Shown here: piece after piece, positions 1 through 64,000 of the stretch
How positions within the stretch are numbered: the stretch's first letter is position 1
How the letters are laid out: every line of letters starts with the position of its first letter
From: Lentilactobacillus curieae
Lineage (GTDB): Bacteria; Bacillota; Bacilli; Lactobacillales; Lactobacillaceae
Assembly: GCF_000785105.2 (NCBI RefSeq)
Contig: NZ_CP018906.1
Location: forward strand, 62,001-126,000
Direction: 5' to 3'
Length of the DNA stretch: 64,000 nt
Made by a program: the position numbers and the translations under genes
Notes under the pieces: model-generated
What the model saw: only the letters and a program-made list of their open reading frames with translations
Databases searched by the model: none
What the model was told of the DNA's origin: nothing

Positions 1-1758
1 TCAGCACCCCTTCTCCCGAAGTTACGGGGTCATTTTGCCGAGTTCCTTAACGAGAGTTCACTCGCTCACCTTAGGATTCTCTCCTCGACTACCTGTGTCG
101 GTTTGCGGTACGGGTAGTTGATTACTCACTAGAAGCTTTTCTCGGCAGCGTGACATCAGTCGCTTCCCTACTTAAATTTCGGTCCTCATCACTACTTGTC
201 AACCCGCTGAGAAGCATTTGACTCCTCAACTGACTTGTAGCTTGAACGCACATTTCCAATCGTGCGCACAACTTAGCCTTCTGCGTCCCTCCATCGTTCA
301 AACATAATCAACTAGTACAGGAATCTCAACCTGTTGTCCATCGCCTACGCCTCTCGGCCTCGGCTTAGGTCCCGACTAACCCTGGGAGGACGAGCCTTCC
401 CCAGGAAACCTTAGTCATTCGGTGGATCAGATTCTCACTGATCTTTCGCTACTCATACCGGCATTCTCACTTCTAAGCGCTCCACCAGTCCTTACGGTCT
501 GACTTCATTGCCCTTAGAACGCTCTCCTATCACATGACCATAAGGTCATGTCCACAGTCTCGGTAGTATGCTTAGCCCCGGTAAATTTTCGGCGCGGAAT
601 CACTCGACTAGTGAGCTATTACGCACTCTTTAAATGAGTGGCTGCTTCTAAGCCAACATCCTAGTTGTCTATGCAACTCCACATCCTTTTCCACTTAGCA
701 TACATTTAGGGACCTTAACTGGTGGTCTGGGCTGTTCCCCTTTCGACGATGGATCTTATCACTCACCGTCTGACTCCCGGATATAAATCAATGGTATTCG
801 GAGTTTATCTGAATTTAGTAACCCATGACGGGCCCCTCATCCAAACAGTGCTCTACCTCCATGATTCTAAGTCCGAGGCTAGCCCTAAAGCTATTTCGGA
901 GAGAACCAGCTATCTCCAAGTTCGTTTGGAATTTCACCGCTACCCACACCTCATCCCAGCACTTTTCAACGTACACGGGTTCGGCCCTCCAGTAAGTTTT
1001 ACCTCACCTTCAGCCTGGACATGGGTAGATCACCTGGTTTCGGGTCTACGGCAACATACTTAAACGCCCATTTCAGACTCGCTTTCGCTGCGGCTCCGGC
1101 TTTTTCACCTTAACCTTGCATGTTACTGTAACTCGCCGGTTCATTCTACAAAAGGCACGCTATCACCCATTAACGGGCTCTAACTGCTTGTAGGCACATG
1201 GTTTCAGGAACTATTTCACTCCCCTTCCGGGGTGCTTTTCACCTTTCCCTCACGGTACTGGTTCACTATCGGTCACTAGGGAGTATTTAGCCTTGGGAGA
1301 TGGTCCTCCCGGATTCCGACGACGTTTCACGTGTGTCGCCGTACTCAGGATCCTGAACTGAGGGTCATTGATTTCATCTACGGGGCTATCACCCTGTCTC
1401 GCCAATCTTCCCAGATTGTTCGATTATCAACAACTTTGGTAACTCAAATGTTCAGTCCTACAACCCCAAAGAGCAAGCTCTTTGGTTTGGGCTGTTCCCC
1501 GTTCGCTCGCCGCTACTTAGGGAATCGATTTTTCTTTCTCTTCCTGTGGGTAATTAGATGTTTCAGTTCCCCACGTCTACCTCTGATCAGCTATGTATTC
1601 ACTGAACAGTAACAGTCGATTAAAACTGCTGGGTTTCCCCATTCGGAAATCTCCGGATCAAAGCTTACGTACAGCTCCCCGAAGCATATCGGTGTTAGTC
1701 CCGTCCTTCATCGGCTCCTAGTGCCAAGGCATTCACCATGCGCCCTTAATAACTTAAC
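1..1758 (-). rRNA. rrl: 23S ribosomal RNA, 5' part (truncated by window edge)
   Basis: Read on the minus strand, the sequence starting near 1758 is the conserved 23S 5' end (GGTTAAGTTAATAAGGGCGC, then the GGTGGATGCCTTGGCACTAG type block), and conserved 23S segments continue to the left edge. The gene leaves the window at position 1, so about 1.76 kb of the usual 2.9 kb is present. It is the third RNA of the operon, after 16S and two tRNAs. Protein-like frames inside it are not genes. Confidence 0.97.
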
Positions 1759-1935
1759 CTAGTATCACTTCGTGATACTCAAGTTAATTGAGTTTTACGC
1801 GAATAAAACATTTCGTTAATTTGACTCAATAAACGCGGTGTTCTCGGTTGAAATTATATTTTAAATATAATTCACTACAGAAAATTAATATTATCTAGTT
1901 TTCAAAGAACAAAATCCCTGACGCTCTCGCGTCAA

Positions 1936-2008
1936 TGGAGAATAGCGGGATCGAACCGCTGACCCCCTGCTTGCAAAGCAGGTGCTCTCCCATCTGAGCT
2001 AATTCCCC
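1936..2008 (-). tRNA. tRNA-Ala(UGC)
   Basis: A 73-nt cloverleaf on the minus strand. The acceptor GGGGAAT pairs with ATTCTCC, the anticodon loop TTTGCAA carries TGC, and the T loop is TTCGATC. The discriminator is A and the CCA end is not encoded. It lies between tRNA-Ile and 23S, the usual place in rRNA operons. Confidence 0.97.
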
Positions 2009-2035
2009 ATACTCTCCGGTCGTATGGCCGGTGGA

Positions 2036-2109
<74 letters not shown>

Positions 2110-2188
2110 AAAAAAGCGTTAACCAGAATTGAGAGTAGACCTCTCAAAACTAAACAAAACTTTCGACATGTGTAGGTTTCCGTATTAT

Positions 2189-3771
<1,583 letters not shown>

Positions 3772-4110
3772 AAATGATAAGCTTGTAAGCTCATGATTAT
3801 ATTTGTTCTTTATCGCGAATTGACTTCGCAAATGTTTGTCTTTGATCTAACGATCAAAGGACCCTACACATTTGTTTGTCGAAAATTTTGTTCAGTTTTC
3901 AAAGGTCTACTTTGTTCAGTTAATGTTGCCTCAACGACTGATGTCATTGCTTTTGACAACTATTATAATATATCAGATTTTCAATTTGAAATCAAGAAGT
4001 TTTTGAATTAAAATTTCAAATTTCTTAATCGATACAACTGCGTGTTACCAAAAGGCAACGAAAATAAGTTTATCAAGTATAGCGCCATAGGTCAAGGCTT
4101 AAATCCAATT
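3772..4110 (-). other. rRNA operon leader with processing stem and boxA
   Basis: This gene-free stretch is the rRNA leader. The minus strand of 3863-3899 is complementary to the segment after the 16S 3' end (2146-2176); the two would form the long stem that RNase III cuts to release pre-16S. A boxA-like motif (ACCTTTGAAAACTG) lies at 3893-3906. A perfect 8-bp hairpin with a 4-nt loop is at 3840-3859. The part from about 3996 to 4110 shows nothing I recognise. Short plus-strand frames here have no ribosome binding site. Confidence 0.8.
3962..3990 (-). promoter_or_regulatory. rRNA operon promoter
   Basis: On the minus strand, TTCAAA (3985-3990) and a perfect TATAAT (3962-3967) are separated by 17 nt in AT-rich DNA, about 185 nt before 16S. 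A second overlapping reading is TTGATT (3990-3995) with TATATT (3967-3972), also 17 nt apart. Confidence 0.6.
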
Positions 4111-4500
4111 TCATTGAAAGTTTTTTTCTGCTTCACTTAACCAGCTGTTACGATTTGCTTCAATTGAGCTAAATCCTCGGTTAATGTGGTAGTTAGTCCA
4201 ATAGTTCTGAGTCCTTTTAGCTGGGCGTCCACGGTCGTCTAAAACACCGAAATCAACGGTATTTACCCGAGTCGACAGACTAATTCTCCCTGAGTATTCA
4301 TCTATATCAATAATGGTCGCAGTAACCACATCCCCTATAGTAAACAATTCGTTGATATCAGAAACATATCCTTCTTTGCATTCTGAAATATGGATTAATC
4401 CACGATATTCACCCATGATGTCCACAAACGCACCATAGGGTTGAATGCCGGTAACTTTAACAGGAATCCTCATCCCTACCTTTGGTTTCATCTCGCTCAC
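4111..4500 (-). CDS. S1 domain RNA-binding protein, general stress protein 13 type
   Basis: A 129-residue cytoplasmic protein. Residues about 6-77 form one S1 RNA-binding fold (VGMRIPVKVTGIQPYGAFVD, RGLIHISE, GDVVTATIIDID, GRISLSTR), followed by a polar tail without a known domain. Size and layout match the YugI/GSP13 group, whose members bind RNA or ribosomes; the exact role is not known. The start is preceded by AGGATG. It stands alone, between the rRNA leader and the divergent DedA gene. Confidence 0.85.
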   Translation of the reverse strand: MSEMKPKVGMRIPVKVTGIQPYGAFVDIMGEYRGLIHISECKEGYVSDINELFTIGDVVTATIIDIDEYSGRISLSTRVNTVDFGVLDDRGRPAKRTQNYWTNYHINRGFSSIEANRNSWLSEAEKNFQ

Positions 4501-4645
4501 ATCCTAACTTAGAAGTATTTTACTTGCTTTATTTGTCCTTGTCCACATTTCTAAAACTTACATTTTGTTTAACACCTTTACCAAATTGATGAATAAGATA
4601 TGGTTTTTGGTATTATAGTAGACAAACATTAAAAGGACTGATTAT

Positions 4646-5287
4646 TTGAGCACACTGATTGACTTCATCCTACATATTGACGCTCACCTGGTCAATATCG
4701 TAACCACTTTCGGGAATTGGACATATCTAATTCTATTTGCCATTATCTTCATTGAAACGGGTGCAGTAATCATGCCGTTTCTCCCTGGTGATTCACTTTT
4801 GTTTGCCGCCTCAGCACTGACCGCTAATCCCACGTATGGTTTACAGCCTTGGATATTTGTGGTCATCTTCTTGATTGCTTCTATTGGTGGAGACTCATTA
4901 AACTTCTACTTAGGAAGTAAATTCGGAGAATTAATTCCTCGTCACAAGTTACTTGGCCGGTTCATTAAAGAAAAGGATTTACAAAGTGCCAGAAACTTCT
5001 TTGATAAATACGGGGCCTGGGCAATCTTTCTAGCTAGGTTTATGCCAATCATCCGTACACTTGTACCGTTTGTTGCTGCCACCAGTAATTTCTCATACAA
5101 AAAATTCGTTAAGTACAACATCCCAGCATGTATTACCTGGGTAATTATTTGTTGTGGTGGTGGCCACTTCTTCGGTAACATCCCATTTGTGAAGGAACAC
5201 TTCTCAATGGTTGTAATTGGCATCGTTTTAATCTCCCTAATTCCAGCAATCGTTGGTTTTTTAAAGGGAAAACTATCCAAGTCTTAA
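4646..5287 (+). CDS. DedA family integral membrane protein
   Basis: A 213-residue membrane protein with the DedA/SNARE-associated (PF09335-type) core. FIETGAVIMPFLPGDSLLF (about 36-54) and GAWAIFLARFMPIIRTLVPF (about 127-146) are the two family motifs, with several hydrophobic spans and a C-terminal one. DedA proteins are membrane transporters linked to lipid carrier recycling and membrane homeostasis; the substrate cannot be read from the sequence. The start is TTG with AAAAGGA 8-14 nt upstream. It is transcribed alone, divergent from the S1 protein gene and just upstream of tRNA-Ser. Confidence 0.9.
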   Translation: MSTLIDFILHIDAHLVNIVTTFGNWTYLILFAIIFIETGAVIMPFLPGDSLLFAASALTANPTYGLQPWIFVVIFLIASIGGDSLNFYLGSKFGELIPRHKLLGRFIKEKDLQSARNFFDKYGAWAIFLARFMPIIRTLVPFVAATSNFSYKKFVKYNIPACITWVIICCGGGHFFGNIPFVKEHFSMVVIGIVLISLIPAIVGFLKGKLSKS

Positions 5288-5301
5288 TCACTAGATTCTA
5301 A

Positions 5302-5330
5302 TTTACAACTCCCGTGACAATTGATATAAT
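5302..5330 (+). promoter_or_regulatory. Promoter of tRNA-Ser
   Basis: TTTACA (5302-5307), 17 nt, TATAAT (5325-5330) with a TG extension (TGATATAAT). The -10 ends 12 nt before the mature tRNA, so the tRNA is probably transcribed on its own. Confidence 0.7.
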
Positions 5331-5342
5331 TATCTCTGTTGT

Positions 5343-5431
5343 GGTGAGTTGGCAGAGTGGTAATGCACCGGACTCGAAATCCGGCGAACCCGTGTTGAGC
5401 GGGCGCGCAGGTTCAATTCCTGTACTCACCT
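5343..5431 (+). tRNA. tRNA-Ser(CGA)
   Basis: An 89-nt tRNA with a long variable arm. The acceptor GGTGAGT pairs with ACTCACC. The anticodon arm CCGGA-CTCGAAA-TCCGG gives anticodon CGA, which reads UCG. The variable arm has a GAACCCG/CGGGCGC type stem and the T loop is TTCAATT. CCA is not encoded. The discriminator base is T, which is unusual for serine tRNA (see findings). Confidence 0.95.
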
Positions 5432-5444
5432 TAATAATAAAGGA

Positions 5445-5472
5445 CCAGTCATTAAATGACTGGCCCTTTTTT
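5445..5472 (+). terminator. Rho-independent terminator of tRNA-Ser
   Basis: CCAGTCAT and ATGACTGG form an 8-bp stem with a TAA loop, followed by CCC and six T (5467-5472). Confidence 0.85.
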
Positions 5473-5473
5473 A

Positions 5474-5704
5474 TTAACTAATATTGTGTTCCTTTTCGTA
5501 ATCAGCTATGGATTGATTTCCCTTATCCGTCAAACCGTTTATAAATCTATCTGCATCAATATACCCTTCAGCTATTAATGGGCGCGGATCACCACCAATC
5601 ACGTTATCGCAATAGTCAACAAAGTGACTAGGACTTGTTCCGGACTCTACTCGCCCTGATTGGATTGCCTTTAAAATATTGTAATCGGTCTGTGTAATTT
5701 CCAC
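5474..5704 (-). CDS. Small protein of unknown function
   Basis: A 76-residue protein that I do not recognise. I start it at the GTG at 5704, because AAAGGAGGAAGT lies just upstream; the frame is open further but those extra residues have no ribosome binding site. The sequence (ITQTDYNILKAIQ, then PLIAEGYIDADRF and LTDKGNQSIADYE) looks like a small winged-helix fold, with helices followed by an 'LTDKG' wing-like segment. No signal peptide or membrane span. It lies downstream of the apt terminator. Confidence 0.65.
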   Translation of the reverse strand: MEITQTDYNILKAIQSGRVESGTSPSHFVDYCDNVIGGDPRPLIAEGYIDADRFINGLTDKGNQSIADYEKEHNIS

Positions 5705-5765
5705 ACTACTTCCTCCTTTATTTAGTTGATACCAAAATTCTAACACAATCATTTTCTCTAAATAC

Positions 5766-5791
5766 AAAAAGAGCACTCAAAATGAGTGCTC
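5766..5791 (-). terminator. Terminator of the rnz-recJ-apt operon
   Basis: GAGCACTCA and TGAGTGCTC pair (9 bp, loop AAA). On the minus strand the stem is followed by TTTTT. It lies 8 nt after the apt stop codon. Confidence 0.85.
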
Positions 5792-5798
5792 TCGTTTT

Positions 5799-6317
5799 TT
5801 AATATTTAACTAAGCTCAAAATGTCGTAATCTGCAATCTTGTCACGACCCTTTAAATCTTCTAATTCAACGATGAATGCAGTTCCGATTACGATTCCGCC
5901 TAACTCTTCTACCATTCTGATAGTAGCATCAATTGTTCCACCTGTGGCAAGCAAATCGTCGGTAACCAAAACCTTCTGGCCCTTCTTAACTGCGTCCTTA
6001 CGCAAGCAAAGAGTGGCTTGACCATATTCTAGATCATAGCTAGCACTAACAATTTCACCAGGAAGCTTGTCTTGTTTCCTAGCAGGAGAAAAACCAATTC
6101 CAAGTTCATTTGCAACTGGACAGCCGACAATAAAGCCACGAGCTTCTGGTCCAACTACCATATCAGCGTCACGTTCACGTGCAAACTTGACGATTTCATT
6201 TGTAGCCGCCTTGTAAGCATCCCCATTTTCAAGTAGTGGGGAAATGTCTCTAAAGAGCACCCCTGGTTCAGGATAATTCTCATAAGAAGCTATATACTGT
6301 GTAAAATCAATTGCCAT
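5799..6317 (-). CDS. apt: Adenine phosphoribosyltransferase
   Basis: A 172-residue cytoplasmic enzyme that makes AMP from adenine and PRPP in purine salvage. The PRPP-binding loop [13 protein letters not shown] is at 116-128, and FRDISPLL (22-29) and [10 protein letters not shown] (56-65) are typical of Apt. Length is normal for the family. The start overlaps the end of recJ by 11 nt, so the two are translationally linked. It is the last gene of the operon and is followed by a terminator. Confidence 0.97.
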
Positions 6318-8664
6318 TTAATTTCTTCCTTTCATCAGGCTCCAAATATTGAGATATGAAGCTGACTAATTCCCTTGTGTTTGCTAACAATAGATGTTGT
6401 TCTGCGTCGATCTGCTTTTCTCTAAGTTGGTAGCTCGGTGCTGTTTGCAAATTTTTGCTTTCAGGATTATCGATTAAATTAATCTGGTTCCCTGATTTTG
6501 ACACAAAGCCAAGTTCCAAAAACACCTTAACCATAAACGCGAGCGTCCGTTCACTTACATCAAGTGCTTTGGCCGCAACTGAGCGCTGATTAACTATGTC
6601 GAAATCATGATGACTTGAAACGAACTTAAATAGTTTAGCATAAGATTGTCTTTCTGGCATCCCTATTTTTGAAAGCATCTGTTTTTTATATAAATAAAAG
6701 ACTGTAGTATCAGGCTGAGCAACATCTAATACTTGAGTTAAATCATCGATAGAATCTGGACAATCAACAACAAATAAAGTGTCCTGATGAATGTTCAAAT
6801 CAATCAAATCAGTATACAGAATTGGTTTCCCCGTTTCCGGGATTACACTCATTAATTGTTTCATAATCGATTCATGGAAAAACACATATGTGCCAGGTCT
6901 ACTAAACATCTTTTTGTGGAGCTGATTAGTCCGCAAATCAACGATTGGAGCACTAATTTGCTGAATATCCTCCACCATGATTTGCAAATTAGTACGATTA
7001 CGCCACGTATTAACTCCAATCTCACCAATCACCTTAGTGGAGGCAGTCGAGCTAACCAAATCATCAGCACAATCCCCCATTTGAAAGGCAATTGCCCCGA
7101 TTTTTTTATGAGTCCCTTGGAAAGCAAACTTCAAGTGAGACGAATCTTGACCGATCCGTTTCACATCAACTAACTGATCAAATTTAAACTCAAAAACCGG
7201 TTGTGGATTATCCTCACCAAACGGTGCCAGTTTCCGTAAGTCTTTGTAAAAGCTATTATCTAAAGAATCAACGTTAACCGATGCCGTAATCAGTTCAGAC
7301 TGCTTGGTTGTTAAATCAAGACCCTGTTCATTAGCAGCAACCTCCAATTGTTTCCTAAGGTCAGCTACTTTGTCTGACTTAATCGTCAACCCGACTGCTG
7401 AATGGTGGCCACCGAAACCAACCATCTGGTCACGAATTGGATTAATTGCTGCAAATAAATCAAAGTCAGAAATACTTCTTCCTGAACCTTTAACTTCATC
7501 AGAATCAGGTAAAGTTGTCATAACGATTGCTGGTCTTTGGTACTTATCAACTAACCGGCTGGCAACAATTCCTAGAACCCCCTGGTGCCAATCCTGCCCA
7601 ACTACAACAATCACAGGAGGCATTTCATCATCATGATTCTTCTCTAACATTTGAACTGACTTGTCGAAAAAGTCTGCCACATAGTCCTTACGCTCATCAT
7701 TTTGTTGGTCAGCAAACTTGGCAATCTTTTGAGCTTCATCTTCATCAAAAGTATGCAATAAGTTTACGCCAACCTTTGCATCACCCATTCTCCCAAGAGA
7801 ATTTAAGCGGGGAGCAATGGCAAAACCAATATCCTGCTCGTCGAAATTTTCAATATCTGTCCCTGCTTGCTTAAGCAATGCACTAAGACCAGGGCGCTGA
7901 GTGTTTTTGATGGCTTGGATTCCAAACGAAACAATTGCCCGATTTTCCCCAGTTAAAGAAACAACGTCTGCGACAGTCCCAATTGCGGCAATGTCTAACA
8001 AATCATAGGGAATCTCCTCTAATAGAGCCGTTGCTACTTTGAAAGCTACGCCTGCTCCGGAAAGCATTCCAAATGAATACTGAGCACCATCCTTTGCTAC
8101 TCGAGGATGAATAATGGCAAACGCATCCGGTAACACCTCTGGTAGATCATGGTGATCAGTAATGATAACGTCACAGCCTAGGTCTTTAGCAAGTTTAATT
8201 GAATCATTACCAGCAACCCCATTGTCAACAGTGATGATGAGGGTAGTCCCATCGTCAATAATCCGCTTAAACGCATCATCGTTTGGGCCATAACCATCTG
8301 TAAACCTATTTGGAACGTAAAAATCAACATTTCCACCTAGATCTTCAATAGTTTCATACATAATGGTCGTACTAGTGATTCCATCGGCATCATAATCACC
8401 ATAAACAGTAATTTGCTCCTCATTTGCAATCGCTGTTTGAATACGCTCAATCGCTTTTTGCATATCTGGAAATTCAAATGGGTCATTAAAGTCACTAACG
8501 TCAGGATTCAAAAAATGGTTAGCTTCATCAACTGACTTAATTCCCCTAGCTACCATAATCTTAGCAATCAGTTCACTAACACTTAGTTCATCAACAATTT
8601 GGCTAACTAGTTGACTATTTGTCTGTGCGTCAACAACTTCCCAGTTGTACTTTGAATTAATCAT
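6307..8664 (-). CDS. recJ: Single-stranded-DNA-specific exonuclease RecJ
   Basis: A 785-residue 5'-3' exonuclease on single-stranded DNA used in recombination and repair. The DHH phosphoesterase motifs are present: [11 protein letters not shown] (87-97), VDNG (146-149), TDHH (169-172). The DHHA1 signature [11 protein letters not shown] is near 417-427, followed by an OB-fold region. The extra C-terminal part of about 200 residues is usual in Firmicutes RecJ. It follows the LapA-like gene closely and overlaps apt. Confidence 0.95.
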
Positions 8665-8687
8665 TAAATACCTACCCTAACCTGTGA

Positions 8688-9089
8688 TTACAAATTTTTG
8701 TTGAGACGCTCAATTTGTTTTTCGAGATCTGCAATTTGTTGATCCTTTGCGCCGATTTCTTGTTTGCCGGCAGAATTCTTTAACCGAGTTTCCATTTCCT
8801 TTAGACTTGTCTTAAGTTCCTGGATCTGGGTTGCCAATTCTGCTTGTTTTTTATCACTCAATTTTTCAAAACGCTTGATTTGCCGATTTTTCTTAACATT
8901 TTGAGTCGAAGAGAACACAAAAATAATCAGTGCACCAAATAATAGCGAAAATAAAATCAAAATAATCAGCGGCGCTTGTAATCTTGTAAAACCAAAGTTT
9001 ACCTCGACAGAATTTAAATTCATCAATGAGAATGCCGCCACGATAATAATTAAAATAATCCCAATAATTGTACCAACTTGTTTTTTCAT
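8688..9089 (-). CDS. LapA domain (DUF1049-like) membrane protein
   Basis: A 133-residue protein with two membrane spans at about 5-25 and 38-62, joined by a short segment (MNLNSVEVNFGFTRLQAPL) with the spacing of the lipopolysaccharide assembly protein A domain. The cytoplasmic tail (about 70-133) is a charged coiled coil rich in K, E and Q. The family name comes from Gram-negative bacteria; the role in lactobacilli is unknown. It lies between rnz and recJ with gaps of about 20 nt, so it is probably in their operon. Confidence 0.8.
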   Translation of the reverse strand: MKKQVGTIIGIILIIIVAAFSLMNLNSVEVNFGFTRLQAPLIILILFSLLFGALIIFVFSSTQNVKKNRQIKRFEKLSDKKQAELATQIQELKTSLKEMETRLKNSAGKQEIGAKDQQIADLEKQIERLNKNL

Positions 9090-9111
9090 ACTGTTCTCCC
9101 CCTACGTCAAA

Positions 9112-10047
9112 TTATTTATTAAACGGTACATCCACGATGTCAAAGTCACGGACAACCTTTGTGTTTGGAAAGACTGACTGAGCTTGCTTTTCAAGCTCAT
9201 GAGCCATTTTACCTGTATACCTAGCTGAGATATGGTTTAATAACAGTTTTTTAACTCCGGCCTTTTTTGCCATCGTAGCTGCTTGAATATTTGTTGAATG
9301 GTAGTAATTTCTGGCAAGCTTATTTTCGCCCTTGCTAAAAGTACTTTCATGAACTAATACATCAGCTGACTCAGCTAGGGTTATTGCGTTATTTGTTTGT
9401 CTAGTATCACCAAGAATGGCAACAATTCTACCAGGTTGAGCATGGCCAATTACATCATGACCATCGATTACTCTGCCATCTGCCAGGGTAACAGTCTCTC
9501 CATTCTTAAGTTTACCGTAAACCGGGCCGGATGGAATATTTAACTCTTTTAACTTGTCTACCATTAATTCACCCGGATGATCATGTTCAACTACCCGGTA
9601 GCCAAAACTTTCGATTCGGTGATCAAGTGGCTCAACGTAAACTGAAAATTTCTTATCTTCAAAAATTAGCCCAGATTGCTTGTGCTCAAGTTCATGATAG
9701 TTAATGTTGTACGATAATCTGGTCGCTGAGACCTTTAAACTAACTTCGATATACTGTTTTATCCCTTTAGGCCCATAGATATCAAGATCACCCTCGCCAC
9801 CTTGAAATGAGCGACTGCTTAACAGTCCAGGCAGTCCAAAAATATGGTCGCCATGAAGATGAGTGATAAAAATCTTATCAATTTTTCTTGGTCTAATCGT
9901 TGACCTCAAAATTTGGTGTTGAGTACCCTCACCGGCATCAAACAGCCAAACTGAGTTGATTTCATCTAGTAATCTAAGTGCTAGACTTGAAACGTTACGA
10001 AACTTACCCGGAGACCCTGCTCCAGTACCTAAAAATTCAATTTGCAT
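9112..10047 (-). CDS. rnz: Ribonuclease Z
   Basis: A 311-residue zinc-dependent endonuclease of the metallo-beta-lactamase fold that removes 3' trailers from tRNA precursors. The metal motif [11 protein letters not shown] is at 62-72, [10 protein letters not shown] near the start, then AILGDTR and [10 protein letters not shown] further on. This fits the lack of encoded CCA in the tRNAs seen here, since RNase Z acts on CCA-less precursors. It is the first gene of the leftward rnz-lapA-like-recJ-apt operon and diverges from the gene at 10154. Confidence 0.96.
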
Positions 10048-10153
10048 GTTTATCTTTTCCTTATTTGAGTCGATTTACCATTTCTGGTTTCAAGAAATAC
10101 TATATAATTGTATCATAATTCGCAGTCGATTTTTTATGTTAGGAGGCGGAACA

Positions 10154-10441
10154 TTGAACCTAGATGAGTTTGCACGCGCTACATATTCACTGAATAAGAG
10201 CTTGACACTACTAGTTGCAAAGGAAAAACATTTTGAGCCAGTTACCCAAATCACGTTGGGAAAATCTGAAATTTACTTACAGGTAAAGGCTGATGCCCCA
10301 ACAACGAACTCTACCCTTAGCTTAGAACAATTTGAAGCAAGAGTTAAGAAAACACCAAGTTCTTTCAATATTAGGTTCTTTTCATCCCAAAAATTGGCTT
10401 TTGGGTTTAGAATCATTGGTAAGACATTAGTATTTTATTAG
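10154..10441 (+). CDS. Small protein of unknown function
   Basis: A 95-residue protein that I do not recognise. The start is TTG at 10154 with AGGAGGCGG 4-12 nt upstream; the ATG at 10136 has no ribosome binding site. It is soluble and fairly basic, with a beta-rich second half (SSFNIRFFSSQKLAFGFRIIG). A TATAAT-like -10 lies near 10101 without a clear -35. It ends 11 nt before the lipoprotein gene, so the two are likely cotranscribed. Confidence 0.7.
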   Translation: MNLDEFARATYSLNKSLTLLVAKEKHFEPVTQITLGKSEIYLQVKADAPTTNSTLSLEQFEARVKKTPSSFNIRFFSSQKLAFGFRIIGKTLVFY

Positions 10442-10452
10442 GGAGAGCGCTT

Positions 10453-11250
10453 ATGAAAAAAATTGGATATGTATTGGGGATAGCCAGTCTAACTTTACTT
10501 CTGGCAGCATGTGGTAATAACGCCGATAAAAAGACGGATAGCGAAAATAGTACTAAGGATTCTTATTCTGCAAAAATGCAGAACAATTCTTCAACTAGTA
10601 AAACTAATAAAAATCAATCATCAACTAATAATTCCGGATCTGCAAATAACGCTTCATCAAAAGCAGATTTATCTAATTACCAATATTCAGTTCCTAAAAA
10701 GGACACAAAAAAAGCTAACTACGTTAAAACTGGTAATTTAGCTAAACCAAGACAGTTTACCTTTGATCGATTCGGAACTCGTCAGCAATTAACTAAAATT
10801 AGTCAATCTCCAAAATCAATGACTGCTGACGGATTGACGTACAAAATTACTAAAGTCAGGGTTGTTGAGAATAGTCCAAAGACTGAAGCTGCAAAACAAG
10901 CTGCGGCACAGACTTTAAACCTTCAGAGTGTTCCAAACAAATACTACACATTTGTAATCAATTACTCCGTCACTAATAACCGCAATTCATCAGTTGCTCT
11001 AAATGGAATTAACAACATCAAAACGAACCGAGGCCAAACGCTGACAACCGCAAGCCAGCTATCTGATTCATCTGCTGGTAATCACCTTACAAAAGGTCAA
11101 AGCAAAACTTTTGTTTCAGTTGGCTACTTGCATGATTATGCTACACAACCGACAACCAAAGTCACGATGAACTTTGGTGCAATTTATGATTTAAATGGCA
11201 AGCAACTTGCCGCCGCTCCAAATCAAGGACTGCTAGTTTCCTTAAACTAA
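10453..11250 (+). CDS. Lipoprotein with a DUF4352-like domain
   Basis: A 265-residue surface lipoprotein. The N-terminus is a type II signal peptide with lipobox LAAC (cysteine at 20). Residues about 21-75 are a low-complexity Ser/Asn/Lys linker. The C-terminal 160 residues form a beta-sandwich-like domain (YKITKVRVVEN, YYTFVINYSVTNN, GQSKTFVSVGYL) resembling DUF4352 immunoprotective-type domains. The ligand is unknown. AGGGAGAG precedes the ATG. It is the second gene of a two-gene unit that ends at a shared terminator. Confidence 0.85.
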   Translation: MKKIGYVLGIASLTLLLAACGNNADKKTDSENSTKDSYSAKMQNNSSTSKTNKNQSSTNNSGSANNASSKADLSNYQYSVPKKDTKKANYVKTGNLAKPRQFTFDRFGTRQQLTKISQSPKSMTADGLTYKITKVRVVENSPKTEAAKQAAAQTLNLQSVPNKYYTFVINYSVTNNRNSSVALNGINNIKTNRGQTLTTASQLSDSSAGNHLTKGQSKTFVSVGYLHDYATQPTTKVTMNFGAIYDLNGKQLAAAPNQGLLVSLN

Positions 11251-11261
11251 ATATTTCCATT

Positions 11262-11312
11262 AAAAAAGCAGGTTATCTATCATTCTTATGGAATGGTTGA
11301 TAACCTGCTTTT
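11262..11312. terminator. Bidirectional terminator between the lipoprotein and oatA-like genes
   Basis: GCAGGTTATC (11268-11277) pairs with GATAACCTGC (11299-11308), with an inner CATTC/GAATG stem. An A run on the left and TTTT on the right allow use on both strands. Confidence 0.85.
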
Positions 11313-11314
11313 GT

Positions 11315-13249
11315 CTATTTAACTTTTAAAACTTTACTCATATCAGATGCAACTAATCTAACGAAAGCAACGTTTCCAGTTGGGTTTGGATGGACATTGT
11401 CCTGCCAGAACCACTTAGAATTACCTTCACTGTATCCATGCCAGTCGATCATGTAGACATTTGAATACTTCTTAGCAGCCTTGGAAATAGTTCGGTTAAC
11501 TTCATCTTCCCAATTTCTAGTTGGGACGTGACAGTTAATCCAGAAGATTTTCCGCTTTGAACCGATTTCTTTAATAACTTCAGTAATTTGTTGTGTGGTC
11601 ATTGGTGAGTTAGTTCCCAAGTTGATAACAACGTTGTCAGCTAATTCATCCTTGCTCTTCAACTGCTTAATTACTGATGACGCTTGCCAAATCTGACGGC
11701 CGACGGCAGCAGACACGTAAGCTTGTTTAAATACAGTTTGGAAATCATGACTAGTATCCGCCATGATTGAATCACCAATTGCCGTAACTGGTTGTTGATG
11801 AACCGTCAGGTACTGCTTCTTCGACAAACTAAACTTATTAGCAATCCGTTTTTGCTTAGGCGTCAATTTCTTCTTTAGCAAAGCCTTTTGCTTCTTAACA
11901 TCTCGGGCAGCAGCCTGAGCTTTCTTTTGCTTTGCCAATGCCTGTTTGTTGTTTTGAGCAGCCTTCTTTTGATTCTTAGTAATGTCATTTTGAAGTACTG
12001 TCTTAGTAGCTTTTGATGGTGCAATCGCACTTCCGTATGCACAAACTCCAATTAAAAAGATGGCAGGAACTAACCATAATCTCTTTAACCCATAAGGAGA
12101 TTGAGTTGAAAAGAAGTATTTAATCGCACTAGGCAATTGTAAGTAATGATAGCGCCGCAGAGGCGTTTCAATATACCGATAAGAAAGTTCACTAATTACA
12201 CAGATAATCACAATTTCAATCAGTGCGTTCATCAGTGGGTGAGCCGCAATGTTCGTGACCTTCATTTCATAGAAGATCATAACTGGAAATTGATAAAGAT
12301 AAATCCCGTAACTTCTTGTTCCTATCCAGGCAAACACTGGGTTAGTCAACCAACGGTTAACGTCAGATCCTGGGTGAGCACAAGCAGCAATCAATGCCGC
12401 AGAGGCAACGGCCATAATGAACATCCCGCCACGATAAGTGAAGGTATTTTGGCCTGACAGTGTAAAGTAGAACCACGCCATTACAGTAAACGCTGCTATC
12501 CCAATCCCATTAAGAGTCCAACGCCCTCGGCTGGAGATTGCGGCTTTCAAATGTGTAGATGGCCAAATAATGGCTAGCGTTACACCTAAAATGATCGAGA
12601 ACATTCTAGTGTCTGTACCGTAATATACCCGGTTTAACGCATCAGGTCCTGTGTAAAAAAGCCCCATCAGAATTGCTGATAATACTCCAAATGCGAATGT
12701 GATCCAAGCAATAATCTTCTTTCTTCTGATTAGAATAATCATTGCTGTTAAAAGTAACGGCCAAATCAGGTAATATTGGCCTTCAATCGAAAGTGACCAT
12801 AGATGAGTAAATGGAGACTCACCATTAAACCTATCAAAGTAACTTTGCCCGTGGCCAACTTCCCACCAGTTGTATAAGTAAACTAAGTTAGTGCCAATAA
12901 TCGATCGAAGATTGGTTAATAAAGATCTTTGAAATAAAGTTATGTATGCCCCAGTCCCAATCAACATCGCGACAAGAGCTGGGTACAATCTCTTTAATCT
13001 TCGAACATAAAAACCGATAAAATCAATGCGACCATTTTGCTCCCATTCTTGAAGCAAGAGGTCCGTAATCAGATATCCTGATACCGCAAAAAATATCGGT
13101 ACCCCCATATATCCACCTTGCAAATTATACGGTAGCAAGTGATAAATAATTACCCCCGCCACAGCTAAAGCTCTAATTCCATCAAAACCTGTAATGTATC
13201 GACTCTTCTTGAGTCGCTTCCCTTTTGAACTGCTGTGTACTTGTTGCAT
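11315..13249 (-). CDS. oatA: OatA-type O-acetyltransferase (acyltransferase-3 plus SGNH domain)
   Basis: A 644-residue membrane enzyme. The N-terminal part (about 15-410) is an acyltransferase-3 domain with about ten or eleven membrane spans and the conserved GFDGIRALAVAGVIIYHL start. A Lys/Ala/Gln-rich linker (about 420-470) leads to an extracellular SGNH esterase-like domain with GDS at 492-494, GTN at 545-547 and DNVHP at 617-621 giving the Ser/Asp/His triad. Such proteins O-acetylate peptidoglycan (lysozyme resistance) or other wall sugars; the exact acceptor is inferred. It follows obg by 31 nt. Confidence 0.9.
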   Translation of the reverse strand: MQQVHSSSKGKRLKKSRYITGFDGIRALAVAGVIIYHLLPYNLQGGYMGVPIFFAVSGYLITDLLLQEWEQNGRIDFIGFYVRRLKRLYPALVAMLIGTGAYITLFQRSLLTNLRSIIGTNLVYLYNWWEVGHGQSYFDRFNGESPFTHLWSLSIEGQYYLIWPLLLTAMIILIRRKKIIAWITFAFGVLSAILMGLFYTGPDALNRVYYGTDTRMFSIILGVTLAIIWPSTHLKAAISSRGRWTLNGIGIAAFTVMAWFYFTLSGQNTFTYRGGMFIMAVASAALIAACAHPGSDVNRWLTNPVFAWIGTRSYGIYLYQFPVMIFYEMKVTNIAAHPLMNALIEIVIICVISELSYRYIETPLRRYHYLQLPSAIKYFFSTQSPYGLKRLWLVPAIFLIGVCAYGSAIAPSKATKTVLQNDITKNQKKAAQNNKQALAKQKKAQAAARDVKKQKALLKKKLTPKQKRIANKFSLSKKQYLTVHQQPVTAIGDSIMADTSHDFQTVFKQAYVSAAVGRQIWQASSVIKQLKSKDELADNVVINLGTNSPMTTQQITEVIKEIGSKRKIFWINCHVPTRNWEDEVNRTISKAAKKYSNVYMIDWHGYSEGNSKWFWQDNVHPNPTGNVAFVRLVASDMSKVLKVK

Positions 13250-13280
13250 ATTAAATTCCTACCTTGTAATTACTTTTTAA

Positions 13281-14573
13281 TTATTCTACGTAAGTAAAGG
13301 AGAAATCAAGGATCGTAACGGTGTCCCCATCTTTGGCTCCAGCTTCCCGAAGAGCCTTATCTATCCCCATTCCCCTCATTTGACGCGCAAATCTTAACAT
13401 ACTTTGTTCATGCATTGTGTCAGTCATCTTAAAGAGTTTTTCAATCTTTTCTCCAGAAATGACCCAAGACTCAATTTCATCATCAAAACTAATGTGAAAT
13501 TCATCTTCACTTGTTCCATGATACTCGTAATCTTTAGTTTCTTCCAGAGTATTCATAGGAATTACAGCAGTTTTTTCAAGTAAATCAGCCGTTTTCTGAA
13601 TCAACTCTTGCAAACCACTATGAGTAACTGATGAGATTGCTAAAATTTCATTCTCATTTTTATCAGATTCTGCTAACTTTTGCTTAAACTCTTCTAAGTT
13701 GTCTGCAGAATTTGGTAAGTCCATCTTAGTCGCAACAATAATCTGTGGCCGTTCCAAAATTGACTCATCGTACGCAGTTAATTCCTTGTTGATTGCAAGG
13801 TAATCCTCATAGGGGTCACGTCCTTCTTCACCAGACATGTCGACAAGATGAAGGATAACCCTGGTCCGTTCAACGTGTCGCAAGAATTGGATTCCCAGTC
13901 CAACTCCCTCTGACGCACCTTCGACTAATCCAGGTAAGTCAGCGACGGCAAAGTCTCTACCATCGTCTAACCTAACCATTCCTAGGTTAGGCACCAACGT
14001 CGTAAAGTGGTAACCCGCAATCTTTGGTTTAGCACTGGTAATTACAGACAGCAACGTACTTTTCCCTGCTGATGGAAAACCAACTAAACCTACATCAGCC
14101 AAGACTCTAAGTTCTAGTTTTAGAGCAACTTCTTCACCAGGTTCACCATTTTCGGCAATTTCTGGGGCGGGATTTTTGGCACTCGCAAAGTGGATGTTTC
14201 CACGACCTCCACGCCCCCCCTTAGCAACAATTAGCTCTTGGTTGGCATCAGTAAGGTCGCCGATTACATCACCAGTTTCCTCGTTTATGACCGTTGTCCC
14301 TTCTGGAACTAGAACGATCATGTCTTCAGCACTCCGGCCGGTCATTGACTTATTAGCGCCATTTCCACCGGAAGGTGCTTTGAATTTACGATGATAGCGG
14401 AAATCCATCAAGGTATTCATTCCTGAATCGACTTTAAAAATCACGTTAGCTCCGTGACCGCCATCCCCGCCAGCAGGACCACCATTAGGAACATACTTCT
14501 CACGACGGAAGGCAACCATTCCGTTACCACCGTTTCCTGCCTTAACATCAATTTTAACTTGATCAACAAACAT
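13281..14573 (-). CDS. obg: GTPase Obg
   Basis: A 430-residue ribosome-associated GTPase for 50S assembly and stress control. The N-terminal glycine-rich Obg fold covers about 1-158 ([25 protein letters not shown]). The G domain has GFPSAGKST (165-173), DLPGL, and an NKxD-type ATKMD motif. The C-terminal OCT domain (about 350-430) is present, as in other Firmicutes. Length is normal. It lies between uvrC and the OatA-type gene on the same strand. Confidence 0.97.
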
Positions 14574-14690
14574 GTTTTTTCACCATTTTTACCTTACTAA
14601 TTTTAATTCAGTATATACAAACCCAATTTGAAGTATACAGACAATATAAATCAACGTCAAAGTAATTTGTGAGTCTACACAAATCTTTAA

Positions 14691-16508
14691 CTATTCTGAC
14701 GAATCACTAGATTTACCTATCTTGCCTAAAGAAAATTTAATTGTCTTGGCGACTGTTTCGCTAATCCCCAAATTCCTGATATCCTGCTCGGAAGCATCAG
14801 AAATTTTTTTAAGCGATCCAAATTTTCGCAGCAGCTTGTTACGGGTTTTAGGACCGACACCAGAGATTGCATCCAATCTGGAGGTTAATGTGTTCTTTGT
14901 ATGCACCTTTCGATGAAAAGTGATTGCAAACCTATGAACTTCATCTTGAATTCGTTGCAACAAATAAAACCCTTGGCTCTTTGGATCAAGATGGAGCGGT
15001 GTATCTGCATCCCCAAACAATAGGTCAGCAGTCTGATGATGGTCATTTTTGACCATTCCACCAACCGGAATGTTTAGGCCAAGCTCATTAACCAGAACGT
15101 CCTTAGCCGCATTCATTTGAATCTCGCCACCATCCATCAATATCAAATCAGGCATATCTGCATGCTCTTTTAACAATCTGGAATAACGCCGACGAATTAC
15201 TTCTTTTGTACTTGCAGTTTCATCAGCATGATCAACCGTCTTAGACTTATACTTTCGGTACATATTTTTGTTTGGCTGACCGTCTTCAAACACAACCATT
15301 GCCGAAACAATGTCAGTTCCTTGAATGTGGGAGTGATCAAACGCTTCAATTCTATGCCCTGGGGCAATCCCCATCGCGTCAGTCAACTCTTTCATCGCAC
15401 CCGTGGTCTTTGATTCATCCAATTCCATCAGCCTGAATTTCTCTTCTAAAACCAGTTGAGCATTAGTTCCCGCCATATTCAACAGGTCCCGCTTTTGGCC
15501 ACGCTGTGGTGTCCTTACGGGGACATCCTCAACTACGTGACTAATCACATCGGTTGGTAGCGTATTCGGCACCAAAATCTCTTTTGGTAATAATTGATTT
15601 TTTTGTTGATAAAACTGGGCAATGAAACTGACCATTTCTTCATCAGGATCATTAATAATTGGGAAAAGGCGCTTTTCTCGTTTCATCAGCCTTGATTGCC
15701 GAATGAAAAAAATTTGAATCGACAGCCACCCCTTATCCATATAGTAGTTAAAGATGTCTCGAGGTGTATTATCATTACTAATAATCTTTTGCTTTTCAAC
15801 CGTAATTTCGATGTACTTTATTTGATCACGGATTTCTGCAGCCCGCTCATATTCCATTTTTTCAGCTGCTTGTTGCATCCGCTTAGTTAATAACTTTTTT
15901 GCACTGTCCACATTTCCATTTAAGAAGGATTTGATCTTCTTGATTTGCTTATCATACTCTTCTTTTGGAACCTCTTTAAAGCAAGGCCCCAGACACTGCC
16001 CCATGTGATAATAAAGGCATGGACGGCCTTGATAACCGTTACAGCGTCTTAGCGGATAAACCTTTTGGAGAAAATTTACAGTTTCATCTGCGGCATACAC
16101 GTTGGGATAAGGGCCGTAATAATATGCCCCGTCCTTTAGTAGCGTGTTCACAATTTTAATTTGTGGGTCACGTTCATTAGTAATTTTAATGTACGGATAA
16201 CCGCCATTTCCCTGTTTCAACTTAATGTTGAAATAAGGTCGATGCTTTTGAATCAAAGTTATTTCTAACAAGAAGGCTTCCTTATCCGTAGAAGTCACAA
16301 TGGTTTCAAAATCTGCAATTTCAGAAACAAGCTTCGCAGTTTTCCCCTCATGACTACTCTTGAAATAAGAGCGGACACGGTTCTTCAAATTCTTCGCTTT
16401 CCCGACATAGATAATCTTACCGTTGATGTTTTTCATCAGGTAACATCCCGGCATATCGGGTAATAGCGCTAGCTTATGTTCTAAATACTCACTAGCCAAG
16501 TTGTCCAC
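14691..16508 (-). CDS. uvrC: Excinuclease ABC subunit C
   Basis: A 605-residue nuclease that makes both cuts beside DNA lesions in nucleotide excision repair with UvrAB. The GIY-YIG domain is at about 14-95 (MPGCYLMKN, IIYVGKAKNLKNRVRSYF). A cysteine cluster CNGYQGRPCLYYHMGQCLGPC follows, then a UVR motif near 200-235, the RNase H-like endonuclease part (DHSHIQG, LILMDGG) and a C-terminal helix-hairpin-helix region (about 550-600). All are in the usual order. Confidence 0.96.
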   Translation of the reverse strand: MDNLASEYLEHKLALLPDMPGCYLMKNINGKIIYVGKAKNLKNRVRSYFKSSHEGKTAKLVSEIADFETIVTSTDKEAFLLEITLIQKHRPYFNIKLKQGNGGYPYIKITNERDPQIKIVNTLLKDGAYYYGPYPNVYAADETVNFLQKVYPLRRCNGYQGRPCLYYHMGQCLGPCFKEVPKEEYDKQIKKIKSFLNGNVDSAKKLLTKRMQQAAEKMEYERAAEIRDQIKYIEITVEKQKIISNDNTPRDIFNYYMDKGWLSIQIFFIRQSRLMKREKRLFPIINDPDEEMVSFIAQFYQQKNQLLPKEILVPNTLPTDVISHVVEDVPVRTPQRGQKRDLLNMAGTNAQLVLEEKFRLMELDESKTTGAMKELTDAMGIAPGHRIEAFDHSHIQGTDIVSAMVVFEDGQPNKNMYRKYKSKTVDHADETASTKEVIRRRYSRLLKEHADMPDLILMDGGEIQMNAAKDVLVNELGLNIPVGGMVKNDHHQTADLLFGDADTPLHLDPKSQGFYLLQRIQDEVHRFAITFHRKVHTKNTLTSRLDAISGVGPKTRNKLLRKFGSLKKISDASEQDIRNLGISETVAKTIKFSLGKIGKSSDSSE

Positions 16509-16616
16509 CCCCTTCTAAAAGTCCATTCAAAATTATATCGCGAATATACGTTTGCTTCAATTAATCTGAACCACTCAGATACAGTACCTTGATTAAACAA
16601 CAAATGGCCGAAAAAA

Positions 16617-16662
16617 ATATAAAAGTAGCCACGATGTGTTAATCCTAAAAACATCGCAGCTA
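16617..16662 (-). terminator. Terminator of the amino acid ABC transporter operon
   Basis: AAGTAGC and GCTACTT with inner CGATGT/ACATCG pairs form a hairpin (16622-16657). On the minus strand it is followed by TTTTATATTTTTTT. Confidence 0.75.
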
Positions 16663-16712
16663 CTTTTTTATTTTGGTGATGCTTCCCCCCTCAGAAACAA
16701 AGTGAAAGCAAA

Positions 16713-17462
16713 CTACCTAGTTTCAATAATTTTTGAAATGAAGTCCTTTGTCCGTTCATTTTTAGGGTTTTGGAAAATTTCATCCGGCTTGTCTTTCTCC
16801 AAAACATAGCCATCTGCCATAAACCAAACTTCGTCTGCAACTTCCTTGGCGAATCCCATTTCATGGGTTACCACCACCATGGTCATCCCCTCCTCAGCGA
16901 GTTCCTGCATAACCGCTAAGACTTCACCAACCATTTCTGGATCAAGTGCCGAAGTTGGCTCATCAAACAGCATCACTTCCGGATTCATTGCTAATGCTCT
17001 GGCAATCGCAACCCGTTGCTTCTGACCACCTGAAAGACTGTCTGGATATGCATCAGCTTTTTCAGCTAAGCCAACTCGATCAAGCAACTTCATCGCCACT
17101 TTGGCAGCCTCTGCATCACTCATCTTTTTAACCCTCACCGGAGCAAGTTTTAGATTATCAAGAACAGTCATGTTGGGGAAGAGGTTAAAGTTTTGAAACA
17201 CCATTCCCATCTTCTCGCGAACTTGAACTAATTCCGCATCGCTAATTCCCATTAAATTCTGACCGTCAAACTGAACAGTTCCTTTAGTAGGCTTTTCTAA
17301 TAAATTTAAGCATCTTAGAAAAGTACTCTTTCCAGCTCCGGAGGGGCCAATGATACAGATTACTTGGCCTGATTTAACCGTTCCTTCAATGTCCTTCAAA
17401 ATAACATTGTCGCCAAATTTCTTTTCTAATCCACTAACTTCAATAACTGATTTATCAAGCAT
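16713..17462 (-). CDS. Amino acid ABC transporter ATP-binding protein
   Basis: A 249-residue ATPase of a polar amino acid importer (GlnQ/HisP group). Walker [10 protein letters not shown] is at 39-47, Q-loop FQNFNLFP near 89-96, signature LSGGQ at 143-147, Walker B VMLFDEP at 163-169, and the switch histidine in VVTHEMG. The start overlaps the end of the permease gene by 8 nt (ATGCTTGA), which shows tight coupling. The substrate cannot be deduced with certainty; glutamine/glutamate-type is the usual guess for this group. Confidence 0.93.
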
Positions 17463-18924
17463 GTTTCATCTTCCCTTCGTAGTAGTTTAGCAATCTAGTC
17501 AACGCAAACGTCACAATAAAGTAGATTACCATGGCAACGAAAATTGGCATTACTCCACGGTACGTATCAGCCCTAACAATGTTAGTTTGGTAAATCAAAT
17601 CGGTTACCCCGATGATAGAAACAATTGAACTTTCCTTAATCAACGAGATGAATTCATTACCGAGGGCAGGCCAGATGTTTTTAAATGCTTGCGGTAAGAT
17701 AACAAACCTCATTAGATCGGTTTTCGATAGCCCTAAACTAGCTGCTGCTTCGGTTTGCCCCTTTGCGACTGAGTTAATTCCACCACGAATGATTTCAGCA
17801 ACGTATGCACCACTGTTAAGTGAAACTGCAATAATTCCTGAAAGTAGCGCCGGAATATTGACGATGACACCAATCCCAAAGTAAACAAACATTACTTGGA
17901 CCATCAACGGGGTTCCCCGAATAAACTCGGTATAACTGATTGAAATTCCCCGTAGAATTTTGGACTTACTGAAACGCATCAGTGCCAAAGCAACCCCTAG
18001 AACAACTCCAAACAGTGATGAAACTAATGAAATCAGAACGGTGTACTTAATTCCCTTTACAAAGTATGACCAGTAATGAGTCATCGAAGTGTTGACTGTA
18101 TTGACTTTCATGTACTTTCCTGCTGACGCCAAATACTTTTCAGTCAAGTTTTGCTTTTTAATTTTGGCAATGGTCTTATTTGTTGCATTGACTAATGAAG
18201 TTGATCCTTTCTTCATTGCAATTGCCGCACCAACTTCATTTGTGCTTAGCTTATACCCTGACGGAATCATTGCCATTGTCTTATCGTTCTTCACGTAGGC
18301 TTCAGCTGAAGGCTTTTCAATTCCCAATGCATCAATCTTGTGCGTTTTTAGAGCCAAAACCAAATCGGTCGACTTATCCATCCCTTTAACATTAGCACCT
18401 GGAATTTTCTTCTTGGCTAAATCATATTGTAATGTTCCGGTTTGAGCACCGATTTTTTGGTTTTTCAGGTCTTTAACACTCTTTATCTTGTTCACATCTG
18501 ATTTGTTAATCAAAAAACTTTGACCACCGTTGTAATAGATATCAGAAAAATCAACGCTCTGCCGTCTTTCCTTAGTAGGATTAATTCCACCAATAGCCAT
18601 ATCAGCTTTACCAGTTTCAATTGCTACTAGTAGTGAATCAAAATTCATACTCTTGATGACTAGCTTAACGTGCAAATCATCAGCAATCTTCTTAACCACA
18701 TCCATATCCATCCCAACGATTTTATCCTTGCCCTTATGATTAACTTGAAACTCGTACGGTGGGTAATCAGGACTAGTTACCACAATCAATTCTTTTCGCT
18801 GCTTGACTCGATTTAGTGAATCATCCGCAGCGTATGTATTGATACTTAGTAACGCTGTAAAACTAATAATTGCAATCAAACTAAGAATAATTTTGGATAA
18901 CCATTTAGATTTTAAAATATTCAT
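17455..18924 (-). CDS. Fused amino acid-binding protein and ABC permease
   Basis: A 489-residue protein that combines both outer parts of the importer. A signal-anchor segment (about 10-32) is followed by a periplasmic-binding-protein type 2 domain (about 45-270: [36 protein letters not shown]) and a permease of about 200 residues with five spans and the EAA loop [20 protein letters not shown]. Fused forms of this type are common in Lactobacillales. I start at the ATG at 18924, preceded by GAGAGGG; two TTG codons before it overlap the spacer. Confidence 0.93.
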
Positions 18925-19058
18925 CAACAAACCCTCTCAAATTTAATAATGACAAGATTACACTTATTTTTGTATTTATGCAACAAATTTTGAAAATTAA
19001 TTGTTTTTATTCATAATTTTAGCCAACTAATGAATAATGTTATATTTAAGCGCTGTCA

Positions 19059-19087
19059 GTGACAATAAATCGGATATCTGCTATTAT
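19059..19087 (+). promoter_or_regulatory. Promoter of the 58-residue protein gene
   Basis: GTGACA (19059-19064), 17 nt, TATTAT (19082-19087) with a TG extension (TGCTATTAT). It lies 24 nt before the start codon. Confidence 0.6.
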
Positions 19088-19110
19088 CTTGAATGAAGGA
19101 GTGACATGCC

Positions 19111-19287
19111 ATGGGATTAAAAGTTAATCGCCAAGATAACCTTGACGCAATGTTTGGTAAATTTTCCGAACTTGATCTAGATGATAAAAAGCGGGACAAG
19201 TTTTTAAAACACGACCGCAAAGATAATAAAAAGCGTAAGAACGAGAAGCGTCCTGAAAAGAAACATCATGACACTGACAACGATTAA
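19111..19287 (+). CDS. Small highly charged protein (possibly SPJ_0845 family)
   Basis: A 58-residue cytoplasmic protein. It has a short ordered start (MGLKVNRQDNLDAMFGKFSELDLDD) and a tail that is almost all Lys, Arg, Asp, Asn and His. AAGGAG lies 9 nt before the ATG and a good promoter precedes it; the ATG at 19106 meets a stop after four codons. The head resembles the small SPJ_0845-type proteins of lactobacilli and streptococci as I remember them. The function is unknown. It faces argH across a shared terminator. Confidence 0.75.
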   Translation: MGLKVNRQDNLDAMFGKFSELDLDDKKRDKFLKHDRKDNKKRKNEKRPEKKHHDTDND

Positions 19288-19296
19288 ATTGCGCAA

Positions 19297-19335
19297 TAAA
19301 AAACTGTCAAAGACATTTGTCTTTGACAGTTTTTT
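19297..19335. terminator. Bidirectional terminator between the 58-residue protein gene and argH
   Basis: ACTGTCAAAGAC and GTCTTTGACAGT form a perfect 12-bp stem with an ATTT loop, with A run on the left and T run on the right. Confidence 0.92.
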
Positions 19336-19349
19336 ATTTCTTCATAATT

Positions 19350-20732
19350 CTATTCAGAAAGTTCAGCTTTAGCAGCTTTAATCTGCATCCGAACTTGGTC
19401 GAATCCAGTTCCACCTAATGAGTGGCGCCTTTCAACCGCAACTTCTGATTTAAGGTCCTCGAATACATCCTCATCGATTTTATCTGATGCTTCTTTTAGC
19501 TCAGTAATCGACATGTCTTGCAGATTTTTACCTTCATTGATCCCCTTAAGAACCAATTTACCAACGATTGCATGAGCTTCCCTAAATGGGATTCCCTTTG
19601 CTGCAAGGTAATCGGCAAGCTCAGTTGCGTTGGAGAAATCATTTTCAGTTGCAGCTTTCATCCGCTCAACATTAGGCTTTGCCGTTTTGATCATCCCATT
19701 AAACACCTTCAAGCAAGGCAAGATAGTTTTGACAGTATCAAAAACGCCTTCCTTATCTTCTTGAAGGTCCTTATTATATGCAAGTGGCAAAGACTTCATA
19801 GTGGTCAATAGTCCCATTAAGTTACCATAAACCCGACCAGACTTGCCCCTAATTAATTCATCCATATCTGGATTCTTTTTTTGAGGCATGATCGAACTGC
19901 CAGTCGTGTAAGCATCACTGAGTTCAAGATAGTTAAATTCATGTGACACCCACATACTGATTTCTTCACAGAACCTGGTTAAATGCATCATCAAAATTGA
20001 AGCATTACTCAAAAATTCAAGAGCAAAGTCTCTGTCTGACACAGCATCAAGCGAATTTAGGTAGATTTTCGAAAAGCCTAGTTCATTTGCTGTGTATTCA
20101 CGGTCAGTTGGAAAGGTCGTCCCTGCCAATGCAGCGGCACCAATTGGTGAAATATCAGTATGAACATTATTAAACTGAAAACGTTCCTTATCACGTTTAA
20201 ACATCTGATAATATGCCATCAAATAATGCCCGTACGAAATTGGTTGGGCATGCTGCAAATGAGTATACCCTGACATAATTGTCTCTACATTTTTCTCAGC
20301 CATTTCAACCAAAGTAGTCTGCAAAGTAGTAATTTCTTCAATTACTTGTGGCAGGCGATTTCTAACATAAAGGTGAAAGTCTAATGCAACTTGGTCATTC
20401 CGAGAGCGTGCCGTATGCAACTTACCGGCAACTGGACCAATTTTTTCGGTCAACAGAGCCTCCATGTTCATGTGGATATCTTCATTTTCAGTCGAAAATT
20501 CAAGCTTTCCTTGATGAAGCTCATCTCTGAGTTCTTCCAAGCCAGCCACGATCTTGTCACAATCATCCGCTGGTAAGATTTTTGTATGCTTAAGCATTTT
20601 CACGTGGGCAAGCGAACCTTCTAGGTCTTCATCTGCCATCAACTGGTCGAATGAAATTGATGCCCCAAATTCGTCGACCCATGATTCAGCTTGGGCAGTA
20701 AATCGACCGCCCCATAACTTTTTAGTGCTCAT
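19350..20732 (-). CDS. argH: Argininosuccinate lyase
   Basis: A 460-residue enzyme that splits argininosuccinate into arginine and fumarate, the last step of arginine synthesis. The superfamily signature [12 protein letters not shown] is present near residue 277, and the N-terminus ([22 protein letters not shown]) and [19 protein letters not shown] segment are typical. Length is normal. The ATG overlaps the argG stop by one base (TAATG), so argGH is one translationally coupled unit. Confidence 0.97.
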
Positions 20733-22021
20733 TATTTCTCTTCTCCTTTTGAAGAGAAACCTCCTGAAACAGTAACCTTTTGCTTTTCGTCATTATGGGT
20801 CACTGCGTTCACAAATTCTGCCTGCTTATTCTTTAACTGAACTTGTGAATATACTTGGGTTGGAAGTCCCCACAGTTTGATAAATCCTTTAGCAGCCTCT
20901 TGATCAAATGAATCTGAAGAAGTATAGGTTGCTAGGTCCTTATCGTAAAGTGAAGAATCTGATTTACGTCCAAGTACCATTACGTTTCCCTTGAATAGTT
21001 GTAACTTAATGATACCATTTACAACTTCTTGGGTCTTATCAATGAATGCTTGCATTGCATCCATCAATGGTGAGAACCAAAGTGCATTATAAATCATTTC
21101 ACTTAATTGCTTTTCAATAACTGGCTTAAAGTGAGCCAAGTCACGTTCAAACGTTAGGTCTTCTAGTTCCTTATGCGCTTTAAGTAAAACAGTTGCTGCA
21201 GGGGCTTCATATACTTCACGAGATTTAATCCCTACCAAACGGTTTTCGATATGATCGATTCTGCCAACTCCGTGTTCACCTGCCACATCATTCAACTTCT
21301 CGATGATGTCAGCAAAGCTCATTTTTTTACCATCAAGGGCTACTGGAATTCCCTTTTCAAACGTAATTTCAAGTTCAACCGGCTTATCTGGAGTTTCAGT
21401 TAATGGCTTAGTAATTGCAAAAGCATCTTCCGGTGCGCTTTCCCAAGGATCTTCCAAAACACCGGCTTCATTTGCACGACCCCAAATGTTAGCATCGATT
21501 GAATATGGTGAATCCAAATCAATTGGAATTGGAATGTTATGTTCCTTTGCATATTCAATTTCTTGCTCACGTGACCAGTGCCAGTCACGAACTGGACTCA
21601 ACACATCTAGTTGGGGATCAAGTCCATGAATTGCAACTTCAAATCGGACTTGGTCATTTCCCTTACCAGTACAGCCATGGGCGACTGCTTCAGCATGCTC
21701 TTGGTGAGCAATTTCGACAAGCTTCTTTGAAATGAGGGGTCGTGAAAGGGCAGAAATTAGTGGGTAGCTTCCTTCATAAAAAGCATTTGCCTTCAAAGCA
21801 ACTGCTGCATAGTCATCAGCGAATTCATCAAGTGAATCCAAAACATATGCTTTAACTGCGCCGACTTTAAGCGCCTTTGATTTAACAAAGTCTAAATCTT
21901 TTCCTTCACCAACGTTGATACAGCACGCAACAACGTCGTATCCTTTATCTTTTAGCCATGCAATGGCAACGGAGGTATCAAGTCCTCCTGAATATGCTAG
22001 TACTACTTTCTTTTCTGCCAT
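20732..22021 (-). CDS. argG: Argininosuccinate synthase
   Basis: A 429-residue ligase that joins citrulline and aspartate with ATP. The N-type ATP pyrophosphatase motif [12 protein letters not shown] is at about 9-20; [12 protein letters not shown], the [13 protein letters not shown] segment and [20 protein letters not shown] follow, all typical. I start at the ATG at 22021 with AAAGAGGGA upstream; an ATG six codons earlier overlaps that ribosome binding site. It is the first gene of argGH, and candidate ArgR sites lie upstream. Confidence 0.96.
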
Positions 22022-22056
22022 GAAATATCCCTCTTTCATTTAATTGGTTACAAAAG

Positions 22057-22085
22057 AGAATAACACCTCTATACAAAAACCGCAA
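22057..22085 (-). promoter_or_regulatory. Promoter of argGH
   Basis: On the minus strand TTGCGG (22080-22085), 17 nt, TATTCT (22057-22062), 35 nt before the argG start. Confidence 0.5.
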
Positions 22086-22089
22086 GGAA

Positions 22090-22107
22090 TTTTAATTTTT
22101 ATTCAAA
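22090..22107 (-). promoter_or_regulatory. Candidate ArgR operator (ARG box)
   Basis: The minus strand reads TTTGAATAAAAATTAAAA, which matches 14 of 18 positions of the Bacillus ARG box as I remember it (CATGAATAAAAATTCAAG). A half-site ATGAATA follows at 22131-22137. The site lies just upstream of the argG -35 element. Local AT richness means chance similarity is possible. Confidence 0.4.
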
Positions 22108-22167
22108 AATAATTTTAAAATAACCTAAAATATTCATTTCAGTACAGGATTCTTGATTTTTAGGGTA

Positions 22168-22196
22168 TAAAAAAAGGCCTAGATTTCTCTAGACCT
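22168..22196 (-). terminator. Terminator of the MazG-like gene
   Basis: On the minus strand AGGTCTAGA and TCTAGGCCT pair (9 bp, one G-U) around a GAAA tetraloop, followed by seven T. Confidence 0.88.
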
Positions 22197-22201
22197 GTAA
22201 T

Positions 22202-22495
22202 TTAATCATTAATTGCAGATGGATAGCGCTGCTTCAAACGGTTAATGTTATCCGTAGCAACTTCATCGAATGGAATATCAGCCCACTCAGCGATTTGAGA
22301 AAGGTACCATAAAACATCGCCCATCTCTTTTACAATCGCATCATGATCCAAATTTTCACTATTAAATGTATATTTGCGAACCAAATCAGCAACTTCACCA
22401 GCCTCGCCTGTTAGGCCTAGCGCACAGTTAGTTAAAACTTGTTCCTTACCCATTAAAGTCCGATTTGCAGCTTTTTGATAATCGTTAAAATCCAT
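22202..22495 (-). CDS. MazG-like nucleotide pyrophosphohydrolase
   Basis: A 97-residue all-alpha protein of the MazG/dUTPase-like superfamily, which hydrolyses nucleoside triphosphates. The metal-binding helices are visible as LTGEAGEVADLVRK (about 29-42) and VKEMGDVLWYLSQIAEWA (about 57-74). This single-domain form is of the type that degrades abnormal or excess nucleotides; the substrate is unknown. The ATG at 22495 is 1 nt after the engB stop, with GAGGGGAG upstream, so it is coupled to engB. Confidence 0.88.
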   Translation of the reverse strand: MDFNDYQKAANRTLMGKEQVLTNCALGLTGEAGEVADLVRKYTFNSENLDHDAIVKEMGDVLWYLSQIAEWADIPFDEVATDNINRLKQRYPSAIND

Positions 22496-22496
22496 G

Positions 22497-23078
22497 TTAC
22501 AGTCTCCCCTCAATCCAATCCCAAACTTGATCCTTACCCTTTTTACTTACAGATGAAAATAGTACTAATGCATCATCTTGTGACATAGATAGGGTCTTAC
22601 GAATTAATGACTCTTGCTTATTCCATTTTCCGGGAACGATTTTGTCCATCTTAGTTGCAACTGTGAGAATGTCAATCTCGTAGTATTTTAACCACTCGCG
22701 CATTGAAATATCATCATCACTTGGTGCATGTCGGCCATCAACCAACGTGATTACCCCACGTAATTGTTCACGCTGGCTAAGGTAGGTTTCAATCATCTTG
22801 CCCCACTTTTCACGACTAGCTTTTGAGGCTTTAGCGTAACCATATCCAGGAACATCAACAAAAAATAGTTGGTCCTCCACGTTATAGAAGTTGAGTGTCT
22901 GTGTCTTGCCTGGCTGGCCTGATGTGTGTGCCAAACTTTTCCGGTTGATCAACGTGTTTGTAAGTGATGACTTACCAACATTTGAGCGCCCAACTAGCGC
23001 AATTTCCGGATAATTCGTCTTCGGATATTGTTTTTCCTCGACAGCACTAATTGTCAAATCGACATTATGAACGTCCAA
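22497..23078 (-). CDS. engB: Ribosome biogenesis GTPase EngB (YsxC)
   Basis: A 193-residue GTPase needed for 50S maturation. The G motifs are GRSNVGKSS (30-38), DVPGYG, and TKMDK, with the conserved [16 protein letters not shown] and [11 protein letters not shown] segments. Length is normal. It follows clpX, the common order in Firmicutes, though a terminator separates the two. The MazG-like gene is directly downstream. Confidence 0.96.
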
Positions 23079-23101
23079 AAGTACCCCTCCAATTTGTATG
23101 T

Positions 23102-23139
23102 AAAAAACTGATGCAAACTAATAGTAGTTTACATCAGTT
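23102..23139 (-). terminator. Terminator of clpX
   Basis: A 15-bp stem with one wobble pair (AACTGATGCAAACTA with TAGTTTACATCAGTT, loop ATAG), followed by six T on the minus strand. Confidence 0.88.
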
Positions 23140-23148
23140 TAGACAAAA

Positions 23149-24405
23149 TTACGATGCTTGTTTTAATACCAACTCTGGTTCTTTGTGGTCTGTCACGGTT
23201 TCTGGAGTAATAATTACTTTTTCGATATCGTTTCGGCTTGGAATGTCGAACATAATATCACGCATTACTCCTTCGATAATTGATCTCAAACCACGAGCTC
23301 CAGTATTTCTAGAAATTGCTAGTTGAGCCATACTCTTAAGTGCTTCTGGTTGGAATTCAAGTTGAACTCCATCCAATGAAATCAACTTAGTATATTGCTT
23401 AACCAAAGCATTTTTGGGTTCAGTCAGAATTCTAACTAAGTCTGCCTCAGTTAATTTATCAAGGGCAGTCAAAATTGGCAGTCGACCAATAAATTCGGGA
23501 ATCAGTCCGAATTTAAGTAAGTCTTCAGGAATAACTGACTGCATGATGTTATTTGAGTCTAAATCAGGTGCAACATCCAAGTTAGTACCAAAACCAATCG
23601 TCTTGTCACCTAAACGGCTCTTAACAATGCCTTCAATCCCATCAAATGCTCCACCAACGATGAATAAAATGTTAGTGGTATCAATTTGAATGAACTCTTG
23701 TTGAGGGTGCTTACGACCACCCTGAGGTGGAACGTTAGCAATTGTTCCTTCCAAGATTTTAAGCAAAGCTTGTTGCACACCCTCACCAGAAACGTCACGT
23801 GTAATCGAGACATTTTCTGACTTCTTAGCAATTTTGTCAATTTCATCGATATAGATAATTCCCTTTTGGGCACGATCAACATCGTAATCAGCATTTTGCA
23901 ATAGCTTAAGCAAAATGTTCTCGACATCTTCACCGACGTATCCTGCTTCAGTTAAAGTAGTTGCATCAGCAATTGCAAACGGAACATTAAGAGTCCGTGC
24001 AAGGGTTTGTGCAAGGTATGTCTTACCAGACCCAGTCGGTCCAATAATACAAATATTACTCTTTTGAAGTTCTAATTCCTCATCGGGATTCTCAACCATT
24101 TCATTGACACGTTTGTAGTGGTTATATACCGCTACGGAAAGCGTCCGTTTAGCGTTATCTTGACCAATTACAAACTCATTTAATTTATCAAGAATTTGTT
24201 GTGGAGTAAGAACTTTTAGTAGGTCAGCTGGGGCACTTTCAGGAGCAAGCTCTTCATCAATGATTTGCTTACATAAATCAATACATTCATTACAAATGTA
24301 CACACCTGGTCCCGCAACGATTTTCTTTACTTGGTCCTGAGACTTGCCACAAAAAGAACAAGTTACAGTCCCGTTAGTTTCTGTATCATCAAACAATATA
24401 TCCAC
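23149..24405 (-). CDS. clpX: ATP-dependent protease ATPase subunit ClpX
   Basis: A 418-residue AAA+ unfoldase that feeds proteins to ClpP. The N-terminal zinc domain has cysteines at 16, 19, 38 and 41. Walker A GPTGSGKT is at 122-129, Walker B is IIYIDEIDK, and sensor and pore segments ([22 protein letters not shown]) are present. The IGF-type ClpP-binding loop appears as KTIGFGT. It follows tig after a terminator. An inverted repeat (GTTACTT, AAGTAAC) lies in its leader at 24429-24453. Confidence 0.97.
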
Positions 24406-24497
24406 TCCTCATACTAATCGGAAGCATAGTTACTTATAAACACCAGAAGTAACTTTATCACATACTATATAAAAATCAATCATAAGGTTTAATTAGG

Positions 24498-24526
24498 AAA
24501 AAAAGACCCGTCATAAATAACGGATC
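24498..24526 (-). terminator. Terminator of tig
   Basis: On the minus strand GATCCGT and ACGGGTC pair (7 bp, one wobble) and seven T follow. Confidence 0.75.
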
Positions 24527-24546
24527 TTTTTTGAAGAATCTACTAA

Positions 24547-25863
24547 TTAGTCGTTTTCTTTACTTGAATCTTTAGCTTTTGCGTCTTGCTTTGAAGAATC
24601 AACAATCAAATCGATTGCCTTCTTAATAGCAATATCATGTTTCAACATGTCTTCAGTAAGGGCGTTGCGAACAGCGTCTTCCTTCATACCATATTGGTCA
24701 GCTAAGTTCTTAACTTCAGCATCAATGTCCTTCTTGTCAGGTTCGATGTCTTCAGCTTCAACGATAGCTTCAAGAACTAAGTTAGTCTTAACACGTCTGT
24801 CAGCACCATCAGCAAATTGCTTCTTCAAATCGTCTGGTGAAGTACCAGTCAATTGGAAGTACATTTGTGAGTTGATACCTTGTTGTTGCATACCTGCAAG
24901 GTATTGGTCCATTTGACGTTGGATGTCGTCGTCCATCATTGATTGAGGAACGTCCTTGATCTCAGCGTTATCAACAGCTTGGCTGATAGCAGCGTCTTCA
25001 ATGGCATCACGCGCTTCGTTCTTCTTTTGTTCTTTAAGTTCTTCTTTGATCTTGTCTTTTAATTCATCAAGACTGTCAACGTCTTCGTCAACGTCCTTAG
25101 CGAAGTCGTCATCAAGTTTAGGCAATTCCTTAGCTTTAACTTCGTGAATTGTAGTCTTGAAGATAGCTTCTTTACCAGCTAATTCCTTAGCTTGGTAATC
25201 TTCAGGGAATGTAACTTTAACGTCTACATCTTCACCGGCTTTATGACCAACTAATTGGTCTTCAAAACCAGGAATGAATGAACCTGAACCTAGTTCAAGT
25301 GAGTAGTTGTCAGCCTTACCGCCGTCAAATTGCTTGCCGTCTACTGAACCATCAAAGTCAATGACAACAGTATCGCCATTTTCAGCAGCCTTGTCTTCTT
25401 TAAGTACAAGTTCAGCTTGGCTTTCACGACGCTTTTCAAGCTCGGCATCGATATCTTTTTGGTATACACGAGTGTTTTGCTTAGGAACACTAAGTCCTTG
25501 GTAGTCACCAAGTTTTACTTCAGGCTTAACGTAAACAGTTGCCTTGATAACCCATGGCTTACCTTTTTCCATTGATTCAACACTAATTTGAGGTTGATCA
25601 ACTGGTTCGATTTTTGAATCTTTAACAGCACCTTCGTAGGCTTCTGGTAAGAGAATGTTCAAAGCATCTTCATAAAGTGCTTCTTCGCCGTACATTTGGT
25701 TAAATACTTGGCGTGGAACCTTTCCTTTACGGAATCCTGGAACGCTGATGCTAGTCTTATTTTTTTTGAATGCTCGATCTAAACCTTTTTCGATCAAGTC
25801 AGTACTAATTTCAAAAGTTAATTCTCCGTCATTAGTACCTTTCTTTTCCCATTTTGCAGACAT
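24547..25863 (-). CDS. tig: Trigger factor
   Basis: A 438-residue ribosome-bound chaperone and prolyl isomerase. The N-terminal ribosome-binding domain holds the GFRKGKVPR signature (about 44-52). The FKBP-type isomerase domain lies at about 160-245 ([33 protein letters not shown]), and the long helical C-terminal domain follows. The last 20 residues are a charged tail. Length is normal. Confidence 0.96.
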
Positions 25864-25920
25864 TTTGTTTCCTCCGAGACAAAAGATTATTTGTACAATT
25901 TCTCATTGCATAACATTGTT

Positions 25921-25949
25921 ATTTTAACGTATTAACAAGTAAAAGTAAA
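25921..25949 (-). promoter_or_regulatory. Candidate promoter of tig
   Basis: On the minus strand TTTACT (25944-25949), 17 nt, TAAAAT (25921-25926), after the tuf terminator and about 60 nt before the tig start. Confidence 0.45.
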
Positions 25950-25967
25950 ATCTATTTGAGATTTAAA

Positions 25968-25997
25968 CAAAAAAGCCATGGGAAAAATCCCATGACT
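25968..25997 (-). terminator. Terminator of tuf
   Basis: On the minus strand AGTCATGGGA and TCCCATGGCT pair (one wobble) around a short T loop and are followed by six T. Confidence 0.88.
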
Positions 25998-26020
25998 TTA
26001 AAAATGATGTGAAAATGAAA

Positions 26021-27208
<1,188 letters not shown>

Positions 27209-27271
27209 TAATGAAACCTCCTGTTGTTTTCAAGAATTACATCAACTTTCATCAATGCATTTCTGATAGAT

Positions 27272-27299
27272 ATTATACTACATCTTCTCTAAAAGACAA
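27272..27299 (-). promoter_or_regulatory. Promoter of tuf
   Basis: On the minus strand TTGTCT (27294-27299), 16 nt, perfect TATAAT (27272-27277). The transcript would have a leader of about 60 nt ending in AGGAGGTTTC before the ATG. Confidence 0.65.
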
Positions 27300-27391
27300 A
27301 GCCGTCAATTTTTCGAAGAATCCTTAAGTATTATATCGATACTTAAATTGTTTGTAAACATATTACTGTTATTTTTTTGTTTTTATTTTCA

Positions 27392-28315
27392 TTACATATA
27401 TTTTATTCTTTGTTCTTGGTTAAGAATAATTTCAAACCAGCTAAGCATAACCGCCCCAGATTCAGTGTTCGGTGCGAATTCATCCCCCGCCAAATAGGAT
27501 TGAATAATTTTAATCCAGTCATCGGAATTAATTATTACATCCTCGGCGTACGGAAACAAATAATTCCCCAACTGATATATTTGGGCTGATAATTGCTGGG
27601 CAAAAATTGGGTCATCATTCGCAAACTTCTCATCAACAACGTTGATTGTTTCTATGATTGGCTGAACACTATCAGCAATATCTATATTTGCTGGAATCAC
27701 TTGATGAATTTTATCATCTAACCACAACAAATCAATTTGGTCATCAATTTTTAAACCAATCAATTCAAATAAAAATTGAGTTTTGATTACCTGCCAACCA
27801 GCTCGATCAATTAAAACTGCCTTCACCCCTTCCAGATATTCAGCAAGTGGCAGGCGATTTGCTTCAGACACAATTTTTGCCTGAACATCTGCGCTATGGC
27901 TTCCGATATAAAATAATCGCCGTTGCAGTTTCATGACCTCTTCACGATGATATTTTTTAAACTTAAATTCCGCAGTCTCAATTTGCGTAATTAGCTCTTT
28001 TGCATATTGATGATCAAGTACCACGGTAACCTTTCGAGCTGGGATAAATTGTTTATCCGCCAATAATGTCTTAACAGCAAACGTTACATCGCCAGGCCGC
28101 AAATTCTCCGTCCCGGCATCATCAATTAACTCAACAGCTGTTTGAATATCCGCCAACTTTGTGTATGCTCTGGCTTGTAAAAGTAAAAAATCGTATTGAT
28201 CCCCATTTTGTCTTCTTAAGTCATCAATTTTTTTGATAGTTTGGTGATACTTTGCGTCAAGGAAATCTGCCTTGGCACTTTCAAAAATCACGTTATCATT
28301 CTCAGAAAGGTTCAT
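27392..28315 (-). CDS. TPR-like protein of unknown function
   Basis: A 307-residue soluble protein. The first 130 residues look like tetratricopeptide helices (AKADFLDAKYHQTIKKIDDLRR, LLLQARAYTKLADIQTAVELID); the rest is acidic and helical with no motif I know. I start at the ATG at 28315 because AAGGAGA lies 6 nt upstream; the open frame reaches 78 codons further but there it only overlaps rnjB out of frame. It follows rnjB after a strong hairpin, so it may be read from the rnjB transcript. DUF3196-type proteins are a possible relative. Confidence 0.75.
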   Translation of the reverse strand: MNLSENDNVIFESAKADFLDAKYHQTIKKIDDLRRQNGDQYDFLLLQARAYTKLADIQTAVELIDDAGTENLRPGDVTFAVKTLLADKQFIPARKVTVVLDHQYAKELITQIETAEFKFKKYHREEVMKLQRRLFYIGSHSADVQAKIVSEANRLPLAEYLEGVKAVLIDRAGWQVIKTQFLFELIGLKIDDQIDLLWLDDKIHQVIPANIDIADSVQPIIETINVVDEKFANDDPIFAQQLSAQIYQLGNYLFPYAEDVIINSDDWIKIIQSYLAGDEFAPNTESGAVMLSWFEIILNQEQRIKYM

Positions 28316-28345
28316 GCAAATTCTCCTTATCGAATCAATATAAAT

Positions 28346-28384
28346 AAGGTACAAATATGGCCTCAAAGGCGGTATTTGTACCTT
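28346..28384 (-). other. Strong intercistronic hairpin without T tract
   Basis: AAGGTACAAATA (28346-28357) pairs perfectly with TATTTGTACCTT (28373-28384). Inside, GCCT and AGGC form a further 4-bp stem with a 3-nt loop. It begins 8 nt after the rnjB stop and ends about 30 nt before the next start codon. No T run follows, so simple termination is unlikely. Confidence 0.75.
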
Positions 28385-28391
28385 GCTTACA

Positions 28392-30149
28392 TTATTTATT
28401 ATTGTTAGCTTTTTTCTCTGCCTTAGCAAGTTCTTCGGCCTTGTTGTTCTTAGAATGTTTTTTATTTGTCCGCTTATGGTGTTGGTTAACTTCCATAATA
28501 ACCGGAAGAATAACTGGATGACGTTTAGTTTGTTGATATAGATAATCACTTAGACTTTCACGTACATCCTGTTTTAAATTACTCCAGTCAAATTCCTTAT
28601 GCTCAAGGTTATTTTTGACCGTTTTTTCAATAATTTCAGATGCTTCATTCATTAAATCTTTATTGGCCTTAACGTAAACAAAGCCTCGCGAAGTCAATTT
28701 CGGCGCAGAGATAACTCGTTTTTTCTTTCTATCAATTGTAACTACGGCTACAAATATCCCATCTTCTGAAAGGACCTTACGATCCCGTAAAACGATGTTA
28801 CCAATGTCACCGATTCCGCTACCGTCAATCATGGTATCAGCTAGGTCAAGGCCAGCTGAGATCCAAATTTCATCGTCATCGATTGAAATAACGTCGCCTT
28901 TATTTGGAATCACGATATTACTATCATTGTAGCCTAGTTGTTTTGCCAAGCCGGCATGGGAAGCGAGTAAGCGGTACTCACCTTGCACTGGAATAAAGAA
29001 CTTAGGCTTCAAAATGTTTATTAATAGTTGTAAATCATTTTGACTAGCATCTCCGGATGAATTCATTTCATCAGCAATCATCTTAACTTCAGCGTCGGCT
29101 CTGTAAATCATGTCACGAGTCTTAGCGACTGTAGTTTCCATCGCAGTTGACGGTGTTGTAGTAATAAAGACTAAATCGCCTGATTCGATGTTGATGTCCT
29201 TCTGTTCGCCATTAGCCATCCGTTGTAAAGCTTTAATTGGCTCGCCCATTTTACCAGTTTGAATAATTACAATCTGATTTGGTTCAAGTTTCTCAAGGTC
29301 CTTTGCGTTTTCAATCAATAATTCTTGATCTGGCAATTTCAACATTGAAAGTTTAAGGGCAGTTTTAACGATTTTATCTAAGTCTTGGCCACTCAAAAAT
29401 ACTTTGCGGCCAGTTTTAGCTGCTGCATTGAAAACTTGTTGCATTCTGATAATGTTTGAAGCCACACTAGCAACAATGATTCGACCTTGATGGTCATTAA
29501 AGACACCATTAATGTAGTCACTAATCTGATTTTCGGATGCAGATGGCGTTGGATTCTCAGCGTTGCTAGAATCGCTCAACAGCGCTAGTACCCCTTGATC
29601 ACCTAACTTAGTTAGTTGCGAATAATCAGTGTGGTACAAATGTGATGCGGTTTGGTCAAACTTAAAATCACCAGTGTAGACAATTGATCCGGCATCAGTG
29701 TGTACTGCAATTCCCAAAGATCCTGGAATTGAGTGAGTTGTTCTAAAGAAAGTAATCCGGACATCTTCAAAATCGATTTCACTCCGGTCACTTACGACAT
29801 GAAAATCATCGAAATCGGTAACCTCATCAGCGTCAGCGACACTGATTTTTGCTAATTCGATAGTCATCTTTGAACCAAATACGGGAACATTAAACTCACT
29901 CAAAAAGTATGGTAAAGCGCCAATTGCATCAGCATGACCGTGAGTTAAAAATACCCCCACAATTTTATCGCGATTTTCTTCCAAATATGAAAAATCGGGG
30001 ATAACTACGTCAATTCCTAGAAGTTCGTTTTCAGGGTACTTTAACCCACAATCTAAAATGTAAATACCATCGTTAATATTTACGGCATACATATTCTTAC
30101 CGTTTTCTCGCACACCACCAAGTGGTATGACCTTAATCTTACTGTTCAT
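28392..30149 (-). CDS. rnjB: Ribonuclease J2
   Basis: A 585-residue metallo-beta-lactamase/beta-CASP protein that pairs with RNase J1 in RNA decay. I call it J2 because the other copy lies behind rpoY, the place of J1. The metal motif reads THGHADA (69-75) where J1 has THGHEDH; SGDAS (365-369) stands for SGHGG, and VQGEYR (388-393) stands for IHGEYR. H70, H72, D74, H139 and D161 are kept. The C-terminal 35 residues are a Lys/Asn-rich tail. Family-wide, J2 is a weak nuclease. It lies downstream of rpsO. Confidence 0.9.
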   Translation of the reverse strand: MNSKIKVIPLGGVRENGKNMYAVNINDGIYILDCGLKYPENELLGIDVVIPDFSYLEENRDKIVGVFLTHGHADAIGALPYFLSEFNVPVFGSKMTIELAKISVADADEVTDFDDFHVVSDRSEIDFEDVRITFFRTTHSIPGSLGIAVHTDAGSIVYTGDFKFDQTASHLYHTDYSQLTKLGDQGVLALLSDSSNAENPTPSASENQISDYINGVFNDHQGRIIVASVASNIIRMQQVFNAAAKTGRKVFLSGQDLDKIVKTALKLSMLKLPDQELLIENAKDLEKLEPNQIVIIQTGKMGEPIKALQRMANGEQKDINIESGDLVFITTTPSTAMETTVAKTRDMIYRADAEVKMIADEMNSSGDASQNDLQLLINILKPKFFIPVQGEYRLLASHAGLAKQLGYNDSNIVIPNKGDVISIDDDEIWISAGLDLADTMIDGSGIGDIGNIVLRDRKVLSEDGIFVAVVTIDRKKKRVISAPKLTSRGFVYVKANKDLMNEASEIIEKTVKNNLEHKEFDWSNLKQDVRESLSDYLYQQTKRHPVILPVIMEVNQHHKRTNKKHSKNNKAEELAKAEKKANNNK

Positions 30150-30235
30150 GTTTCACCTCAAAATTTTTCCTTTTTTTACGTTCGTAATTCAGCTTCTTAT
30201 AGTTTACCATACTTAAGCAAGCAACGAAATTTTGG

Positions 30236-30266
30236 GCAAAAAAAAGAGCCGAAAAATCGGCTCTTT
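30236..30266 (-). terminator. Terminator of rpsO
   Basis: AAAGAGCCGA and TCGGCTCTTT pair (10 bp, loop AAAA) and are followed by a T run on the minus strand. Confidence 0.9.
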
Positions 30267-30281
30267 GGAACAAATTTAATA

Positions 30282-30551
30282 TTAACGACGAAGACCCAAG
30301 CTTTGGATAAGGTCACGGTAGCGTGAAACGTCCTTGTTACGTAGGTAAGCAAGTAAGTTACGACGGTGACCAATCTTCTTCATAAGACCACGTTGTGAAT
30401 GGAAATCTTTACGGTGATCTCTCATGTGACCGTTGATTTCGTTGATGTCAGCAGTTAGTACAGCAATTTGTACTTCGGCTGATCCAGTGTCGCCTTCGTG
30501 ACGAGCATATTTTTTGATGATTTCGTTCTTTTCACTTTGAGTAAGTGCCAT
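30282..30551 (-). CDS. rpsO: 30S ribosomal protein S15
   Basis: An 89-residue primary 16S-binding protein. The complete S15 fold is visible: [66 protein letters not shown] and [20 protein letters not shown] precedes the ATG. It has its own promoter, a structured leader and a terminator, and diverges from rpsT. Confidence 0.98.
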
Positions 30552-30583
30552 GATATATTTACCACCTTATATTTTTAGTCCAA

Positions 30584-30623
30584 CAACTGAGTACCCGGTA
30601 AGTGGCCCCGAAGTACTAAGTTG
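30584..30623 (-). promoter_or_regulatory. Structured rpsO leader, possible S15 autoregulation site
   Basis: In the rpsO 5' leader CAACTTAGTAC pairs with GTACTCAGTTG (one mismatch), and the inner loop holds CGG/CCG and a GGGCC-containing segment. The structure starts about 20 nt into the transcript and lies 32 nt before the start codon. S15 represses its own mRNA through leader structures in several bacteria; that this one does so is inference. Confidence 0.5.
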
Positions 30624-30649
30624 AAGGTCGTGCTTAACACACAAAGAGT

Positions 30650-30678
30650 ATTATAAGTGATTTAACTTGATTACACAA
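30650..30678 (-). promoter_or_regulatory. Promoter of rpsO
   Basis: On the minus strand TTGTGT (30673-30678), 17 nt, perfect TATAAT (30650-30655). Confidence 0.7.
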
Positions 30679-30709
30679 GGATTTTTTAAATATTCAGTTA
30701 GAACTCCCC

Positions 30710-30738
30710 TTGCAAACACATGTGGTAATCTGTATAAT
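30710..30738 (+). promoter_or_regulatory. Promoter of rpsT
   Basis: TTGCAA (30710-30715), 17 nt, perfect TATAAT (30733-30738). Its -35 is 31 bp from the -35 of the divergent rpsO promoter. Confidence 0.7.
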
Positions 30739-30790
30739 AATGCTTGTTGAAATTTTACTTATAATAGTTATCGACTCGGAGGTGAAACCA

Positions 30791-31042
30791 ATGCCAATTA
30801 TCAAATCAGCCATCGAACGTGTGAAGACTAACGAAAAAGCACAAGAAAGAAACGCTTCACAACTCAGCAAAATGAGAACTGCCGTTAAGAAGTTTGAAAA
30901 AGCTCAAGCTGCAGGTTCAGATGATGCCAAAGAACTTTACATCAACGCCATCAGTGCAGTTGACCACGCAAAGTCAAAGGGATTAATCAAAGCAAACAAA
31001 GCTGCTCGTGACAAGTCACGTTTAACTAAGTTAGCTAAATAA
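30791..31042 (+). CDS. rpsT: 30S ribosomal protein S20
   Basis: An 83-residue 16S rRNA-binding protein. It has the S20 pattern of long basic helices ([44 protein letters not shown]). I start at the ATG at 30791, with GGAGGTG 6 nt upstream; the frame is open further but the promoter lies inside that extension. It shares a terminator with the convergent holA. Confidence 0.97.
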
Positions 31043-31077
31043 TAATTAGGTTAAGGCTTCAAGGCTTCAAACCGAAT

Positions 31078-31123
31078 AAAAAAACAGGTTATCGCAACAG
31101 TTGTTGTGATAACCTGTTTTTTT
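31078..31123. terminator. Bidirectional terminator between rpsT and holA
   Basis: AACAGGTTATC with GATAACCTGTT plus inner CAACA/TGTTG form a 16-bp stem with one mismatch, A run left and T run right. Confidence 0.92.
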
Positions 31124-32147
31124 ACGCTGTCTTTTTCATAAAGTTGACCACGAAAAGTTCAAACAATAATTCTGGAGAACGGGCAGATGATTTCATCTCC
31201 CGCTCTATATTGACAAGTCCAAGGTACGCTGTTTTCAATTCGTCGTATGAAAACTTCCGAATTGATTGCAACGCTAATTTGACCCTATATGGATGCACTT
31301 TTAAGGAAGACGCAATGTTCCCTTGAGAATAACCGTGCTGTTTTAAAATCATCACCTGAATCAATAATCTAAACTGTTGAATTAAAACTGCATTGATTCT
31401 AATCGGTTCGTCGTTTTCCAGCAACAACTGATGGTATATATCTAATGACTTAGTTGGCTGCTTAGCTAACACGGTGTTAACCAAATCGAACACGTTTTGT
31501 TCCATTGACTTTGATACAAGGGCAGCCACAGATTCAGAATCGATCCGCTTGGATTGTTGATTATAGATTGTAAGCTTGGGGATTTCATTCATCATCTTTG
31601 TCAGATTACCAGATGTTAACTCAAGTAGTTTTTCAAGCGCAGCATCGTCAATGCCGCAACCAGCTTTTGCAACCTCACTCTTGATAATTGCTTTTGCTTC
31701 ATTTTCAGTTGGGTTACCGATACTGACAACTGTTGCTAGCTTCTTAATTTGTTTAGTAATTTTCTTTCTAGCATCTAATTTTTCATAAGCAGCAAAAATT
31801 ACCATAATTGTAGATTCCTGCGGGTGTTGCAAGTACTCAATCAATTCATCCAAATCATGATCAATTTTTGACTTTTTCTTGGTAGCTGTTAAAAAGTATG
31901 GATGAGAAATCATCACCAACCGCTTCTCACCGAAGAAAGGCATTGAAACAGCGTCCTCAACAGCGTTACTCAATGGTGTTTCTTCCATATCGTAAGTTGA
32001 CATATTCATTGCTCGCTCTTCTTCAGGAATCAGCTCAGTAAATGTTCGCTTTATTTTATCTGAAAGGTAGTCCTGTGCCCCATCAATAAGGTAAACCCGA
32101 TCAACGGTGCCGCTTTTGATTTGCTTTGTAAATTCAGAATACTTCAT
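31122..32147 (-). CDS. holA: DNA polymerase III subunit delta
   Basis: A 341-residue clamp-loader subunit that opens the sliding clamp. It shows the HolA pattern (VYLIDGAQDYLSDKIK, YDMEETPLSNAVEDAVSMPFFGEKRLVMI, SGNLTKMMNEIPKL, LLRAx-type C-terminal helices). There is no Walker A, as expected for delta. The ATG follows the comEC stop by 1 nt (TAAAATG), so it is the last gene of the competence operon, the usual order in Firmicutes. Confidence 0.94.
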   Translation of the reverse strand: MKYSEFTKQIKSGTVDRVYLIDGAQDYLSDKIKRTFTELIPEEERAMNMSTYDMEETPLSNAVEDAVSMPFFGEKRLVMISHPYFLTATKKKSKIDHDLDELIEYLQHPQESTIMVIFAAYEKLDARKKITKQIKKLATVVSIGNPTENEAKAIIKSEVAKAGCGIDDAALEKLLELTSGNLTKMMNEIPKLTIYNQQSKRIDSESVAALVSKSMEQNVFDLVNTVLAKQPTKSLDIYHQLLLENDEPIRINAVLIQQFRLLIQVMILKQHGYSQGNIASSLKVHPYRVKLALQSIRKFSYDELKTAYLGLVNIEREMKSSARSPELLFELFVVNFMKKTA

Positions 32148-32148
32148 T

Positions 32149-34341
32149 TTAGCTTCCCTTCAAATTTACGGTTGGAACAAACCGACCGCGATTGTTTCGA
32201 TAAACATATCTTACCATACCAGAAATTTGCGAATTAATAACCTTCACCCGATTACAACGCAAGGTCTGCATCGTTTCATCGTTTGGATGATGATAACGAT
32301 TATTTCTTCCTGCAGAAATAAGCGCAATTCTAGGCTTAATCGTCCTAATAAAATCCGGAGCAGAAGACGTTTTACTTCCATGATGGCCAGCTTTTAATAC
32401 ATCGACTTTTAAGTTGGGATAGCGTTGCAAGACTTCAATCTCACCCGCCTGATCCAAATCACCAGTAAACAGCCATCTTTGATGGCCAATATTGCCAAAA
32501 ACAACCATTGAATCATGATTTTCACCTTTACCAGCAACAAACGGATGAAGAATTCTTAACCCACCAACCAGACAGTTTTGCTTATCTGAAACCGGAACTA
32601 ACTCAGTTGCAGTTCCAGCTTTCTTCAAACGTTTAATAAAGCTAGGATTCTGATTCATACCTATAGGAACCACTACTCTTTTTACCCGTAACTGCTTCAT
32701 GTAAGCTGGTAAATCCCCACAATGGTCAGCATCCTGATGGCTTAGCAAAATTTCATCAACCGTATTGATTCCAATACTCTTTAAATAATTAATTCCAATG
32801 CGTTCGGCACGATAAGTTTCACTCTGTCGTTGCCACGGTCGCTCACCGAAGTGCACCTTTCCACCCGTATCGATAAGAGTTACTCGGCGATTGAAAGGAC
32901 GTCTGATTAGGAAACTGTCTCCCTGACCAACATCAATCATCGTGACCTCACCATTCATTGGAAAATGAATCCAAATAAAAGTGCACAAGTACATACAAGA
33001 TAACCCAACCAACAGTAGTTTCCGACGTGAATTATGGACACTAAGAGTAACCCAGAAAGTAACGACCAGCAAGACAATCGTTATCCAGACTCCAGGTTTT
33101 CCAAATACAATCATTCCCGGTAATTCCCCACAAAAATTTAGTGAAGCAGTAAACACAGACACTATTCTTTCTGCAATAGATATCACAATTGGCAGGTCAC
33201 CAAAAACACTTGCAGCCAATACTAACGGGAAGATAATTACGGAAAATATTGGTAAAAATACCAGACTGGCAAGAATTGACAGGATATGCCACTGGTAAAA
33301 ATTTTCTAGCAAAATTGGTAGGGATATCATGTTTAACATAACTGTCTTAGAAAATAGTTTCCACTTAGCAGTGGCAATTATCCCTAGAGACAAGGAGTAA
33401 CTAAGTTGAACGCTAAGCAAATAGGTAGCTTCTGGCAGCCAAAACAGCTGTAAAATTAACGTGATACTCCAGGAGTCTAAACTCGATAGGTCACGGCCAA
33501 GTAGCACTGCAAATTGTCTTAATACTGCCATAATAACCGCCCTAAATAACCCAGGGCTACCACCAGCAAATTGAAAGTAAACCACTAAACAGATGATTTT
33601 TAATAATGCACTCGTTCGTTTTGGAAATTTAACCCCTGCTAATAGTCTTTCGACTAACCCCAGAAAAAATGCAACATGCATCCCCGAAACAGAAAAGACA
33701 TGCAATAGTCCTAGTTTTGAACTACCAGTCATTTCTTGATAAAAATCACTATCTCTGACACCAATTACCAATGCCTGGCAATAACGCTTTATGTTTGGTG
33801 GATAGTTTGCCGTTCTACATAGCAATCCCGTTCGCAATGCATGTGGCAGTTCATTGATCTGTATTTTTGCTGGTGCAGGGACAACAGTAAGGTTCGTAAC
33901 GTTAACTAGACTACTAATTCCCTGATGCCGATAGTACAGACCAGTATCAAACTCATTAACATTAGTTGCTGGTTTGAACTTTTCAAGCTTACCAACAACT
34001 GTAAGGAAAAGTGGCCCATTATTTCTTTGAATCATCAATTTTTGTGATTCTGAGCTTAACCTTGAAAAATACACCCTTTTCTTATTATCAAAATGTGAGT
34101 TGGCAACAAGGTTTATCTGCCCACCATTCAACTTTATCTCATCTGGAAAAATTCGGATTGTTTCGTGAATTTCGGAATTTACAGTCTGCATTTCTACCTG
34201 TTGTTTAAAAGTTAAGCAACGCCATGTAAATAGTGTTCCCACTATTAGCGCCACTATCCATAGAACATTAAAATTTAGTTTCCATACTCTTATCGCCCAG
34301 AAAATCAAGCCAATCACACCAACGAGAGGATGAAATTCCAA
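32149..34341 (-). CDS. comEC: DNA uptake channel ComEC/Rec2
   Basis: A 730-residue (or longer) membrane protein that forms the channel for single-stranded DNA uptake. The middle is the Competence domain (LGLLHVFSVSGMHVAFFLGL, FAGGSPGLFRAVIMAVL) with many membrane spans, and the C-terminus is a metallo-beta-lactamase domain (MIDVGQGDSFLI, LSHQDADHCGDL, HHGSKTSS). The start is unclear: TTG at 34341 has no ribosome binding site and lies in the middle of the first hydrophobic segment. The frame stays open to the end of comEB without an ATG. Confidence 0.9.
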   Translation of the reverse strand: MEFHPLVGVIGLIFWAIRVWKLNFNVLWIVALIVGTLFTWRCLTFKQQVEMQTVNSEIHETIRIFPDEIKLNGGQINLVANSHFDNKKRVYFSRLSSESQKLMIQRNNGPLFLTVVGKLEKFKPATNVNEFDTGLYYRHQGISSLVNVTNLTVVPAPAKIQINELPHALRTGLLCRTANYPPNIKRYCQALVIGVRDSDFYQEMTGSSKLGLLHVFSVSGMHVAFFLGLVERLLAGVKFPKRTSALLKIICLVVYFQFAGGSPGLFRAVIMAVLRQFAVLLGRDLSSLDSWSITLILQLFWLPEATYLLSVQLSYSLSLGIIATAKWKLFSKTVMLNMISLPILLENFYQWHILSILASLVFLPIFSVIIFPLVLAASVFGDLPIVISIAERIVSVFTASLNFCGELPGMIVFGKPGVWITIVLLVVTFWVTLSVHNSRRKLLLVGLSCMYLCTFIWIHFPMNGEVTMIDVGQGDSFLIRRPFNRRVTLIDTGGKVHFGERPWQRQSETYRAERIGINYLKSIGINTVDEILLSHQDADHCGDLPAYMKQLRVKRVVVPIGMNQNPSFIKRLKKAGTATELVPVSDKQNCLVGGLRILHPFVAGKGENHDSMVVFGNIGHQRWLFTGDLDQAGEIEVLQRYPNLKVDVLKAGHHGSKTSSAPDFIRTIKPRIALISAGRNNRYHHPNDETMQTLRCNRVKVINSQISGMVRYVYRNNRGRFVPTVNLKGS

Positions 34342-34394
34342 GGCGCTGAGGCAAACTAATAGAATTGCAATAAATATCCATAGTCTCTTAATTA

Positions 34395-34871
34395 TTAATC
34401 AGACAAATAGGAGTCAAACGGAATTTTGGTTAGGTCTTCATGAGTTAATTCAATTTTATTCAGCTCAATGTTTTTAAGTTTGATTAATTTTTGAGCATAC
34501 TCATCATTGTGGTAGTTACGTAGATAGTTAATCTTTTTTATTCCTGCTTGTAACAACATCTTAGTACATTGTAGGCAAGGAAAATCAGTGACGTAGACTT
34601 CTGCACCGTCAGTCCGCTCACCAAACTTTGCACATTGCAAAATTGCGTTCATCTCGGCGTGAATCGTTCTAACACAATGACCATCAACAAGGTAGCAGCC
34701 TTCATCGATACAGTGAGCATCACCTGCTACTGAACCGTTGTATCCTCCAGCAATAATCCGTTTATCTCGCACTAACACCGCGCCAACAGATAGACGCTCA
34801 CATGTACTCCGTGAAGCTAATAAAACTGCTTGGGTCATAAAATATTGATCCCATTTGATTCGGTTATCCAT
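34395..34871 (-). CDS. comEB: Competence protein ComEB, dCMP deaminase family
   Basis: A 158-residue zinc enzyme of the cytidine/deoxycytidylate deaminase family. HAE (71-73) and PCLQC (98-102) bind zinc and carry the catalytic glutamate; a further Cys/His cluster (DAHCIDEGC, GHC) is typical of dCMP deaminases. It makes dUMP from dCMP; a direct role in DNA uptake is not established. I start at the ATG at 34871 with GGAAGGTG upstream, since the GTG at 34880 overlaps that site. Confidence 0.93.
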   Translation of the reverse strand: MDNRIKWDQYFMTQAVLLASRSTCERLSVGAVLVRDKRIIAGGYNGSVAGDAHCIDEGCYLVDGHCVRTIHAEMNAILQCAKFGERTDGAEVYVTDFPCLQCTKMLLQAGIKKINYLRNYHNDEYAQKLIKLKNIELNKIELTHEDLTKIPFDSYLSD

Positions 34872-34917
34872 TCCGTTCACCTTCCAAGAAATTTATATCG
34901 CTTAAAATTATCTCACG

Positions 34918-35673
34918 TTATACGCAAATTGACGACTTTAAATTTGCAAATGTTTTATCGCCAAATCCGGGAACCTCTTTTAAATCTTCAATCTTCTTAA
35001 AATCTCCATGTTCTTTTCTGTATGCAATGATCTGATCCGCCTTTTTCTCACCGATTCCGGTGAGTTCTTGCAACTTAGTTTTGTCAGCAGTGTTCAAATT
35101 AATTTGGTTGCCCCCGGATTCGCTATCGGTGGTAGAACTGCCATCGTCATTCGCTGCAGTGACTTCCTCCGATTGGTTGGGATTTGCTGGTGCACCAGCT
35201 CCTGCCTTAAACTGATTTCCCTTGATTTCACCACGAATCGGAATGTAAACCACTTGCTGATCAGAAAGTCGTTGAGCTAAGTTAACTTGCTTCTTGTCCG
35301 CAGACTTGTTAAACCCACCTGCTAGATCAACTGCATCACAAATTCGCATATTGGGATTAACTTGATAAACGCCAGGATTTCGAACCGCTCCCTTTACGTC
35401 CACATAAATTTGTTTGTGACCGCCTGAAGACAAGTTGGTGGTTCGTTGTGAACTCGTCTCTGTTTTTTCATCAGCCGAGCTTGATTGTTCATTAGTTGAT
35501 AAATTGGTAGAACTGTCTGCTGAACCGACAATATCACTTTGCATTGAAGTTTCTGACTGAGTGTTACCATGAACTGCAAAAACCAATCCCAGCAGAAGAA
35601 TTGCACTGACTAAAGCAAGGCCGCCGATTGTTTGATACAAGTGATCTTCAATAAATTCCTTGATCCTATCCAT
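34918..35673 (-). CDS. comEA: DNA-binding competence protein ComEA
   Basis: A 251-residue membrane-anchored DNA receptor. One membrane span (about 16-35), then a Ser/Thr-rich linker, an SLBB domain (about 88-140: VYVDVKGAVRNPGVYQV-like), a second linker and a double helix-hairpin-helix region (INLNTADKTKLQELTGIGEKKADQI, LKEVPGFGDKTFANL). It binds incoming double-stranded DNA on the cell surface. The ATG at 35673 follows AAAGGGG by 8 nt. It starts the comEA-comEB-comEC-holA operon. Confidence 0.94.
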   Translation of the reverse strand: MDRIKEFIEDHLYQTIGGLALVSAILLLGLVFAVHGNTQSETSMQSDIVGSADSSTNLSTNEQSSSADEKTETSSQRTTNLSSGGHKQIYVDVKGAVRNPGVYQVNPNMRICDAVDLAGGFNKSADKKQVNLAQRLSDQQVVYIPIRGEIKGNQFKAGAGAPANPNQSEEVTAANDDGSSTTDSESGGNQINLNTADKTKLQELTGIGEKKADQIIAYRKEHGDFKKIEDLKEVPGFGDKTFANLKSSICV

Positions 35674-35704
35674 CACATTCACCCCTTTCTCAATCTTTAG
35701 ATAC

Positions 35705-35733
35705 GAAAAAAGAGCTGGAAAAATTCCAACTCT
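35705..35733 (-). terminator. Terminator of the ftsW-ylbG-rsmD-coaD-sepM operon
   Basis: On the minus strand AGAGTTGGAA and TTCCAGCTCT pair (one wobble) and a T run follows. It overlaps the last base pairs of the sepM gene region and the wobble makes it specific for this strand. Confidence 0.85.
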
Positions 35734-36769
35734 AATTATTTTTTAAATATGATATTGCTTGAGAAAAAGTAGAAATCGGTACGACTTTCATTTTAGGTGC
35801 ATACTTTTTAGCTGTTTGCTTCGCTACTTCATAGTTCGTTTTATGTCCAGGCTCCAACTTTAGGATTTCTTTTGAAGGCTTAACATAAGGGGCAAGGAAT
35901 ACTTTAGCACCAGCTCGTTTTGCTGTGATGATCTTCTTATCAATTCCGCCAATTTCACCAACATACCCATCTCCATTAATGGTTCCGGTACCCGCAACCT
36001 TATTGCCGTGCCGCAAATCTTGGTTAGTTAGCTGAGAATAGATTTGAAGTGAAAACATTAGGCCACCAGAGGGTCCCCCAACTTGGCCAGGATTAACCTT
36101 AATCGGGGTTTCAGTCTTAACCTTCACATCATCAGTTAAAGTAATCCCAATGCCAGGACGATTCTTGGCAATCTTAATCAGTTTTCTTGTAATCTTGTGG
36201 GTTCGCTTATTTCTAATAAACTGAACCGTTAGTTTTTGACCAACTTTTTGCTTCTTAACATAGTTAACAAAGCCATTAGAGGTCTTGAATGAGTGATTGT
36301 CTACCTTCGAGACTACGTCACCCACTTTTAACGCATCTTTAAATTTTGATTTTTTCGACACGTTTAACACATATATGCCCCGATATTTCCGAGTAACTTG
36401 CTTATGAGCATGCTTGTAGGCAGTGTAAATCGCCTCTCCAATTGAGCTTTGCATATAAAAATTTTGAACTTTATTATACTCAGTTTCATTTTGGCCAGAG
36501 GTTACTGCGTCATCAGATTCGATGGAGTAATGGGGTGCCAACTTTGCATAAAGGTAAGTGAAGGGGCGCGCCCTTGCGATTCCCACTGATGTCAATAGAA
36601 ACTGCCCTTTATGGTCGTCTGGATGGTTTTTAATAGAAACTACCTTACCAAGGTTAAATGCCTCTCCAGGCCCCTCTATGTATTGTGGCAGTGGTATGGT
36701 AATCCCTAAAATCACTAGAATCAATACCACCAAGCTGATTATAAATCGCTTTGAAGATGCTTTTTTCAT
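35732..36769 (-). CDS. SepM/YlbL-type PDZ and Lon-like serine protease
   Basis: A 345-residue membrane-anchored protease. One N-terminal membrane span (about 8-28), a PDZ domain (about 125-205: YVLNVSKKSKFKDALKVGDVV), and a Lon-like protease domain with catalytic serine in GGPSGGLMFSLQIY and lysine in the GGIDKKIITAKRAGA segment. In streptococci SepM trims competence pheromone; in B. subtilis YlbL acts on a cell-division inhibitor. The substrate here is unknown. It ends the ftsW-ylbG-rsmD-coaD operon. Confidence 0.9.
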   Translation of the reverse strand: MKKASSKRFIISLVVLILVILGITIPLPQYIEGPGEAFNLGKVVSIKNHPDDHKGQFLLTSVGIARARPFTYLYAKLAPHYSIESDDAVTSGQNETEYNKVQNFYMQSSIGEAIYTAYKHAHKQVTRKYRGIYVLNVSKKSKFKDALKVGDVVSKVDNHSFKTSNGFVNYVKKQKVGQKLTVQFIRNKRTHKITRKLIKIAKNRPGIGITLTDDVKVKTETPIKVNPGQVGGPSGGLMFSLQIYSQLTNQDLRHGNKVAGTGTINGDGYVGEIGGIDKKIITAKRAGAKVFLAPYVKPSKEILKLEPGHKTNYEVAKQTAKKYAPKMKVVPISTFSQAISYLKNN

Positions 36770-36785
36770 AAATGAAGAAACTTCC

Positions 36786-37265
36786 TTATTCGAATTTGGC
36801 CCGGAGAGCGGTCGCTACATTTTCCGGAACCATTTTGGTAATATCGCCATTGAATCTTGCAATTTCCTTGATCATCGTCGATGAAAGAGCCCGGTAGTTA
36901 GGACTTGTTGGCAAAAAGATAGTCTGGATGTTACTTGCTAGTTGCTCGTTCAAATCAGAAATTGAAATTTCACTATCAATATCGGCGCTTCCCCGGACAC
37001 CTCGGACCAAGAAATTAGCCTGATGCTTAATTGCAAAATTTACAGTCAATTCTTCAGATTTAGTGACGGAAACGTTGGTCAAGTCAGCTAATGCTCCCTT
37101 AACAATATCAACCCGTTCGTCGATTGTAAATAACGTGTGTTTGCTGGTATTAATGCTAACCACAACAAGCACTTTATCAAATAGCTTAGCTGCTCGCTTA
37201 ATTACGTCAACGTGACCTAGCGTAATTGGATCAAAACTGCCAGCGTAAACTGCGGTTTTTATCAT
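36786..37265 (-). CDS. coaD: Phosphopantetheine adenylyltransferase
   Basis: A 159-residue nucleotidyltransferase that makes dephospho-CoA from phosphopantetheine and ATP. The motif AGSFDPITLGHVD (8-20) is the HxGH type, and SPNYRALSSTMIKEIARFNGDI closes the active site. Length is normal. The start overlaps the end of rsmD by 4 nt. Confidence 0.97.
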   Translation of the reverse strand: MIKTAVYAGSFDPITLGHVDVIKRAAKLFDKVLVVVSINTSKHTLFTIDERVDIVKGALADLTNVSVTKSEELTVNFAIKHQANFLVRGVRGSADIDSEISISDLNEQLASNIQTIFLPTSPNYRALSSTMIKEIARFNGDITKMVPENVATALRAKFE

Positions 37266-37822
37266 TCGAGTTCTCCTTCGTATTTATAAATTACCAAATT
37301 AGTTAAACCATAGTTTTTCCGTTTTAGTTCATTAAATTCACGATAATTTGCTGGAAGTTCAACTGTATTATCTGTTTCAGCAATTACAACTGCGGCGTCA
37401 CTTAACAACTCTTTATCTATTAATTGATCTAAAACCTGCATGATTTTTTGCTGCTTATAGGGAGGATCGATGAAGACCATATCAAACTTAGTGTTTTTAG
37501 CGGCAAGGTCATCCAAGATGCTAAATGAATTGCCCCTAATAACGTCAAAACTGTCATCGTGTAACTTAGCTAAATTTTCGTTGATGGTATCAATCGCTTG
37601 TCGAGAACGATCAATCAACACGGCACGATCCATTCCCCTGGATACTGCCTCCATCCCTACCGCACCCGAACCGGCAAACATGTCTAGGAACACCCCACCA
37701 TCAAAGTAAGGGCCAGTCATGCTGAAGATTGCTTCTTTTAATTTATCGGTAGTTGGTCTGGTTTTATCACCTTTAACAGGGTTAAGTCTGATTCCACCAT
37801 ACTTACCAGAAATAATTCTCAT
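37262..37822 (-). CDS. rsmD: 16S rRNA (guanine(966)-N2)-methyltransferase
   Basis: A 186-residue SAM-dependent enzyme that methylates G966 of 16S rRNA. The SAM loop DMFAGSGAVG is at 47-56 and the catalytic DPPY at 119-122; the start MRIISGKYGGIRL and TRPTTDKLKEAIF are family hallmarks. It overlaps both ylbG (4 nt) and coaD (4 nt), so this is a tightly packed operon. Confidence 0.96.
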   Translation of the reverse strand: MRIISGKYGGIRLNPVKGDKTRPTTDKLKEAIFSMTGPYFDGGVFLDMFAGSGAVGMEAVSRGMDRAVLIDRSRQAIDTINENLAKLHDDSFDVIRGNSFSILDDLAAKNTKFDMVFIDPPYKQQKIMQVLDQLIDKELLSDAAVVIAETDNTVELPANYREFNELKRKNYGLTNLVIYKYEGELE

Positions 37823-38100
37823 TCTTCTGAATCATCCTCTATTTCAGTTTTCCCAGAAAGTGATTTTAATGCATTATCACGCAATTCCACCTGGCGTGAT
37901 TCAATCACTTCTTTAACAAAATGCTTTGCATTTAGTTTTGCTACTACTTCATCTTTATCTGCCACATCAACGTACAACAAAGCATACCGCAACCTTTTTG
38001 AAAAATAAACCACTTTTCCAAACGAGTTTAAGCTTCTAACTTGCCTAGGTGAATGGAGATATACAATTAATTCAACTCTACTTGCTAATGAAAAATTCAA
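37819..38100 (-). CDS. YlbG family protein (DUF2129)
   Basis: A 93-residue cytoplasmic protein of unknown function. The core VELIVYLHSPRQVRSLNSFGKVVYFSKRLRYALLYVD matches the YlbG/DUF2129 family, which sits next to rsmD-coaD in most Firmicutes. The tail (EIEDDSEE) is acidic. The start is TTG with AGGAGG 7 nt upstream. The stop overlaps the rsmD start by 4 nt. Confidence 0.88.
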   Translation of the reverse strand: MNFSLASRVELIVYLHSPRQVRSLNSFGKVVYFSKRLRYALLYVDVADKDEVVAKLNAKHFVKEVIESRQVELRDNALKSLSGKTEIEDDSEE

Positions 38101-38119
38101 AGCACAACCTCCTAATTCA

Positions 38120-39286
38120 TCACTTGTTTTCTGCTAGCCGTGTTTGGCGTTGCCGCGCACTAATATTTAATACAATACCGATACAAAACGATAGGGTTAA
38201 GATACTTGACCCACCGTAACTAATAAACGGGAAAGTCACTCCAGTGATGGGTAAAGCCCCAACGACTCCACCAATATTGAACAATGTTTGCACAGTTAAA
38301 TAGGCAGCGACTCCATAGCATATCAAACTCTGGAAAGTATCATCACTCCTGATTCCAATTAAAACTGTCCTAGCAACAATCAAGGTAAGCAATCCCATAA
38401 TTGCAAGAGCAGTGATCACCCCAAGTTCTTCAGTCAATACTGACATAATGAAATCCGTGTTTGGTTCTGGTAAGTAACCAGTCTTTTGAATACTGTTACC
38501 CAGTCCAACCCCTAAAAGGCCGCCATTACTAATTGCATAATACGAATTAACAAGTTGTTGCCCCGCTCCTTGAGCGTGGCTAAAGGGATCTGTGAAGGCC
38601 ACGATTCGTTGTATCTGGTACGAATGCTCTGCCAAACTAGTATGTGAAAGTGGAATCAACACAAATCTGACCCCAACAATAATTAACGCAATCAATCCTC
38701 CAAGAGAAATCATTGCCCGTTTAAATGGCATTCCACTAGTAATCAAGAGGATAAAGAAAATAATGAAGTTAATCGCTGCCCCCCCTGAGTCCGGTTGTAG
38801 CAGAATCAAAAGAATGATTATGCCAATTCTAATGAAGGTTCCTCTCATGGTTGCAAGCCAATCAACAAAACTGCCAGTCAACTCATCTTGATGAGTGTCA
38901 ATCGTATTTGCCACCCTAATTATCAAGAAGAACTTAACAAATTCAGCAGGTTGAATGTTAATTGGTCCTAATCTAATCCACCCAGCTGCACCATTGATAG
39001 TTGTTCCAACTAAAAGTAAGCCTAACAAAACTAACATAAATAAAATTTCAATAGTCGACAACAGCTTTTTATTTTTTAATTTGTTGATATTTACCGCAAT
39101 CATGGTAACCACAATCACCAAACTAATCCCCACAAACAAACTTTGTTTGATCAGGTAACTTAGTGGTGAGCCACCATTTTGCGCCCCGATATTTGCACTC
39201 GCTGAATATACCATAATGATTCCCACCGCACACATAATTACATATGGTAAGAAAATATAGTAATCTAAGTTTTTTAAACGATTCAT
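38120..39286 (-). CDS. ftsW: Cell-division peptidoglycan polymerase FtsW (SEDS family)
   Basis: A 388-residue membrane protein with about ten spans. SEDS hallmarks are visible: VYSASANIG, NGAAGWIRLGPINIQPAEFVKFFLI, LLQPDSGGA, and near the end FISYGGSSILTLSFCIGIVLNI. SEDS proteins polymerise peptidoglycan glycan strands from lipid II. The place next to typA and ylbG supports FtsW, but RodA cannot be excluded by sequence alone. I prefer the ATG at 39286 (GGGAA upstream) to the GTG at 39301. Confidence 0.88.
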   Translation of the reverse strand: MNRLKNLDYYIFLPYVIMCAVGIIMVYSASANIGAQNGGSPLSYLIKQSLFVGISLVIVVTMIAVNINKLKNKKLLSTIEILFMLVLLGLLLVGTTINGAAGWIRLGPINIQPAEFVKFFLIIRVANTIDTHQDELTGSFVDWLATMRGTFIRIGIIILLILLQPDSGGAAINFIIFFILLITSGMPFKRAMISLGGLIALIIVGVRFVLIPLSHTSLAEHSYQIQRIVAFTDPFSHAQGAGQQLVNSYYAISNGGLLGVGLGNSIQKTGYLPEPNTDFIMSVLTEELGVITALAIMGLLTLIVARTVLIGIRSDDTFQSLICYGVAAYLTVQTLFNIGGVVGALPITGVTFPFISYGGSSILTLSFCIGIVLNISARQRQTRLAENK

Positions 39287-39332
39287 ATTCTGTTCCCACA
39301 CCTAGCCTATTTATTCAATCTCAATACGAACA

Positions 39333-39338
39333 ATTATA
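39333..39338 (-). promoter_or_regulatory. Candidate extended -10 promoter of the ftsW operon
   Basis: The minus strand reads TGATATAAT, a perfect TATAAT with TG extension, about 45 nt before ftsW. No good -35 is seen at the right distance. Confidence 0.4.
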
Positions 39339-39390
39339 TCATATACCACTTATAGCAATTTCTAAACTTATGATAATCCAGGGAATTATG

Positions 39391-39425
39391 TAAAAAAATG
39401 CCGCCGACAAATTGTCAGCGGCATT
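39391..39425 (-). terminator. Terminator of typA
   Basis: AATGCCGC(C)GACAA and TTGTC(A)GCGGCATT form a 14-bp stem with one wobble on the minus strand, followed by seven T. Confidence 0.9.
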
Positions 39426-39450
39426 TTATTTTTAATCATAAATCAAATGA

Positions 39451-41286
39451 TTATTGATGTTTTCTACGCTTTGCAGCCTTCTCACGTTCGTTGGTGTTCA
39501 ATAAACGCTTACGTAAACGAACAAAGTTAGGTGTAATTTCACACAATTCATCCTCGTTGATGAATTCAAGTGATTCTTCAAGTGATAAATGAGTTGGTGT
39601 CTTGATTCTAGCCATATCATCTGAACCAGCGGCACGAACGTTAGTTAAGTTCTTACCTTTAGTGATGTTTACGGTAATATCGTTTTCACGGTTATTTTGG
39701 CCAACAACCATTCCTTCGTATACTTCAGTACCTGGATCGATAAGTAAAGTACCACGGCTTTCAATACCCATCATTGCGTAAGTTGTTGCCTTACCTGAGT
39801 TCATTGAAACCAAAGTACCCTTTTGACGACCTGGGTTCCAGTTCTTAATAACTGGCATATACTTTTCGAAAGTATGGTTCATGATTCCGTATCCACGTGT
39901 AAGTGAGAGGAATTCAGTTGAGTATCCGATCAAACCTCTAGAAGGTGCAAGGAATGTCAAACGAGTTTGGCCATTACCAACACTTTCCATGTTTTGCATT
40001 TCTGCTTTACGTTGTGAAAGAGTATCAATGATTGAACCAGAATATTCTTCTGGAGTATCGATTTGAACTGATTCAAAAGGTTCGCTAAGAACATTATCAA
40101 TCGTCTTGTAGATAACTTCTGGACGTGATGCTTGTAGTTCATATCCTTCACGACGAAGGTTTTCAATCAAAATTGAAAGGTGAAGTTCACCACGACCTGA
40201 AACGGTCCAAGCACCTGGATTGTCAGTATCTTCAACTCTAAGTGAAACATCAGTATGCAACTCACGTTTCAAACGATCTTCCAATTGACGAGCAGTAACA
40301 AACTTACCATCTTGACCTGCAAATGGTGATGTATTAGTACCAAATGTCATTTGTAGAGTTGGTTCGTCAATTCTAAGCACTGGCAATTCTTCTGGATGAG
40401 CTGGGTCAGTTACAGTTTCACCAACACTGATTTCATCCATTCCTGAAACGGCGATTAAGTCACCAGCTTTTGCTTCGTCAATGTCAAGACGCTTGAGACC
40501 AAAGAATCCCATAAGCTTAGTAACGCGGAAGTTTTGTGTAGTACCGTCAAGCTTCATAACAGTAACACTATCGCCAACCTTGATCTTTCCACGGAATACA
40601 CGACCAATACCAACACGGCCAACGAAATCGTTGTAATCCAATAAAGCAACTTGGAATTGAAGTGGTTCGTCAGAGTTGTCAATTGGAGCTGGAATATCCT
40701 TAACAATAGTGTCAAAGATTGGCTTCATTGTGTGTTCTTGGGTGCTAAGATCTGAATCATAACTTGATGTACCATTCATTGCTGAAGCGTAAATAACTGG
40801 GAAATCCAATTGTTCTTCGTCAGCACCAAGTTCGATAAATAGATCAAGAACTTCATCCACTACTTCTTCAGGGCGAGCACCCTCACGGTCGATCTTGTTA
40901 ATAACAACGACTGGTGTCAAATGTTGTTCAAGAGCTTTTTTAAGCACAAAACGAGTTTGTGGCATAGTACCTTCAAAAGCATCAACAACTAGCAATACAC
41001 CATCAACCATTCGCATGATACGCTCTACTTCACCACCGAAGTCAGCATGTCCTGGTGTGTCCAAGATATTGATTTGCTTACCGTTGTAACGAACAGCGGT
41101 GTTCTTTGAAAGGATAGTGATTCCACGTTCCTTTTCAATATCATTAGTATCCATGGCACGGTCTTCAATTTGAACGTGTTCTTCTAGTGTATCTGATTGT
41201 TTAAGTAATTCGTTAACTAAAGTTGTCTTACCGTGGTCAACGTGGGCAATAATTGCAATGTTACGAATATCGTCTCTTGTTTTCAA
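39451..41286 (-). CDS. typA: Ribosome-associated GTPase TypA/BipA
   Basis: A 611-residue translational GTPase that acts on the ribosome under stress and in assembly. AHVDHGKTT, the [15 protein letters not shown] segment and NKID are present, followed by EF-G-like domains and the TypA-specific C-terminus ([23 protein letters not shown]). I start at TTG 41286, because AAGGGGAGC lies 8 nt upstream and the protein then begins like its relatives ([19 protein letters not shown]). Confidence 0.96.
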
Positions 41287-41346
41287 GTTCGGTTGCTCCC
41301 CTTCGTTTGTAAAATCAATAAGTTCATTTTCAACAAATATTAGCAT

Positions 41347-41372
41347 AAAAAAACTGTGACAATCGTCACAGT
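41347..41372 (-). terminator. Terminator of the inositol-monophosphatase-like gene
   Basis: ACTGTGAC and GTCACAGT pair (8 bp, loop AATC), followed by seven T on the minus strand. Confidence 0.9.
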
Positions 41373-41376
41373 ATGA

Positions 41377-42156
41377 CTACTTCTTTACTATCGTAAGAAT
41401 GTCTCGATGTGCATTTTCTGTCGCTAATAATACCGGTTTTGATGATAACACACCCAATTGTTGTCCGTCAATAGTTGTCATCTTAAGTCCTAATGTTTCA
41501 GCAAAGATTTTTCCAGCACCAAAATCCCAAGGCTTTAAATAGGAAATATATCCGATTAACTCACCCTTAAAAACAGAAATCATGTCTATACCTGCACTGC
41601 CATAGATTCTCATTCCTAACGAAGTCTGGGCAATGTCTTGCATATGAAAATTATCATTAATGACAAGTGGCCCACTTAAGCCGATTAATCCGTCACTTAA
41701 ATTGGTATTTTTCACTTCATCAATTTTAGTGGAATTTAAATAAACCCCGTATTCTGGCCCGCCGTAAAGCAATTCATTATTGATCACATCCATAATGAAC
41801 CCCAAAACTCCTTGACCATCGATATAAAGGCTAATCATCATGGCAAAGTGGTTTCGCTGTTTGACAAAGTTCATCGTGCCGTCAATTGGATCAACAATCC
41901 ATATCCTGCCATCAATGTTGTCAACTTGGTCACCAAAACCTTCTTCTCCTAGAATTTTCGCTTCTGGATCAAATTGGCGAATCTTACTAACGAAAAACTG
42001 TTCGTTCGCCCGGTCAATGTTAGTTACCAAATCACTTCTACCACTTTTGGTGTCGACTTTTAGCCTGGAATCAATTTTTCTTAATACATTATCCCGAGCT
42101 TCAACCAGCCAGTTTCTAACAACCTTCACGGTGTCCTTTAATTCATCACTATTCAT
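41377..42156 (-). CDS. Inositol monophosphatase family protein
   Basis: A 259-residue magnesium-dependent phosphatase. The metal motifs are GEEGFG (about 68-73), WIVDPIDGTMNFV (about 84-96) and WDFGAG (about 206-211). Members act on inositol phosphate, fructose bisphosphate, PAP or similar; the substrate cannot be read here. The ATG at 42156 overlaps the stop of the UPF0223 gene by 8 nt and uses GGTGAC as ribosome binding site. Confidence 0.92.
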   Translation of the reverse strand: MNSDELKDTVKVVRNWLVEARDNVLRKIDSRLKVDTKSGRSDLVTNIDRANEQFFVSKIRQFDPEAKILGEEGFGDQVDNIDGRIWIVDPIDGTMNFVKQRNHFAMMISLYIDGQGVLGFIMDVINNELLYGGPEYGVYLNSTKIDEVKNTNLSDGLIGLSGPLVINDNFHMQDIAQTSLGMRIYGSAGIDMISVFKGELIGYISYLKPWDFGAGKIFAETLGLKMTTIDGQQLGVLSSKPVLLATENAHRDILTIVKK

Positions 42157-42442
42157 TATCGTCACCAACTTTAATGAATTTTGCATCAGTCTGTTCGAAT
42201 TGCTTAATTACGGTATATGCTTCAAATCCAGATGCCTCAGCAAACTTCTTTTGTAGTTGGCGCTGCTCTGATTTTGCCGGCACAATGTCCCTAAACCGAT
42301 CGTAAGCCATTTTAAAATCATCTCGGGCAATTCCCCGATTAGTTTCGTAGGCAGCTTCTACAGCGTTATAAAAAGCAATTAAATCAGAAATTTCAGAAAC
42401 ACTTATTCCTTCAATTAAAGGGTATTCATAATTTTCTGCCAT
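42149..42442 (-). CDS. UPF0223 family protein
   Basis: A 97-residue soluble protein of unknown function. The sequence MAENYEYPLIEGISVSEISDLIAFYNAVEAAYE matches the UPF0223 (YktA) family, which is usually next to an inositol monophosphatase gene in Firmicutes, as here. All-helical by eye. GGAGAGT precedes the ATG. Confidence 0.88.
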   Translation of the reverse strand: MAENYEYPLIEGISVSEISDLIAFYNAVEAAYETNRGIARDDFKMAYDRFRDIVPAKSEQRQLQKKFAEASGFEAYTVIKQFEQTDAKFIKVGDDNE

Positions 42443-42522
42443 TTTGTACTCTCCAAAATTTTATTAATTTAATTATAAGCTACCTTATGAATATACAAAA
42501 GGAATTTCACAAACTTGTAAAT

Positions 42523-42555
42523 AAAAAACTCGGAAAGCCAAATGACTTTTCGAGT
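42523..42555 (-). terminator. Terminator of the pdhABCD operon
   Basis: On the minus strand ACTCGAAAAG and CTTTCCGAGT pair with wobbles around CATTTGG and are followed by TTTTTT. Confidence 0.8.
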
Positions 42556-42585
42556 TTTTTTGATTGGTATTAATTTTTCTTGGTA

Positions 42586-44010
42586 TTAAACGTGAGTTGG
42601 GAATCCAAGAGCAATGTCTGCAGCTTCTTGAATTGGTTCGCTCAAAGTTGGGTGTGGATGAATCGTTAATGAAATATCTTCAACGTTCATGCGCCCATTT
42701 ACTGCCAAACTAAGTTCAGCAATCAAGTCACTTGCACCAGGGCCAACAACTTCCCCACCAAGTACTGTTCCTTCATCCTTTGTGAAAATCAAACGAACAA
42801 ATCCGTCAGCTTCATAAAGAGAAACAGCCCTAGCATTACCAGCAAATGGGAATTTAGCCGTCTTTACTTCTAGTCCTTGGTCCTTTGCTTGTGCTTCAGT
42901 TAACCCAACAACCGCTAGTTCTGGGTCAGAGAAGCAAACTGCAGGTACGCCAATGTAGTCGTTAGCAGTCTTGTTACCAGCAATTGCACCAGCAGCGACC
43001 TTTCCTTGGAAGAATGCCTTGTGAGCAAGAGCTGGACCTGAAGCAATATCTCCAATTGCAAAGATGTGCTCTGATGCGGTTCTACCCTGTTCATCTGTTT
43101 TAACTAATCCACGGTCATCTAATTCGACCTTAGTGTATTCCAAGCCAAGCTCGTCAGTATTTGGTTTACGACCAACTGTAACCATGCAGTAATCTGCAGT
43201 AATAGTTGCTTCCTTACCATCGGCTTCATAGGTAACAGTAACGCTCTTGTCATCTTGTGCTGAAGATTTAGCCTTAGCACCGGTAATCACATCGACACCC
43301 TTTGCTTTTAACTGTTTCAAGACGACAGCTACCATATCCTTGGTAAAGCCAGCAAGAATCGAATCAGTTCCTTCAATGATTGTTACGTGAGCTCCTAGAT
43401 TTGCGTATGCTCCGGCAAGTTCAGTACCAACGTAACCACCACCGATAACTACAAATTCTTTGGGAACTTCTGGCAAGTTCAAACCACCAGTTGAGTCAAT
43501 TACCCTGCCCTCAAATTTGAAACCAGGAATTTCAATTGGATGTGAACCACTTGCGATGATCAAGTTATCAAAATCGATCACTTGACCATTGTTATTATCC
43601 ATAAATTGGCGAGGACCTACAGGCATAACCCGTAAACGAGTATCACTGTCCAAAACAGCTTCACCTTGAATAACTTCAACTTTGTGCTTCTTAAGTAACA
43701 TCGAAACACCATTAGTCATCCGGTCAACAACGTCGTGTTGTTTCCATTCTTGAGTTTTTGAAAAATCAATTGTAGCACCCTTGCTTGTAATTCCATATTC
43801 ACTGGAATCATTAGCTTCTTGCAGGTGATGTCCAGCAGCAATCAATGCTTTTGAAGGAACACAGCCAACATTTAGACATACACCGCCAAGTGTATCTGAT
43901 CTTTCAATCAACGTAACTTTTTGGCCAAGTTCGGAAGCCCGAATGGCAGCAACATAGCCACCAGGTCCAGCTCCGATAATAACCGTTTCTTTCTTTTCAG
44001 CATCAGCCAT
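42586..44010 (-). CDS. pdhD: Dihydrolipoyl dehydrogenase (E3)
   Basis: A 474-residue FAD enzyme that reoxidises the lipoyl group of the pyruvate dehydrogenase complex. FAD-binding GAGPGGYVAAIRA (13-25), the redox disulfide GGVCLNVGCVPSKAL (about 42-56), the NAD-binding GGGYVGTELA and the C-terminal HPHPTLSE with the catalytic histidine are all present. It lies 7 nt after pdhC. Confidence 0.96.
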   Translation of the reverse strand: MADAEKKETVIIGAGPGGYVAAIRASELGQKVTLIERSDTLGGVCLNVGCVPSKALIAAGHHLQEANDSSEYGITSKGATIDFSKTQEWKQHDVVDRMTNGVSMLLKKHKVEVIQGEAVLDSDTRLRVMPVGPRQFMDNNNGQVIDFDNLIIASGSHPIEIPGFKFEGRVIDSTGGLNLPEVPKEFVVIGGGYVGTELAGAYANLGAHVTIIEGTDSILAGFTKDMVAVVLKQLKAKGVDVITGAKAKSSAQDDKSVTVTYEADGKEATITADYCMVTVGRKPNTDELGLEYTKVELDDRGLVKTDEQGRTASEHIFAIGDIASGPALAHKAFFQGKVAAGAIAGNKTANDYIGVPAVCFSDPELAVVGLTEAQAKDQGLEVKTAKFPFAGNARAVSLYEADGFVRLIFTKDEGTVLGGEVVGPGASDLIAELSLAVNGRMNVEDISLTIHPHPTLSEPIQEAADIALGFPTHV

Positions 44011-44017
44011 TATTCAA

Positions 44018-45337
44018 TCATCCTTCCATCAATAGCATATCTGGATCATGAAGCAATTTGTTCAACATGTTTAGAGCGTTTTGAGCCAATGCACCATCAA
44101 TTAAACGGTGATCGTAACTTAATGATAGCTTCAACATGTTGCCGACTTTAATTTCACCATCGTCATCAACATATGGTTCCTTGGCAATTTTACCAACACC
44201 CAAAATTGCAACTTCAGGATAATTGATAACTGGAGTGAACCAGCCACCACCAATTGAACCAACGTTACTAATTGTGATTGAACCACCGCTCATCTTGTCT
44301 GCAGACAACTTATTGTCATATGCAGCTTGGGTGTTTTCAGTAATTTCCTTAGCAATTTCAAACATACCCTTTGAATCTGCATTCTTAACGTTTGGAACGT
44401 AAAGTCCATGTTCAGTGTTAGTTGCAATACCAACGTTGTAGTAGTGCTTGTAAACAACTTCTTGGGTAGTGTCATCGATTGATGCATTCAATTCTGGATA
44501 AGCTTTCATAACGGCAACCAATGCTTTAACAACGTATGGCAAGAATGTTAAGTGAATATCACGATCCTTTGCCATTTCTTTGTAGCGCTTACGGTTGGCC
44601 ATCAAAGCTGTGACTTCAACATCATCAAATGATGTAACGTGAGGAGCAATATCCTTAGATAAGCGCATTTGCTTAGCAATCGCTTTTCTGGTCATTGACA
44701 TCTTTTCACGAGTTTCAAGTTCAGGTGCTGAAGATGAGTATGGTTGAATTGGAGCGCCTGCTGGCTTGTCGCCTGATGTGGCAGGGGCAGCAGCTTGTGT
44801 AGGAGCAGCTGCAGCAGCTGGGGCAGCACCGCCATTAAATCCATCAATATCAGCCTTCGTAACTTGGCCATGGTTTCCAGTAGCAGGAACAACTGAAATA
44901 TCAATTCCTTTGTCACGAGCATATTGACGAACTGAAGGCATTGCGAGAACCAGCTTATTTGGATCCGCAGCGGCAGGAATTGCACTGCTTGCTGCAGGTG
45001 CGGGTGCTGCATCAGCTGCTGGAGCTGGACTTGCCTCAGCGGCTGGAGCTGCTTGTTCAGCTGAAGCGGCTGGAGCCTCATCATCGCCGGTGTCAGCAGA
45101 ACCGTCGTCGATAACAACTAAAACGTCACCGATCTCTGCAGTTTCCCCCTCTTGTTTTTGAATTTCTTTGATTGTACCTGCAACTGGTGAAGGCAATTCA
45201 GAAACTGATTTATCGTTTTGAATTTCAACTAAAGGATCATCTTCTTTAACGGTGTCACCTGGTTTAACTAGCCAAGTAGCAACTTCACCTTCGGCCATTC
45301 CTTCTCCTAGCTCTGGGAGTTTAAACTTGTAAGCCAT
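44018..45337 (-). CDS. pdhC: Dihydrolipoamide acetyltransferase (E2)
   Basis: A 439-residue core of the pyruvate dehydrogenase complex. One lipoyl domain is at about 1-78 (lysine in NDKSVSE), then an Ala/Pro linker, a peripheral subunit-binding domain (about 128-165: [16 protein letters not shown]) and a second Ala/Pro linker. The catalytic domain ends with [12 protein letters not shown], the HxxxDG acetyltransferase motif. Having one lipoyl domain is normal for Gram-positive bacteria. Confidence 0.96.
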
Positions 45338-45365
45338 AGGGTCAAACTTCCTTTCTTATTTAGAA

Positions 45366-46343
45366 TTAGTAATTCAAGATTTCACGTACTTTTTCTTCGA
45401 TATCGTCTGCATTTGGTAGCCAGTCGTTTTCAGCCATTGCAAATGGGAAGACACTGTCGGGTGCTGCAACTCTACCAATAGGTGCATCAAGTGACATAAT
45501 CTTGTTTTCAGCAATTTCAGAAGCGACCTGGGCGCCAACTCCAGCCATTTTCTGTGCTTCTTGAACTAGAACGACCTTATGAGTTTTTTCAACTGATGCG
45601 AAGATGGTATCAGTATCAATTGGAGAAAGTGAGCGAAGGTCAATTACTTCAACTGAAATGTTTTCTTTTTCTAGCTTTTCGGCAACCTTCAATGATTCGT
45701 TAACCTCAGCACTGTAAGCCACGATGGTAATATCTTTACCTTCACGAACTACATTTGCTTTGTCTAGCGGAACAGTGTACTTACCTTCAGGAATTTCGTC
45801 TTTCATTGAACGGTATAACTTCAAGTTTTCCATAAATAACACTGGATCGTTGTTTTCAACAGCTGAAATAATCAATCCTTTAGCATCATATGGGTTTGAA
45901 GGGGTAACCACTCTAAGTCCTGGAACTCCAGTAAAAATGTTTTCCATAGAATCACCGTGAAGTTCAGCGGTATGTGTACCACCACCAAATGGTGTTCTAA
46001 TTGTAATTGGCATTGACATCTTACCGTTGAAACGGAAACGGTTACGAGACATTTGACCAACAATTGAATCAACTGCTTCAAATGTAAATCCCATAAATTG
46101 AATTTCTGGAATTGGTCTCCAACCAGTAACTGCCAACCCAATTGCTAAACCTAAGATTCCTGATTCAGCTAATGGTGTATCAAACACACGGTCTTCACCA
46201 TGTTTTGCTTGGAGTCCATCAGTAGTTCTGAAAACTCCTCCGTTTTTACCAACGTCTTCACCGAAAATAAGAGTCTTTGGGTCGTCTTGTAAAACTTGAT
46301 CTAATCCTTCGGTAATTGCTTTAATATAAGTTAGTTTAGCCAT
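45366..46343 (-). CDS. pdhB: Pyruvate dehydrogenase E1 beta subunit
   Basis: A 325-residue partner of E1 alpha. It shows the transketolase-like pyrimidine domain ([36 protein letters not shown]) and the C-terminal domain ([17 protein letters not shown]). Length is normal. The gap to pdhA is 2 nt, so they are translated together. Confidence 0.96.
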
Positions 46344-46345
46344 GA

Positions 46346-47467
46346 TTACTTCGACTCCTTTGCTTCGTATTTTTCAATGTCGCGTTGAACGTTTGGAGTT
46401 GGGGTTTCAAAGGTTGTCTTCAAGAAGTCGGTAACCTTTTGTTCTGGTGCGGCTTCGGCATTCTTCATAGCTTCCTTAAATTCACCCTTGTATTGTTCAA
46501 CAAGTCCGTCTTCTTTAGCTTGATCCCAAAGTTTCTTATCAGTAAGAACCTTTCTTAAACGAATTAATGGGTCACGATCGAACCATGGTTTTTCTTCATC
46601 TTTAGTACGGTAACGACTAGGATCATCACCGGCTGAACTGTGGGCACCGAAACGGTAAGTTAAGGTTTCAACCAGAACTGGGCCATTTCCTGCTGCCGCG
46701 AATTCACGAGCTTCTTTAGCTACTAGGTAGGTTGCTAAAATATCCATTCCATCTACTTGTGTAGCAGGAACACCTGAAGCAACACCCTTTTGAGCTAATG
46801 TTTCAGCTGCAGTTTGCTTATGGCGAGGTACGGAAATTGCAAATCCGTTGTTTTGAACAAAGAATACAGCTGGTGCTTGGAAGGCACTCGCAAAGTTGAT
46901 TCCTTCATAAAAATCACCTTGAGATGTTCCACCATCACCAGTAAATGCATAAGCAACTGTGTTCTCTTCCCCGTTCTTCTTGATACCAAGAGCTGCTCCT
47001 GCAGTTTGTACGTACTGAGCACCAATAATAATTTGAGGGAATAATGAACGTGTTCCTTCTGGATTATATTGGTTTGCTAAGTAGTGTCCCTTGGACCATA
47101 GGTATCCTTGTTCAACAGTTGCACCATGTTGGATCAATTGTGGTAAGTCACGGTATGCCGGAAATAGGTAATCTTGCTTCTGCATTGCATGGGCAATTCC
47201 CATTTCTGAAGCTTCTTCCCCGTAGGTAGGAGCATAGAAACCAAGTCGGCCTTGACGTGAAAAGTTCATGGTTTGTTCATGGAGCGTACGTTCCCAAACC
47301 ATCTTTTCCATCAAAGTAACTAATTCGTCGTCGCTGAATGTATCGAATAGTTCCTGGTCAACTATCTTTCCATTCTCGTCGATAACTTGAACTGGTTTCT
47401 TGTATGGATCGCTCATTGTTGATTTGATCTTGGCAAAGTCAACAACTTGCTTACTCTTTGCTGCCAT
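46346..47467 (-). CDS. pdhA: Pyruvate dehydrogenase E1 alpha subunit
   Basis: A 373-residue thiamine diphosphate enzyme that decarboxylates pyruvate. The ThDP motif [17 protein letters not shown]...NN is near 195-225 and the phosphorylation-loop region [17 protein letters not shown] follows. I start at the ATG at 47467, because GGAAAGGAAG lies 7 nt upstream; the frame is open 21 codons further. It is the first gene of pdhABCD, which makes acetyl-CoA, and diverges from def. Confidence 0.96.
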
Positions 47468-47536
47468 ATAAATAACTTCCTTTCCTAAAAAGCTAGACTT
47501 GTGATGCACAAACGATCTTTTTACAACCACAAGTAA

Positions 47537-47565
47537 AATTTAGCATTGTTTCTGAAAATTTGCAA
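47537..47565 (-). promoter_or_regulatory. Promoter of pdhABCD
   Basis: On the minus strand TTGCAA (47560-47565), 17 nt, TAAATT (47537-47542) with a TG extension (TGCTAAATT). I saw no clear cre or other operator in the 288-nt region shared with def. Confidence 0.55.
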
Positions 47566-47755
47566 GCCCTTACAACTGCTTTAGAGCAACTTTTTCACTG
47601 CTTACCTTTTAAAAGTAGTAAACGGGTTTCACTATATTTTCATTTCTCGACTTTGTGAAAAAATTAATAAGGCTTAGTGATAACGCTCCATGGTATTTTT
47701 TGGAAATTTACGCTAAAATAAGCTGTAGAAAATTTTTACTTCGGAGGTTTTAACT

Positions 47756-48316
47756 TTGTTTCTTATGAAAGATATCGTCCGTGATGGAGATCCAGTATTA
47801 CGGCAACAAGCTGAAAAGGTCAGCTTTCCCCTTTCGGATGAAGATCGTAAGTTAGCTCATGATTTAATGGAATATCTTGAAGTGAGTCAAGATCCTGAAT
47901 TATGTGAGAAATACGGTCTCCGTGCTGGGGTTGGACTAGCTGCTCCTCAAGTTGGGGTTTCAAAAATGATGGCTTCAGTAATGGTACCTGCTGAGGATGA
48001 AAATGAAGAGCCTGTTTTCAAAGATGTAATTATTAATCCAGTTATCGTTTCAAATTCAGTTCAACGCGGAGCTCTGACTGAAGGTGAGGGTTGTCTCTCA
48101 GTGGATAAAGATATCCCTGGATACGTTCCTCGTGCAGCTAGAATTACGCTTGAATATACTGATGTTGATGGCAAGGACCACCACTTACGTTTAAAGAACT
48201 ACCCCGCCATCGTGTGCCAACACGAAATTGATCACTTGCATGGAACTCTGTTCTATGATCACATTGATAAAGAAAATCCGTTCTCAAAGACTGATGACGA
48301 GGTTTTCATCTACTAA
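47756..48316 (+). CDS. def: Peptide deformylase
   Basis: A 186-residue metalloenzyme that removes the formyl group from new proteins. The three motifs are [10 protein letters not shown] (about 59-68), EGCLSV (about 108-113) and HEIDHLHG (about 152-159). Length is typical for the long type 2 enzymes of Gram-positive bacteria. The start is TTG with GGAGG 8 nt upstream. It diverges from pdhA and faces the gene at 48379. Confidence 0.96.
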
Positions 48317-48330
48317 TGTTTAAGCTAACT

Positions 48331-48380
48331 AAAAAATCTCCCGAATGGCAATTTTAAAAATTGTCTCGGGAGATTTTTTT
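48331..48380. terminator. Bidirectional terminator between def and the next gene
   Basis: AAATCTCCCGA and TCGGGAGATTT pair, with inner CAATTT/AAATTG, A run on the left and T run on the right (48334-48376). Confidence 0.9.
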
Positions 48381-48852
48381 ATGTTAAACGATCTAAATCT
48401 TCTACATATTCAATTGTTGTCTGGTTAACCATAAATGCGACATCAAAATGAAGCTTATCCTCCAACTCCCAAACATCGGTTAACCGAAACACAGATTGGT
48501 CATTCTTCACAGCACTTGACTCAAAATGATGATGCTTGCCATACTCATCAAGGCTCGTAGTTAATTGCTGGCGAAATTCATCCGCTGATAAATTAGTTTT
48601 GTCTTTAGCAATTTCATATTCAAACGCCATTACCCCGCGACCCCAAACTTTGGCAATCTCTTGGGACCTGATGGGTAGAATATCTACCTTTGTTACTAGC
48701 TCCGGTAGAACACCATTTACCGCTTGATCAACAACCTTTTGCCCCATTTTGAGTCGTTTTCGAGTTGGCCTAGATACAAACAAGTAATGAATCAAATTGT
48801 ATACGATCAGTGCAAGTATCAATCCAATGATCACTTGAAAGAAAAGCACCAT
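48379..48852 (-). CDS. Membrane-anchored protein of unknown function
   Basis: A 157-residue protein. One N-terminal membrane span (about 3-25) is followed by a soluble domain of about 125 residues that I do not recognise (KMGQKVVDQAVNGVLPELVTKVDILPI, VWELEDKLHFDVAFMVNQTTIEYVEDL). I start at the ATG at 48852 with GAGGTG 6 nt upstream, rather than the GTG at 48861 that overlaps it. It is transcribed alone, convergent with def. Confidence 0.75.
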   Translation of the reverse strand: MVLFFQVIIGLILALIVYNLIHYLFVSRPTRKRLKMGQKVVDQAVNGVLPELVTKVDILPIRSQEIAKVWGRGVMAFEYEIAKDKTNLSADEFRQQLTTSLDEYGKHHHFESSAVKNDQSVFRLTDVWELEDKLHFDVAFMVNQTTIEYVEDLDRLT

Positions 48853-49056
48853 TTCATTCACCTCAGTTTCTTAGCCTAATTTTACCACTTAAAGACAGCT
48901 TGTTTCAGGACAAAGCTACTATCAGTTGGGTTTATATACTTATTTTTACAGTTATGGTAAACTACAAATATTAGTTGTGTTTAAAAGCAACCACCTGTGC
49001 GAAAAGAGATCACTGATTTCTTAAAAAAACAGAATAAATTTAAAGGAGTTTTTTCA

Positions 49057-49275
49057 ATGATTTTTAAAGTATTGTACCAACCTCAGGAGAACGAAAACCC
49101 AAGCAGAGAGAACACTCAAAGCTTGTACCTAGAAGCTGATACTGAAGTAACAGCTCGTCAACTAGTTCAAGATAATACCAATTACAACATCGAATTTATC
49201 GAACCTTTAACTGGTAAGCACCTTGAATACGAACAAGAAAACCCAGATTTTAAACTAACGGAGTTCGATAAATAA
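49057..49275 (+). CDS. rpoY: RNA polymerase epsilon subunit
   Basis: A 72-residue accessory subunit of Firmicutes RNA polymerase (DUF1447, YkzG). [10 protein letters not shown]... and [30 protein letters not shown] are typical. I start at the ATG at 49057 with AAAGGAG 8 nt upstream; the open frame before it is leader. The stop overlaps the rnjA start by one base (TAATG), the fixed rpoY-rnjA pairing of Firmicutes. Confidence 0.94.
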
Positions 49276-50960
49276 TGAAAAAACTAAACGTCAAAAATAA
49301 CGAAGCTGCTATTTACGGCGTTGGTGGTTTAGGTGAAATTGGTAAGAATACTTACGGAGTTCAATTTCAAGACGAAATAATCCTAATTGATGCCGGAATT
49401 AAATTTCCGGAGGATGAACTTTTAGGGGTCGATTACGTTATTCCGGACTATCAATATATCGTAGATAATAAGGATAAGATTAAAGCTTTAGTAATTACTC
49501 ATGGTCACGAAGACCACATTGGTGGAGTGCCTTACCTATTAAAAGCACTTAATGTTCCAATTTATGCTGGGCCATTAGCCATGGCTCTCATCAAGAATAA
49601 GCTTGATGAGCATGGCCTATTAAATAGTGCCGAATTACACGAAATTGGTGAAGATACTGTTCTTAAATTCAGAAAGACAAGCGTTTCTTTCTTCAGAACA
49701 ACCCACTCAATTCCAGATACTTTGGGAATTGCGGTTCACACTCCTGTTGGTGTGATTGTTGAAACTGGTGACTTTAAGTTCGACTTGACTCCAGTAACTA
49801 AGCAAGCACCTAACCTTCAAGCAATGGCTAAGTTAGGTGAAGAAGGCGTTCTTTGTTTAATGTCTGATAGTACGAATGCCGAACGGCCAGTTTGGACAAA
49901 GTCTGAAAAATGGGTCGCTAATTCAGTTGCTCATATTTTCGACCAAATTGAAGATCGGATTATTTTCGCAACTTTCGCATCAAACATCTCAAGAATTAAA
50001 ACGGCATGTGACAACGCCCTTGCACACGGCCGTAAAATTGCTGTGTTCGGTCGAAGCATGGAAGCAGCTATCGTAAACGGTCGCGAGTTAGGATATTTGG
50101 AAATTCCAGATGAAGCCTTTGTTGACGCCAACGAATTGCAATCACTTCCTGCAAACAAAACAATGATTCTATGTACTGGATCACAAGGTGAACCAATGGC
50201 CGCCTTATCAAGAATTGCTAACGGAACTCACAGACAAATTTCAATTCAACCAGGAGATACAGTTATTTTCTCAAGTAACCCAATTCCTGGTAACACCACC
50301 AGTGTTAATAGCGTTATCAACAAGCTTGAAGAAGCTGGTGCAAACGTCATTCATGGTAAGGTAAATAACATTCATACTTCTGGACACGGTGGTCAAGAAG
50401 AACAAAAATTGATGTTGCGATTAATGAAGCCTAAATTCTTCATGCCAATCCATGGGGAATACAGAATGCTTAAAATCCATACCGAACTTGCTGAAGAATG
50501 TGGTGTGCCTTTAGACCACAGTTTCATCATGCAAAACGGTGATGTCTTAGCCCTTTCAAAGGAAAATGCTAGGTTTGCTGGACACTTCCAAGCTGGCGAT
50601 GTTTACATCGATGGTAGCGGAATTGGTGATATTGGAAATATCGTACTGAGAGACCGTCAATTACTTTCTGAAGAAGGAATTGTAGTGGTAGTTTCAACTA
50701 TTAATCTTAAAAACCAAGAGATCCAATCAGGTCCAGATATCTTATCGCGTGGATTTGTTTACATGCGTGAATCTGGTGAACTACTTGATGAAGGTCGTCG
50801 TCTCGTATTTAAGACAATTCGGAAGGCAATGCGTTCAAAGAAAGTCACTGAATCAACGATTCGTAACATGGTAATCGATGAACTACAAGAGTTCTTGTAC
50901 GAAAAAACCGAACGTCACCCAATGATTTTACCAATGCTAATCATTAGTGAAAAAAAATAA
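49275..50960 (+). CDS. rnjA: Ribonuclease J1
   Basis: A 561-residue nuclease with 5'-3' exo- and endonuclease activity in RNA decay and 16S maturation. The metal site is complete: THGHEDH (75-81), [24 protein letters not shown] and [10 protein letters not shown] in the C-terminal half. The beta-CASP part and the C-terminal domain are full length. It is coupled to rpoY. The second copy at 28392 is the degenerate partner J2. Confidence 0.95.
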
Positions 50961-50971
50961 TCGTGTAAGTG

Positions 50972-51002
50972 GCTTGAACCTGAAAAAGGTTCAAGCTATT
51001 TT
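50972..51002 (+). terminator. Terminator of rpoY-rnjA
   Basis: GCTTGAACCT and AGGTTCAAGC pair (10 bp, loop GAAAA), followed by TATTTTAAT. Confidence 0.75.
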
Positions 51003-51034
51003 AATACATAAAATTAAAACTAGGGGGCACTACT

Positions 51035-51979
51035 ATGGCGGAAAAGTTTTATTTCGTCGTTAATGAAGCTGCAGCTGGTGGGAATGTAGCTAAACTTTGG
51101 CCGAAAATTGATCAACGATTGAACCAACTAAACGTCACACACTCAGACTTCAAAACTAATTTTAAAGGAGACGCCGTTCGTATCGCAAAAAAAATCTTAG
51201 CTGCCGATTCGAGCAAAGAATCAGTTATTGTTGCTGTTGGTGGTGATGGAACGCTTCACGAAATTCTTAATGGCTGCAAACAGTACTACGCCTCCCATCC
51301 AAGTGAACACCAGGTTCCAATCACGTTTCTCCCTGTCGGGTCTGGAAATGACTTTGCTAGAGCAATGAAAATTTCCGACAACTGGTCTGTTGCTTTGGAT
51401 CAGATTCTACGAGTTTCCAGCCCCCAATCTCTCGTGGTCGGTGAATATCAGGAGAATCTACGTGGCACACATGGTTACTTTATTAATAATTTTGGGATTG
51501 GTTTAGACGCAACAATCGTTCACGATGCTAATCATTCTCAAGTTAAGCACAGCAAAATCTTTGGAAAATTCAGTTACATCCTGGCAGCCTTGCATGTAAT
51601 TAGGACATTTAAGCCCGTACCAACCACAGTGATTACTGATTTTGAAAGACACCACTTCAATAATGGATTTTTGATAACCACAACTAATATCCCCTATTTT
51701 GGCGGGGGAGTTAACATTGTTCCCACTGCTTCCGCTCACGCCAATAATCTTGATTTAGTGCTAATAGAAAAACCTTCTTGGAAACAAATAACATCATTTA
51801 TTTGTCATTTGCTGGTAAAAAAACATTTAAATCTTAAATTCGTTAATCATTTTTCACAAAAACACTTTACAATAGTAACTAGAGAGAAAAGATTTAGCCA
51901 AATTGATGGCGAAGAAACACCAAGACAGGAGTTTGATGTAAGTTTCAGTACTTCAAGTTACCCCTTTTGGATCAAGTGA
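51035..51979 (+). CDS. Diacylglycerol kinase family lipid kinase
   Basis: A 314-residue kinase with a DAGK catalytic domain. GGDGTLHEILNG (about 69-80) binds the nucleotide and GSGNDFAR (about 108-115) is the second signature; QIDGEE near the end closes the YegS/DgkB-type C-terminal domain. It probably phosphorylates diacylglycerol or a related lipid at the membrane. AGGGGGC precedes the ATG. The next gene follows after 33 nt on the same strand. Confidence 0.92.
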   Translation: MAEKFYFVVNEAAAGGNVAKLWPKIDQRLNQLNVTHSDFKTNFKGDAVRIAKKILAADSSKESVIVAVGGDGTLHEILNGCKQYYASHPSEHQVPITFLPVGSGNDFARAMKISDNWSVALDQILRVSSPQSLVVGEYQENLRGTHGYFINNFGIGLDATIVHDANHSQVKHSKIFGKFSYILAALHVIRTFKPVPTTVITDFERHHFNNGFLITTTNIPYFGGGVNIVPTASAHANNLDLVLIEKPSWKQITSFICHLLVKKHLNLKFVNHFSQKHFTIVTREKRFSQIDGEETPRQEFDVSFSTSSYPFWIK

Positions 51980-52012
51980 TTGAATTAATCTAATGACACC
52001 GAGGTTTTTCTC

Positions 52013-52972
52013 ATGTATTCAACCAGCTACTTACTTCTACAGGCAACAACTGCCGTCGCAATCGGTGACGCTTTAGGAGTGCCCGTACAGTTCAAAGACC
52101 GTGCAGAACTACTTAATAAACCCCTTGACCAGATGATTGGTCATGGATTCTTTGACCTTCCCAAGGGAACATGGTCAGACGATACTTCATTAACATTAGC
52201 TGCTTTGTCTAGTCTCAGTTTTGGATTTAATATGCACGACATGATGATGAGATTCGCGCAGTGGTATGACTTCGGTCAATACACTCCCTTTGGAAGAGCA
52301 TTCGATATTGGTCGCACAACGCAAGCCGCAATCCTCCGATTTAAACATGGAACTGAACCCACGAAATGTGGAGGTAACAAAGAGTCTGATAACGGTAATG
52401 GTGCCTTGATGAGAATGATGCCATTAGCCTTTTATATGCTGTCTCAAAATACTCCATACAAATTCAATAGTGTGACTGCCAACTTGTGTGAACAATACAC
52501 TTCAATTACCCACCGTCATCCACGAGCCCTAATTGCCTCTGCAATCATGGCAAACGTCACCGCAACCATTATCCTAAATCCAAACAAATACGCCATGCTT
52601 AGAGCAATCAGAGAAGTTCTGGAGTATTATCGGAATATTCCTAGCTTTGCAGGTGAAATCAGACTTTTCGAAAAATTCGATGATCCCAACCATTACCGCA
52701 CTGAAAACGGAGAAGTTCGTAGTTCTGGTTATGTGATCGATACTCTAGACTCCGTTTTTTGGTGCCTTATGAATTCTGAAAAATACAATTCTGCAGTTAA
52801 AAAAGCAGTTAACATGGGAAACGACTCTGATACCATCGCTTCAATTACCTCAATGCTTAGTTCCATGCTTTACGCGCCAGTGTCATTTCCACACGAATGG
52901 CTTAACGCACTTAAAGGGAGAACCCAAATTAAGTGGATTGTTGCAATGGCATTGCAAACTGAATATTTTTAA
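52013..52972 (+). CDS. ADP-ribosylglycohydrolase family protein
   Basis: A 319-residue all-alpha hydrolase of the DraG/ARH family. Magnesium-binding motifs are GDALGVPVQF (18-27), WSDDTSLTLAAL (54-65) and GNDSDTIAS (about 284-292). Family members remove ADP-ribose from proteins or small molecules. It has no nearby ADP-ribosyltransferase or macrodomain gene. It follows the lipid kinase on the same strand and ends at a shared terminator. The target is unknown. Confidence 0.92.
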   Translation: MYSTSYLLLQATTAVAIGDALGVPVQFKDRAELLNKPLDQMIGHGFFDLPKGTWSDDTSLTLAALSSLSFGFNMHDMMMRFAQWYDFGQYTPFGRAFDIGRTTQAAILRFKHGTEPTKCGGNKESDNGNGALMRMMPLAFYMLSQNTPYKFNSVTANLCEQYTSITHRHPRALIASAIMANVTATIILNPNKYAMLRAIREVLEYYRNIPSFAGEIRLFEKFDDPNHYRTENGEVRSSGYVIDTLDSVFWCLMNSEKYNSAVKKAVNMGNDSDTIASITSMLSSMLYAPVSFPHEWLNALKGRTQIKWIVAMALQTEYF

Positions 52973-52975
52973 AAA

Positions 52976-53019
52976 GAAAAACCGGATTCACAACTAGTTG
53001 TTGTGAATCCGGTTTTTTT
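52976..53019. terminator. Bidirectional terminator after the ADP-ribosylglycohydrolase gene
   Basis: ACCGGATTCACAAC and GTTGTGAATCCGGT form a perfect 14-bp stem with a 5-nt loop, A-rich on the left and seven T on the right. Confidence 0.92.
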
Positions 53020-53026
53020 ATTGAGA

Positions 53027-53236
53027 TTAATCCTCAGAAGCATTCATCGCTTCAATAACCATGCTCAACTGAGCACACTTAGCGTTTAATTCATGCATTT
53101 CATCGCCAAATTTAGGTTGGATCACTATAGTGTCGTCTGTTCGACTTGCTGCAGTGTTTGCTTCCTTGCTCTTTAATTGATTTAACTTTGTTTCTGCCTG
53201 TTTAAACTCTTCAAGAATTTCTAACTTATTACTCAT
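53027..53236 (-). CDS. Small helical protein of unknown function
   Basis: A 69-residue soluble protein. It is likely two helices joined by a Thr/Asp-rich loop (KLEILEEFKQAETKLNQLKSKE, then FGDEMHELNAKCAQLSMVIEAMN). I do not recognise it. AAAGGGG lies 9 nt before the ATG, and a terminator follows, so it looks like a real, separately transcribed gene. Confidence 0.7.
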   Translation of the reverse strand: MSNKLEILEEFKQAETKLNQLKSKEANTAASRTDDTIVIQPKFGDEMHELNAKCAQLSMVIEAMNASED

Positions 53237-53389
53237 AGCTAAAACCCCTTTAAGTGATTAAAATATCCGCAAATCGAATATAACACCTAAACTCCATTAT
53301 GTTAATTTAAATTTCTGTTTTACCAACGAATTGCATATTACCAGATAAAAATAGACAAATCAATCTTTTCTGAAAACATTTTTGATTAA

Positions 53390-54307
53390 TTATTTGTATT
53401 CAGCCGCAATCTCTTTACTGGTAGGGATTGAAGGCAATGCACCAGCTCTTTGAACGGTAATTGATGATGCTTTTTGTGCGTAGACAAGTGCCTCCTCAAC
53501 GTTAGATAAATCTTTTTTCACTTGGGAGCTAAATGCACCTATAAATGTATCACCTGCCGCAGTCGTGTCAACCGCCTTAACCTTAAATGCCTTTACAAAC
53601 CCACTATCATTCTTAGTATGATAGTATGCTCCACGATCACCCACAGTAATTATCAAATTATCAATTCCCATTTCGGAGAACTTGGCAGCATTATTATCCA
53701 TCGATTCCGTGTCGTCAACAGTGATCCCAGTCAAAGTAGCGCTCTCAGTTTCGTTTGGAACAATCAAATCTGTAACTGCTAATAGACCATCAATTATTTC
53801 AGTGGCAGGAGCTGGGTTCAAAATCGTAGTAACTCCATGTTTCTTAGCAATTTCAAAAGCCCGAAGAGTAACATCTTGAGGTGTCTCAAATTGAGATATC
53901 AAAATATCTGCACTTGCAATTAAATCTTCACATTCGTCTGCCATTGCTGGTTTGATTGCTTGGTTAGCTCCACCATAGACCATAATACAGTTTTGGCCAG
54001 CTTCGTCTAATAGGATAACTGCAGATCCAGTTCCCTCTTCAGAGATTTTACTAATCTTTTCGGTATTGATTCCATTGCCATTTAAAGCATCAACCATGAA
54101 ACCACCTAATTCATCATCACCAACCTGACCAATAAAACTGGTATCGGCACCCGAACGAACAGCAGCAACTGCTTGATTAGCTCCCTTACCACCAGCTGAA
54201 TTTGTCTTAGACTGCGCACTGATTGTTTCCCCTGGTTTTGGCATCTGTGCGATATGCAGAGTTGTATCAACATTTAAACTTCCTAAAACAACCACTTTAT
54301 TTGTCAT
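53390..54307 (-). CDS. rbsK: Ribokinase
   Basis: A 305-residue PfkB-family kinase that phosphorylates ribose. GGKGANQAVAA (39-49) is the first signature and DTTAAGDTFIGAF (about 247-259), with the catalytic aspartate in GD, the second. It lies downstream of a LacI-type regulator on the same strand, 95 nt apart, with its own candidate promoter. No ribose transporter or rbsD gene is next to it. Confidence 0.94.
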   Translation of the reverse strand: MTNKVVVLGSLNVDTTLHIAQMPKPGETISAQSKTNSAGGKGANQAVAAVRSGADTSFIGQVGDDELGGFMVDALNGNGINTEKISKISEEGTGSAVILLDEAGQNCIMVYGGANQAIKPAMADECEDLIASADILISQFETPQDVTLRAFEIAKKHGVTTILNPAPATEIIDGLLAVTDLIVPNETESATLTGITVDDTESMDNNAAKFSEMGIDNLIITVGDRGAYYHTKNDSGFVKAFKVKAVDTTAAGDTFIGAFSSQVKKDLSNVEEALVYAQKASSITVQRAGALPSIPTSKEIAAEYK

Positions 54308-54323
54308 TGTTAGTTACCCCTTA

Positions 54324-54337
54324 TTTAACGTTTTAAA
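54324..54337. promoter_or_regulatory. Candidate RbsR operator before rbsK
   Basis: TTTAACGTTTTAAA is a near-palindrome centred on AACGTT, the typical core of LacI-family sites. It lies between the rbsK -10 and its start codon, where binding would block transcription. Only one site is seen. Confidence 0.35.
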
Positions 54338-54362
54338 ATTGGATAAAACCTTTCACTAAAGA

Positions 54363-54391
54363 ATGGTACCAAAAACCCATCCCATTCACAA
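54363..54391 (-). promoter_or_regulatory. Candidate promoter of rbsK
   Basis: On the minus strand TTGTGA (54386-54391), 17 nt, TACCAT (54363-54368) with a TG extension. Confidence 0.4.
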
Positions 54392-54402
54392 GCTAAACGC
54401 GA

Positions 54403-55410
54403 TTAATTGATTTTCTTAACGCTGTCACGTTCAACTAATGACACCGGCAACGAAATCTTTTGATTTTCGATGCCCTCATTTTCAATTCTTTGAATGATCA
54501 GTTTTGCAGCATTAGTCCCCATTTCAAATGCAGGTTGATGCACAGTTGTTAGCTTAGGTGTGAAGTACTCACTTAAATCAATATCATCATAGCCCACAAT
54601 TGAGATATCGTCTGGAATGGAGAATCCAGACTCTTCTAAACCTCGATACAACCCAAATGCCATCTCATCATTGATGGCAAAGACTGCAGTTGGTTTATTA
54701 GCAATCACCTGTTCAGTAGCCCCATATCCGCCGAGCTTAGTCAATTCAGCCTCAATAATCTGATCTTGGTTAATCGAAACATTGTTTGCTTTATATGTGT
54801 CTAAAAAGCCTTGTAAACGATCCTGAATGTTTCTGGTAGGTTTTACTGCAGTTACAATTGAAACACGCTTATGCCCGTTTTTTATCAAATATTCGGCTAG
54901 TAGCTGGCCACCATGGTAATTATCAACGTCAACCATGTCACCTTCATGGACGGGGGCCTGATCAATTAACATGTACGGAATCTGATTTTGGCTAAGCACA
55001 TTGTCAATGTAGCTCAAGTCAGACACTGCTGAAGCAATAATCATCCCATCAGCCGCTCTGCGCACAGATTCAAACAGGTAGCGAGATTCCATCTGTTCAT
55101 TATTGTTTGAACCGAAGATCAATGGTACATAATCCTGTTTAATTGACTCATCCTCGATTCCCCGTAAGAAACGACTAAAAAATGGGTTGTTGATATTGGG
55201 CACCAACACACCAATTGTTCTACCAGATTTTCTAATTAAGCTTTGCGCATTAAAGTCGGGGACGTATCCCAATTCGCGTTGAAGTGAATTGATTTTATCA
55301 ATGGTTTTTTGGCTAAACCGTTGATCTTTACCGTTCAAAATTTGGGAAACGGTAGTTACGGACACTCCCGCAATTTTTGCTAAATCAGTAATTGTCACTT
55401 TTTTAGTCAT
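54403..55410 (-). CDS. rbsR: LacI family transcriptional regulator, probably RbsR
   Basis: A 335-residue repressor. The N-terminal helix-turn-helix (VTITDLAKIAGVSVTTVSQILNG, about 4-26) is followed by a periplasmic-binding-like sensor domain (GRTIGVLVPNINNPFFSRFLRGIE onwards). I start at the ATG at 55410, where LacI proteins begin; the open frame before it overlaps the upstream terminator. Adjacency to rbsK suggests ribose sensing; the name is an inference from context. Confidence 0.88.
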   Translation of the reverse strand: MTKKVTITDLAKIAGVSVTTVSQILNGKDQRFSQKTIDKINSLQRELGYVPDFNAQSLIRKSGRTIGVLVPNINNPFFSRFLRGIEDESIKQDYVPLIFGSNNNEQMESRYLFESVRRAADGMIIASAVSDLSYIDNVLSQNQIPYMLIDQAPVHEGDMVDVDNYHGGQLLAEYLIKNGHKRVSIVTAVKPTRNIQDRLQGFLDTYKANNVSINQDQIIEAELTKLGGYGATEQVIANKPTAVFAINDEMAFGLYRGLEESGFSIPDDISIVGYDDIDLSEYFTPKLTTVHQPAFEMGTNAAKLIIQRIENEGIENQKISLPVSLVERDSVKKIN

Positions 55411-55453
55411 TGCTTTTATCCATCCAATCATTCTTATTAATTCGATTATAACA

Positions 55454-55496
55454 AATAAAAGCACTAAACGGAGTAAGTCCATTTAATGCTTTTATT
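55454..55496 (-). terminator. Terminator of the aldo/keto reductase gene
   Basis: AATAAAAGCA and TGCTTTTATT with further inner pairs (TTTA, GGA/TCC) form a long hairpin. The T tract after it is short. Confidence 0.6.
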
Positions 55497-55504
55497 CAAA
55501 GTAA

Positions 55505-56500
55505 CTATTTTTTCAAGATTGAGTCAATTTGATCAAGCTCATCTTGGGTAAATTCTAGATTATCTAATGCTTTCAAGTTGTCCATCAAATGGTTAACCTT
55601 TGAAGCACCAGTTACAATGCTAGCAACAACATCGTCATGAAGTAACCATGCAATGCTCATTTGGGCTAAAGTTTGGTTACGGTTCTTAGCTAAATCGTTA
55701 AGTTGGTTAAGCTTAGAAACTAATTCGTCCTTACCATTATCGACAACAAAGTTATTACTCCAGTGAAGTTTAACGTCATCTGGAATTCCATTCAGGTACT
55801 TGTCAGTCAATAATCCTTCAGCAAGAGGTCCGTATGAAACTAACGCCTTGTTGTTGTCCTTGAGAACATCAAGCAGGCCATCATCCTCAACCTCACGGTT
55901 CAACATATTATACGAAGCTTGGTTAACCACGAATGGTGTGTGTAATTCTTTAAAGTACTTGATAATTTCTGCAGTTTGCTTTGCATCATAGTTTGAAATT
56001 CCAACGTATAGAGCTTTACCGGACCTAACGATGTCATTTAAGGCATCTGCGGTTTCAGCAAGGTTAGTGTTTGGATCAAACCTATGACTGTAGTAAATAT
56101 CCACGTAGTCTAATCCCATTCGTTCCAGACTGCCATCAATAGCATTGATAAGCGTCTTTCTTGATGAGAAGTTACCATAAGGTCCTGGCCACATGTTGAA
56201 TCCTGCTTTTGTAGTAATAACCAATTCATCACGGTAAGGTTTGAAGTTTGCCTTATACACATCACCAAACATTCTTTCTGCCGCACCTGAACCTGGTCCA
56301 TAGTTATAAGCTAAATCAAAGCTAAAGATTCCTTTGTCAAAAGCCTCTAACATTACTTTTTCACTATCGCCATAGTTTGCGTCATCCCCAAAACTATGCC
56401 ACATTCCAAACGAGAGGGCGGGTAATTGTAATCCAGAATCCCCTGCTCTTCTAACCGCCATCTTGTCATACCGATCTTCACTTGCTTTATACATGTACAT
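55505..56500 (-). CDS. Aldo/keto reductase, YghZ/glyceraldehyde-3-phosphate reductase type
   Basis: A 331-residue NADP-dependent oxidoreductase with a TIM barrel. The catalytic residues are in FDLAYNYGPGSGAAERMFG (Asp, Tyr), ITTKAGFNMWPGPYGN (Lys) and DIYYSHRFDP (His). The GPYG segment and overall layout match AKR14-like enzymes such as YghZ, which reduce aldehydes including L-glyceraldehyde 3-phosphate. The substrate here is not known. GAAAGGTGA lies upstream of the ATG. Confidence 0.9.
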   Translation of the reverse strand: MYMYKASEDRYDKMAVRRAGDSGLQLPALSFGMWHSFGDDANYGDSEKVMLEAFDKGIFSFDLAYNYGPGSGAAERMFGDVYKANFKPYRDELVITTKAGFNMWPGPYGNFSSRKTLINAIDGSLERMGLDYVDIYYSHRFDPNTNLAETADALNDIVRSGKALYVGISNYDAKQTAEIIKYFKELHTPFVVNQASYNMLNREVEDDGLLDVLKDNNKALVSYGPLAEGLLTDKYLNGIPDDVKLHWSNNFVVDNGKDELVSKLNQLNDLAKNRNQTLAQMSIAWLLHDDVVASIVTGASKVNHLMDNLKALDNLEFTQDELDQIDSILKK

Positions 56501-56524
56501 TACATATCACCTTTCAAGTTAAGA

Positions 56525-57484
56525 TTATCTACCAAATAATTTACCAACTGATTGTTGGTTATGAATCAAGTTGATTGCTTCCCCAAATAGCTTATCAACA
56601 GATACCAATTCTAATTTATCAAACTTATGCTCATCACTAAGTTTAATTGAATCAGTAACGATAACGTTTTTAATTGGTGCTTCTTCAAGCCGTTTAACAG
56701 CATCCCCTGAGAAGATTGCGTGAGTGGCTACTGCATACACTTCACTTGCTCCAGCCTTTTTCAAAGTTTCTGAAGCAATCTGTGTCTTAATAGCAGTATC
56801 AATCATGTCATCGACAACAACTGCCCGTTTTCCTTCAACGTCACCAATTACAGACTCTGGAATCGTATTTGCGTCTTCCGGTGAGCGGTTATCAATGATT
56901 GCAATTGGCGCATCGAGTAACTCAGCGAATGTTCTTGCCCGTGACACACTTGCATGGTCAGGTGAAATAATTACTAAATCATCCTTACCGTGTTTGCTTT
57001 CAAAGAATTTTGCAAGCAACCTAGCAGCACGTAAGTGGTCTACGGGAATGTCAAAGAATCCTTGAATTTGGTCAGCGTGTAGATCAAGGGTAACCACCCT
57101 GTCAACGCCGTCCATTTCCAAGAATGAGGATAATAATTTTGCGGTAATTGGTTCACGAGAACGTGCCTTCCGATCAGCACGTGAATAGCCGTAGTACGGA
57201 ATTACCACGTTGATTGAACCTGCCGAAGCACGCCTTAGGGCATCAACCATAATCAGCAACTCCATCAAATTGGTGTTAACTGGATCAGAAATTGATTGAA
57301 TTACGTACACTTCAGTTCCACGAATACTCTCATCAACACTGATTTTGATTTCGTCGTCACTGAACTTTTTGGTAGTGGCTTTGCCCAATGGCACACCAAC
57401 TGCCTTGCTAATTTTTTCAGCTAGCTCACGGTTTGAGTTAAGGGAAAATAATTTAATATTTGGTCGAGTATTATCGTCCGTCAT
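56525..57484 (-). CDS. Divergent ribose-phosphate pyrophosphokinase paralogue
   Basis: A 319-residue protein with the full two-domain PRPP synthase fold. The ATP region SRADRKARSREPITAK (101-116) and DLHADQIQGFF are conserved. The ribose-phosphate loop, however, reads DDMIDTAIKT (225-234) instead of DDIIDTAGT; DHAS (176-179) stands for DHGG, and the IIDKRRP of B. subtilis is IIDNRSP (196-202). The last two changes remove residues that match Lys197 and Arg199, needed for catalysis in B. subtilis Prs. It may be inactive or regulatory. GGAGGC precedes the ATG. Confidence 0.88.
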   Translation of the reverse strand: MTDDNTRPNIKLFSLNSNRELAEKISKAVGVPLGKATTKKFSDDEIKISVDESIRGTEVYVIQSISDPVNTNLMELLIMVDALRRASAGSINVVIPYYGYSRADRKARSREPITAKLLSSFLEMDGVDRVVTLDLHADQIQGFFDIPVDHLRAARLLAKFFESKHGKDDLVIISPDHASVSRARTFAELLDAPIAIIDNRSPEDANTIPESVIGDVEGKRAVVVDDMIDTAIKTQIASETLKKAGASEVYAVATHAIFSGDAVKRLEEAPIKNVIVTDSIKLSDEHKFDKLELVSVDKLFGEAINLIHNQQSVGKLFGR

Positions 57485-57555
57485 GATTGCCTCCAGGGGT
57501 TGTTGTTTATAAAAATCATAACATAAAAATTAATAAATTTTGAGTCTTGAAATCT

Positions 57556-60018
57556 TTATTTGGCCTCAATAAAATCGGTTGGTTTTATTTTTTGCATGCC
57601 AATCATTGGATCAACTACGTTTTCTTGAATCATTTTCATAGTTAAAATTCCGTCATTTTGAGGCTCTTGCTCTTCATTTTCTGTGTCGGTAGCGATCTCA
57701 GTGCTATTTGCGCTAATTATTTCAGTGTCAACTTTTTCCTCAGTCGGTGCCTCATTGCCAGAAATTACCGACCGTAGTCGTTCGACTAAACATGTTTTCC
57801 GGTTCGCAGACACCGTGCTAACACACTGTTGGTAGGCAGATTGTTCACCCACCATGATCAAAAAGTCACTTGCTCTAGTGACAGCTGTATATAACAAATT
57901 TCTTTGCAACATTCTGCTGAACTGACGAACCAGCGGCAAAATTACCATCTTAAATTCGCTACCCTGCGCTTTATGGATTGAAGTACAGTAAGCTAGCGTA
58001 AATTGTAACCACTCATTCTTTTGATAAGTAACTTCAACTTCATCGTAATCAATCGTAATTTGTGATGGTGAATCCTCATCTTTATTCTGTTTCATCGAAA
58101 CGATTATCCCAATGTCACCATTGAAAACATTCTTTTCTGGATTGTTCTCCAGCTGCAAAACCTTATCACCAATTCTGTAAGTATGCTGCCGAATGGTCAC
58201 CGACTTATTCGCATTTGGACTTTGCCATACATCTTGAATAGTGTCGTTCAACTTATCGATGCCTGCCCTACCGCGATACATCGGTGCGAGAACCTGAACA
58301 TCCATTTTGCCAAATCCCTTATTCTTCGCGCGCTCAGTGACCTGTTGAACAACCGAAGCAATTTGATTCTCACCACAGGGAATAAATGACCGGTCACTCT
58401 GATTATTAGTAAAGTCAGTAGGTAACTGTCCTTGATGAATTTCGTGAGCCAGTGCAATGATTGATGAATGGGCATCTTGCCGATAAATCGTATCTAACTT
58501 CATGTACGGTACCGACTGCGAACTCAACAAATCATGGAACACTTGGCCAGGGCCGACAGATGGCAGTTGATCTTGATCCCCTACCAATACGACCTTCATG
58601 TGATTTGGAATTACACTAACTAACATCTTAAATAAGAATGTATCAACCATCGACATCTCGTCTATAATCAACAGTTCGCCATCAATATCTTTAGTTGCAG
58701 ACGCATTTTCGCTGTCTGAGCGATTCAATCCAAGTAACCTATGAATGGTGCTGGCAGGCAATCCAGTGCTATCAGTCATATGTTTAGCAGCTCGACCGGT
58801 AGGTGCCGCTAAAATCACTGGAAACGGCTTATCCTTGTACTGATTAATATCCATCGAATAATCATTTAGCTCACAAAAGGTGTTCACAATTCCGTTAATA
58901 ATTGTGGTTTTTCCAGTACCTGGTCCCCCTGTTAATAAGAAAACTGGAGACTTAATTGCATCTGTGATTGCATTGATTTGTGACTGATCATAATCAATCT
59001 GGTACTTTCTTTCAACTTTTCTAAGTTGCTTCTCGATTTGGGCATCCGTAAATGAAACCTCATCATTATTTTCAACAATTCGATTAAGGTGCTCAGCAAT
59101 TTGAAACTCGGCTCGATACAAATTGGCCGGAAAAATCTTGTCATTTTCACCAATTACTTGGTTGCTTTTCGCAAGTTCAATCAGGCCATTAGCAATTTTA
59201 TCAGCGCCAATCTGGCCTTGACCGCCAGACTCTAGCAACCGTGTCGTTTCTTGTAATACCGGCCCAGTAGTGGTGTAAGTATCACCATTTTTGACACAGA
59301 GCTGATCGATTGAATACATTAACCCAGTAGCGATTCGCTGTGGAGAATCGATTTGAAACCCATTTTGCAAAGCGATTGCGTCTGCTTTTTTGAACCCAAT
59401 CGACGGAATGTCAGTCACTAACTTATATGGGTTTTCAGAAATAATTGAAAGTGCATCCCCGTGATATTTCTCATAAATCACAGAACTTAACTGATTTGAA
59501 AAGCCGTAACTATTTAAGCCAATGATAATATTTTCAAGATTATCACCTAATTCCAAATTTTCAGCAATCACTTTTTTAAGTTTGGCCTTTAACCCGACTT
59601 TGTCCAGAACACTTGGATCTCGGTCAATCTTATTCAGAGCATCGGTGCCCAAAATATCCACAATCTTTTCAGCGGTCTTTTCACCAACTCCAGGAAATTT
59701 GTCACCAGATAGGTATTTAATAACCCCTCCACGCGTTGTTTTTGCCAAATTGGAGTAGTTATCTGCTTGAAACTGCTGACCATATTTAGGGTGGTTAACT
59801 ACTCTACCAGTAAAATGGTAGGCATTATCTTCAAGTAAGTCACCGAAATTTCCAGTCACAACGACCTCATCATCAGGAAGGGAAACGTTGGTGTTGGTAA
59901 CCTGAATTAATACCACCTTATAAAAACTATCCTCACTAGCAAAAAAGACGGCCTTTAATTGCCCGTCAACAAACTTTTCTTCATTTGGATTATCAAATAG
60001 ATCTAATGATTCAGCCAA
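57556..60018 (-). CDS. recD2: RecD-like DNA helicase RecD2
   Basis: An 820-residue 5'-3' superfamily 1 helicase. The N-terminal part holds an OB-like region and helix-hairpin-helix motifs (SGDKFPGVGEKTAEKIVDILG); the helicase part has Walker A GGPGTGKTT, LLIIDEMSMVD (motif II), VLVGDQDQLPSVGPG (motif III) and YCTSIHKAQGSEF (motif V/VI). It lacks RecB and RecC partners, as RecD2 does, and takes part in repair and replication-fork maintenance. The acidic tail of about 60 residues is less conserved. It follows the TPR gene by 18 nt. Confidence 0.95.
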   Translation of the reverse strand: MAESLDLFDNPNEEKFVDGQLKAVFFASEDSFYKVVLIQVTNTNVSLPDDEVVVTGNFGDLLEDNAYHFTGRVVNHPKYGQQFQADNYSNLAKTTRGGVIKYLSGDKFPGVGEKTAEKIVDILGTDALNKIDRDPSVLDKVGLKAKLKKVIAENLELGDNLENIIIGLNSYGFSNQLSSVIYEKYHGDALSIISENPYKLVTDIPSIGFKKADAIALQNGFQIDSPQRIATGLMYSIDQLCVKNGDTYTTTGPVLQETTRLLESGGQGQIGADKIANGLIELAKSNQVIGENDKIFPANLYRAEFQIAEHLNRIVENNDEVSFTDAQIEKQLRKVERKYQIDYDQSQINAITDAIKSPVFLLTGGPGTGKTTIINGIVNTFCELNDYSMDINQYKDKPFPVILAAPTGRAAKHMTDSTGLPASTIHRLLGLNRSDSENASATKDIDGELLIIDEMSMVDTFLFKMLVSVIPNHMKVVLVGDQDQLPSVGPGQVFHDLLSSQSVPYMKLDTIYRQDAHSSIIALAHEIHQGQLPTDFTNNQSDRSFIPCGENQIASVVQQVTERAKNKGFGKMDVQVLAPMYRGRAGIDKLNDTIQDVWQSPNANKSVTIRQHTYRIGDKVLQLENNPEKNVFNGDIGIIVSMKQNKDEDSPSQITIDYDEVEVTYQKNEWLQFTLAYCTSIHKAQGSEFKMVILPLVRQFSRMLQRNLLYTAVTRASDFLIMVGEQSAYQQCVSTVSANRKTCLVERLRSVISGNEAPTEEKVDTEIISANSTEIATDTENEEQEPQNDGILTMKMIQENVVDPMIGMQKIKPTDFIEAK

Positions 60019-60036
60019 TTGATTTCTCCTACTCCA

Positions 60037-60789
60037 CTAATCGTCGTTATTTTGGTTATCTGATTTCTTGTTAAGTTGCAAAAACTTCTCGATGTCTTGT
60101 AGCTTTTGTTGCCCCTTTTCATAATAATCTGGGTCAAACTGCTTTGCTTTTTCAAAATAATCTTGGTAGTTGTCGCCATTAACCAAAGCGACGATTCCCC
60201 GATCAAAGTTAGCAGGGCCATCTTCAGGACTTGCTTTCAAAACCAAGTCATAGAACTCACCAGCCTGATTAAAGCTACCAAGTGAAAGTAAGTTGTCACC
60301 AATCATCTTATTAACCGTTGGATCATCCTTAGCCTCACCTTGAGCAGATAAAGCGAACGCCATTGCCCGCTTATTGTCACCTTTAGCCATGTAGCTTTGC
60401 GCCAACATGATGTAAGCCTTGGTCTTTAGCTCACTATCTTCAATGTTTTGAAAAATACCAATTGCCTTGTCGTATTCTTCGGCAGCATAATAAACGTTTC
60501 CCAAGCCATACTTCAACAAATCAACCACTGATTGTGGTGACTTTTCAAAAAGTCCAAGAGCCTTCATCAGCAACTCTTCCGCCTGTTCATAGTCCTTACC
60601 TTCAACCAAAACCGTTGCCAACTCGTAATAGTTTTGGTAGTCATCAGGGTTCTGATCAATCTTAACTACTAAACTGTGAACTAGTTGCTTAGCCTTAGCC
60701 TCTTCTTGTTCACGTTTCTTCATGTAGTTACGTTGATTTTCTTGATTCTTTTTTTGTAAGTCATTAATTTTTTGTGAGTCATTTTCCAT
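60037..60789 (-). CDS. Tetratricopeptide repeat protein
   Basis: A 250-residue soluble protein. The first 35 residues are a charged coiled coil (QKINDLQKKNQENQRNYMKKREQEEAKAK). Five or six TPR units follow (NYYELATVLVEGKDYEQAEELLMKAL, YGLGNVYYAAEEYDKAIGIFQNI, AYIMLAQSYMAKGDNKRAMAFALSA). TPR proteins mediate protein contacts; the partner is unknown. The ATG at 60789 has AGGTG upstream. It is the middle gene of a histidine phosphatase-TPR-recD2 unit. Confidence 0.9.
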   Translation of the reverse strand: MENDSQKINDLQKKNQENQRNYMKKREQEEAKAKQLVHSLVVKIDQNPDDYQNYYELATVLVEGKDYEQAEELLMKALGLFEKSPQSVVDLLKYGLGNVYYAAEEYDKAIGIFQNIEDSELKTKAYIMLAQSYMAKGDNKRAMAFALSAQGEAKDDPTVNKMIGDNLLSLGSFNQAGEFYDLVLKASPEDGPANFDRGIVALVNGDNYQDYFEKAKQFDPDYYEKGQQKLQDIEKFLQLNKKSDNQNNDD

Positions 60790-60798
60790 TGTATTCAC

Positions 60799-61455
60799 CT
60801 ACACAATATCAGTTTTATCGATCTTGCGATTTAAGTAATCTGTGTCGTTCCAGTCAATAAGTTCAAATGACTGACCATTATTTTTGGTATCAATTATTGT
60901 AGTACTGGTATTTGCCAGTCCACCACGTTTTTTTAAGTTAGGTAAGCTAGCCCCTAATAAGTGATTCATTTCGGCGTTCAGGGCAGCCCCGTGACTAACG
61001 ATCATTACATTTTCATTTGGATACTCTCGAACAATATCCATAATGGCAGGAGTCATTCTGTCGATTACATCTTGGTAAGATTCCCCACCAATCCGGCTTG
61101 GATCATACCGATCGGGTTGAGTTCTAAAATTAATGAATTCTTCGGGAAATTGCTTTTCAACGTCCGCAAACTTCATTCCTTCCATTTTACCAAGATTGAA
61201 CTCAGCAAGTCGCGAAAGCAACGTGATTTGTGGTTGTGTCTTTAAATGCTCAGCAATGGTTTCGGCAGTTATCCTTGCCCGCTTAATTGGGCTCGCAAAA
61301 ATGTGTGCAAAACTAACATTATAAAAATGGTCAGCCAGCTCCTTCATTTCTTCATAGCTTTGTTCAAGTAACGGTGAATCGCCACCGGCACCTTGATACC
61401 TGCTTTCTAAGTTCCATTCCGTCTTACCGTGACGGACAAAGTATAGTCTAGTCAA
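60799..61455 (-). CDS. Histidine phosphatase family protein
   Basis: A 218-residue phosphatase of the phosphoglycerate mutase superfamily. The catalytic FVRHGKTEWN lies at 5-14 and the second histidine in VSHGAALN. The glutamate motif EFNLGKMEG is of the cofactor-dependent phosphatase type (PhoE/GpmB-like), not the glycolytic mutase. I start at TTG 61455, because GGAGG lies 7 nt upstream and the protein then begins at the fold edge (LTRLYFVRHG). It is the first gene of the unit with the TPR protein and recD2. Confidence 0.88.
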   Translation of the reverse strand: MTRLYFVRHGKTEWNLESRYQGAGGDSPLLEQSYEEMKELADHFYNVSFAHIFASPIKRARITAETIAEHLKTQPQITLLSRLAEFNLGKMEGMKFADVEKQFPEEFINFRTQPDRYDPSRIGGESYQDVIDRMTPAIMDIVREYPNENVMIVSHGAALNAEMNHLLGASLPNLKKRGGLANTSTTIIDTKNNGQSFELIDWNDTDYLNRKIDKTDIV

Positions 61456-61548
61456 ACCTCTGCCTCCAAAATTATCTATCAACTATTATGACAGGACTTG
61501 ATAAGTTTTTCAAAGTAATCGTAAGCAACTGGCTGGATATAACACAAA

Positions 61549-61578
61549 TAAAAAAGATTCCAGCATTTTGCTGGAATC
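61549..61578 (-). terminator. Terminator of mnmA
   Basis: GATTCCAGCA and TGCTGGAATC form a perfect 10-bp stem with a TTT loop, followed by six T on the minus strand. Confidence 0.92.
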
Positions 61579-61594
61579 CAATTCAAGTCAATTA

Positions 61595-62788
<1,194 letters not shown>

Positions 62789-62832
62789 TTATAATAACTC
62801 AATTTGAAACGAATTTCCACACTTTAAGTAAG

Positions 62833-63903
62833 TTATTTTCCAGATATAAATGTTTGGACAATTTTCTCGATGGCTAGGTTATCATCAGGTTTCCCGATTG
62901 TAATCCTCAGCCAACCAGGCAAGAGCCCAGTTCTGACTAAATACCCACTCTTTGCTAACTCATCGGCTAAACCATTTTCATCTTCCACTTTTAAAAAAAT
63001 AAAGTTAGTTTGCGAAGGAACAAACTGAATTTTTAACCCCGTAAAAAACTTCATTAACTGCTGGCGACTTTCCTTAATCTTCTGAACTCCAGCTGATAAA
63101 AACGACTGGTCAGCTAAAGCAGCCACAGCCGCCACTTCAGCTGCAGTACTCAGATTATAAGGTAACCTAACAGTTTGAAATACAGAAACCAATGAATTTG
63201 GGCAGACCGCAAAGCCAACCCGAAAATTGGCAAGACCGTATGCTTTGGAAAGGGTCCGCAACACAATTAAATTTTCATTTTCTTCAACATCATTGATCAA
63301 AGTTTCATTGGTATCCGTAAAGTCGATATAGGCCTCGTCAACGACCAACAATGTGGTAGTCGGCAACCCACTAGCAAATTTCAAAATCTGTTGCCGGCTC
63401 AGAACACTACCAGTTGGATTATTAGGATTACATAGCCAAATCAGTTTAGTTTTTTCAGTTACCGCTGCTTTTAGTTTTTCAAGGCTAATATCCAAGTCGG
63501 CCGTCAATTCAACCGGAACAATTTGTGCGCCTTCGATCGAACTATGTAACTGATATTCCGAAAAAGTTGGTGTTGGAATTAATACCTCATCATCAGGCTC
63601 TAAAATCACCCGACAAATCAACTGAATAATTTCGTCCAACCCATTGCCAAAAACTAAAGAAGATTGATTGAGATTAAATTGTTTAGCAACAGCCGCCCGT
63701 AATTTGCTTGCATTGCTGTCCGGATACTGACTTGCTCCAGCGGCGGCCCAGTTTAACAAAGCTTCACTCACCTTAGGAGACGTACCATAGACATTTTCAT
63801 TAGCTGATAGTCTAACCAAGCTGCTAACGCCTAATTCTGACTTCAATTCGGAAAGTGGTTTTTCTGGTGTGTAGGGTCTTAATGATTGCAATACCTTTTT
63901 CAT
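62833..63903 (-). CDS. hisC: Histidinol-phosphate/aromatic aminotransferase (HisC-like)
   Basis: A 356-residue PLP-dependent transaminase of class I/II. VFGNGLDEIIQLI, WLCNPNNPTGSVL, VVDEAYIDF and LRTLSKAYGLANFRVGFAV (PLP lysine) follow in the right order. Lactobacilli often keep a HisC-like enzyme without a complete histidine pathway, where it can act on aromatic amino acids. No other his gene is in the window. GGAGG lies 6 nt before the ATG at 63903. Confidence 0.92.
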   Translation of the reverse strand: MKKVLQSLRPYTPEKPLSELKSELGVSSLVRLSANENVYGTSPKVSEALLNWAAAGASQYPDSNASKLRAAVAKQFNLNQSSLVFGNGLDEIIQLICRVILEPDDEVLIPTPTFSEYQLHSSIEGAQIVPVELTADLDISLEKLKAAVTEKTKLIWLCNPNNPTGSVLSRQQILKFASGLPTTTLLVVDEAYIDFTDTNETLINDVEENENLIVLRTLSKAYGLANFRVGFAVCPNSLVSVFQTVRLPYNLSTAAEVAAVAALADQSFLSAGVQKIKESRQQLMKFFTGLKIQFVPSQTNFIFLKVEDENGLADELAKSGYLVRTGLLPGWLRITIGKPDDNLAIEKIVQTFISGK

Positions 63904-63917
63904 GGGCAACCTCCATT

Positions 63918-63998
63918 TTATAATTTATCGATTGGCTTACGATCAGCAGTTTTGCTCATCTTGCCCTCACGACTTGCGAGTTCTTCTTTGATTTGGTC
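63918..63998 (-). CDS. C-terminal fragment of an unrecognised protein (truncated by window edge)
   Basis: The minus strand reads a 26-residue tail in frame (DQIKEELASREGKMSKTADRKPIDKL then stop TAA at 63918-63920). It ends 14 nt before the hisC start, so both are probably in one operon. The fragment is too short to name; it is charged and helical. Confidence 0.55.
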   Translation of the reverse strand, partial: DQIKEELASREGKMSKTADRKPIDKL

Positions 63999-64000
63999 GA

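Follow-up and report, generated by a model that had tools for sequence, protein, structure and literature searches.

The prs2 gene of the window (the whole stretch of 64,000 nucleotides analysed here, from a Lentilactobacillus genome of 2.10 Mb in a single contig) almost certainly encodes, to judge from its residues, a non-catalytic paralogue of PRPP synthase that is conserved in the genus and in much of the order Lactobacillales. PRPP synthase feeds the synthesis of purines, pyrimidines, NAD, histidine and tryptophan. The features concerned are the following, with canonical residues numbered on the E. coli Prs chain aligned to Prs2:

56525-57484, minus strand: prs2, putative non-catalytic PRPP synthase paralogue, intact open reading frame of 319 aa (Pfam, AF2 and PDB match)
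57350-57364, minus strand: FLAG/ATP motif FSDDE, residues 41-45, predicted half-site lent to the neighbouring subunit; F35, D37 and E39 kept
57167-57181, minus strand: RF-loop motif RADRK, residues 102-106; R96 and R99 kept, Q97 changed to A
56948-56959, minus strand: pyrophosphate loop DHAS, residues 176-179; D170 kept, G172 and G173 changed
56879-56899, minus strand: catalytic flexible loop IIDNRSP, residues 196-202; K194 changed to N, R196 to S
56786-56800, minus strand: ribose-5-phosphate loop DTAIK in place of DTAGT, residues 229-233; G227 changed to I, T228 to K
57490-57494, minus strand: GGAGG, resembling a ribosome-binding site, just 5' of the prs2 ATG (from the sequence)
57556-60018, minus strand: recD2 helicase gene, immediately upstream of prs2 (Pfam HHH_RecD2, OB_YrrC)
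61595-62734, minus strand: mnmA (tRNA_Me_trans, Pfam), in the same conserved cluster
55505-56500, minus strand: aldo/keto reductase gene, downstream of prs2 (Pfam PF00248)
53390-55482, minus strand: ribokinase and RbsR-type repressor genes, after the aldo/keto reductase gene (TIGR02152, NF047341)

The reading frame of prs2 is intact and opens with ATG; it runs on the minus strand, which the original prediction did not mention, and reading the plus strand over the same interval yields 24 stops. Its product has the class I PRPP synthase fold with its domains present (Pribosyltran_N, Pribosyl_synth and Pribosyltran), and searches with Pfam at E values up to 1e-5 gave no added DNA-binding or signalling domain. 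The AF2 prediction, made from a 41-row alignment, reached a mean pLDDT of 89.2 and a pTM of 0.87; confidence was low chiefly at the N-terminus and in two blocks, 101-110 and 201-210, that contain the two flexible loops, and the top PDB match found by Foldseek was B. subtilis Prs (1dkr_B, TM 0.90, 55% identity). The NCBIfam equivalog NF002686 scored the protein at 382.3 bits, under the cut-off of 506, and NCBIfam subfamily models still name it ribose-phosphate diphosphokinase.

Examination of the active site located the substitutions in loops that the original prediction, made from the letters of the window, had already pointed out: DHAS, IIDNRSP and DTAIK lie exactly where it placed them, and the residues matching Lys197 and Arg199 of B. 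subtilis Prs, which according to a published study reportedly matter for catalysis, are both gone, being N199 and S201 in Prs2. Aligned to the E. coli chain, K194 corresponds to N199, R196 to S201, G227 to I232 and T228 to K233, and further substitutions are Q97 to A103 and N200 to A205, while F35, D37, E39, R96, R99, H131, D170, D220, D221, D224 and T225 are kept (we take E39, Q97 and G227 to be site residues of PRPP synthase). The original prediction did not list Q97A, the loss of N200, G44D or S314G, so that its statement that the ATP-site signature is kept stands for the most part but not entirely. An active class I PRPP synthase is recognised by its catalytic Lys194 and Arg196 and by DT(A/G)GT in the ribose-5-phosphate loop; Prs2 has N199 and S201 at the former positions and DTAIK at the latter. 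There is no insertion in its catalytic flexible loop relative to B. subtilis and E. coli Prs. With the Lys and Arg of the catalytic loop and the loop for the 5'-phosphate of ribose-5-phosphate changed, Prs2 would be unable to run the reaction. The ligand contacts used here come from the available extracts of PMC9232217, and the roles of K194, R196 and N200 from those of PMC12238573 and PMC4363470. Because human PRS1 carrying K194A or R196A, each singly, had no detectable activity in the extracts of PMC4363470, and both residues are gone here along with N200 and part of the ribose-5-phosphate loop, we strongly infer that Prs2 has lost activity, which gives strong support to the earlier suggestion that it may be inactive.

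A search of the genome for a second prs with intact loops, as had been proposed, found a canonical gene at G000:C1:1493180-1494109, directly after the glmU gene and far from prs2. This rules out prs2 as the sole prs of the genome. Its product, Prs1, is 59% identical to Prs2 and has SPDHGG, IIDKRRP and DTAGT all intact.

The occurrence of such copies was examined in 60 genomes of the same order, comprising 24 of the genus, 13 of other Lactobacillaceae and 23 of other families, and a copy was called degenerate when it failed any of K194, R196, G or S at 227, and T or S at 228. A canonical Prs was present in 60/60 genomes and a degenerate copy in 45/60, and none of these 45 genomes had the degenerate copy without the canonical one. 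The original prediction had described one paralogue; this paralogue is real but belongs to a lineage-wide group, found in 24/24 genus genomes, 10/13 other Lactobacillaceae and 11/23 genomes of other families (f2 1/4, f3 4/4, f4 3/3, f5 0/2, f6 0/1, f7 1/3, f8 2/3 plus one broken copy, f9 0/3). Since 15/60 genomes, one of which carries the broken copy, have no open degenerate copy, the gene is dispensable in some lineages. In the f8 genome with the broken copy (L224, G050:C8:43600-44700) the second prs is split in two pieces with a stop, and the copies of the other two f8 genomes are open.

Within the genus, K194N and T228K are each found in 24/24 orthologues, and G44D and S314G are likewise each fixed in 24/24 copies. 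Among the 45 degenerate copies K194 was lost in 40 and R196 in 44, with at least one of them lost in all. Two positions that play no part in the definition of the class behaved in the same way, G172 being lost in 45/45 degenerate copies and N200 in 44/45, and both being kept in 60/60 canonical ones. G173 is kept in 17/24 genus copies, the window's Prs2 not being among them. F35, D37 and E39 are all kept in 45/45 degenerate and 60/60 canonical copies. The pattern is not purely one of a lent half kept and an own half lost, because R96, R99, H131, D220 and D221, which are own-site residues, are also kept in 45/45. D170 is kept in 35/45 (24 of the genus, 8 of other Lactobacillaceae and 3 of other families), and outside Lactobacillaceae it is K in 8/11 degenerate copies and D224 is N in 8/11. 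Some degenerate copies may be less dead than others, to go by their residues: K194 is kept in 5/45, and L177 alone has R in the R196 column.

Analysis of selective constraints was limited by the saturation of most genus pairs at synonymous sites, and dN/dS was taken from pairs with dS<1. For Prs2 (5/276 pairs) the median was 0.014 and the maximum 0.05, and for Prs1 (4/276 pairs) the median was 0.008 and the maximum 0.023; the median dN was 0.158 in Prs2 against 0.088 in Prs1, about 1.8 times higher. Prs2 is under strong purifying selection, yet it evolves faster than Prs1. Chance can be excluded because K194N and T228K recur in 24/24 orthologues under such selection. The view that the changes represent divergence and not damage thus held, with 24/24 genus orthologues open and the altered residues fixed, and a pseudogene or a sequencing artefact is ruled out by these open orthologues together with the low dN/dS.

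To place the losses we took as canonical-invariant the 119 positions whose residue is shared by at least 97% of the 60 canonical copies, and as lost those kept in <10% of genus Prs2, with loop boundaries that we set ourselves. Thirteen of the 119 positions were lost in genus Prs2. Ten of these losses fall in active-site loops, which hold 47/119 positions (hypergeometric p about 0.005), and seven fall in the pyrophosphate, catalytic flexible or ribose-5-phosphate loops, which hold 23/119 (p about 0.003). Mean retention in the genus was 42% at the 7 canonical-invariant positions of the catalytic loop and 94% at the 72 outside the active-site loops, the latter being only a proxy for the dimer interfaces.

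As a control we turned to the class Bacilli outside this order, where 9 of 94 genomes have more than one full Prs copy and one (G127) gave no Prs match at E 1e-30. K194 and R196 were kept in 9/10 extra copies from these nine genomes, and this rules out degeneracy as a trait of any second Prs; the exception comes from G143, which has two extra copies. In six f12 genomes, G125 and G148 (L206-L212, L217) the second Prs keeps K194 and R196, its loops read SPDAGR, DTGTT or DTGGT, and its FLAG motif is altered (to FKSGE and the like); judging by these motifs it looks like a separate Prs class that is probably active. Sequences from single-copy genomes of other orders were also read (L219, L220, L222, L223, L225). 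Of these, L219 and L220 resemble the type just described, with KSRP, and in L222 (G140:C75:39300-40700) the only prs match of the genome is broken into two frames close to the catalytic loop (residues 191-199), which may be an assembly error. A degenerate Prs of Neobacillus kokaensis (L050:6016-6933, with APHNGG, LIDRRQP and DTART) lies among Bacillus-type sequences in the tree and looks like an independent loss. In the FCPU426 bacterium (L104) the catalytic KRR is intact and the ribose-5-phosphate loop is altered (DMIATGKS).

In the window prs2 belongs to a conserved cluster of mnmA, histidine phosphatase, TPR, recD2 and prs2 genes. The gap between recD2 and prs2 is 71 bases and the aldo/keto reductase gene starts 24 bases past the prs2 stop, a spacing with which co-transcription of these last two genes is possible. 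The ribokinase (TIGR02152, 358.6 bits, cut-off 299.65) and RbsR-type (NF047341, 465.6 bits, cut-off 382) genes are arranged alike in the three Lentilactobacillus loci whose gene order was examined, possibly a link to ribose-5-phosphate supply. The recD2 gene is the neighbour of prs2 in 11 of the 16 Lactobacillaceae loci examined for gene order, among them those of the very divergent copies L195-L197. In seven f3, f4 and Streptococcus loci, where neighbour Pfam names were checked on L038, L198 and L204, a class-V aminotransferase gene and then DUF1831 follow prs2, directly in six and with one gene between in L200; streptococcal-type loci also have CYTH, RelA_SpoT and NAD-kinase genes. The gene order of f4 is that of the named Streptococcus loci L060 and L064, and we would read f3 as Enterococcus and f8 as Listeria-like. 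In L204, L205, L060 and L064 the streptococcal-type prs2 stands beside CYTH with divergent RelA_SpoT and NAD-kinase genes near, and on the other side are the class-V aminotransferase gene, DUF1831 and a CoA_binding plus Put_DNA-bind_N gene that we label Rex-like.

We consider it probable that Prs2 is a pseudoenzyme subunit that forms mixed hexamers with Prs1 and tunes it. Prs2 is predicted to have the Prs fold, and most residues of its nucleotide site are kept, among them the FLAG residues with which it would complete the active site of a neighbouring subunit; entering mixed hexamers with the canonical enzyme, it would lend this half-site to Prs1 subunits and would set the number of working active sites and the ADP/phosphate response of the complex, and perhaps how far the complex stacks. 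We infer the mixed assembly, the regulatory effect and the sign of this effect. The earlier proposal that Prs2 regulates the true Prs much as the eukaryotic PRPSAPs do is plausible. It fits the co-occurrence in 45/45 genomes and the conservation both of the fold and of the lent half-site. Position R302 is R in 23/24 genus Prs1 and L in 24/24 genus Prs2; replacing it by Ala served to disrupt one type of E. coli filament, according to the extracts of PMC9232217, and R302L would fit a subunit that limits stacking. The other E. coli filament residues and those of allosteric site 2 say little, because they mostly differ in genus Prs1 as well as in Prs2.

The remodelled pocket could also serve other ends than the tuning of Prs1. 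Prs2 might be a homo-oligomeric sensor that binds a nucleotide, with or without a phosphorylated sugar, and passes a signal to a different partner, for instance the product of a neighbouring gene. The residue at T228 is K or R in 30/34 Lactobacillaceae copies (K in 24/24 of the genus, R in 6/10 others), which would mean positive constraint and not plain loss, and the gene neighbourhoods are conserved, with recD2 and mnmA in Lactobacillaceae, the class-V aminotransferase and DUF1831 in f3 and f4, and the ribokinase and RbsR-type genes following in the three Lentilactobacillus loci. Such a sensor seems unlikely, however, in a protein with no extra DNA-binding or signalling domain, and the neighbourhoods vary by family, 5/16 Lactobacillaceae loci being without the recD2 link. 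Alternatively the kept ATP site and metal aspartates might work with a new pocket on a changed reaction or substrate, a possibility that gains from the retention of R96, R99, H131, D220 and D221 throughout and of D170 in 35/45, and from the strong purifying selection on Prs2. The G227 pocket nevertheless varies by genus (F, I, V, N, T, S, K or R among others) and the K at D170 in 8/11 copies outside Lactobacillaceae would be unexpected for one conserved new chemistry, and we regard this possibility as quite unlikely.

That Prs2 still works as a PRPP synthase, perhaps a slow or differently regulated one, would agree with NF002686 and the subfamily models, which name such copies ribose-phosphate diphosphokinase. 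The inactivity of the human single mutants speaks against it, as does the fact that extra copies need not lose the Lys and Arg, given that most of those in other Bacilli keep both, and we hold it to be very improbable. Least credible of all is a decaying duplicate on its way to becoming a pseudogene: the broken second copy in G050 (f8) and the faster rate of amino acid replacement in Prs2 are what such decay would produce, but the gene is open throughout the genus and none of the five pairs that could be measured has a dN/dS above about 0.05. Of the readings considered, a non-catalytic subunit that tunes Prs1 is the most likely.

Whether the degenerate copies arose once in the distant past or several times is undecided from the sequences, owing to long branches. 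The trees were built from rows that we chose, without eukaryotic sequences; the 91-row tree included 8/24 genus genomes and 18/80 named loci, the 78-row tree dropped 13 rows with long branches or near-copies (among them the degenerate L050, L154, L160 and L177), and the 55-row tree dropped 23 further rows, including the degenerate L164. With the motif columns in (91 rows) two changes of state were needed, and with these columns out (78 rows) four. The AU test on the 78-row tree rejected neither a single degenerate clade (p-AU 0.441) nor a clade of Lactobacillaceae Prs1 and Prs2 (p-AU 0.435). The careful 55-row tree, with motif columns out, needed three changes and recovered one origin in 0% of 200 bootstrap trees; in it 15 Lactobacillaceae Prs2 rows lay on one side of a branch (bootstrap 100, SH-aLRT 99), five f4, f3 and f2 rows were together (100/100) and two f8 rows formed a third group (100/100). 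With the motif columns out, the window's Prs2 groups with other bacterial copies in a clade separate from the NF002686 type.

A wider proposal, which we put forward tentatively and at somewhat less than even probability, is that Lactobacillales have a bacterial PRPSAP-like system in which duplicates became regulatory subunits without catalysis, probably on more than one occasion (in Lactobacillaceae, in the Streptococcus/Enterococcus type and in the f8 family), and form complexes with Prs1 that would set the PRPP supply and perhaps cap filaments, in convergence with eukaryotes. A 2026 preprint on >35,000 PRPS sequences (PMC13252144, seen in extracts) gives 37 origins of pseudoenzymes in eukaryotes, states that the major prokaryotic classes have kept the universally conserved catalytic residues, and sets bacteria, which gave rise to new classes, against eukaryotes, which gave rise to pseudoenzymes. 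A conserved group of bacterial pseudoenzymes would break the contrast drawn in those extracts. Among the matches listed in open-licence literature there was no description of a bacterial PRPP-synthase pseudoenzyme and no functional study of a second prs copy. Words for prs are absent from PMC6560171 and PMC13328217, PMC5605880 names Prs in a pathway legend only, and PMC3886909 and PMC3627020 mention lmo0509 or prs-2. A pneumococcal proteome lists prs2 (SP_1095), which we equate with Prs2 by name, with 0 peptides in biofilm and 3 in planktonic cells (PMC3216281, extract), and a Listeria expression table lists lmo0509, matched by its description, as 'similar to phosphoribosyl pyrophosphate synthetase' (PMC2679221, extract). 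The prs1/prs2 pair would offer a simple two-gene system in which to study the tuning of Prs by a dead subunit. It would also follow that numerous database records called 'ribose-phosphate pyrophosphokinase 2' may not represent enzymes, which would matter for the metabolic models of food and clinical bacteria.

Compared with the class I Prs of B. subtilis (EC 2.7.6.1; 1DKR/1DKU), Prs2 has the same fold, length and FLAG region and the same R96, R99, H131, D170, D220 and D221, whereas Lys197/Arg199, N200, both glycines of the pyrophosphate loop and the GT of the ribose-5-phosphate loop are changed. Like Prs2, the second Prs of the f12 genomes, G125 and G148 accompanies a canonical or higher-scoring copy, but unlike Prs2 it keeps K194 and R196. 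The NF002686 (PRK02458) Prs2 of Streptococcus and Enterococcus resembles the window's Prs2 in being a degenerate second copy, in the same order, with a canonical prs alongside, and in f3 and f4 it differs in having K for D170 and N for D224. This ribose-phosphate diphosphokinase equivalog scored the only f4 and f3 copies tested above its cut-off (L168 639.5 bits, L175 508), both of which are without D170, K194 and R196; the degenerate L033, L177 and L169 fall under that cut-off and pass the subfamily model NF002320. According to extracts of PMC12238573 and the preprint PMC11476008, human PRPSAP2 has other residues at D171, K194, R196, N200 and T225, retains both the FLAG region and the dimer interfaces, and occurs in complexes with PRPS. 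Prs2 is like PRPSAP1 and PRPSAP2 of humans and the Prs1 type of yeast in accompanying an active Prs, in having lost K194, R196 and N200 and in keeping FLAG; it is unlike the PRPSAPs in being bacterial, in keeping D170 and T225 and in having no insertion in the catalytic loop.
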